From a virus: a stretch of DNA of 33,634 nucleotides. The notes beneath the pieces are model-generated. The model was not told where the DNA came from. It ran no database searches and saw nothing but the letters and a program-made list of their open reading frames with translations. The stretch is taken from the IMG/VR virus record IMGVR_UViG_3300030329_004342, positions 1-33,634 of that record. The stretch is one strand, 5' to 3'. The position numbers and the translations under genes are program-made. How positions within the stretch are numbered: position 1 is the stretch's first letter; every line of letters begins with the position of its first letter. Of this stretch, positions 1 to 33,634 are shown in pieces.

Positions 1-102
1 TTCTGCTGATGTAGATAATGCAGATTATCACGGCAACTGGAGAAACCACAATTTTAATACAGCTTCAGAAAATGCTACTAATGCAGACGAAATAGATAGT
101 GG
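1..102. repeat. Terminal overlap of a circular assembly, left copy
   Basis: Bases 5-102 are identical to 33537-33634. Extending to 1-102 versus 33533-33634 gives one mismatch (T at 4, C at 33536), which is silent (Ser TCT/TCC). Because one gene reads through both copies in the same frame, this is best read as the overlap left when a circular or circularly permuted genome is assembled, not as a biological terminal repeat. Confidence 0.85.
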
Positions 103-1468
103 CTATTTATCACGCATATTAACTCCGGGAGAGTTTCATTTTATACACTCTCAAAGGGCATTGATTTTTGATGGTAACGACTCGGCAGGGATTAATTCAT
201 CTTTTGCATTGGATAATGTTGAAATGGATAACTCAACTTGGACGGCTGGTGACAGAGAAGCCGGAGGGAGTGCTATTGGACACGCAGAACTCAATGGAGC
301 TCACAATGACTCTGTTACTACTTTAACAATAGAAGATGATACACAAGATGCAGTTACGACTATCAGTAATATATTTAAACCCGGAGATATTATATTAGTA
401 GGGACTGAATTAATGCTAGTTACAGCAGTGGGAAGCACTCTAACTGTAGAAAGAGGCTATTTAGGATCAACTGCCGCCTCACATTCAGACCACGATGATG
501 TTAAATTCTGGGCAATGAATGACCTAGTTGATTATACATCATATATTAATGATGGCTCTGGGGTTTCTGCTAGGGTAGCAATGACAGATAAAAATGGAAA
601 TTTTACAGCAAGTAATTTTTTCGGTGCTGGTCGCCTTTTCTTTGATAGTGCTTCAAATAGTAATGATGATAATTATTATACAGGGATACAGCCCGGCAGT
701 GTTGCTATAAAATTATACCAACCGGCTTATCACGATATAATTTGCTCTAAACCTATCGGACCTAGCACAGATAGTGGGCTGACGGCTGGATCAACATATT
801 ATGTTAAAGCTCAAATTGACGGAGTTTCAGCAACTGAAGTGAGCTTTGTTGTTGATTCCTCAGATACTACATTTGGGGGAAAAGATGGAATAATAAATAA
901 AATACAGTCAGCATTAAATACTGCCGCAAACACTAAAGGAAATGCTTTATATGGAGTTTTTTGCAGTGTTGCTATTGTTAATGGAAATATACGATTTTCA
1001 TCAAACACAAGAAATAGTTCAGACAGGAGCAAGATGATTATCACTAATGGAACAACAGGGGGAGATAGCGGGACTTCGTGGAATTTGTTTGCTAATAATT
1101 CTGCTACTGGAATATTCCCTACTACCTTGAGAGATTATGTAGAGGCTCAATTACCTAAAGATACTATCTATAATAGCCAAAAGGCAGAAACAGTCACAAA
1201 TGATGCTGTGTTTTTATATGATAATGGGAGAGGGTTTATAAGAAGCGGGGCACAAGCTAATGGCTCTGGCTCTATAAACTATGAGACTGGAGCATTGGTT
1301 TTATCTGGTTTACCTCCTTATTGCGAGCTAGCTGTTTCTTGCACATATGCGACAGCACATTCAGGAGGAGCAACCACATCAACTAATTCTAATTCTTTAG
1401 AAGGAATTTATGCTAGATCTTTAAATTCCAAAATAGACGGAGATGTAGAATTAACTATAATTAATTAG
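1..1468 (+). CDS. Virion structural protein, C-terminal part (gene crosses the circular join)
   Basis: The reading frame is open from base 2 and ends at the TAA at 1466-1468. It is the continuation of the gene that starts at 33261: bases 5-102 equal 33537-33634 in the same frame, giving a joined protein of about 579 residues, of which residues 92-579 lie here. A TTG at 161 is an internal codon and not a start. Around nt 380-475 the protein has the pattern PGDIILVGTELMLVT followed by RGYLGSTAASHSD, a short beta-rich motif I associate with phage virion proteins. The rest is rich in Ser, Gly, Asn and Thr, as fibre or decoration proteins often are. It follows two other large low-complexity structural genes (31414 and 32457) and precedes the connector genes. 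The exact role is unknown; a structural role is inferred from composition and position. Confidence 0.7.
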   Translation, partial: SADVDNADYHGNWRNHNFNTASENATNADEIDSGYLSRILTPGEFHFIHSQRALIFDGNDSAGINSSFALDNVEMDNSTWTAGDREAGGSAIGHAELNGAHNDSVTTLTIEDDTQDAVTTISNIFKPGDIILVGTELMLVTAVGSTLTVERGYLGSTAASHSDHDDVKFWAMNDLVDYTSYINDGSGVSARVAMTDKNGNFTASNFFGAGRLFFDSASNSNDDNYYTGIQPGSVAIKLYQPAYHDIICSKPIGPSTDSGLTAGSTYYVKAQIDGVSATEVSFVVDSSDTTFGGKDGIINKIQSALNTAANTKGNALYGVFCSVAIVNGNIRFSSNTRNSSDRSKMIITNGTTGGDSGTSWNLFANNSATGIFPTTLRDYVEAQLPKDTIYNSQKAETVTNDAVFLYDNGRGFIRSGAQANGSGSINYETGALVLSGLPPYCELAVSCTYATAHSGGATTSTNSNSLEGIYARSLNSKIDGDVELTIIN

Positions 1469-1479
1469 GAGTAAAAAAG

Positions 1480-1581
1480 ATGCCATCTGGAAAAGGAACA
1501 TACGGAAGTAAAAAAGGGAGACCAAAGAAAAAGGGATCTGCAAAAAAGATGAAAAATACTAAAATAAAGAAAAAGAAATAA
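1480..1581 (+). CDS. Small, very basic 33-residue protein
   Basis: ATG at 1480 follows a good ribosome binding site (TTAGGAGT, 1465-1472) and the gene ends at the TAA at 1579-1581. The product starts MPSGKGTYGSKKGRPKKK and is almost half lysine and arginine, with no acidic residues. Short proteins with a GKGTYGSKKGRP-like start are, as far as I recall, common between structural genes of marine phages, but their function is not established. The charge suggests binding to nucleic acid or to an acidic virion surface. It starts 11 bases after the upstream virion gene and is followed directly by the structured segment at 1590-1687. Confidence 0.7.
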   Translation: MPSGKGTYGSKKGRPKKKGSAKKMKNTKIKKKK

Positions 1582-1589
1582 TTATAAAG

Positions 1590-1687
1590 GGGTTCTATGC
1601 TTAGGCAGTCAATATATTTTGCTAAGGTGGTAGGTTTGGAAAAGCAATGCAGACAGTTGTTGGGAGGCAACTCTACGTATAGAACCC
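1590..1687 (+). ncRNA. Candidate structured RNA closed by an 11-bp long-range stem
   Basis: The 108-base gap between the small basic gene and the connector gene's ribosome binding site folds into a compact element. GGGTTCTATGC (1590-1600) pairs with GTATAGAACCC (1677-1687) over 11 pairs, with one G-U. Inside are a hairpin CTTAGGCA/TGCTAAG (about 1600-1607 with 1620-1626, one bulge) and a hairpin AGTTG/CAACT (1655-1659 with 1668-1672, 8-base loop). The middle, 1627-1654, is unpaired or forms a further arm. No anticodon arm or T-arm is visible, so it is not a normal tRNA. It could be a cis-acting mRNA element or a small RNA. Confidence 0.5.
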
Positions 1688-1706
1688 TAAAAATTTGGAG
1701 AAATTT

Positions 1707-2753
1707 ATGGCTATAAGTACATTTAAATATTGCGACATATCAGATGTACAGCAAGTTTATACCAAGATTGCTGATATGGATGACAAACGACCTATCTATA
1801 ATTGGACAGCCACTGGTGTTACTAATCAATATAAATCAGCTAATTCTGGCTTGGTTTCGCAATTGTTTGTTGATGGAGCTGAACTTGGAAGTGCTGAATC
1901 AGGAACTGGGGCAGTTACCTCAGATGACAAATGGTATTATGATGCAGATACAGATACCGTATATTATTTTAATGATGGATTCAACCCTAGTGACAAATTA
2001 ATGGAAGCCGGTATTGATTATACCACGTACATTACCGACCAGATAGAAAGGGCTAGCCAGCAATTAAATTCTATGCTGGATCAAAGCCGTTTTCCGATTC
2101 CGATCCCTAAGGCATTTCAGTATAGTGCCGATCCAGCAAATGACACTCCTGAATATGATTACGTAATAGTTCGCTTAACTGCTCTATTGACCGCCTATAA
2201 TTGCATTACAGCAATTAATCCACAGAGTGAAGAAGCAGAAGCTATTTTCAGGCAGATTACGTTTGCTAATAGTGGATTGCTAGACAAACTCAATGCCGGC
2301 ACCATAGCTTTAAACTTTGAAACTAATACAAGAGATATTAATGGAGGGAATCCAATAGAAATTACTCGCAATGGAACTATGTATTTAGTGGAAGCTTATT
2401 GCGATGGATGGACAGGGGCTAAATTTGATAGGGTTCAGATTATTTGCACCACTGCTGGAGTTTATGGGACTGCTAAAGTTTCTTTTAAAACTTTAGATGG
2501 GACAAACCTATATGGTAATGTAGCCGAAAACCTTTCTGTAACCGGAGGGCTTGACTATATGGGAGGCAATTTATATGTAAGGTTTGAGGGCAACTCTATG
2601 AATGTTGGGGATCGGTGGGATATAGAAATGAGAAACGTGAACGTAGAGACTACTAATAAAAATGTAAAATCTATTAATGCACACAGAGGCTCAAAATATG
2701 CTAACTCAATTTATAAAAATTATTCAACAGCAAGAAAAATTAGAGGATCTTAA
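1707..2753 (+). CDS. Head-tail connector (gp6/gp36-like adaptor) with an inserted domain
   Basis: I chose ATG 1707 because GGAG at 1697-1700 lies 6 bases upstream; a TTG at 1695 in the same frame has no such site. The product is 348 residues. The N-terminus (AISTFKYCDISDVQQVY) and the helical segment near residues 110-190 (ITDQIERASQQLNSML, YDYVIVRLTALLTAYNC) resemble the head-tail connector or DUF1320 type of short helical adaptor proteins, which form the ring under the portal. Residues about 35-100 and 220-310 look like beta-rich insertions, making the protein two to three times the usual length. It is followed without a gap by a probable tail terminator and the tail tube gene, as expected of a neck module. 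Confidence 0.55.
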   Translation: MAISTFKYCDISDVQQVYTKIADMDDKRPIYNWTATGVTNQYKSANSGLVSQLFVDGAELGSAESGTGAVTSDDKWYYDADTDTVYYFNDGFNPSDKLMEAGIDYTTYITDQIERASQQLNSMLDQSRFPIPIPKAFQYSADPANDTPEYDYVIVRLTALLTAYNCITAINPQSEEAEAIFRQITFANSGLLDKLNAGTIALNFETNTRDINGGNPIEITRNGTMYLVEAYCDGWTGAKFDRVQIICTTAGVYGTAKVSFKTLDGTNLYGNVAENLSVTGGLDYMGGNLYVRFEGNSMNVGDRWDIEMRNVNVETTNKNVKSINAHRGSKYANSIYKNYSTARKIRGS

Positions 2754-3196
2754 TGGCTGTTACTTATGATAAAATATCATTTCCAAAAATTGAAAATGGT
2801 TTAAAGAAAATCATAGATGACGAATTTCAAAATGTGTACGTTTCGCCACGATTTAAGATGATTGGGAACGAGTGCATCAGGGTTGATTTGCAGAGCTCAT
2901 CTGATTTGCAAAAAACAACCACATTTGAAGAACGAGAATATGCCGTAATGCTACGATATTACTTTAAAGGGGATCTAACCAACCCTAGAGTAAACGAAGC
3001 CATAAAAGACAAATCTGATAGACTTAGACGACATCTTTTAAATAACCAAGTAGTAGAAACTGCGAGTGCCAGTTGGGTTGATTTGGTAGTGCAGAACATA
3101 GAATTTAATATCGAGGATAGTGAAAACGAAGATGACGAATCGCTATACATTATTGAATATGACCTACTATTAATTAACTTTAACTCATTTGGATAA
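2753..3196 (+). CDS. Probable tail terminator / neck protein
   Basis: This 147-residue protein overlaps the connector gene by one base (TAATG), so it is probably translated by re-initiation. Its layout, an N-terminal helix (FPKIENGLKKIIDDEF) followed by alternating strands and a long amphipathic helix, is like the small tail-terminator or tail-completion proteins that cap siphovirus tails. Two acidic runs lie at the C-terminal side (IEDSENEDDES). The position between connector and tail tube supports this role. Sequence motifs alone do not prove it. Confidence 0.5.
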   Translation: MAVTYDKISFPKIENGLKKIIDDEFQNVYVSPRFKMIGNECIRVDLQSSSDLQKTTTFEEREYAVMLRYYFKGDLTNPRVNEAIKDKSDRLRRHLLNNQVVETASASWVDLVVQNIEFNIEDSENEDDESLYIIEYDLLLINFNSFG

Positions 3197-3207
3197 AGGA
3201 GAATAAA

Positions 3208-3426
3208 ATGATAAAATCATATGCAGGGAAAAAATACAAAGCAAAAGCATCATATAAAAATGCCGAAGTAAATTTCCAGACATTAGGCAGTAATACTAAA
3301 CACTCTCAGGCACTTAATGGGCTTGAAATTCATTTAAACGAAGTACCGAAAGAATTAGAGAATCACTTGGAGCAAGTGGTAGCTAATAAACCGAAAACTA
3401 AAACAACTAAAACTGAGGAGAAATAA
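3208..3426 (+). CDS. Small neck/tail-module protein with Lys-Thr-rich tail
   Basis: A 72-residue product; ATG 3208 is preceded by AAAGGAGAATAAA. It ends in a lysine/threonine-rich segment (about the last 14 residues, KPKTKTTKTEEK). It overlaps the tail tube gene by one base (TAATG at 3426). I do not recognise a family. Its place between the putative tail terminator and tail tube makes a role in tail joining or assembly likely. A second small protein with a similar Lys-rich end follows the capsid gene (29680). Confidence 0.6.
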   Translation: MIKSYAGKKYKAKASYKNAEVNFQTLGSNTKHSQALNGLEIHLNEVPKELENHLEQVVANKPKTKTTKTEEK

Positions 3427-4430
3427 TGGCAAGTTTTAAATCAACGCAAGCCACTCAATGTTTAATAGCCGACGAGGCAGCCTTCGGGACGGCTATTGCA
3501 TCAGGTGGAACTTGGAACGAGTACCCAGTAACATCTTTTACAATGCCGGAGCTCTCTGCTCCAGTTGAATACTCTGCACCCAGAGTTGGACGAGGTGTGA
3601 ATTATGTAATGCAAGGGCACCACAGACCAGATCAAAAGGTTTATACTTTTGACATCACAATGAAAGGCAATACGGAAACATTTTTGAGGGGTTGTGCCTC
3701 ATTCTTTGAGGATGCATCAAGTGTAGCAACCTTACCGGCTAATTATGCTTTTCCGACTACATATGTTCACGGTGGATCTGTGACAACTCAATGCTCAGTG
3801 CTATTTACAGAGGTGGGAGCAGATGCAACAAGTGATTTGCTTTTAACATCTTGCGTAGCTACAGGAATGAGCTGGGCTTGTGATATTGGATCAGAAGGAG
3901 GAGAGTGGACAGTTACATTGAATATGATGACTGCTTACCAACCAACATATGTTAATTATTCTCAAACAAATACCGTTAATACAACTGCGATCAAGAATAT
4001 CAAAGACCTTACTTGCACATTGAATAGTGGCTCTGCTGAGACTCTAGTGATGACAAGTTTTAATTTGGATTTTAGCAGAACTGTAGAAAGAGTGCACTAC
4101 TCAGAATCTTCAACATATAGACCTTACGGATATGCAATGACAGGAGTTATTGACGTAACAGGCTCTCTCACTTGCAAAAGAGATGAAGAACTTGAGGATG
4201 TTTTGGGCACCGGAAGGTTTAGCAATTCAACTGTTTGCGATTTACAGCTAGTTGATAGTAGCACTGCTGGTAATTTTACACTAGATATGGATAGAATCTT
4301 TTTAAATGAGCCATCTATTGATAATGGGGGAGCATTTTACCAATCAGTAATACCTTTTACTGCTGTAGCGGGTGTAAATTATGATGCAACAGTTGATGAT
4401 GCAGTAGTTAATTTGACAATAGCTAACTAG
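3426..4430 (+). CDS. Major tail (tube) protein
   Basis: This 334-residue protein is beta-rich and is placed directly before the tail chaperone pair and tape measure, the standard position of the tail tube subunit in siphoviruses. The opening residues (ASFKSTQATQCLIADEAAFGTA) and the later strand pattern (VYTFDITMKGNTETFLRG, GEWTVTLNMMTAYQP, FNLDFSRTVERVHY) fit phage tail tube proteins of this type. Two internal halves look loosely repeated (FDITMKG and IDVTGSLTCKR). It would polymerise as rings around the tape measure to form the DNA channel. The role is secure by position; the exact family is inferred. Confidence 0.72.
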   Translation: MASFKSTQATQCLIADEAAFGTAIASGGTWNEYPVTSFTMPELSAPVEYSAPRVGRGVNYVMQGHHRPDQKVYTFDITMKGNTETFLRGCASFFEDASSVATLPANYAFPTTYVHGGSVTTQCSVLFTEVGADATSDLLLTSCVATGMSWACDIGSEGGEWTVTLNMMTAYQPTYVNYSQTNTVNTTAIKNIKDLTCTLNSGSAETLVMTSFNLDFSRTVERVHYSESSTYRPYGYAMTGVIDVTGSLTCKRDEELEDVLGTGRFSNSTVCDLQLVDSSTAGNFTLDMDRIFLNEPSIDNGGAFYQSVIPFTAVAGVNYDATVDDAVVNLTIAN

Positions 4431-4439
4431 GGAGATTAA

Positions 4440-4724
4440 ATGGGAAAGAAGAAGGAAATGGGCGACACATTCAAAGTTGGAGAAACAGAATTTAATTTTG
4501 TGATTCCAACATTTAAAGAAAGATGTACGTTGAATAACAAGTTATATAAAATTGCTCTTGATAATACCAAAGGGGATTTTACTACTTACAGCGACATAGT
4601 TCTTTTGGGGACTAATATGAATGAAGATGCCTTAAACGACCTGACCAACGAAGATATTATTGAACTTGGAAGGGTAGTAATTGAAAAAATGAACGCAAAA
4701 AAAAAGAAACTGAGCTTCGCTTAA
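4440..4724 (+). CDS. Tail assembly chaperone, short form (lambda gpG-like)
   Basis: A 94-residue protein between tail tube and tape measure; ATG 4440 follows AGGGAGATTAA. This is the unshifted product of a two-form chaperone gene. The frame ends five codons after a run of nine A's followed by G (4697-4706), and a -1 slip there joins it to the open frame that runs to 5125. In lambda-like phages the short form coats the tape measure during tail assembly. Its C-terminal residues are Lys-rich (NAKKKKLSFA), as encoded by the slippery run. Confidence 0.75.
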   Translation: MGKKKEMGDTFKVGETEFNFVIPTFKERCTLNNKLYKIALDNTKGDFTTYSDIVLLGTNMNEDALNDLTNEDIIELGRVVIEKMNAKKKKLSFA

Positions 4725-5125
4725 ATGTTTGGATCTCATTTTATGGATCCAGATCCGACAGCTTTCCGCTATTTCCATATAAAGCGAGAAGCTTAACATT
4801 AAAAAAAGAGCTTCTTTTTGAGTCGAAGCAAGACGTACAAGATGAAATAGATAGGTGCAAGGCTGAAGTTGAAGGCACAGGGTTTGAGGTAGCACAAGCA
4901 ATTTATATGCAACTACCTTTTTTTGCAAATGATGAGGTAATGATTGATGCAAAAAGCCAAGATTATATACAATTATATAATTTTTGCACAAGCACTAATA
5001 CCCCAGTTACAACTTCAGCTCTTGATACCCCGGCAGATATATTTGATGCTTTCCAAACTATAGCTGGCGAAATAAATGTTATAAAAGAATTCGAAGAAAG
5101 CAAAAAAGCAAAAGGTAGAAATTAA
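4440..5125 (+). CDS. Tail assembly chaperone, frameshifted long form (gpGT-like), join 4440..4706 and 4706..5125
   Basis: The -1 frame is open from 4706 (GAA ACT GAG CTT) to the TAA at 5123-5125 and has no ribosome binding site or good start near its beginning. Read through the slip, the fusion is about 228 residues: 89 from the zero frame and 139 from the -1 frame. The added part is acidic and helical (FESKQDVQDEIDRCKAEVEG) and ends FEESKKAKGRN. In lambda the T domain recruits the tail tube subunit to the tape measure. An ATG at 4907 lies within this frame, but starting there would leave 4725-4906 unexplained. The TAATG overlap with the tape measure gene supports the end point. Confidence 0.75.
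4700..4706 (+). promoter_or_regulatory. -1 ribosomal frameshift slippery site A AAA AAG
   Basis: In the zero frame the codons are AAA (4701) and AAG (4704), preceded by A at 4700, an X XXY YYZ heptamer within a run of nine A's. After slipping, the ribosome reads GAA from 4706. About 24 bases downstream, GGATCT (4731-4736) can pair with AGATCC (4751-4756), a possible stimulator but farther away than usual. Confidence 0.75.
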
Positions 5126-7383
5126 TGGCTGTTAATAAATATATATTAGATGTACAGGCTAAAGGTACGGGCAAAACCCGCAAGGCTCTTGGAGGCGTCA
5201 ATAAATCTGTTCAAGGGATGACAAAAGGTTTTGCCGGTTCAGTTGCCAAGCTAGTTGGGTTTGGTGGTGCTATGGCCGTAGTAGGTAAATCTATAACTGC
5301 CTATGGTAAGTTTGAAGGAATAAATACCGGCTTTAAAAATATGGCTCAAAATGCCGGATGGTCTACGCAGGCTTTAGAGAAAATGAGGGAAGCAACAGCA
5401 GGAACTGCCGACGATATGATGTTGATGGAAAAGGCAAACAACGCTATGATGCTTGGAGTTGCTGAGTCTGATGATGCTATGGCTGAACTAATGAACACAG
5501 CTATGAGGCTAGGAGAGTCGCTAGGATTAGACACAGAAACTGCTCTTGACTCTCTTGTTACAGGAATGGGAAGGCAGTCCAAATTGATGCTTGACAATCT
5601 TGGTATTATGGTTGATACAAACAAAGCATACGAAGTTTATGCAGATGAGCTTGGAATTTCATCAAAAGCACTAACAGATGCTCAGAAAAAACAGGCTTTT
5701 AACAACGCAACAATGAAAGAAGCAAGCAGGCTAGTTGAAGAATTAGGGCCGGACACCGAAACTGCCGGCAGAGCATTAAAAAGAATGGGTGCTGATACTA
5801 TGAACCTTGCTGTGTCCTTTGGAAAATTTTTAGCACCGGGTATTGAGAGAGTTTCTGAGGGCTATGGTAGTATGACAGAGTCGATGGGGGAAGCATTTAA
5901 TTTGTTATCAAAGGTTGATTGGGCAGAATCTTTTAAAGGCTTAGGAGTGAATTTATCAGAAGTAGCAAAGAATGTATTCCAAACTTTAGTTCTAGCCTTT
6001 AGTTCTGTGGGAAAATATCTATGGAATGATTTGGGGCCTGATATGTGGAAATTTTTTAAAAACTTCTTCACCCGTCTATTGGAGGAAGCAAAAAAACTAG
6101 GACAATATATTTGGGAACCTTTGAAATTGTTTGGAATAATTTCCGCTTTACAAATTCAGAAAAAATATAACAGTTTCTTCTACAGTATCAGAGGGTTAGT
6201 ACAGACTTATATGGTGCAACCTATGGCTCAAGCAACTAATCAAATTTTAAAAATGGTTAATGCTACTCTAAACCAAATGAATAAATTGCTCACCTATATG
6301 GGTAAACAGACATTTGAGCCTGTGAAGTTGATTGACGTAGAGTCGTTACATACAGCAGAGGAAGATTTAAAGGCGGCACAAGAACCTCTTGATAAACTTA
6401 TTGCACATTTTCGCAAACAACTTTCAGAAACTGAGTTTATGAAAGATATGTTTGAAGCAGTTGCAGATGATACTAAAACATTTAGAGAGCAACTTGCAGA
6501 GATATGGTCGGACACCGATGATGTTATAAAGATTAAAATTGATGATGATGGGACTATATCGTTGGTCAAAGAAGAGCTCGAAAATATCGACAACAGGAAT
6601 TGGTTTCAAAAAATCAGGGATTGGTGGAAAGGGATGACAGGGGACACCAAACCCGAAGAATGGGGCAGGGCTTGGAATAATACTTTTACTGAAATAAATA
6701 ATACAGTTGGGGCTTTAGGGGATATGTGGGGACAGCAAGCAGACTCAGCACAGTCTGCAATGGAAGAACAGATCCAATTATCTAACGACGCCTATTCCGC
6801 AGAGAAGGAATTGATTGAGGCCTCTATGGAAAGTGGGGAGGAGAAAACGGAAAGACTCGCCAAACTAGAACAGGACAGAGTAGATGCAGAGCAAAGAATA
6901 AGAGATGCAGAAGAAGGCAAAATCAGAGACTTAAGGAGAACCAAAGCACAGGCTGAAATAGCTCAGGCGATAATTTCAGGAGGACACGCGATAGTGACAG
7001 GATGGGCCAACCCTTTTCCATTAAATATAGCTATTGCAGGTCTGATCGCAGCTCAGACAGGAATACAAATCGGAATGATGAAATCAGAGATGGCGAAACT
7101 TCAACACGGTGGAGAATTTATAGCTGACAGACCAACGCCAATAATGGTGGGAGAAGCGGGGCAAGCTGAAAGAGTACGAGTAACTCCATTAAGTGCTACT
7201 AATAGAAATATCGGTTCAGGGGGAGGGCAAACAAATATCAGCATCAACGTGTCTGGCAATGTTTTAACTAGGGATTTTGTGAAAGATGAATTAGTGGAAG
7301 AACTCCAAAATGCAGTACGAAGGGGTTTGATCTACGCAGAATCTAACAATAATACAACAACTAAATTATATTTTGATGGCTAA
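5125..7383 (+). CDS. Tail tape measure protein
   Basis: The 752-residue product is mostly helical, with long heptad-like stretches, and follows the frameshifted chaperone, the classic position. Hydrophobic segments lie near residues 40-60 (VAKLVGFGGAMAVVGKSI) and 615-655 (AIISGGHAIVTGWANPFPLN and following), as often seen in tape measures that insert into the host membrane. The N-terminal 240 residues resemble the conserved tape-measure domain (TGMGRQSKLMLDNLGIMVDT). A charged coiled coil occupies about residues 555-615. By the usual rule of about 0.15 nm per residue, the tail would be roughly 110 nm (inference). It starts by a one-base TAATG overlap. Confidence 0.88.
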   Translation: MAVNKYILDVQAKGTGKTRKALGGVNKSVQGMTKGFAGSVAKLVGFGGAMAVVGKSITAYGKFEGINTGFKNMAQNAGWSTQALEKMREATAGTADDMMLMEKANNAMMLGVAESDDAMAELMNTAMRLGESLGLDTETALDSLVTGMGRQSKLMLDNLGIMVDTNKAYEVYADELGISSKALTDAQKKQAFNNATMKEASRLVEELGPDTETAGRALKRMGADTMNLAVSFGKFLAPGIERVSEGYGSMTESMGEAFNLLSKVDWAESFKGLGVNLSEVAKNVFQTLVLAFSSVGKYLWNDLGPDMWKFFKNFFTRLLEEAKKLGQYIWEPLKLFGIISALQIQKKYNSFFYSIRGLVQTYMVQPMAQATNQILKMVNATLNQMNKLLTYMGKQTFEPVKLIDVESLHTAEEDLKAAQEPLDKLIAHFRKQLSETEFMKDMFEAVADDTKTFREQLAEIWSDTDDVIKIKIDDDGTISLVKEELENIDNRNWFQKIRDWWKGMTGDTKPEEWGRAWNNTFTEINNTVGALGDMWGQQADSAQSAMEEQIQLSNDAYSAEKELIEASMESGEEKTERLAKLEQDRVDAEQRIRDAEEGKIRDLRRTKAQAEIAQAIISGGHAIVTGWANPFPLNIAIAGLIAAQTGIQIGMMKSEMAKLQHGGEFIADRPTPIMVGEAGQAERVRVTPLSATNRNIGSGGGQTNISINVSGNVLTRDFVKDELVEELQNAVRRGLIYAESNNNTTTKLYFDG

Positions 7384-7388
7384 AATGA

Positions 7389-10300
7389 ATGATAAAGGTT
7401 GATTATAACTATGCGTATTTTATTTTGACAAGCAATTTAACAAATATTATCCCAGTAATAAAAATAGATACGGATTTATATTTATCTACTATCGCTATTG
7501 CAATTGGAGATGGCAAAAAAACATACCCTCTTTTAAAAGGTTTTCCGCTTATAGATAAGAAAGTTGATTTCCAGAAAAGCAAAGTCACAAGCGGGGGGTT
7601 GAGTTTTAATGTAGATAACTCGATAATTAGTGGATTTTCTTTTGATGCATTATTAAAAAAGCATACATCGTTTTTAAGTTCTTCCGGTATAAAGCTAACT
7701 GGCTTATCAATTGAATTATTTTATGCAGTGCCTGTTGTTCAAAATGATTATGATCCTGAGATGGAAGCAAGTAACCCTGATGATGCGGGGCTAAAGGCGG
7801 GGAGCTATAAATCATATACATTATTGGAATCGCATTACAAGGGTACTATCCAGAGCATCAAAGTTAAAAATAAAATTTGCTCTATTCAGGCAGTGGATGG
7901 GTTGAATGTAGATCAAAAGGGAGGAATGGTACCATACAACCCTGATTATGCATCAGCATACGGAGTAGATTTAAAAGATGTACCTTTGGGAAAAAATCAA
8001 GAAAGAAAATACTCAATAGAAGATTTAAATATATTTGACCAATATTACATTGAAGACCCTTCAAACCTAATCAACATTAAGTATTGGGATAGTGAGGCAA
8101 GTGATTATTTTCACATTAAGCCTTTTATGGACATAAATTACCTTAAATATGACCTTCCGCAAGAAGTGTTGGCTGTGATTTATGATTTAGGGCTTTACCC
8201 TTCTGATGCTTTAAATGTTGGAGCTCAGCAGTATGTGTGGAATGGGAGATTCGTTGATTTAGGCTATGAAGGATCTGATTTTACCAACCATATCGCAACT
8301 GCAAATGCAGTAGAAGTGCACAGAGTTGTTTACCCTGAATACAATGAGCTGAAGATTGGAAAAGAGCATAATTATTATGAAAGAAGAACATATTTACCAT
8401 TAACACCAACAGCTCACACATCAACTGAGCCAGATTGGGTAATGAGATCCGTATTTGACTTAACAGGAGCAGAAGGGGTTGGACTCTCTACTATTGTACC
8501 GGGAACATTAGCAAATATTAATTCCGGGCAAGGTGCATTAGAGGTGCGGGGTGCTGAGTGCAGAATGTTATATAATAATGCAGGGTCTGGAATGGGAGAC
8601 CCTGCCGTTTGGGAAATGTTTAATATTTCTTTTGGGTTTGTAATGCCTCCGCAAAATTCTGTAAGCGGATGGGACAATTCTTGTTTAATACCTTTAGTAA
8701 AATACCAGATGCATATGAAACAAGTAACTAAAGCTTTTTATACTGAATACGGTGGAACGTTAGAGAATAAGTGGCATCATACCTCTCCGGAAGAATATGG
8801 GGGCATACATATTGGGGGAATATTAAATTCACTACCATATGATGAGGATGTTTTATCAAATCACGGATTAAATCCAGAAAACTTATTTCATATACAAGGA
8901 TCTTCAGATGATGTACAAACCGGACAATTAAAAGCAATTAATTGTGGACAAGATGCAGATACTAATACTACTGGAGCAACAGCTACTGCGAGTTGGAATG
9001 AAGGGAATTACCCAGAAATAAATTGCAATAACGTTATTCAGGATGCAGAGATGGATGATTATTTAACATTGTTTCCAAATAATACAGAAAGGTATAGGAT
9101 ATATGACGAATATACTCAGCCGGGTTCTTTCTTCTTAGAAGAACAGGCAGGGTTTGGGCAAGAAAGTTCAGGGAATAAGGTTTCCAGATTTCAATTGGGG
9201 ATGCTTTATTATAGTGAAAATATTAATTTTCCAGATGGAGAAATCACAAGAGAGGCAATGGGCAAGGGTAGCATTGTTGCAAATTTTGATGCAGATGTTC
9301 ATTATATGGGATATTTGCAAACATTTCCGGCAACGTTGAACGATAAAATATTAGTAGCTGACATTAAAGAGGGGAGAAAAGATGACTCTAGTCTTTACTC
9401 ATCAAGCAATTTACTACCATTTATTATCAAAGATATTGCTAAAAATGAAGCGGGCAGGCAGACAGGTTCAAATATGTTTTGGGGCAATGGATCGGATGCA
9501 GATATACAAAAGATGAAAAAAGTTTTCGAGCTATGGAAATTATTGGGTAGCTCAAATATCCCACCAGTAAATGATTTATACTCAACTATGCTTGGGGACT
9601 ACTCTTACGTTCTATATGAACAGCGACCATATAAAGAAGAAATTGAAAAATTATTAAAATATACTCCCGGCTTTATTGCTTATGAGGGGGATGAAATCAG
9701 ATTTAAATATATATTGCCATTATATGGTATCAATTCGCATCAGGGCAGTTACGGCAATATTAGCAGTACCTATTTTGAAGATTTAGTTGATTATTTTAAA
9801 ATTTCTGCATCTGATGTAATTAGTATGGATTTTGAAAAAACCCCAATTGAAAAAGTTATTAGTAACGTTACTTACGATTATAGATGGAGGCAGGCACAAG
9901 AAACATACACACGGTCTGGCTCCTATGATATAAAAGAGGCTTACGATTCTTCTTTGGAATTAGCCAGCGATAGCTGGGATGATATAAAATTTGACACTAT
10001 TAATGACCATCAAAATAATTATCCACGAATATCATTTCTAGTTACAGAAGGGGAAGGTACTTTAAATTTTAAAGATCTGGAAATGGACAAATTCATATTT
10101 GGAATGAAACCCGGTAATAATGACAGCCAATACCAACCTCCACAATGGAACAATGGACATACTCATCTTTGCGGGTTTACAGTATATATGGATAATGGAG
10201 AAGCACTTACTTCTTTTATATACAATGGAAGATCTGGTAACGATACAGATTATTATAGCCCTTTTCCTTCTTACAACAACCCATTTGGATATTATTTAGA

Positions 10301-12506
10301 AGGAGAAACTACAACAGCATTTGGGCTTACATCTGATGGTGGCTGGCACTGGATGCAAAATGATGATAGATATAATAACCCGTTAGATCCTAACGACCCA
10401 ATGTATAGCATTGATTTGGCTCAGGTTGTTAGAATAGACATACACGATGTGTGGTATGCAAATACTTTTGGAAGTGATGGACAAAGATTTTACAGATCTA
10501 ATGATAGGCTTCAAGGCAACAGAAGGATGTCGCAAGTTGGCTATGCAGACGATGAAGACCCTTCGCATCGCAACTGTTACGAAAAAATATTATCATATAG
10601 TGCCAATGACTATTATAATTGGAATAGTGCTTTTTCGAATGGAGCAACCTTTACTGCAACACGATTGACAGACGAGGAGGTTGTAGAATGGGAAGATGAA
10701 TATTACTATGAAGACACGGAGCCGGAAGATGATGGGGAAGGAACTGGAGACGATACTACTGGCGATGACCAAGATGATGTACAGGAAGATTATGAAGGCG
10801 AAGAGTTTGAAGATTTTGATCCGGGAGAAGATTGGGATCATTACGAAGAGCCAGCAGATGAGGGAGAAAATTTATTTGAATTTACAGATGGTGCTTGGTA
10901 TAGATATACTAATTATTATCCTAAAGAAGAATTGCACGAACACATAGAAATACCATTTACTGATAGTCCTGAAACAGCTAGATTTATAGCACGAAATTAT
11001 GTGCATAGGAAATGCAACCCAGATACTGTTATAAAATTAACATTGCCTATGAAATATTCTTTGATTGAGGTTGGGGATGTTCTCTGGTTTGATGGTTTGG
11101 TTAAAAATGAAAAGATGTTTGATATGGACTACTCGTTCTGGGGCTACGTAAAGGATTTATCTACATACTATGGATTTGAAAATGACACGTTTGAGAATGT
11201 TTTAAATTATGTTGAAAATGGACAGCTTGTAACTCCATTTTTTATTGTTAGCAAAACAGAGAATTATGGAAACCAAATCAAGATGGAAGCTATTCAGGCA
11301 CGACACTATACAGGGTTACAGGCAATAGACCCCTTTTCTGTGCAAAATCAAGGCTCTGATTTTTTAAAATTTTACCCTAACGTTCTTCAGCATTTAGGAG
11401 AGCCACCTGATTCAAATGAGATTGCTTTGGAATTTGAGCCGGGCGATGGCGGAGAGACACCTGATTTAGTTGAAGATTATGTTGAAGAATATAATTTAAA
11501 CAATGAGGGGGCTTTGCTTGGGTGTTTTAGTTCTGAGCCTATGATATTAAATATGACACTTAACACTTTTGTTGAAAATACTAGCGATTACTCAGAAGCA
11601 TCTCCGGTTTTATATGATCAGTTAGCTAATAGCACGGAATCAATAGACAAATTTCTTCGGTTTCCTTCGCAAACATCTGATTTATTTAGAATGACATCCG
11701 GATCTGCTTCGAATTATAACGACCATTATGTTGGGGAGTTTGAACTTGGGAATTTAGGAATGGGATATTTAAATAATTGGCAACAATTTGGGCATTTGTA
11801 TGGTTTATTTTTTGCTAGCATTTATTGGTGTTTACAGCCTGAAGGATTTCCGACTTTTGAGGAACTCGGAGAAATGTGCATTGCAGAAGGATCTGGAATT
11901 ATAAATAATGATTTCAAAAAAACAGCCTTAGTTATTACAACTCCATCAACGCAAATATTTTACGAGTTAGTGCCTAATTATAGCCACGAAAATGGGGAAG
12001 CCTTTGACTCTTTGCAAGTTAGAACGATTCAAGATGGGGAGGATATTGTATGGGCTATATATGAATATGATGCTCTATCTACAAATAATTTTCAGCCTAT
12101 TAGTGTTAAATATGTATATGATGGCTCTGGGGATTATGTTGATTTTACTAATGCTAATTCTGATAATGCTGACAACTTTACTGCTATTGTAGATCATTTT
12201 TATAATATTCCTTTAGAGTCTGGGCAATCTATTGAATTTAAAAATTGCACAACCTTAAATTTGTTTGCCGTTAGCACATTTGTTGGGGAAGATATTATTA
12301 TAACATATACGGAACAGCCAGAAGCAGAGGTATTAGTTGGAGATATTAATGCAGATGGAATTGTAAACATTTTAGATGTGGTAATTTTGATCAATATGGT
12401 TTTAGGTAATATTGAAGCAGATATAGCTACTGGAGATATTAGTGGGGATGGAATAATAAATATATTAGATGTTGTACAGCTTATGACAATAGTATTGGAG
12501 CAATAA
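7389..12506 (+). CDS. Giant tail-tip / receptor-binding protein with C-terminal dockerin repeats
   Basis: A 1705-residue protein directly after the tape measure, where tail hub or tip proteins sit. The ATG at 7389 is the first usable one; an ATG at 7385 gives only a few codons. Residues about 1-200 and 1170-1320 (PMKYSLIEVGDVLWFDG, FFIVSKTENYGNQIKMEAIQ) look like the hub-domain strands of siphovirus tip proteins. Residues about 1095-1163 are extremely acidic, mostly Asp/Glu/Tyr/Gly. Residues 1650-1705 hold two dockerin-type I repeats, each with a calcium loop: D1652-N1654-D1656-N1660-D1663 and D1684-S1686-D1688-N1692-D1695, each followed by a hydrophobic helix; the protein ends at the second repeat. 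It probably builds the tail tip and binds the host surface. The dockerin part is clear; its function here is inferred. Confidence 0.8.
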   Translation: MIKVDYNYAYFILTSNLTNIIPVIKIDTDLYLSTIAIAIGDGKKTYPLLKGFPLIDKKVDFQKSKVTSGGLSFNVDNSIISGFSFDALLKKHTSFLSSSGIKLTGLSIELFYAVPVVQNDYDPEMEASNPDDAGLKAGSYKSYTLLESHYKGTIQSIKVKNKICSIQAVDGLNVDQKGGMVPYNPDYASAYGVDLKDVPLGKNQERKYSIEDLNIFDQYYIEDPSNLINIKYWDSEASDYFHIKPFMDINYLKYDLPQEVLAVIYDLGLYPSDALNVGAQQYVWNGRFVDLGYEGSDFTNHIATANAVEVHRVVYPEYNELKIGKEHNYYERRTYLPLTPTAHTSTEPDWVMRSVFDLTGAEGVGLSTIVPGTLANINSGQGALEVRGAECRMLYNNAGSGMGDPAVWEMFNISFGFVMPPQNSVSGWDNSCLIPLVKYQMHMKQVTKAFYTEYGGTLENKWHHTSPEEYGGIHIGGILNSLPYDEDVLSNHGLNPENLFHIQGSSDDVQTGQLKAINCGQDADTNTTGATATASWNEGNYPEINCNNVIQDAEMDDYLTLFPNNTERYRIYDEYTQPGSFFLEEQAGFGQESSGNKVSRFQLGMLYYSENINFPDGEITREAMGKGSIVANFDADVHYMGYLQTFPATLNDKILVADIKEGRKDDSSLYSSSNLLPFIIKDIAKNEAGRQTGSNMFWGNGSDADIQKMKKVFELWKLLGSSNIPPVNDLYSTMLGDYSYVLYEQRPYKEEIEKLLKYTPGFIAYEGDEIRFKYILPLYGINSHQGSYGNISSTYFEDLVDYFKISASDVISMDFEKTPIEKVISNVTYDYRWRQAQETYTRSGSYDIKEAYDSSLELASDSWDDIKFDTINDHQNNYPRISFLVTEGEGTLNFKDLEMDKFIFGMKPGNNDSQYQPPQWNNGHTHLCGFTVYMDNGEALTSFIYNGRSGNDTDYYSPFPSYNNPFGYYLEGETTTAFGLTSDGGWHWMQNDDRYNNPLDPNDPMYSIDLAQVVRIDIHDVWYANTFGSDGQRFYRSNDRLQGNRRMSQVGYADDEDPSHRNCYEKILSYSANDYYNWNSAFSNGATFTATRLTDEEVVEWEDEYYYEDTEPEDDGEGTGDDTTGDDQDDVQEDYEGEEFEDFDPGEDWDHYEEPADEGENLFEFTDGAWYRYTNYYPKEELHEHIEIPFTDSPETARFIARNYVHRKCNPDTVIKLTLPMKYSLIEVGDVLWFDGLVKNEKMFDMDYSFWGYVKDLSTYYGFENDTFENVLNYVENGQLVTPFFIVSKTENYGNQIKMEAIQARHYTGLQAIDPFSVQNQGSDFLKFYPNVLQHLGEPPDSNEIALEFEPGDGGETPDLVEDYVEEYNLNNEGALLGCFSSEPMILNMTLNTFVENTSDYSEASPVLYDQLANSTESIDKFLRFPSQTSDLFRMTSGSASNYNDHYVGEFELGNLGMGYLNNWQQFGHLYGLFFASIYWCLQPEGFPTFEELGEMCIAEGSGIINNDFKKTALVITTPSTQIFYELVPNYSHENGEAFDSLQVRTIQDGEDIVWAIYEYDALSTNNFQPISVKYVYDGSGDYVDFTNANSDNADNFTAIVDHFYNIPLESGQSIEFKNCTTLNLFAVSTFVGEDIIITYTEQPEAEVLVGDINADGIVNILDVVILINMVLGNIEADIATGDISGDGIINILDVVQLMTIVLEQ

Positions 12507-13157
12507 ATGAGATATAAAACAAAAAGCAGTAAAAAGTTTGTGCAAGGAAAAAGCAAAATAAAATTTATGAAAGAGATAGGAGAAAGCCCTACATATATTA
12601 ATATTCAGTATGGCGATGGATATGTGAACATTGAATCCAACTCGTACAATTTTGGAGCAATAGAGATTTATTATGAGGGAAAGAATTTAAAAATTGATTC
12701 TTTGACAGAAGGCTGGCTACTTGGAGATAATGGAAATAGATTGATATTAGTAAACTTAAATAATACTCCGATACAAACTACAATGCTGGCTTATACTGGA
12801 AGGATTGAGATAAAATCTGCCATAGCAGTAACGTGGGGTTTAGATTATGTTCCGGCATCTATTATTGACAAAAGCTCTGAAAAAACATCAAAGCTCGCTG
12901 GAAGTATAAACCAGATGGGTACTCCTTTTGCAAATATGGGCAAAGATGGATTTGTTGGATCTAAAGGAAGCACGACCAAGCGAGGAGAATTATTGACAAA
13001 ATTAAAAAGACAAGCATTTGTTCAATCAGGAATAAAGTTTTCAATCATAGAAGGAGGAGGAGGTACGATACAATCTGAAGATTGGGAGGAGACTGATTGG
13101 GATGAGATAAAAAATGAATCTGGAGGCTTTATACCTCTGGGAAGGGGTGGCAGATAA
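12507..13157 (+). CDS. Tail-associated protein of unknown function, 216 residues
   Basis: Starts immediately after the stop of the tail-tip gene with no gap, so it is probably co-translated. The N-terminus is basic (MRYKTKSSKKFVQGKSKIKF), the middle is beta-rich (YINIQYGDGYVNIESNSYNF), and the C-terminus has a glycine-rich turn (IIEGGGGTI) and an acidic patch (SEDWEETDWDEIKNE), ending GRGGR. I do not recognise a family. The position between two large tail proteins suggests a tail-tip or fibre component. Confidence 0.6.
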   Translation: MRYKTKSSKKFVQGKSKIKFMKEIGESPTYINIQYGDGYVNIESNSYNFGAIEIYYEGKNLKIDSLTEGWLLGDNGNRLILVNLNNTPIQTTMLAYTGRIEIKSAIAVTWGLDYVPASIIDKSSEKTSKLAGSINQMGTPFANMGKDGFVGSKGSTTKRGELLTKLKRQAFVQSGIKFSIIEGGGGTIQSEDWEETDWDEIKNESGGFIPLGRGGR

Positions 13158-14396
13158 ATGGCAAATTTAGTACCGGGCAAAATAGGAATTTTTACTAATT
13201 TTATTTTTCAGCAATATGCTATGGGCAACAAATTCAAGATTGAGTTTTATGTTGATGGAACTTTAGTATCAGAAAATAGAATTGATGACATAGGAAGATT
13301 TTTAAACGATCCTTACTCAGATAAGTATATTATAACAGATTCATCAGTTACAGAAAAAGTATCTTATAAAATAATTTTTGACCATTATATTCCAGTTCAG
13401 CATCTGCAAAGTATTAATTATGTAGCATTTGCCGGGCATAATTTCAATTCTTCTATTTTTGCAAGTGGGAGATGTGAGATAAGTTGGGGGAAAATAGTAC
13501 GATCAGATACAGGAGCTCAGGTAAGTGCTATCCACCATTACACAAGTTCGCAAATGATTGGGGGAGAGCTTCGGAGTTTACAATCTATTACTGACGGATT
13601 TTCTGGGGTAAATATTGGAATAAAAGGAGACGGATTTGGGCTGAGTAGTTTTAAAGGCTATGATCACGTTGATTACATTGAGGAAAGCGGGACTCGGATT
13701 TCTTTAATGACTAAAGAGATATGGGTTGAACTTTATAAATCAGATTCAAATGCTGTAACTTTTGGTACGGGAACAGATATACGAAACCCTATTTTAAATT
13801 CTATAATGATTGGAAACCATTGGAAATCAGACAGAGAACCAAATACTGGATCAAGTGTTTCTTTAGATTCTAACCATTACACCGTGAAAAAGACAACGGG
13901 CGGTAAAGATATTATAAATACTAATTATCTAGGCAGACCAATGTTTTCGCAAGCAGAAAGGCTACCAGCATTTGAACTTCTGGATGATACGAGTGGATCT
14001 GGTGTTAATTGGGGGAATTGGAAAAATAGACCCAATATATTTACAAGCCTACCTAGAAAATCTTTTAAATGCAATTTTAACTATTTTGACGTTGATAAAA
14101 TATTTCCAGACCATTTGGCTCAAGTTGGACACAACAACGATTATTTGTATAGCTCTGTTTATAGTGGAACGGGGACATACGATTCTTTTTATGAAGCAGT
14201 TATTTATCCGACAATTAATGGGCAGTGCTCTGTATTGTTTTGCTTTTCTACAAATGATGAATCAGAAGATACTGGAGTGATGGGCATCGATCCTTCGTCT
14301 TTTTGTATGGCTCGGCTCTCAGGGAATGAACTTAATTTTCAGGAGGTTGCCCCAAATCTTTACGACATAGCAATAGAAGTTGAGGAAATATGGTAG
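13158..14396 (+). CDS. Probable tail fibre/tip protein, 412 residues
   Basis: Begins right after the preceding stop (no gap) and is the last gene of the virion block before the 332-base non-coding stretch. The sequence is rich in aromatic residues, Ser, Gly and Asn, and appears largely beta-stranded. The middle repeats short glycine turns (FSGVNIGIKGDGFGLSSFKG). Similar single-copy beta proteins after the tail tip act as distal tail or receptor-binding components in other siphoviruses. No named family is recognised; the structural role is inferred from position and composition. Confidence 0.55.
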   Translation: MANLVPGKIGIFTNFIFQQYAMGNKFKIEFYVDGTLVSENRIDDIGRFLNDPYSDKYIITDSSVTEKVSYKIIFDHYIPVQHLQSINYVAFAGHNFNSSIFASGRCEISWGKIVRSDTGAQVSAIHHYTSSQMIGGELRSLQSITDGFSGVNIGIKGDGFGLSSFKGYDHVDYIEESGTRISLMTKEIWVELYKSDSNAVTFGTGTDIRNPILNSIMIGNHWKSDREPNTGSSVSLDSNHYTVKKTTGGKDIINTNYLGRPMFSQAERLPAFELLDDTSGSGVNWGNWKNRPNIFTSLPRKSFKCNFNYFDVDKIFPDHLAQVGHNNDYLYSSVYSGTGTYDSFYEAVIYPTINGQCSVLFCFSTNDESEDTGVMGIDPSSFCMARLSGNELNFQEVAPNLYDIAIEVEEIW

Positions 14397-14404
14397 TATA
14401 AAAT

Positions 14405-14483
14405 TACCCTGCTGGAGCCTGTTGATGAATAGCAACTACATCCTTCTTCTTCCTCCATCCCGCAAAAACACTCTGGCAGGGTA
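14405..14483 (+). ncRNA. Candidate structured RNA or late-operon 3' end
   Basis: TACCCTGC (14405-14412) pairs perfectly with GCAGGGTA (14476-14483). Between them lie a small hairpin GTTG/CAAC (14421-14424 with 14433-14436) and a long pyrimidine-rich strand (CATCCTTCTTCTTCCTCC). The element starts 8 bases after the last tail gene. The 63-base loop is too large for a classic Rho-independent terminator and no clear T-tract follows. It may protect the 3' end of the late mRNA or act as a small RNA. Confidence 0.4.
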
Positions 14484-14639
14484 TAGTATTTTACAAATCT
14501 TTCTTACAGAAAAGTGTGACCAATTCCATTTAATGATTTAATCAAATGGATTTGCTGATCTGGGCAAATGCATTAGCTAAAACCAAACCATTTCTTTACA
14601 TTAAATAAAAAAAAGCTTGTTTAAAACTTTATTTCTTTA

Positions 14640-14653
14640 TACTTTATAAAGTA
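14640..14653 (+). promoter_or_regulatory. Perfect palindrome TACTTTATAAAGTA, candidate early promoter/operator
   Basis: This 14-bp perfect palindrome lies 75 bases before the first early gene. Its left ten bases (TACTTTATAA) recur at 15235-15244 upstream of the second early transcription unit, where they run into TATAAT. The shared element in two early leaders, both also ending in the same GGAAAAGGAGAAACAATG, points to a common promoter or regulator site. No standard -35 box at good spacing is visible. Confidence 0.35.
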
Positions 14654-14728
14654 AGTTGGGTGCTTTTTGACATAGTTGGTTTGGGGTATTAGGCAACATT
14701 GCCTTTAACTTAAGGAAAAGGAGAAACA

Positions 14729-15094
14729 ATGGAAAATCCAAATGGAAAAACAGTAGCTCAAAAGATGTACGAGAAATTTGCTATGCTGACTAAAACGTTA
14801 TTGCTCAGCAAAAAGGCAAAATCGGTGGTAACAGTAATGCGAGCTATAGATCGGAGTGACAATGAATCTCTGGTAATATGTTTGGATACAAAAAAAGCGA
14901 TTATCCCGATAGCAAAATTGCTATCAGCAGAAGAATGTAGATCATTCGATTATGATCGCTATACTCACGAAGAAGTGACAAAAGTATTCTGGGATCTTTT
15001 ATCGAAAGATAAACGAGTAACACCAGATGATTTCAATTGCATTAGCCGGTATGGAGAAGAGCAATTTGAATCACTACTAAAGTCGTGGGACTAG
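14729..15094 (+). CDS. First early gene, unknown function, 121 residues
   Basis: ATG 14729 follows a strong ribosome binding site (AAGGAAAAGGAGAAACA). The product starts MENPNGKTVAQKMYEKFAML, appears helical with a central strand pair (ESLVICLDTKKAIIPIAKLL), and ends in an acidic-aromatic helix. No family is recognised. It stands alone between two non-coding gaps, with a promoter-like palindrome upstream and a structured segment downstream, so it may be its own early transcription unit. First early genes of phages often redirect host machinery, but nothing in the sequence shows what this one targets. Confidence 0.7.
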   Translation: MENPNGKTVAQKMYEKFAMLTKTLLLSKKAKSVVTVMRAIDRSDNESLVICLDTKKAIIPIAKLLSAEECRSFDYDRYTHEEVTKVFWDLLSKDKRVTPDDFNCISRYGEEQFESLLKSWD

Positions 15095-15099
15095 CCTGA

Positions 15100-15157
15100 C
15101 TGACGAGTCCTGAATGGATGAAACCCCCGCCCCCTTCTTTTAAGAGGGGGGCTTGGG
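15100..15157 (+). ncRNA. Hammerhead-like core followed by a GC-rich hairpin
   Basis: CTGACGA (15100-15106), a 4-bp stem GTCC/GGAT with loop TGAAT (15107-15119), and GAAAC (15120-15124) reproduce the order of the hammerhead ribozyme core (CUGANGA, stem II, GAAA). Next comes a C5/G5 hairpin (15130-15134 with 15146-15150), striking in such an AT-rich genome. I cannot find the required UH cleavage site with matching stems I and III, so activity is doubtful. The segment may instead be a terminator-like or mRNA-stabilising structure; no T-tract follows. Confidence 0.3.
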
Positions 15158-15211
15158 CGACAAAGCAGATTTATACTGATTGAATTATTTTATATTTTTT
15201 AAAGAAAGTGC

Positions 15212-15245
15212 TTTACAATGTGTAAAATTATTAGTACTTTATAAT
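15212..15245 (+). promoter_or_regulatory. Candidate promoter with operator dyad
   Basis: TTTACA-ATG-TGTAAA (15212-15226) is a perfect 6+3+6 dyad, and TATAAT follows at 15240-15245. The dyad sits where a regulator would cover the -35 zone. The leader then carries a small hairpin TCCGGA/TCCGGG around 15250-15270 and the ribosome binding site of the gene at 15298. The -35 match at proper spacing is poor, so the promoter call is tentative. Confidence 0.4.
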
Positions 15246-15297
15246 ATCGGCTCCGGAAAAGAATCCGGGCTTATTAAAAAAAGGAAAAGGAGAAACA

Positions 15298-15609
15298 ATG
15301 AAGAAGACAATAAAGACAGCATTATCATATGAAGAATCAAAACTAATATTTTTAATATTAACTAAGAAGCTGGGATATAAGAAAAGCGATATATTGAACG
15401 ATCCAGATCCAGCAAAATCAAATTTTAATAAATTATTATTGGACAGCGATGTAATGCTCAAAGTTGCTGAAATAGCCTTTAAATTAAAACCATCTACAAT
15501 GAAAGGTTGGGATGATGCAGAAAAAGCCGTATTTGGAGTTGTGGACAAGTTTGGTGGCTCTATGAGTGATTTTGTAAACTTTCAAACAATCGAACAAGAG
15601 GTTATATAA
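15298..15609 (+). CDS. Early protein of unknown function, 103 residues
   Basis: ATG 15298 follows the same ribosome binding leader (GGAAAAGGAGAAACA) as the gene at 14729. The product is mainly helical (EESKLIFLILTKKLGYKKSD, DVMLKVAEIAFKLKPSTMKG) with no Cys or obvious motif. It begins a tightly packed run of early genes: the next gene overlaps by one base (TAATG), followed by two tiny membrane-protein genes. No family is recognised. Confidence 0.68.
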   Translation: MKKTIKTALSYEESKLIFLILTKKLGYKKSDILNDPDPAKSNFNKLLLDSDVMLKVAEIAFKLKPSTMKGWDDAEKAVFGVVDKFGGSMSDFVNFQTIEQEVI

Positions 15610-15857
15610 TGGCTGACAATATGAAATTAAATAAAATTGTAAATGCTTTATTAAGAGAGGAGAGTTGGGTATTTCATAAATGGATTGCGACCAATTCAAT
15701 GGTGCGAATATCTATACGAAACGGCTATGCTGGATTAAAAGAAAGAATCAAAATTATCCAGATATTAAGAAAAAGCAAACAAGTGGAATTGGTAGGACTA
15801 GATCAATTGGATGATTCTTTGGTTTTATCAATAAAAAAAGGGAAGGGGCTTGCATAA
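15609..15857 (+). CDS. Early protein of unknown function, 82 residues, basic
   Basis: Overlaps both neighbours by one base (TAATG at 15609 and 15857), indicating translational coupling. The product has a helical N-terminal half (ADNMKLNKIVNALLREESWV) and a basic C-terminal half (RNGYAGLKERIKIIQILRKS, then LVLSIKKGKGLA), which would fit a small nucleic-acid or host-protein binding factor. No known family is recognised. Confidence 0.65.
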   Translation: MADNMKLNKIVNALLREESWVFHKWIATNSMVRISIRNGYAGLKERIKIIQILRKSKQVELVGLDQLDDSLVLSIKKGKGLA

Positions 15858-15955
15858 TGAGTAGTTTGACATTACAGATTCTACATATAATGATATTTGC
15901 TGTATGGGGTTGCTTTATGGTGTGGGCAATATTTGGGATGGATCAAAATGATTAA
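15857..15955 (+). CDS. Micro-membrane protein, 32 residues
   Basis: ATG 15857 overlaps the upstream stop by one base. The peptide is one hydrophobic segment (LTLQILHIMIFAVWGCFMVW) with a short polar end (GMDQND), so it should span the membrane once. It overlaps the next tiny gene by 8 bases (ATGATTAA). Its early position argues against a lysis role; superinfection exclusion or interference with a host membrane protein are possibilities. Confidence 0.55.
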   Translation: MSSLTLQILHIMIFAVWGCFMVWAIFGMDQND

Positions 15956-16034
15956 AAGGGTTTTAGTTTATTTGGTAATGCTCACATTTTGTTTCCAATG
16001 TTGGTATGAATTAATTAATTACATAATCGGATAA
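15948..16034 (+). CDS. Micro-membrane protein, 28 residues
   Basis: ATG 15948 lies inside the end of the preceding tiny gene. The peptide has a basic start (MIKR) and a hydrophobic segment (VLVYLVMLTFCFQCWYELIN) with two cysteines. The positive N-terminus and single hydrophobic stretch suggest one membrane pass. The pair with the 32-residue protein looks like a co-translated unit. It is too short for family assignment. Confidence 0.48.
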   Translation: MIKRVLVYLVMLTFCFQCWYELINYIIG

Positions 16035-16044
16035 GGAAAAGAAA

Positions 16045-16605
16045 ATGGCACAATACAAAAACAAGGAGACAGGGATGGATAAAAATAATATGGATGTGCA
16101 TTATAGTATGAAATCTTATGAGTGGGCAACCCCTCAAGCCTTATTTGACAAATTAAATGCTGAGTTTGGTTTTACTCTTGATCCTTGTTGCACAAAAGAG
16201 TCAGCAAAATGCAAAAAATATTATACAAAAGAAGATGATGGTTTAAGCCAAGACTGGACTAATGAAATAGTATTTATGAATCCACCATATGGTAGAGAAA
16301 TTTCAAAATGGATAGAAAAAGCATATAAAGAATCATTGAAAGGTGCAACAGTAGTATGTTTAATCCCAGCTAGAACAGATACTAAATACTATCATAATTA
16401 TATATTTCCATTTGCTGAAATTAGATTTTTGAAAGGCAGGGTTAAGTTTGAAAAAGAAGGATACTATGCTCCAGCACCATTTCCATCTGCAATAGCAATA
16501 TTTAATGAGACTAAAACAGAAAATGTTTCTGAGGAAACTATACTTGCTAACAAAGTTAATAGGTTGAAAGATATGGGATATGAAATAACAAAGGAGAACA
16601 AATAA
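16045..16605 (+). CDS. DNA N6-adenine methyltransferase (phage Dam-like)
   Basis: The product (186 residues from ATG 16045) has the phage adenine methyltransferase pattern: EWATPQALFDKLNAEFGFTL near residues 26-45, LDPCC at 45-49, and the catalytic NPPY at 79-82 followed by G. It should transfer a methyl group from S-adenosylmethionine to adenine N6 in DNA, probably shielding phage DNA from restriction. An alternative start at 16075 has the stronger ribosome binding site (AAGGAG, 6 bases upstream) and would give 176 residues beginning MDKNNMDVHYS; both are possible. The gene lies among early genes and is followed directly by a small gene. Confidence 0.85.
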   Translation: MAQYKNKETGMDKNNMDVHYSMKSYEWATPQALFDKLNAEFGFTLDPCCTKESAKCKKYYTKEDDGLSQDWTNEIVFMNPPYGREISKWIEKAYKESLKGATVVCLIPARTDTKYYHNYIFPFAEIRFLKGRVKFEKEGYYAPAPFPSAIAIFNETKTENVSEETILANKVNRLKDMGYEITKENK

Positions 16606-16752
16606 ATGGAGAGCTATTTTATGTATGAGGGCAAAAAGGCTAAACATTTTGCAACATCCCGTTGGGGATTAATTTCGCAAGTAACTATATATTATGTAAA
16701 AAATACGAAATTGTTTAATAAATTATATAATATAAAGCGAAGGGGGTTTTGA
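16606..16752 (+). CDS. Small basic protein, 48 residues, unknown
   Basis: ATG 16606 lies directly after the methyltransferase stop and 8 bases after AGGAGA. The stop (TGA 16750-16752) overlaps the next ATG. The peptide is basic and aromatic (MESYFMYEGKKAKHFATSRW, ending NIKRRGF). The perfect fit between neighbours and the good ribosome binding site support it as a real gene despite its size. Function unknown. Confidence 0.5.
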   Translation: MESYFMYEGKKAKHFATSRWGLISQVTIYYVKNTKLFNKLYNIKRRGF

Positions 16753-17150
16753 TGATTAAGGGCGAGCTTACAAGTGCAGACATCTGGGACTTTGTAGATT
16801 TCAGGGATTTGCTAGGAATTACTAGAGCTACAACCCTTCACGATTGGGACATACATATAGAAGAATGTGCTGTTTATTATAAATTAAATCATTACGAGGG
16901 GCATTTTGAGATTGATATTGATAGAGTTGTGATTGATTTTGAATATTCGGATCTAAATGATGAAAATAGATTTAAAAGTTCAAAACATAGGACTCTGGAT
17001 CTCTCAGATTGGGAAATTGGGATAACCTTGCAATCAAAAGCAGACGACGAATATGGGGGAGAGATCAAGCGAAGATCTTTTGGAGTGTATCCTTACCAAA
17101 TGGAGATAGACAAAGGGCAAAAGCTCTTAATAAAATTTGTAGTTAGCTAA
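16752..17150 (+). CDS. Early protein of unknown function, 132 residues
   Basis: I start it at ATG 16752, which overlaps the upstream TGA by one base and follows GAAGGGGG; a TTG one codon earlier is also in frame. The protein is acidic and beta-rich (HFEIDIDRVVIDFEYSD, WEIGITLQSK, KLLIKFVVS), with no Cys-based or catalytic motif. It could be a small beta-barrel or sandwich domain. No family is recognised. Confidence 0.65.
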   Translation: MIKGELTSADIWDFVDFRDLLGITRATTLHDWDIHIEECAVYYKLNHYEGHFEIDIDRVVIDFEYSDLNDENRFKSSKHRTLDLSDWEIGITLQSKADDEYGGEIKRRSFGVYPYQMEIDKGQKLLIKFVVS

Positions 17151-17171
17151 AAAAAAGAAGAAGGAGAAAAG

Positions 17172-17573
17172 ATGGACATTAAAGACCTAGCAAAGAAATA
17201 TGGGTTGAAGCGAGATGATTTCTGGGAGTTGCACGGAAATTGGATTTTGACTCACGATGCAGTAACCAAAATTATGCACGAAGAAGGCATAATAATAAAA
17301 CGATTAGAGTCAATTTTTCAATCTGAAGATTCAAGCCGGTTTATTGTAACGGCATCAAAGGTTATCAGGGAAGAAAATGGGGATCACAATTTCATTTCTA
17401 TTACTTCAGTTGGCGAAGCAGATCGAAAGAATTGCCGAATCCCTTACCTATCATCAATGGCTGAGAAACGGGGAATTGACCGATGTGTTTTAAAGTTGAT
17501 TAGAGCATATGAATATGGGATATATTCTGAGGTAGAAGCAGATGATTTTAAGAAAGGGGATTCAAATGGCTAA
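17172..17573 (+). CDS. Possible single-strand annealing / recombination-type protein
   Basis: A 133-residue product; ATG 17172 follows AAGAAGGAGAAAAG. The C-terminal half, SITSVGEADRKNCRIPYLSS then MAEKRGIDRCVLKLIRAYEY and YSEVEADDF, has the order GEA...MAEKR..DR..LKL...G.YSE.EA that I associate with small phage DNA-annealing or ssDNA-binding proteins (Rad52-like in pattern). The N-terminal part (DIKDLAKKYGLKRDDFWELH) is helical. It sits in the replication region before the origin candidate. The function is a guess from motif memory and context. Confidence 0.4.
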   Translation: MDIKDLAKKYGLKRDDFWELHGNWILTHDAVTKIMHEEGIIIKRLESIFQSEDSSRFIVTASKVIREENGDHNFISITSVGEADRKNCRIPYLSSMAEKRGIDRCVLKLIRAYEYGIYSEVEADDFKKGDSNG

Positions 17574-17700
17574 AGTTAAGGGGATTTGGTTGAAAAGTCG
17601 CAGATACATTGAATGCAATGACTTTGAGTTTGATATGTATGTTGAATCTATAAAGAAGAAAAGGTTGCTTAAAACGGCAAAATCAAAAGAAAAAACATAA
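17566..17700 (+). CDS. Small basic protein, 44 residues, unknown
   Basis: ATG 17566 overlaps the upstream gene by 8 bases and follows AAAGGGGATTCA. The peptide (MAKVKGIWLKSRRYIECNDF and on, ending AKSKEKT) is strongly basic with a short acidic patch in the middle. The nested inverted repeat starts 10 bases after its stop. No family is recognised; nucleic-acid binding is plausible from its charge. Confidence 0.5.
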   Translation: MAKVKGIWLKSRRYIECNDFEFDMYVESIKKKRLLKTAKSKEKT

Positions 17701-17709
17701 TTTTAATAT

Positions 17710-17773
17710 AAGAGGGTATCACCTACCTATAAATTCCGCGATTTTTAGGTTTCCTTTTCCTTGATACCCTCTT
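17710..17773 (+). ncRNA. Nested inverted repeat (12-bp outer stem, 10-bp inner stem)
   Basis: AAGAGGGTATCA (17710-17721) pairs perfectly with TGATACCCTCTT (17762-17773). Inside, ACCTATAAAT (17725-17734) pairs with ATTTTTAGGT (17741-17750) with one mismatch, closing a 6-base loop TCCGCG. A pyrimidine-rich bulge (TTCCTTTTCCT) lies on the 3' side only. It separates the first early block from the HTH and replication genes. It may be a terminator (only a short T-run follows), a regulatory RNA, or a DNA cruciform near the origin. Confidence 0.5.
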
Positions 17774-17802
17774 TAAACTTATATAAAGAAGAAGGAGAAA
17801 AG

Positions 17803-18054
17803 ATGACGGGCAAAATGATAGAGAGTTTATTGGAAGATCTGGGAAGGTCGCAAAGATGGTTATCTCAAAAATTGGGAATAACCTCGATGACGGTTTCACT
17901 ATGGATCAAAAATAATACCAAGCTAAAATCAAAATATACAAAAATGATTCTAAAATTAATTTCAGAGGAAGCATATGTATTAAACGACAATGCTAATTGG
18001 CTTAGTAGTTTGATCAAGAATGAGGGGAGAGTTGATGGCTCTAGGTTGGATTAG
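17803..18054 (+). CDS. Small helix-turn-helix DNA-binding protein
   Basis: The start is ATG 17803, 4 bases after AAGGAGA; a TTG at 17761 lies in the inverted repeat and is unlikely. The product has 83 residues. LGRSQRWLSQKLGITSMTVS then LWIKNNTKLKSKYTKMILK is a clear Cro/C1-type helix-turn-helix with the recognition helix at about residues 29-37. It overlaps the replication gene by 20 bases. It could control the promoter at the nested inverted repeat or replication itself. With no integrase visible, it is more likely a Cro-like regulator than a prophage repressor. Confidence 0.68.
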   Translation: MTGKMIESLLEDLGRSQRWLSQKLGITSMTVSLWIKNNTKLKSKYTKMILKLISEEAYVLNDNANWLSSLIKNEGRVDGSRLD

Positions 18055-18895
18055 TTTACACCGGAAGGTTTTAGAAAATCCGGTAATAAAACCAAAGGGA
18101 AGGTTCTCAGATTTTGAGGCTTGGGTATTTTTACTGCTTAAAGCTAGTCACGAAGAAAACAAGGTGCGAGTTGGGACATACATATATAAAGTGAAATCTG
18201 GAGATATAATAACATCACAGAAAAAACTTTGTTTGAGGTTCAAATGGGGCAACTCAAAGCTGAGAAATTTTTTAAAAATGCTAGAATCTGATGAAATGAT
18301 AGCAGTTGAAACAAATTGCAAATTAACACGGATAACTATATTGAATTTCGACCAGTTGCAGAATAAACAAATCGCAAATAAATCAAAAACAAACCAAAAA
18401 CAAATCGCTAATAAATCAGAAACAAATACATATAATAATGATAATAAACTTAATAATGTAAATAAAAGAAAAGACAAATTCTCCAGAGAGGTTGTGGCTC
18501 ATTGTGTGAAAAGCAACTATCTGGATAAAGAGGGACAAGTTTATTTTCCAGAATTAGTTGAGGAATTTATTGGATATTGGACTGAGATGAATCGAACTAA
18601 AACACGGATGCGATTTGAGATGGAGAAAACTTTTGAGATAAGCAGAAGGATCTCTACTTGGATAGCAAGGCATAAAGATTGGGGAAAAACCAATATAAAG
18701 AACAAAGAGATCAACGAATTTAAATTAGATTCTACGGGCAATGCTTATATTGGTTATTGCTCAAAGTGTAATAAATCGGATTTCTATGATAAATATAATA
18801 TCAGAAATGTTGATAGCAGTTGTTGTAATGTTAAAATAAACCCAAAAAGGAGAAAAGATGAAAAAAGTAATAAATCAAGTTATGCAAACCAATGA
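18035..18895 (+). CDS. Replication initiator / replisome organiser (DnaD-like N-terminal winged helix)
   Basis: I use ATG 18035, preceded by GAGGGGAGA at proper spacing; ATG 18020 is upstream without a site. The product has 286 residues. The N-terminal 110 residues (ALGWISLHRKVLENPVIKPK; FEAWVFLLLKASHEENKV; SGDIITSQKKLCLRFKWG) match the winged-helix start of phage replication initiators. A low-complexity linker with a duplicated IANKS.TN unit follows (about 111-135). Next comes a helical module (FIGYWTEMNRTKTRMRFEME then STWIARHKDW) common in such initiators. The C-terminal part has Cys pairs (CSKC, CC) that may bind zinc. It probably binds the origin in its own gene and loads the host helicase. 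Confidence 0.75.
   Translation: MALGWISLHRKVLENPVIKPKGRFSDFEAWVFLLLKASHEENKVRVGTYIYKVKSGDIITSQKKLCLRFKWGNSKLRNFLKMLESDEMIAVETNCKLTRITILNFDQLQNKQIANKSKTNQKQIANKSETNTYNNDNKLNNVNKRKDKFSREVVAHCVKSNYLDKEGQVYFPELVEEFIGYWTEMNRTKTRMRFEMEKTFEISRRISTWIARHKDWGKTNIKNKEINEFKLDSTGNAYIGYCSKCNKSDFYDKYNIRNVDSSCCNVKINPKRRKDEKSNKSSYANQ
18365..18475 (+). other. Candidate replication origin: two iteron-like repeats plus AT-rich segment inside the initiator gene
   Basis: A 29-base direct repeat occurs at 18365-18393 and 18398-18426, starting AAACAAATCGC in both, with two mismatches and a period of 33 bases. Immediately after come about 49 bases of almost pure A+T (18427-18475; TATAATAATGATAATAAAC is part), the kind of segment that melts easily. 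Iterons inside the initiator gene next to an AT-rich segment is the lambda O arrangement. Both repeats are also coding (linker IANKS.TN), so a purely protein-level duplication is the alternative. Confidence 0.5.
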
Positions 18896-19583
18896 TTATT
18901 CTTTATTTAAAAAGATGAAAGGCAATAGGGATGTGAATATTGCACACCATAAAAGATTAAAAAAATCAATAGAGGAAGAATCGCTTCAAGTTCCAATAAT
19001 AGTAAATGAAAAAATGGAAATATGCGATGGGCAAACTCGCTTTGGAGTGTGGAAAGAATTAAAATTACCAGTAATATATATAGTAGTCAAAGGATATAGT
19101 TTACCACAAGTCCAGAGGCTTAACAGCAATATTAAAAATTGGACATTAAAAGATTTTGCTGATTGCTACTGTGATTTAAATAATAAAAATTACCTACAAT
19201 ATAGAGATTTTGTGGGAAAATATGGATTGGGGGGCTATGAATCAATCGCAATGCTTTCTGGGACACCTAATGGCTCTGGGAAAAATTTCGAGAGGTTCAA
19301 GACCGGGCAGTTTAAAGTTAAATCATATAGAAAAGCTTGTAAAGAAGCAGAAAAAGTGATTCAGATGGAGCAATATTACGAAGGATATAAAAGGAGATCT
19401 TTTGTTTTTGCTTTGTTGCAATTAATAAATAATAAGGAGTTTGATTTTGCTCAATTACTCCAAAAATTATCTTACCAATCAACAAAATTAGTGCATTGTA
19501 CAAATAAGATCCAATATTTAAGCTTATTGCAAGATATTTATAACTACAATTCCAAAAAGAAAGTTAATTTAATGTATAGCTAA
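18858..19583 (+). CDS. ParB/Srx-like domain protein
   Basis: A 241-residue product; ATG 18858 overlaps the initiator gene by 38 bases but has a strong site (AAAAAGGAGAAAAG). Residues 25-78 show the ParB/sulfiredoxin-like pattern: helix HHKRLKKSIEEESLQVPIIV, then the loop CDGQTR at 56-61, then RFGVWKELKLPVIYIVV. The rest is helical and basic. Phage ParB-like proteins of this kind act as nucleases or nucleotide-dependent DNA-binding proteins; the catalytic type cannot be decided here. It is the first of two ParB-type genes in this genome (the other is at 21698). Confidence 0.65.
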   Translation: MKKVINQVMQTNDYSLFKKMKGNRDVNIAHHKRLKKSIEEESLQVPIIVNEKMEICDGQTRFGVWKELKLPVIYIVVKGYSLPQVQRLNSNIKNWTLKDFADCYCDLNNKNYLQYRDFVGKYGLGGYESIAMLSGTPNGSGKNFERFKTGQFKVKSYRKACKEAEKVIQMEQYYEGYKRRSFVFALLQLINNKEFDFAQLLQKLSYQSTKLVHCTNKIQYLSLLQDIYNYNSKKKVNLMYS

Positions 19584-19593
19584 GGGGGAGAAA

Positions 19594-19947
19594 ATGAGAG
19601 TAACAAGGATATATAATATACAAAAAAGCAATGTAAGATGTTTTTTTGATCTGGAAATAATAGAAGGTGCTGTAATAAAGGGTTTTAAATTAGTATCTGG
19701 TAGCAAGGGCGACTTTATTTCCGGACCTTCTTATAAAAAAGAAGATGGGGAGTACCAGAACATCGCTTGGATAAGAGAACCGGCAAGCTCTAATATACTC
19801 GAAACCATAAAAGCACTATATGATAAAAATAGAGAAGGTGCTTACAATGTTGTAAATATGGATAAAGGTAGAGCCACTTATTTGAACGAGGTGGGGACAA
19901 AAAATGAGACCAAGCCAGAAGATGCATTTGGGGATCTCCCGTTCTAA
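19594..19947 (+). CDS. SpoVG-like nucleic-acid-binding protein with SSB-type acidic tip
   Basis: The 117-residue product matches the SpoVG fold pattern over residues 1-85: V-T-R-I-Y-N-I, a strand with VRCFFDLEIIEGAVIKGFKL, then SGSKGDFISGPSYKKEDGEY and QNIAWI. SpoVG proteins bind DNA and RNA. The last eight residues, DAFGDLPF, look like the acidic C-terminal tip of bacterial single-strand binding proteins (usually DDDIPF), which recruits replication partners. I infer that it serves as the phage's ssDNA-binding protein. It overlaps the next gene by one base. Confidence 0.65.
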   Translation: MRVTRIYNIQKSNVRCFFDLEIIEGAVIKGFKLVSGSKGDFISGPSYKKEDGEYQNIAWIREPASSNILETIKALYDKNREGAYNVVNMDKGRATYLNEVGTKNETKPEDAFGDLPF

Positions 19948-20276
19948 TGGCTATAAGAAAACTAGAACCTCTAATACGGGATATATTGGAAACAGATGAA
20001 AAGGCAAGAGATAATGATGATTATTTATTTGTACAAATCTGCAAACAATATATCTCGCATTGGAAGGGATTAGATTTAAATACATTCTTTTTTTATATGG
20101 AAAATAATGCTGTGCCTAATTATAGATCTGTAACTAGATGCCGATCAAAATTGCAAGAGCTAAATGAGGATCTTAGGGGCAAGATGTATGGAAAAAGAAA
20201 AGAACAAGGCGAAAAAGTTAAAGAGGAATTATTACAATGGAAAGAGGTAAACAAAAATCAAGGAGACCTATTTTAA
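19947..20276 (+). CDS. Replication-region protein ending in a clamp-binding-like motif
   Basis: A 109-residue helical, charged protein coupled to the SpoVG-like gene by TAATG. The stretch PNYRSVTRCRSKLQELNEDL is, as I recall, a pattern shared by small phage early proteins of unknown role. The C-terminus is QGDLF, which fits the QxxLF form of the bacterial beta sliding-clamp binding motif (known at the ends of several host replication proteins). The gene overlaps the next ORF by 40 bases. The clamp link is inference. Confidence 0.6.
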   Translation: MAIRKLEPLIRDILETDEKARDNDDYLFVQICKQYISHWKGLDLNTFFFYMENNAVPNYRSVTRCRSKLQELNEDLRGKMYGKRKEQGEKVKEELLQWKEVNKNQGDLF

Positions 20277-20491
20277 GTGAAACAAAGAAAAAAATAGATC
20301 CAGAAGAATCAAAACAAAAACATACACTTGCTCCAATGGGGAAGATTGAGCAGATAAGAAATGCCCATAAAGTAATGCAACAGAATTTTAAAAAAGAGGG
20401 CAGAGTCACTATGAAGCAACAAGAACGATATAAATGGAGAAAAAAGTTGCAAAAAAAAGTAGGCTATAAAAGTGACAACGATTTATGGTAA
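20237..20491 (+). CDS. Basic protein of unknown function, 84 residues
   Basis: ATG 20237 overlaps the previous gene by 40 bases and follows GAGGAATTATTACA. The product is strongly basic (ERGKQKSRRPILSETKKKID, then RYKWRKKLQKKVGYKSD). The long overlap makes the start uncertain; ATG 20336 (MGKIEQIRN) is a shorter option. It fills an otherwise empty stretch in the replication block. No family is recognised; nucleic-acid binding is likely from charge. Confidence 0.5.
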   Translation: MERGKQKSRRPILSETKKKIDPEESKQKHTLAPMGKIEQIRNAHKVMQQNFKKEGRVTMKQQERYKWRKKLQKKVGYKSDNDLW

Positions 20492-20509
20492 AAAGTATTA
20501 CATTATATT

Positions 20510-20788
20510 ATGGTTCTAGATTTTGAATTAGAGGAATTTGATAGCTTAGCAGAAGATCAGATTGAGGTAATATATGCTTGTTATATGTTGAAATCTATGG
20601 AAAAGCAGTACGGATTTACATTTACTAAATTTTCACTAAGCGAAGAGGTTTATGATAAATGCGAAAAGATGGAATTTTTACAATTTAAATTGAGCCAGCC
20701 AACTATGTTTGAAATATTTGAGGAGCTAGAAGCATTAGGGTTGCTTCAAGATAGACAGACAATTAAAAAGATGATGGCGAAAGGATAA
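20510..20788 (+). CDS. Acidic early protein, 92 residues, unknown
   Basis: Starts at ATG 20510 with only a weak ribosome binding site. The product is acidic and helical (DFELEEFDSLAEDQIEVIYA; FEIFEELEALGLLQDRQTIK). The last 45 residues could form a small helical or wing-like DNA-binding fold, but no motif is clear. It sits between a basic protein gene and a membrane-peptide gene. Unknown function. Confidence 0.52.
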   Translation: MVLDFELEEFDSLAEDQIEVIYACYMLKSMEKQYGFTFTKFSLSEEVYDKCEKMEFLQFKLSQPTMFEIFEELEALGLLQDRQTIKKMMAKG

Positions 20789-20789
20789 A

Positions 20790-20924
20790 ATGAAAACGAA
20801 AAAACCTCTCACACCCGGAGCATTAATTTTTACATTCTTTATTATTATATTTGGTTGGACGACATTTTTATTAGTAAACTACGGGTATTTAAAACTTGTA
20901 TTAAAACTAATAAATATTGACTGA
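20790..20924 (+). CDS. Micro-membrane protein, 44 residues
   Basis: ATG 20790 comes two bases after the preceding stop and follows AAAGGATAA. The peptide has a basic start (MKTKKPLTPG) and one long hydrophobic segment (ALIFTFFIIIFGWTTFLLV), then a polar-basic tail, so it should have its N-terminus inside. Its end overlaps the rusA-like start by 8 bases (TTGACTGA). Unknown role; a third tiny membrane protein among early genes. Confidence 0.55.
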   Translation: MKTKKPLTPGALIFTFFIIIFGWTTFLLVNYGYLKLVLKLINID

Positions 20925-21276
20925 CCTTATAATTATACCCACCACAATATATTCCAGAAACAAGATAGATAAACTCCACTGGAGTAAAAAAACCAAATTG
21001 CGAAATGATTATCAGTATTTAATACGATCGCAAATGCAAATTGAAAAAATTGAGAAAGTTTCTGACCATACAAAGTGTTCGCTGTCTATCCAGATATATA
21101 GAAAAAGGATCATAGATTGGGATAATCTGGTTGGAGGTTGTAAACAGCTAATTGATGCTTTGTGCAAAGAATTGTATATTTATGATGATTCTGACAAATA
21201 TTTAGGAATACCGGAAATAGAGCAACACAAATCTGCTGGCAATGAGTTTGTTTTGATCAGGAGGGAGTTGATTTGA
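20917..21276 (+). CDS. rusA: RusA-type Holliday junction resolvase
   Basis: The 119-residue product has the RusA core: RIIDWDNLVGGCKQLIDALC with acidic pair D67 and D69, followed by YDDSDKY with D90 and D91, matching the catalytic aspartates D70, D72 and D91 of E. coli RusA. It should cut branched DNA during phage recombination or before packaging. No ATG exists before residue 40, so the start is taken as TTG 20917, overlapping the upstream TGA; there is no clear ribosome binding site, so expression probably depends on coupling. Its stop lies within the left arm of the 14-bp inverted repeat. Confidence 0.85.
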   Translation: MTDLIIIPTTIYSRNKIDKLHWSKKTKLRNDYQYLIRSQMQIEKIEKVSDHTKCSLSIQIYRKRIIDWDNLVGGCKQLIDALCKELYIYDDSDKYLGIPEIEQHKSAGNEFVLIRRELI

Positions 21277-21411
21277 GAGTGTATATAAAAAACAGAAAAA
21301 AGTCCAAGACACGATGCTAAATATATCACACATTAGTTGGCTGGAAGTTGCAACTCAACGAGGGGATAATAAAGCCTTGAAAAACAAAAAACTCTACATA
21401 TACACTCTCAA
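21273..21411 (+). repeat. 139-nt element with perfect 14-bp terminal inverted repeats between rusA and HNH genes
   Basis: TTGAGAGTGTATAT (21273-21286) is the exact reverse complement of ATATACACTCTCAA (21398-21411). The left arm contains the TGA of the rusA-like gene and the right arm ends at the A of the HNH gene's ATG. An ideal ribosome binding site, AGGAGG (21259-21264), lies 8 bases before the left arm, while the HNH start has none nearby. If the element were absent, AGGAGG would sit correctly before an ATGA stop/start overlap. It is either an inserted element or an RNA stem that brings the site to the start codon. Confidence 0.65.
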
Positions 21412-21424
21412 TGACTGGGCTTAA
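21314..21424 (+). CDS. Possible 36-residue ORF inside the inverted-repeat element
   Basis: An ATG at 21314 opens a frame (MLNISHISWLEVATQRGDNK and on, ending LNDWA) that closes at the TAA at 21422-21424, inside the HNH gene. There is no ribosome binding site. The segment may be an alternative explanation for the gap between rusA and HNH, but the 14-bp inverted repeat makes a structural role more likely. Low confidence. Confidence 0.2.
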   Translation: MLNISHISWLEVATQRGDNKALKNKKLYIYTLNDWA

Positions 21425-21713
21425 ATTTTTAAACCATATCAGGAAACAAACATATTGCTCTATATGTATGAGAGATGGACCAGTAGAACCGCACCATTTA
21501 AAAGCAGTAGGAATGGGAAGAAATAGAAAAAAAGAAATGGCGAGGCATTATACTTGCATACCGGTGTGCCGACCTTGCCATATGGACTACCATAATATAG
21601 GCATCAAAGATTTTGAGAAGAAGCACGGGATTTCAGTTTATAAGGTAAACCATAGATATTTAGTTGCATACATATTAGCTAATTTGGAGGGTAGAGAATG
21701 GATGGAAATTTAA
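21411..21713 (+). CDS. HNH-like zinc-binding nuclease, 100 residues
   Basis: The product shows CSIC (residues 16-19), EPHHL (27-30) with two His, then CIPVCRPCHMDYHNIG with C53, C56, H57 and H61. A CxxC...HH...CxxCH..H arrangement is typical of small phage HNH-type or recombination nucleases (DUF968-like in layout). ATG 21411 has no ribosome binding site nearby; the nearest, AGGAGG at 21259, is across the inverted-repeat element. It overlaps the ParB-like gene by 16 bases. Following a RusA-type resolvase, it likely acts in recombination or DNA processing. Confidence 0.68.
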   Translation: MTGLKFLNHIRKQTYCSICMRDGPVEPHHLKAVGMGRNRKKEMARHYTCIPVCRPCHMDYHNIGIKDFEKKHGISVYKVNHRYLVAYILANLEGREWMEI

Positions 21714-22318
21714 AAATAGTAAATAGAGATATTGATGATTTAATACCAGCAGAATATAACCCAAGACAATTAAGCAAAGATCAATATAGACAATTACGAG
21801 ATAGCATTAAAAGATTTGGGCTCGTAGATCCAATTATAGTAAATATAAATAAAGATAGAGAAGATATAATAATTGGAGGACATCAGAGAGTAAAAGTTGC
21901 AAGATCTGTTGGATTGGACGAAGTGCCCTGCGTTGAAATAGATTTAACCTATGAAAAAGAAAGAGAATTAAATATCAGGCTCAACAAAAATACGGGAGAG
22001 TTTGACTATGATGTTTTGGCTAATATGTTTGACATAGATGAATTGATTGATTGGGGGTTTAGTGAAACAGATTTTAATAAAATTTTAAGCATTGATCCAG
22101 ATGAAGATGAGCCAGAACTTGAAATATCTCCAGAGCTTTTTGAGCGACACGATTATGTTTTATTTTATTTTGATAATGAGTTTGATTGGAATGTAATTTC
22201 TGAACTGTTCGATTTAAATGCAGTCTATGATCCAAATAAAAGCAAAAAAATGAGGACTAAAGGATTGGGACGAGTAATAAAAGGGAAAAAATTATTGGAA
22301 TTATTAGATGACGAATAA
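21698..22318 (+). CDS. ParB-like nuclease-domain protein
   Basis: The 206-residue product has a standard ParB N-terminal domain: IPAEYNPRQLSKDQYRQLRD (about 16-35), GLVDPIIVNI, then the IIGGHQR box at 58-64 and ARSVGLDEVPCVEI. Next is an acidic central region (IDPDEDEPELEISPELFERH) and a C-terminal domain (YVLFYFDNEFDWNVISELFD) I recall as recurrent in similar phage proteins. The start ATG 21698 follows GGAGGGTAGAG. It overlaps the glycosyltransferase-like gene by 11 bases, and the two lead into the terminase genes. It could nick or mark DNA for packaging or act with the next gene in DNA modification. Confidence 0.78.
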   Translation: MDGNLKIVNRDIDDLIPAEYNPRQLSKDQYRQLRDSIKRFGLVDPIIVNINKDREDIIIGGHQRVKVARSVGLDEVPCVEIDLTYEKERELNIRLNKNTGEFDYDVLANMFDIDELIDWGFSETDFNKILSIDPDEDEPELEISPELFERHDYVLFYFDNEFDWNVISELFDLNAVYDPNKSKKMRTKGLGRVIKGKKLLELLDDE

Positions 22319-23057
22319 ATTACACATAGCTATTAGATCTTATAAAAGGGCAGGAGATGTAAAGACGATTGATATATTTAAAGATGCAACTATCTGGATT
22401 CCAGAGTCACAGAAAGAAGATTATGAAAAGCATTATACAAATATTCAATGTATCCCAGATAATGAAGATGGAAATAGCTCAAGGAAGCTAAACAGCATAT
22501 TAAATAGATGCGAGGCAGATTGGATTTTGATTTTAGATGATGATATAACTGACATTTGCTATTGGGAGAAGGGGCAGAAATACTCTGTTAGCCCTGATGA
22601 AATAGAAGATATTATAAAACATTATTTTCAAGTTGCGGAAGATTTAGGGGTAAAGCTTTGGGGGATTAATGTTAATGGAGACCCAATGAGCTACAGGGTT
22701 TACTCGCCTATTTCTTTTTTATCTCCAGTATTAGCTCCATTTAGCGGACACTTAAAAACCGATTTAAGATATGACGAGGAGATACCATATAAAGAAGATT
22801 ATGATTTCTGGCTACAAAATATAAGAAAGTATCGCAAGACATTAAGAGTAAACAAGTACCATTATATGCATTATCACGGATCAGGATTAAAAGGGGGGCT
22901 AGTAGGGAAAAGAACAATGGAGAAGGAGAAAAAGTCTGTTGATAATATGATTAAAAAATGGGGATCGCAAGTTTTTAAAGGGACAAAGGCAAGCGGGTTG
23001 AATAAGCAAGAAAACATTTTAAATTCACAAGTTAAGGTGCCGATTAAAGGATTATAA
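22308..23057 (+). CDS. GT-A-type glycosyltransferase, possibly DNA-modifying (TET-associated type)
   Basis: A 249-residue protein with the order expected of a nucleotide-sugar GT-A enzyme: start HIAIRSYKRAGDVKT, strand ATIWIPESQ, then EADWILILDDDITDICYW with the metal-binding DDD at 77-79, and a second acidic motif YKEDYDFW at 161-168, then HYMHYH at 185-190. This layout resembles the phage glycosyltransferases predicted by Iyer and colleagues to sugar-coat modified bases in DNA, which also occur beside ParB genes. No TET/JBP oxygenase or base hydroxymethylase gene is visible, so the acceptor is unknown (DNA, protein or host glycan). It is coupled to ParB upstream and terminase downstream (TAATG). 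Confidence 0.6.
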   Translation: MTNKLHIAIRSYKRAGDVKTIDIFKDATIWIPESQKEDYEKHYTNIQCIPDNEDGNSSRKLNSILNRCEADWILILDDDITDICYWEKGQKYSVSPDEIEDIIKHYFQVAEDLGVKLWGINVNGDPMSYRVYSPISFLSPVLAPFSGHLKTDLRYDEEIPYKEDYDFWLQNIRKYRKTLRVNKYHYMHYHGSGLKGGLVGKRTMEKEKKSVDNMIKKWGSQVFKGTKASGLNKQENILNSQVKVPIKGL

Positions 23058-23368
23058 TGGCTAGACCGAAAAAATATAAAATTGATGCCGAACAAGTTGA
23101 AAAGCTCGCTTCTTTTGGGTGTACCAATAAAGAAATCGCATCTTTTTTTGGATGTGAGGAAAGTTTGATTTCAAAGAGTTATTCAAGATATATTACAAAA
23201 GGGAAGGCTAAAGGAAATATACGGCTAAGGCAAATGCAATGGAAGGCTTGCGAAAACGGGAATGTATCGATGCTTATCTGGTTGGGCAAACAAGTATTAA
23301 AACAATCAGAATCCCCAGAGAACCAAGTTGAAGAACTACCAACGGGCTTTGATTTAAATGAAATATGA
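23057..23368 (+). CDS. terS: Terminase small subunit
   Basis: The 103-residue product begins ARPKKYKIDAEQVEKLASFG and has a helix-turn-helix (CTNKEIASFFGCEESLISKS, about residues 21-40), typical of the DNA-recognition domain of small terminases. It is followed by a helical oligomerisation segment. The gene is coupled by TAATG to the glycosyltransferase and overlaps the large terminase gene by 11 bases. It should choose the packaging site on phage DNA. Confidence 0.82.
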   Translation: MARPKKYKIDAEQVEKLASFGCTNKEIASFFGCEESLISKSYSRYITKGKAKGNIRLRQMQWKACENGNVSMLIWLGKQVLKQSESPENQVEELPTGFDLNEI

Positions 23369-24629
23369 AGCATCTTTTGATGTTTTTAAGCACCAGAATA
23401 AATTTATACGCACTAGAAAAAAATTTCCAGCTCTAGTTGGAGGTTACGGATCAGGCAAGACAGTAGCCTTGTGCCTTAAGGCTTTGCTCGAATTAGGAAG
23501 AAATCCAAACAAAACAATATTATTAGCAGAACCAGTATATCCAATGGTGCGAGATGTGTTACAGCCTACCTTAGAGAAATGCTTAAAAGATGTTGGATTC
23601 AATTATAGATATAAAGCGGGCGAAGTTATGTATGATATAAGCTGGACAGGAGGTGGTGGGAAAATTATTTTAAGATCAGCAGAGAACTGGAGAAGGTGGG
23701 CGGGGTTGAATCTTGCGGGGTTCGGGATAGATGAAGCCTGCCTACTTAAAGATGATTCAGCTTGGAGGATGGGGATCTCAAGATTGAGGGATGGACACCA
23801 CCTAACAGGGTTTACTGCATCAACCCCAGAAGGTTTTAATTGGCATTACAATTATTGGGTGGGAGATAAAAAAAATGATTATGAGTTAATACAAGCCAAA
23901 TCTTCTGATAATAAATTTTTACCACAAGAGTTTATTGATAGCCTTTATGAAAACTATGATGAAAGATTAATACTTGCATATTTGCACGGACAGTATGTAA
24001 ACTTACAGCACGGACAGACTTATTATGGGTTCAAAAGAGAAAAAAATGTACAAGAAGTCCAATACAACCCACACCTCCCCTTACATATCGGGATGGACTT
24101 CAACATCGAGCCAATTACTGCCGTACTTTTCCAAACCTACAACGACAAGCCAATGGTGCGAGTGTTTGATGAATTTCAAATATACCACAGTGGCAAAAAC
24201 GAACTCTTAACAGAGACCTTAGCCAAACAAATAAAAGAAAGGTACGAGAAACTAGATCTGATGGGCAAGCCTGTATTAAGAGGAGCTTATATTTGCTATC
24301 CTGACCCAAGCGGGAAAAATAGACACACCTCTGCATATTATTCAGACCACGATATATTGCGGAAAGAGGGTTTTGATGTTAGAGTTCCACGAAGATCGCC
24401 TTTGGTTATTGATTCAGTTAATGCAGTGAACAAGGCTATGGATTTTACAATAATAGATCCTAAATGCAAAAACCTAATCAAAGACCTTGAACAAGTTGTA
24501 AACAAAGAAGGCACTCGCGATATAGATAAAACCAACAAAGATCTTACTCACCTTTCTGACGGATTTAGATATGCAATTAATTATCTTTACCCAATAAGGA
24601 AACCAAGAGCAACCTCAATTATGGCTTAG
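23358..24629 (+). CDS. terL: Terminase large subunit
   Basis: This 423-residue packaging motor has a Walker A box GGYGSGKT (28-35), a Walker B box FGIDEA with D125 and E126, and a coupling motif TASTPEG. The nuclease domain shows GMDFN (D247), YPDPSGK (D316) and HLSDGFRY (D401), the three aspartates of the RNase H-like fold. It powers DNA entry through the portal and cuts the concatemer. It overlaps the small subunit gene and is followed 8 bases later by portal. The length is normal for the compact terminases of small siphoviruses. Confidence 0.95.
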   Translation: MKYEASFDVFKHQNKFIRTRKKFPALVGGYGSGKTVALCLKALLELGRNPNKTILLAEPVYPMVRDVLQPTLEKCLKDVGFNYRYKAGEVMYDISWTGGGGKIILRSAENWRRWAGLNLAGFGIDEACLLKDDSAWRMGISRLRDGHHLTGFTASTPEGFNWHYNYWVGDKKNDYELIQAKSSDNKFLPQEFIDSLYENYDERLILAYLHGQYVNLQHGQTYYGFKREKNVQEVQYNPHLPLHIGMDFNIEPITAVLFQTYNDKPMVRVFDEFQIYHSGKNELLTETLAKQIKERYEKLDLMGKPVLRGAYICYPDPSGKNRHTSAYYSDHDILRKEGFDVRVPRRSPLVIDSVNAVNKAMDFTIIDPKCKNLIKDLEQVVNKEGTRDIDKTNKDLTHLSDGFRYAINYLYPIRKPRATSIMA

Positions 24630-24636
24630 GAGAGAA

Positions 24637-25977
24637 ATGATTTATTTTAGCAATGCATCGCAAGCAGTTTCAGATTCAATACAAATGCTTAAATCCATTA
24701 ATCAAGATGTGACATTCGCTCGCAGGGATATGGCGATAGAATATTATACTTACGGGAACACATCTAAATATATACAAGATTTCTTTGGGGGATCTCTCCA
24801 AAAAGAATTACCTATTTACACGCAAAATATGACCAAAAGGTTGATTAACAGAAAGAGCTTAGTATATAAAAATGCACCTATCAGAAATTTTGAAACTGAT
24901 TTTGTAGGCTATGAGGATATGATCGCCAAAAAGAACTGGAAGCTAAAAAGTTTTGAGAGGGTGCATAATTTGGTAGGCACATTGCCTGTTATGATATGTT
25001 GGAAGGATGACCATTTCACATATCAACCTATTATAAATTTTGCTCCTATCTTTAACCCAGAGAACCCTCTGGAACCAATGGCTATAACATATTTATTAAA
25101 TAAGATGCCAGAAGACGTAGCATATGTAGAAGAAGACGTATATGTTTACTGGTCTAAGACAGAACATTTCTTGTTTGATGGAGAGGGGAGAAAATATGCT
25201 CCTAATGAAGATAACCCCGAAATGATAAACCCTTACGGCATATTACCTTTTGTATTTTTACAGCCAAATAATATGGTGGATGAATTTTGGAATGAGGGCG
25301 GTATGGACATAGTGGATGCTAACAGACAGATAGATTTATCAATGACTATGCTCCAACACCATATAAGATCGGCAGGAGGACAAGTGTATATTGAAGGCAG
25401 AGTTGATGATACAGAAATAGAGCTAGGACTTAATAAGATTTTAGCAGTTGAAGATGGAAAGGTTGGATCTATCAATCCGGGTGTAAATATACAATCTATA
25501 ATCGAGGGCATAAAATTCCAACTATTGCATATCTTTCAAAATCACCACATAACCTTTGATTATGGACTGAGTGGAAGCAAATCAGGAGTTGCTTTAAAAA
25601 TTGAAAATATGGAACTATTAGAGTCACGAGAAGATGATGTTGAAAAATATAGAATGATAGAAAAAGAAATATACGAAGTGGAAAAGGCTATTGCAGTTTA
25701 TAATGGCTTTGTGTTGCCCGAAATGATGACTGTTGATTTTGCAGAAATTGATTTCCCTGATCCAGAGAAAGAGATGGAGCAATGGGAGTGGAAATGGAAA
25801 CACGGCTTAGCTGATAAAATAGATTATTTGATGGAGCAAGATGCAGACAGATTCCAAAGCAGAGAAGAAGCAGAGGATTATTTGGCTGAAAGGAAAAGCT
25901 CTAGTACTAACGTAAAGATGAAAGCAGATCAACCTGAAAACATATTTAATATAAATGCCGGAACAGAAGAAAACTAA
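24637..25977 (+). CDS. Portal protein
   Basis: A 446-residue protein directly after terminase, with the helix-rich architecture of phage portals: N-terminal helices (MLKSINQDVTFARRDMAIEY), a stretch YGILPFVFLQPNN leading to NRQIDLSMTMLQHHIRSAGG, and the long helix ENMELLESREDDVEKYRMIE typical of the stem and crown. The C-terminus is charged (EEAEDYLAERKSSSTNVKMK). It forms the dodecameric ring for DNA passage. ATG 24637 follows TTAGGAGAGAA. The assignment rests on position and overall pattern. Confidence 0.82.
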   Translation: MIYFSNASQAVSDSIQMLKSINQDVTFARRDMAIEYYTYGNTSKYIQDFFGGSLQKELPIYTQNMTKRLINRKSLVYKNAPIRNFETDFVGYEDMIAKKNWKLKSFERVHNLVGTLPVMICWKDDHFTYQPIINFAPIFNPENPLEPMAITYLLNKMPEDVAYVEEDVYVYWSKTEHFLFDGEGRKYAPNEDNPEMINPYGILPFVFLQPNNMVDEFWNEGGMDIVDANRQIDLSMTMLQHHIRSAGGQVYIEGRVDDTEIELGLNKILAVEDGKVGSINPGVNIQSIIEGIKFQLLHIFQNHHITFDYGLSGSKSGVALKIENMELLESREDDVEKYRMIEKEIYEVEKAIAVYNGFVLPEMMTVDFAEIDFPDPEKEMEQWEWKWKHGLADKIDYLMEQDADRFQSREEAEDYLAERKSSSTNVKMKADQPENIFNINAGTEEN

Positions 25978-26287
25978 CGAACAAGAAATTCTTGAACAGG
26001 CTATATTGGAACAAGAAAAGCTTGAGGAGAAAGTTGAAGAAAGTGCAGACAAGATTTTAAAAATGATTAATCTGGATGATCTATTAAAAGATCCTTCCGG
26101 GTATATAGCAAATTTAGCCAAGCAGTATTATTTGCATCATAAACCAGAAGTAATGAAGGCAATAGAGATAGGAGATAAAACTGCTAAAAAAATAATTAAG
26201 GAAATAAATGGCAAGAAAACCAAAATGGACGAAGAAGGAAATATTCTTACTAAACAAAAATCTGAGGATAGAAAACCTCCTAAATGA
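25955..26287 (+). CDS. Coiled-coil protein after portal, 110 residues
   Basis: ATG 25955 overlaps the portal gene by 23 bases; no ribosome binding site of its own is clear, so coupling is likely. The product starts with a long Glu/Lys/Leu coiled coil (NEQEILEQAILEQEKLEEKV) and ends with a basic segment (KKIIKEINGKKTKMDEEGNI). It then overlaps the next gene by 80 bases. Small coiled-coil proteins here may assist head assembly. No family is recognised. Confidence 0.55.
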   Translation: MPEQKKTNEQEILEQAILEQEKLEEKVEESADKILKMINLDDLLKDPSGYIANLAKQYYLHHKPEVMKAIEIGDKTAKKIIKEINGKKTKMDEEGNILTKQKSEDRKPPK

Positions 26288-26696
26288 TATAGCTCATTCT
26301 TTTGCAAAGAGTTTTATTGATGGGATAGAGAAAACCAGTACAGACATTAATGGTCAGCCGTTTGAGGAATTGACCTCAAATACAATTGAATTGAAGAAAG
26401 AGGCTGGATACTCTAACCCTGAGAAACCACTATGGGCAGAGGGAATAATGAAAGAAGTTTATTTAAAAGAAAGAGCCACTCAAGCAAGACCAGTAGCTAA
26501 AATAACTGTTCCCAAAAAGAAAGACAGACAAACTGTAGCAGTAAAGCACATAACTGGGGACAAAGTTAAAAAAAGAGAATGGTTCGGAGTTGGGAAAGTG
26601 CAAGAAGAAATTGGGAAGAAGACTGCAAGACTCCATTTAAAATCTGCATTAATGAAAAAGAAAAAAGGAGGAAAATGGAAACCTTCAAGATATTAA
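26208..26696 (+). CDS. Virion morphogenesis (gpG-like) protein, 162 residues
   Basis: The segment SFAKSFIDGIEKTSTDINGQ then PFEELTSNTIELKKEAGY and KPLWAEGIMKEVY matches the 'D-x-NG-x-PF ... K ... PL ... G-x-M' pattern of the phage virion morphogenesis/tail-completion family related to Mu gpG. The C-terminus is basic (MKKKKGGKWKPSRY). The 80-base overlap with the upstream gene means the true start may be later, but no ATG with a ribosome binding site is available. ATG 26208 is kept. Confidence 0.58.
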   Translation: MARKPKWTKKEIFLLNKNLRIENLLNDIAHSFAKSFIDGIEKTSTDINGQPFEELTSNTIELKKEAGYSNPEKPLWAEGIMKEVYLKERATQARPVAKITVPKKKDRQTVAVKHITGDKVKKREWFGVGKVQEEIGKKTARLHLKSALMKKKKGGKWKPSRY

Positions 26697-26706
26697 AAGG
26701 AGTTTG

Positions 26707-27180
26707 ATGGAAACATACGACGATTTATCTATAGCTATACAAGCACTCATTGAAAGCAAATCTTTAATATACGGACAAGAGATTTACAATTGGGTTGAGC
26801 AGATGCAGTTAATGGGAGCCAATAGAGATACGATCTATGCTATAATGCTAGCAGATTTGGAAGATGGGGGGAGATTATTCGGACCTACAAAAAATGGGAT
26901 TAAAAATGCAATAAAGGATGCTCTGGGGATGGCTAACAATATGGCTTCACAGCAAGCCTATGCTAATGCTGGATTAAAATTATTCAAATGGGTTACGGCA
27001 TCAAAAGGAAAAAGTTGCCCAGATTGTGCATCAAGAGCTGGGAGAGTTGAAACTCTTGAATTATGGAACTCAGTAGGAAGACCTCAATCTGGATTTAGTA
27101 TTTGCAGACAACATTGCAATTGCAAATTGGTAGCATCTGGATATGAGGGAGACACAACAATAGAAAGCAGAAATTTATAA
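26707..27180 (+). CDS. Head morphogenesis protein (SPP1 gp7 / Mu gpF-like)
   Basis: The start is ATG 26707, after AAAAGGAGTTTG; a TTG one codon upstream is less likely. The 157-residue product ends with the diagnostic cysteine pattern of this family: CPDCASRAG (C104, C107), an ELWNSVGRPQSG stretch, then C133, and HCNC (C137, C139). Members are minor head proteins found beside portal. It is shorter than most, holding mainly the C-terminal domain plus a helical start. TAATG overlap with the next gene. Confidence 0.72.
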   Translation: METYDDLSIAIQALIESKSLIYGQEIYNWVEQMQLMGANRDTIYAIMLADLEDGGRLFGPTKNGIKNAIKDALGMANNMASQQAYANAGLKLFKWVTASKGKSCPDCASRAGRVETLELWNSVGRPQSGFSICRQHCNCKLVASGYEGDTTIESRNL

Positions 27181-27485
27181 TGGATCCACTTCAAATATTA
27201 TCAGAGTTTGGAGTGCCAATTAGTGTTGCTATGGCATTTGGTTTTTTTATTTGGAAGCAAAATAAATTCATACAAGACGAGCTAATGAAAGAGCTAGACG
27301 AAGATCAAAAAGAATTACGAGCTCAGTTTGAAAGACTTGAAGGGATAATAATTGGCTTAATCAATGCACAGAAAAAACATACTATTGACCTAAGAGGTTT
27401 AAACAAATCATATGAATCAATGGCTTATATAATACAAAAGCTATCAGGGAATGGATTAAAGGACAAGTTTAATGGGCACAAGTGA
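27180..27485 (+). CDS. Holin-like membrane protein with coiled coil, 101 residues
   Basis: The product has one N-terminal membrane segment (FGVPISVAMAFGFFIWKQNK, about residues 10-29) then a long charged helix (ELMKELDEDQKELRAQFERL and on), as in BhlA/UviB- and XhlA-type holin-like proteins. It lies in the head module rather than beside the endolysin, so a role as a structural or host-membrane protein is also possible. It is coupled by TAATG and overlaps the next gene by 14 bases. Confidence 0.5.
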   Translation: MDPLQILSEFGVPISVAMAFGFFIWKQNKFIQDELMKELDEDQKELRAQFERLEGIIIGLINAQKKHTIDLRGLNKSYESMAYIIQKLSGNGLKDKFNGHK

Positions 27486-27747
27486 GGTACTGATTTTAAA
27501 TTTTATTGCTTTTGTAGTTATGCCCATAACAGTTGAAACAACAATTTGCCTTAATCCCTCTCCAATCCATAGAGGAGCAGTTTGCAATTGGGAAGAAAAA
27601 AATTGGGAAGTAAAATTTGATATTGAAACTATGGAATACTATTACGAGTTAAAGCCTACGGATCAATCAGATAACTTTATAGAGAAAAAAATGAGAAAGA
27701 GGTTTTTAGACAATGGCAAAAGAGTTCAATATATTAAAAAAAATTGA
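27472..27747 (+). CDS. Protein with N-terminal hydrophobic segment, 91 residues
   Basis: ATG 27472 overlaps the upstream gene by 14 bases. A hydrophobic stretch (VLILNFIAFVVMPITVETTI, residues 6-25) could be a signal or membrane anchor. It is followed by a Cys-containing, aromatic, charged domain (CNWEEKNWEVKFDIETMEYY). The rest is basic. It overlaps the next gene by 35 bases. It could belong to lysis or envelope interaction, but no family is recognised. Confidence 0.5.
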   Translation: MGTSEVLILNFIAFVVMPITVETTICLNPSPIHRGAVCNWEEKNWEVKFDIETMEYYYELKPTDQSDNFIEKKMRKRFLDNGKRVQYIKKN

Positions 27748-27904
27748 GTCTATTGACAGAGACGTATTGAATTTAAAAAAGCAAGTAGAAAAATTGCAAA
27801 TGCAATCACATCCGCCACGAGAGTTTGTGAGATGTGAAACCTGTAAACAGAAAGTAAAGGAGAATAAACAAGATGGTCAAGCAAATACAAACAATGGTGT
27901 GTGA
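27713..27904 (+). CDS. Small coiled-coil protein with CxxC, 63 residues
   Basis: ATG 27713 overlaps the previous gene by 35 bases. The first part is a leucine/isoleucine heptad helix (FNILKKIESIDRDVLNLKKQ, continuing VEKLQMQ), followed by CETC, a possible metal or disulfide pair, and a polar tail. It overlaps the next gene by 32 bases. Function unknown; small coiled coils before scaffold genes are sometimes head-assembly helpers. Confidence 0.5.
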   Translation: MAKEFNILKKIESIDRDVLNLKKQVEKLQMQSHPPREFVRCETCKQKVKENKQDGQANTNNGV

Positions 27905-28061
27905 GTTCTTATTTAATGATGAAAATAAAAAGAAAATAATCAAGGCACTGAACGATAATATTGATATACCATTTATCGGAGAAGAAACAGAAGAAAAATA
28001 TCTTACAGCTATATGGGACACCTTTGAAGCAGTTTTCAAGAAGGCAATTATGAAAATGTAA
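27873..28061 (+). CDS. Small helical protein, 62 residues
   Basis: ATG 27873 follows AAAGGAGAATAAACAAG, a good site inside the previous gene. The product (VKQIQTMVCEFLFNDENKKK and on, ending FKKAIMKM) is helical with alternating acidic and basic patches. It is the last gene before a 51-base gap and the scaffold gene. No family is recognised. Confidence 0.5.
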   Translation: MVKQIQTMVCEFLFNDENKKKIIKALNDNIDIPFIGEETEEKYLTAIWDTFEAVFKKAIMKM

Positions 28062-28112
28062 AATAAATATTTGCGTATTAATTTTATTTAAACTAAATTT
28101 GGAGCAATGGAT

Positions 28113-28673
28113 ATGCCTGAAGACGTAAAACAACCCGTAAGCACAGACGAAACGAGTGCACCCGTAGGAACCGACGAAACTAGTTCAGCCGTCACACAAG
28201 ACGAAATCAATGTACCCAAAGCCAGACTAGACGAAGTCCTTTCAAAGAATAAAGCTCTGCAAAAGAAAATATCTGAGATAGAAGCTAAGCAAGAGAAAGC
28301 TAGAGAGGAACAATTGGCTAAAAATGGCGAAGTTCAAACCCTCTACGATGAGGCTAAGGCAAAGATCCAAACCTTAACGCAAGACAATGAACGATTGAGA
28401 TTGATTGAGCAAGCTGAACGAGATAGCCTACTATCACAAATTCCAGAAGACAAGAGAGAAAAATATGCAGAATCAAAATACGACAATGAGATTTTGCGAG
28501 ATCTTGTTTCAGAGTTTTCAAAAGCTCCTGCCCCAAAAATGGTCAATGACCAGCCGGGTGCCGGGAGGATGAATGACCTTACTGATAGTATTATTGATAA
28601 TATGGACGATCAGGAAAAAAGATCCCGATGGTCTGATATTGTCAATTACTATCGCAATAAGCCAAGCTCATAA
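28113..28673 (+). CDS. Capsid scaffolding protein
   Basis: I choose ATG 28113, 8 bases after GGAG (28101-28104); ATG 28107 is only 2 bases from that site. The 186-residue product has a low-complexity acidic start with the repeated TDET unit, a long coiled coil (LDEVLSKNKALQKKISEIEA and on to RLRLIEQAERD), and a conserved-looking C-terminus (MDDQEKRSRWSDIVNYYRNK), the usual build of scaffold proteins that shape the procapsid and are then lost. The location directly before the major capsid gene supports it. Confidence 0.78.
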   Translation: MPEDVKQPVSTDETSAPVGTDETSSAVTQDEINVPKARLDEVLSKNKALQKKISEIEAKQEKAREEQLAKNGEVQTLYDEAKAKIQTLTQDNERLRLIEQAERDSLLSQIPEDKREKYAESKYDNEILRDLVSEFSKAPAPKMVNDQPGAGRMNDLTDSIIDNMDDQEKRSRWSDIVNYYRNKPSS

Positions 28674-28699
28674 CTTAATCAATATATAAAATTTAATCA

Positions 28700-28734
28700 C
28701 CCTACTAGAAGGCTTACGGGCAGTTGATAGAGGG
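28700..28734 (+). promoter_or_regulatory. Leader hairpin upstream of the major capsid gene
   Basis: In the 82-base gap before the capsid gene, CCCT (28700-28703) and CTA (28705-28707) pair with TAG (28728-28730) and AGGG (28731-28734), closing a 20-base loop. The capsid ATG (28756) has only a weak ribosome binding site, surprising for the most abundant virion protein. The hairpin may control or stabilise this mRNA. Confidence 0.35.
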
Positions 28735-28755
28735 CAAAATATATAGGTATTATAA

Positions 28756-29619
28756 ATGGCTTATTTAGATACAACCACAGGGCAGAATTTTATACCGGAA
28801 TTATGGGCAGAGCCTATTTACAAGTTTATGTTCGCTGAACTAAAACTTCGCAATTCGGTTGATGATTACAGTGCTCTAGTTAAAGGTGCAGGGGACACCG
28901 TACATATCCCAAAAATCGCAATTGATGGAACAGAAACAAAATCAGCATCTTCAGCAGTAACTTTTTCTGCTAGTGGAACTGAAGGCAAAGTTGATCTATC
29001 TATTGATAAACACAAATATCTTGCAAACATATTTGAAGATATGGCATTAATTCAGTCTAATTTTGAATTAATCGGCAAATACACGAAAATGTTTGGACAT
29101 CAACTTGCACGAACAGTTGAAGATGATATTTGGGCAGAACTTGATGGATTCCAAACTGGTCAAGATCTCGCGGCTGATAATAGAGTACAGGCTGATGACC
29201 TAGAAGCTGTATTAAATAATTTATACAGTATGGACATAGATCCAAATACTTGCTCAATGGCTGTCAATAATAATATACTTTCAGATATGCTAAACCCTTC
29301 AGGTGGTATAGCTCAGTATTTTATTAGACAGGATGCCGTTGGAGATGGTTCTGGTTTGAAAACTGGAGCAGTTGGGCTTATATATGGAATGGATGTTTTC
29401 TATTCTCGCTCTATATCTTCAAGCGGTACAGACGGCACAGTTGTTGGTGCAGTTTATCCTTCTGATGCTTGCGTTTTCGCGGCTCAGCAAGATGTAAGGG
29501 TTCAGGCTCAGTACGACGTAGAATATCTAGGCACAAAAGTTGTTGCAGATATCATATATGGTGCTAAGCTTATTGACGAATCTGGTCACCTAATGGGACT
29601 AAACCTAGTTAATCCGTAA
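28756..29619 (+). CDS. Major capsid protein
   Basis: The 287-residue product, after scaffold, has the features of an HK97-fold coat protein: N-terminal arm (AYLDTTTGQNFIPELWAEPI), extended loop region with TVHIPKI and VTFSASGTEGKV, the spine-helix stretch EDMALIQSNFELIGKYTKMF, the P-domain segment (VEDDIWAELDGFQTG, NNILSDMLNPSGGIA), and C-terminal strands with GAKLIDESGHLMGLNLVNP. Shell proteins of this length fit a small siphovirus head. A strong hairpin follows 15 bases after its stop. Confidence 0.9.
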   Translation: MAYLDTTTGQNFIPELWAEPIYKFMFAELKLRNSVDDYSALVKGAGDTVHIPKIAIDGTETKSASSAVTFSASGTEGKVDLSIDKHKYLANIFEDMALIQSNFELIGKYTKMFGHQLARTVEDDIWAELDGFQTGQDLAADNRVQADDLEAVLNNLYSMDIDPNTCSMAVNNNILSDMLNPSGGIAQYFIRQDAVGDGSGLKTGAVGLIYGMDVFYSRSISSSGTDGTVVGAVYPSDACVFAAQQDVRVQAQYDVEYLGTKVVADIIYGAKLIDESGHLMGLNLVNP

Positions 29620-29633
29620 ACATAGTTAATTAT

Positions 29634-29661
29634 GCAGGGGGAGGTTTTACCCTCCCTCTGC
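29634..29661 (+). terminator. Strong hairpin after the capsid gene (terminator or mRNA processing/stability element)
   Basis: GCAGGGGGAGG (29634-29644) pairs with CCTCCCTCTGC (29651-29661) over 11 pairs with one G-U and a 6-base loop. No T-run follows, so it may not end transcription fully. A 3' hairpin that protects the capsid message while allowing weaker downstream expression is a common arrangement. The next gene's ribosome binding site starts a few bases later. Confidence 0.6.
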
Positions 29662-29679
29662 TATATTAAGGAGAAAAAA

Positions 29680-29865
29680 ATGGAAGAAAATGTATTTTTA
29701 AAACACCCGACACAAGGTTTTATAAAAGGAGTGAAAGCAAGTGCTATATCAGTTATTGAACAATTAAAAAATCAGGGATGGTTTAGATGTAATGGCTTAA
29801 AAGATGCTACACCGTATGTAGAAAAGAAGAAAACTAAAAAGAAAACTAAAAAAGCGGGAGCATAA
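29680..29865 (+). CDS. Small protein with Lys-rich tail after capsid, 61 residues
   Basis: ATG 29680 follows AAGGAGA with good spacing; an in-frame ATG at 29632 lies in the terminator hairpin and is unlikely. The core (NVFLKHPTQGFIKGVKASAI) looks like a small beta-helix unit, and the last 14 residues are almost all Lys/Thr. Position after capsid is typical of head-completion or decoration factors, or DNA-condensing head proteins. TAATG overlap with the next gene. Function unknown. Confidence 0.62.
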   Translation: MEENVFLKHPTQGFIKGVKASAISVIEQLKNQGWFRCNGLKDATPYVEKKKTKKKTKKAGA

Positions 29866-30038
29866 TGATAGACGATAGTAAGCATTTAAATTCTACGACA
29901 GGGCAACGAAGAGTTATTCGCAAAAAAGGAGACCTTACTGGTGCAGGCAAAGGAGATTGGCTGAGGATTGATAATTCAGATCCTGAGTATATAAAAAATT
30001 ATAATAGAATTTTTAAAAAAAAGGCAACTCGTGGCTAA
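29865..30038 (+). CDS. Small basic protein, 57 residues
   Basis: ATG 29865 overlaps the preceding stop by one base; the gene ends at 30038. The peptide (MIDDSKHLNSTTGQRRVIRK and on, ending FKKKATRG) is basic with a DWLRIDNSDPEYIKNYNRIF segment. Its end overlaps the GTG start of the endolysin by 8 bases. No family is recognised. Coupling to neighbours on both sides supports it as real. Confidence 0.58.
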   Translation: MIDDSKHLNSTTGQRRVIRKKGDLTGAGKGDWLRIDNSDPEYIKNYNRIFKKKATRG

Positions 30039-30423
30039 GTTTGGGAGAAGAAGCAAAGAGAACCTAAGTACTTGTAATAAGAAATTGCAAGATATATTTA
30101 ATGAAGTAATAAAGCATATTGATTGCTCTGTATTAGAAGGACACAGAAGCAAAGAAAGGCAGAATTTATTATATGAGCAAGGCAAAACTAAAGTTCGATA
30201 TCCTAAAGGCAGACATAACCAATCGCCTTCAAATGCTGTGGACGTTACTCCGTACCCGGTGGACTGGGATGATAGAGAAAGGCAAACACTATTTGCAGGA
30301 TTTGTTCTGGGGATAGCAAAATCAATGGGCATCAATCTTAGATGGGGAGGAGATTGGAACCAAGATTTTAAAGTACAAGATAACAAATTTGATGACTTCC
30401 CACATTTTGAGGTTAAGGAGTGA
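30031..30423 (+). CDS. Endolysin: M15 family peptidase (L-alanyl-D-glutamate/VanY-like)
   Basis: The 130-residue product has the M15 zinc peptidase motifs: EGHRSKERQNLLYEQGKTK (about 36-54), GRHNQSPSNAVDVTPYP with zinc ligands H62 and D71, and FPHFEV with H125. These enzymes cut peptide bridges of peptidoglycan, as T5 endolysin does. Only this catalytic domain is present, no cell-wall binding domain and no signal peptide, so it needs a holin. The start is GTG 30031, overlapping the upstream gene. A micro-membrane peptide and a holin-like gene follow. Confidence 0.85.
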   Translation: MAKFGRRSKENLSTCNKKLQDIFNEVIKHIDCSVLEGHRSKERQNLLYEQGKTKVRYPKGRHNQSPSNAVDVTPYPVDWDDRERQTLFAGFVLGIAKSMGINLRWGGDWNQDFKVQDNKFDDFPHFEVKE

Positions 30424-30429
30424 GAAACA

Positions 30430-30504
30430 ATGGATTTTATATTATTTCTTTTGCTCCTTGTACTATTATATGCATACGTAATTTTTACACCAGATGATGA
30501 CTGA
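30430..30504 (+). CDS. Micro-membrane peptide, 24 residues
   Basis: ATG 30430 begins a peptide that is almost entirely one hydrophobic segment (MDFILFLLLLVLLYAYVIFT) with an acidic end (PDDD). It lies between endolysin and the holin-like gene and overlaps the latter by 11 bases. It may tune holin timing or be a pinholin-like peptide. The ribosome binding site is weak. Confidence 0.42.
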   Translation: MDFILFLLLLVLLYAYVIFTPDDD

Positions 30505-30694
30505 TTATTTTAAAACATATTTTATTGGAACGACGGGTATGCTAATTACTTGGGTTGATTGGATACCCTTCACTATAAGAATTATACTAGGAATATTGAC
30601 AATTGCATATACTTGGTACAAGGTCAATAACGAACGGCTAACATATGAAAATAGGAAAAAGCTCAGTAAAGAGAGTGATCGCAACACCGGATAA
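30494..30694 (+). CDS. Holin-like protein, 66 residues, two membrane segments
   Basis: The product has hydrophobic segments around residues 8-26 (TYFIGTTGMLITWVDWIPF) and 27-42 (TIRIILGILTIAYTWY), followed by a charged, basic-rich tail (ENRKKLSKESDRNTG), the usual plan of small holins. It lies just downstream of the endolysin. Two adjacent ATGs (30494 and 30497) offer a dual-start option like those known from lambda-type holins. It overlaps the phosphoesterase gene by 50 bases. Confidence 0.6.
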   Translation: MMTDYFKTYFIGTTGMLITWVDWIPFTIRIILGILTIAYTWYKVNNERLTYENRKKLSKESDRNTG

Positions 30695-31424
30695 ACATTT
30701 TCCGTTACACGATCAACCCGCAATAAATGCTCTTTGCAAAGCTATAAATCTAGTGAAACCAGACACTTACGTGGATCTGGGAGACATTGGAGAATGGGGA
30801 GAATTTTCGCATTGGAAGTGGAAGCGAAAGAAAAAGCCCCCTCTGGAAATGATGATGCCATTATTAAACAAAGAGGTTGAATTGGTTAATAAAGGGCAAG
30901 ACCAGATAGACGAAGCACTTGACAAGGTCGGGTGCAAAGAAAAATACATAACTGAGGGAAACCACGACAATTGGCTTAATATGTTTGTTGAGGAACACCC
31001 GTACCTTCCGGACTATATGTTTAGGAAGGCAATGAAATTAAAAGAAAGAGGATATACTTATTACCCATTTGGGAAACATCTTAAAATTGGAAAGTTATAT
31101 TTTTATCACGGACATCAGTACGGTGGCCAGTATCACACGGCTAATCATCTTAGAAAATTGGCTTGTAATATTATGTATGGGCACTGGCACGATCTTCAGC
31201 AGATGTCTGCTACCCACATTGATGGACCAAAATCGGCTTGGTCTATTGGATGCCTTAAGGATATGGCTAACGACAAAAATGAATGGCTTGGTAACAGGAG
31301 AGTGAATTGGGCACACGCATTTGCAATAATAGATTTTTACGATCAAGGACGTTTTACTGTGGACGTGGTTCAAATAATCGAAGGAAAATGCTCTATATAT
31401 GGAAACTTGATTGATGGCAATTGA
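30645..31424 (+). CDS. Calcineurin-like metallophosphoesterase
   Basis: The 259-residue product has all the blocks of this superfamily: TPDKH (D16, H18), GDIGEW (D47), GNHDNW (105-110), HGHQYGG and YGHWHD in the C-terminal half. These residues bind two metals and hydrolyse phosphate esters or nucleic acids; phage members may process DNA ends, nucleotides or tRNA. ATG 30645 lies inside the holin-like gene. It overlaps the next fibre gene by 11 bases. The substrate cannot be read from the sequence. Confidence 0.85.
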   Translation: MKIGKSSVKRVIATPDKHFPLHDQPAINALCKAINLVKPDTYVDLGDIGEWGEFSHWKWKRKKKPPLEMMMPLLNKEVELVNKGQDQIDEALDKVGCKEKYITEGNHDNWLNMFVEEHPYLPDYMFRKAMKLKERGYTYYPFGKHLKIGKLYFYHGHQYGGQYHTANHLRKLACNIMYGHWHDLQQMSATHIDGPKSAWSIGCLKDMANDKNEWLGNRRVNWAHAFAIIDFYDQGRFTVDVVQIIEGKCSIYGNLIDGN

Positions 31425-32448
31425 AAAACAAATAAAGGTTCGGACTAATGTTGAGCTAGACAGAGCATTAAGAAAGCTCGAGAAAAACAGCTTTTCTCTT
31501 GCTGATAATGGAGCTATCGGAAATGAACCACAAGAGATCCTTGTTGGAGGAGAAGGTACTGGTTTGCGAGTAGGCAAACGAGGTGTTAAAATAGACGGGG
31601 AGCTAGATGTAGCAGATGGAACATTGCACATTGTTACCGATTCAGATGGTGTACAGCACAAAGGGATTGATGGGACTGGAGCAGACACAACAGTAACCGC
31701 AGTTAATAACCTTTATACTGATAAAAAAACTATTTCAACAAAAAATACCCCTACTAAAAACAACCATCTTGTCACTAAAGAGTACGCAGATAGTGTTGGA
31801 GGGGGCGATGGATCAGAAGCAACAACATTCCAGTTAGAAGATGGAGATGGTACAGAGGTTACCATTTCTCACGAAAAAGAAGTAAAATTTGTAGAAGGAT
31901 CTAACATTGATATAAATTGGACAGATACATCTACTGGAAGTGATGGCGACCCGTATGATATGACATTCACAGTCAATATACCTTATATTTTATATGCCTC
32001 TTTTCAGGATGACGTTGGTACTGCCAGACATTACTTACCATTGCGTGGATACGCAGAACAGGCTTTTATAGGTAATGAACCAGCCGGAACAATAGCACCG
32101 TTCAATATGACTCTACAGAAGGTAGTAATGAGAAGCAATACCGACCTATCTGGAGCAGACTGGAAATTGGGAATGTGGGCAATAGACTCAGGGACTACCG
32201 AAGCACATCACCATACTACCGGAATGAATTGGAAGGAAGTAACAGGGGGAGCTCAATTTACGAACTGTACTTGGGATTTTACAACAGGAGATATAGGGAA
32301 TGGCTCAGGCACATCAGGTGGAAGCAATGCAGTAACGGCTGGGCAATGGATTGATTTCCAGCTATTAGCAGATACAGATGTTACCTCGTCTTCTTCTGAG
32401 TTCTGGTTTACATTTTTATTTCACGCAGATATGACTAATACAATTTAG
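31414..32448 (+). CDS. Virion/tail fibre-like protein, 344 residues
   Basis: I use ATG 31414; a TTG one codon upstream is also in frame. The N-terminal 25 residues are helical, followed by a glycine-rich repetitive part (ILVGGEGTGLRVGKRGVKID; LVTKEYADSVGGGDGSE), where the sequence NHLVTKEYAD is a hallmark of many phage fibre proteins. The C-terminal half is beta-rich (LQKVVMRSNTDLSGADWKLG) with HHH. It begins a run of three structural genes that continues across the circular join. Confidence 0.65.
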   Translation: MAIEKQIKVRTNVELDRALRKLEKNSFSLADNGAIGNEPQEILVGGEGTGLRVGKRGVKIDGELDVADGTLHIVTDSDGVQHKGIDGTGADTTVTAVNNLYTDKKTISTKNTPTKNNHLVTKEYADSVGGGDGSEATTFQLEDGDGTEVTISHEKEVKFVEGSNIDINWTDTSTGSDGDPYDMTFTVNIPYILYASFQDDVGTARHYLPLRGYAEQAFIGNEPAGTIAPFNMTLQKVVMRSNTDLSGADWKLGMWAIDSGTTEAHHHTTGMNWKEVTGGAQFTNCTWDFTTGDIGNGSGTSGGSNAVTAGQWIDFQLLADTDVTSSSSEFWFTFLFHADMTNTI

Positions 32449-32456
32449 GAGAATGA

Positions 32457-33251
32457 ATGGCTAATAGTACAACAGATCTAGCTCCACAAGATTTTTACAA
32501 AGATTTATTGCGTACTGATAGAAGTAACTCAGGACTCTCAACATCATCAACCCCTGAAAAAGTAGTTGATGGATTGGGGAACGAGTCGGCATTAGGTGTG
32601 ACTCAAAACAGAACCCTAGTAAAACCAGCAACTGATAATACTACTCTTTTTCAGATAAAAGATACATCGAACAACAATGTGTTGGTGGCTGATTCTACCA
32701 ATAATGCTATAAAGGTTGGAGCTAATTCAATGTATGTAAATACATTATACCACCAATTTGGATCATATGGGCAAGCTGTCACGAATCAGACTTGGACAGC
32801 TATGGTTTCGAGTCCTTTAGGAAATAGTCCGAGTACGGCAGTAACCTTTGGGACAAATGCTGGTGCTCCAGCTAGCACTTTAACAGTTAGTACAACATCA
32901 GATGATGTAGCTATTAGCTTGTTTTATGTTTGGGACTCAATTGTTATTGAAGGAGCAAAAGTATTTTGCGGTGCCAGTGGAACAAGTACAGCAGATGACT
33001 TAACCTTTGCTATTGTTAGTTATGCTATAGACACGGGGAATGGAGCAACATCTGGGGATTTATCGGATGGAGAGATAATGGCTGTATCTGCATCTGCGAT
33101 CGAACCTGATAGGAGTGCCGTAGATTACCAAGCTCTATCAATATCATCTTCAGCTATACCCGCAGGGAGAGTTTTAGTCGCAATGCTTAGAAATGATGGA
33201 GACAATAACACGGTAGGAGCAACATTAACAATGAAATACCATATAGTATAG
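32457..33251 (+). CDS. Virion/fibre-like protein, 264 residues
   Basis: ATG 32457 follows TTAGGAGAATGA. The product is Ser/Thr/Asn/Ala-rich and beta-like. The segment LFQIKDTSNNNVLVADSTNN resembles the short 'FQVKD..G..VL.VDS..' strand repeats of fibre-shaft proteins, and the C-terminal half (VEGAKVFCG-like strands, RVLVAMLRNDGDNNT) resembles its neighbour at 31414 in style. It probably forms part of a fibre or tail appendage. No named family is recognised. Confidence 0.62.
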   Translation: MANSTTDLAPQDFYKDLLRTDRSNSGLSTSSTPEKVVDGLGNESALGVTQNRTLVKPATDNTTLFQIKDTSNNNVLVADSTNNAIKVGANSMYVNTLYHQFGSYGQAVTNQTWTAMVSSPLGNSPSTAVTFGTNAGAPASTLTVSTTSDDVAISLFYVWDSIVIEGAKVFCGASGTSTADDLTFAIVSYAIDTGNGATSGDLSDGEIMAVSASAIEPDRSAVDYQALSISSSAIPAGRVLVAMLRNDGDNNTVGATLTMKYHIV

Positions 33252-33260
33252 GAGAAAATT

Positions 33261-33634
33261 ATGGGAAAAGTGGTAGCAAGTTTACAAGTAAAGGGGCAAA
33301 TTAAAAATTATCCAGTACAAAAAAGCTGTAGTTCAAATTATTTTGATTGCAATGAATCTACAACTACACAGGTAAAATTAGGATCTAGTGCAACAATGAC
33401 ACAGCTATATAGCAATGTTGCTGAAGGGACTAGGGCAATCGGGGCTACTCCCGGATTTAAGATGGCTATTGTAAAAAATACCGGAAAAGTTCCAATTGAA
33501 ATAGCAGAAAAATACCCTTTATGGACAAAGGCTTCCGCTGATGTAGATAATGCAGATTATCACGGCAACTGGAGAAACCACAATTTTAATACAGCTTCAG
33601 AAAATGCTACTAATGCAGACGAAATAGATAGTGG
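33261..33634 (+). CDS. Virion structural protein, N-terminal part (continues at base 103)
   Basis: ATG 33261 follows ATAGGAGAAAATT. The frame is open to the window end and continues in frame at base 103, for a joined protein of about 579 residues. The first 90 residues have the pattern KVVASLQVKGQIKNYPVQKS followed by Ser/Thr-rich strands and KNTGKVPIEIAEKYPLW. It is the third of three consecutive virion genes. See the entry at 1-1468 for the rest. Confidence 0.7.
   Translation, partial: MGKVVASLQVKGQIKNYPVQKSCSSNYFDCNESTTTQVKLGSSATMTQLYSNVAEGTRAIGATPGFKMAIVKNTGKVPIEIAEKYPLWTKASADVDNADYHGNWRNHNFNTASENATNADEIDS
33533..33634. repeat. Terminal overlap of a circular assembly, right copy
   Basis: Matches bases 1-102 with one mismatch (C at 33536 against T at 4). 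The unique circular length is therefore about 33,532 to 33,536 bases. Confidence 0.85.

Follow-up and report, generated by a model that had tools for sequence, protein, structure and literature searches.

A candidate structured RNA with an invariant two-loop core at the rusA-HNH junction of an uncultured phage

The stretch of viral DNA analysed here, called the window throughout, is the 33,634-nucleotide IMG/VR record IMGVR_UViG_3300030329_004342. On its plus strand, a gene for a rusA-like Holliday junction resolvase (20917–21276; phrog_34, E 6e-8; TTG start uncertain) is followed by an HNH gene of the DUF968/HNHc_6 type (21411–21713), which scores above the cut-off for PF06147 and PF16784 and is 42–46% identical to the genes at the same position in relatives. 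The junction between the two is bounded by an inverted repeat on the same strand, whose left arm TTGAGAGTGTATAT (21273–21286) and right arm ATATACACTCTCAA (21398–21411) are 14 nt each and 100% complementary (14/14) across a spacer of 111 nt. The left arm holds the rusA TGA (21274–21276), the last base of the right arm is the A of the HNH ATG (21411), and an AGGAGG (21259–21264, plus strand), proposed from its sequence as the HNH ribosome binding site, ends 8 nt 5′ of the left arm. This layout confirms a sequence-only reading of the locus, as does the effect of deleting 21273–21410, which gives GAG TTG ATA TGA, so that rusA ends E L I stop and overlaps HNH by ATGA. No other perfect inverted repeat in the whole window reaches 14 bp with a spacer of 20–160 nt, and such a repeat occurs in 6 of 300 dinucleotide shuffles of the window, or about 2%. 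A perfect 12-bp inverted repeat, AAGAGGGTATCA / TGATACCCTCTT with its arms 40 nt apart, lies elsewhere at 17710–17773.

Scans for relatives with the HNH and RusA proteins returned none or weak ones, and TerL proved to be the useful handle. The nearest relatives found are five IMG/VR contigs with a TerL 64–65% identical to that of the window, all of which keep the order rusA, HNH, terS, terL and lack the insert: in 5/5 rusA stops and HNH starts within an overlapping TAATG, without a gap between them. It follows that 138 nt are either extra in the window lineage or were lost in all the others, and the comparison supports the former, that these nucleotides are probably an extra segment in the window phage, in keeping with the insertion suggested by the sequence-only reading. 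A covariance model of the core of the element, introduced below, found no copy in the searched parts of the five contigs. The HNH proteins of the five relatives begin within one residue of the window HNH start, which supports the position assigned to that start. HNH adjoins terS directly in these relatives (L003–L007); in the window the two are separated (21698–23057) by a ParB-like gene and one resembling TAGT/glucosyltransferases (PF20691, phrog_842), the latter hinting at modified phage DNA. Upstream of rusA lie a second ParB-like gene (18858–19583) and a DNA methyltransferase gene (16045–16605).

A second copy of the element was sought with 21 nt from inside the repeat rather than with the arms. 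It was found in contig L008, where TGAAAGTGC...GCACTTTCA surround nearly the same core; these arms differ in sequence from those of the window and still pair, and the left one also contains the stop codon of the upstream gene. A looser pattern recovered the element from 14 IMG/VR contigs, including L008, together with 5 chance coding matches. Counting the window, there are 15 records, comprising about 10 distinct sequences: the window; L008; L010/L011; L012/L016; L013; L015/L019/L023; L017/L027; L018; L020; and L021. The strings UGGCUGGAAGUUGCA, GGGGAUAAUAAAGCC and AAAAACUC are identical in ten of the ten aligned sequences. The core covariance model, R1, scores the 15 members at 72–87 bits (81.6 bits for the window copy, 21273–21411, plus strand) and nothing else above 21 bits, with exactly one strong copy in each of the 15 records. 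When the three-block pattern was relaxed, IMG/VR yielded 8 further contigs, all chance matches by inspection, so the core appears truly invariant. An exact-arm search found no further copies, as expected given the variable arms; a half-arm at 141–154 of the window was rejected as another copy, as it lies inside a tail gene and lacks the core. A coding reading of the core was also discarded, the reading frame varying between copies.

Beyond IMG/VR, two patterns run against 84,980 prokaryote genomes found no copy, and blastn at E up to 10, with the element against cultured phages and with an L013 excerpt against plasmids, gave short chance matches without the core. No family in Rfam 15 reached its gathering score, the weak matches (E up to 5–10) being at chance level; astro_FSE (20.5 bits against a cut-off of 70) and MCS4 (17.5 bits against 56) were rejected as identities on this ground. 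Searching the literature with core strings returned unrelated papers only. It is thus well supported that the element represents an RNA family absent from Rfam 15 and present in about 15 uncultured phage contigs. The conserved inner core that makes it one was missed by the sequence-only reading; the search of phage genomes proposed there succeeds in 14 other IMG/VR contigs by way of this inner sequence, and in no cultured phage.

The core of the window copy comprises two hairpins and a tail, all on the plus strand. Hairpin P3 (21335–21355) reads AGTTG-GCTGGAAGTTG-CAACT, with two pairs changed on both sides among members, and hairpin P4 (21359–21379) reads CGAGG-GGATAATAAAG-CCTTG; the single-stranded tail AAAAACTC (21387–21394) lies between P4 and the terminal stem, P1, which the arms of the inverted repeat form. 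The family consensus is NNNUG-GCUGGAAGUUG-CANNN for P3 and NNNGG-GGAUAAUAAAG-CCNNN for P4, and both 11-nt loops and the tail AAAAACUC are strictly invariant. The P3 loop and the tail could pair as a pseudoknot (AGUU with AACU), for which no covariation is possible because both sides are invariant, while a further hairpin, P2, is plausible in several members and not significant.

P1 behaves in the opposite way to the core, its sequence varying between lineages while the pairing is kept. The 5′ arm, in each case with its complement, is TTGAGAGTGTATAT in the window, ATGAAAGTGC in L008, TATAGATGCAGG in L012 and L017, TAAGAGTAGC in L013, TTAAGAGTAGT in L020, TGTGTAGG in L015 and AGCTGTAGG in L018. 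The outer ends share no bases, the stem varies in length, and one arm pair in L020 is G-U. When flanks were shuffled 400 times, P1 was equalled by 0–1 shuffles in the window (0/400), L008, L012, L013, L017, L020 and L027, by 13/400 in L018 and by 33/400 in L015; the same test gives it no significance in L021, and no such stem is evident in L010/L011. The last two contigs have the invariant core with no clear P1 at the usual distance, and may carry a longer or rearranged closing stem. In an alignment of excerpts from 8 members, chosen by hand around P1 and with the flank shuffles as independent control, 88% of cells are paired (66% when shuffled), 11 pairs have changes on both sides, and covariation scores 0.627, compared with 0.170 for shuffled and no more than 0.097 for slid controls; the family as a whole numbers only about 10 distinct sequences. 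The observed score and the proportion of paired cells are each reached by 0/500 shuffles, and P1 taken by itself is 100% paired, 7 of its 8 pairs being compensated.

Covariation of the arms and empty sites in relatives, the checks put forward in the sequence-only reading, have both come out positive and are decisive. A chance inverted repeat in an unremarkable gap would fit the frequency of such repeats among shuffled windows and the total folding energy of the window copy, which is ordinary (z -1.08), but it would leave the invariant core in 15 records and the compensatory changes in P1, P3 and P4 without explanation, and can be set aside as exceedingly improbable. The segment is almost certainly one copy of a conserved structured RNA.

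Two other proposals treat the element as mobile or self-removing. The sequence-only reading suggested a MITE-like element, and the inverted-repeat ends, the insertion relative to relatives and the differing position between phages would suit this or another remnant of a DNA transposon bounded by terminal inverted repeats. However, arms that differ between copies around an invariant inside are the reverse of what a transposon presents; there is one copy per record, no target duplication was found at the element ends in the window, and the G-U arm pair of L020 and the compensations in P3 and P4 are RNA-like, so that a transposon is very improbable. A self-cleaving or self-splicing ribozyme that excises itself from the mRNA, so that rusA and HNH meet as they do at the empty site, is also unlikely, though less so. 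Exact excision would give back the ATGA overlap and a rusA ending ELI, and the small size, invariant loops, terminal stem and shifting positions are in character. Yet no Rfam ribozyme or intron model matches, group I, group II and small ribozymes included; the outer ends of P1, without shared bases and with a stem of varying length, are unlike conserved splice sites; and excision rescues no open frame. The intron-like element of the sequence-only reading has no support either, there being no Rfam match and no shared splice-site-like flanks.

The element sits at several different gene junctions between lineages and, in the members read, shares its strand with the genes beside it. In the window it has rusA upstream and HNH downstream; in L008 it has a homologue of the window gene at 27472–27747 upstream and of that at 19594–19947 downstream, and as neither window homologue has an element beside it, the place of the element is not fixed. 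A small helix-turn-helix-like gene lies upstream in L013 and L010/L011, and a gene of 71–75 aa in the L012-type contigs. The upstream stop codon begins at base one or two of P1 in the window, L008 and L013, and P1 starts several nt past it in the L012-type phages. Certain genes recur around the element. The window (27472–27747) and three RNA-carrying contigs (L008 13100–13348, L013 849–1184, L020 1273–1632) have in common a small conserved protein that matches no PHROG, at varying distance from the RNA. An endonuclease VII/HNH-type gene, at 9262–9747 in L012 and with orthologues in L015, L017, L018 and L021, precedes the RNA by several hundred nt in this lineage; a NinG-like gene is near the element in L008, and HNH follows directly in the window, a proximity to nucleases that is possibly coincidence.

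Riboswitch aptamers usually have this layout, an invariant core closed by a variable P1. A riboswitch-like cis-regulator would bind a ligand or protein at the P3/P4 core, stabilising P1 and controlling translation of the next gene, and in the window P1 formation would switch HNH on, since it links the AGGAGG with the AUG. Besides the layout itself, AGGAG and a start codon lie closely 3′ of P1 in L012, L013, L015, L017, L018 and L021. Against it, in L008, L010/L011 and L020 P1 is not directly followed by a gene start, the downstream genes belong to no constant class between lineages (HNH; nuclease-like or unknown; SSB-like or unknown), and P1 was found to have no alternative pairing partner in a binding site. 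We consider such a regulator possible but rather unlikely, and are evenly divided on whether the core is mainly an RNA module, protein-bound or trans-acting, and not a switch for the next gene.

How HNH is translated in the window is a separate matter. The local anti-Shine-Dalgarno duplex at HNH is the worst of the 44 starts scored (+2.7 kcal/mol), in line with the earlier remark that this gene has no site of its own. AGGAGG lies 146 nt from the HNH AUG in linear RNA and 8 nt from it once the ends of P1 are joined. Folded in silico in its native context, P1 has a pair probability near 1, falling to 0.53 for the outermost pair, and AGGAGG is mostly unpaired; the outermost pair occupies the first base of the AUG, which might impede initiation. 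On this modelling P1 would link the HNH AUG with the AGGAGG at the rusA end, at a spacing of about 8 nt, and we lean slightly towards HNH being translated from such a split site in the window phage. A ribosome terminating at the rusA stop would cover the left arm and open P1; speculatively, this might confine HNH initiation to the intervals between rusA ribosomes. The structural bypass proposed in the sequence-only reading is therefore plausible in silico in its geometry and energetics, and well grounded though short of proof, but its reach is local. Since in most other members the next gene has its own AGGAG, relocation of the binding site would be a consequence peculiar to the window phage and not a trait of the family.

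Taken as a whole, the segment is probably a member of a phage structured-RNA family lodged in an operon, in which the core acts as a module and HNH translation proceeds here from a split site. The segment 21273–21411 would be transcribed within the operon, and P1 would close a domain made up of P3 and P4, with their invariant 11-nt loops and the invariant AAAAACUC that follows. Loops and tail may form the working part, a binding or catalytic surface, which P1 would isolate, making the core a compact RNA module inside a polycistronic mRNA. P1 presumably folds the element out of the way, and this would be why it is tolerated between genes. More than 30 positions are invariant, with one copy per genome, while neighbouring genes diverge, and this constancy implies a specific partner or activity. 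Tentatively, we entertain the larger possibility that this is a phage RNA of a new class, whether a ribozyme, an aptamer or a non-coding RNA that binds protein, single-copy and junction-changing, with an invariant two-loop core and a closing stem that joins binding site to start codon and so keeps the operon working. The junction also offers a natural test of how far a folded domain can split a binding site from its start codon.

Several known systems invite comparison. The family resembles the candidate structured RNAs that comparative genomics has drawn from metagenomes and phages (e.g. PMC2864571, PMC8040213) in combining a covarying structure with an invariant core, and differs from them in having no match in Rfam 15 and in occurring in uncultured phage contigs only. 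As in a known phage HNH gene with a structured leader, the RNA immediately precedes an HNH gene; in that leader a hairpin hides the binding site, whereas the stem in the window would move a remote site nearer, and the window HNH is of the DUF968/HNHc_6 type, for which a homing-enzyme role should not be assumed from the comparison. The nearest parallel at the junction is with the split translation-initiation regions of T4 genes 38 and 25, where structure between the Shine-Dalgarno sequence and the AUG at a phage gene junction cuts the spacing from 22 to 5 nt and from 27 to 11 nt (PMC3014915). The HNH start shares these features with such a region: it has no well-spaced Shine-Dalgarno sequence of its own, a strong one lies too far upstream, and a structure predicted in silico would restore a working spacing. 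Unlike the 22 and 27 nt of T4, however, the 146 nt here would be folded away, in silico, by a member of an invariant-core RNA family that is not tied to one gene.
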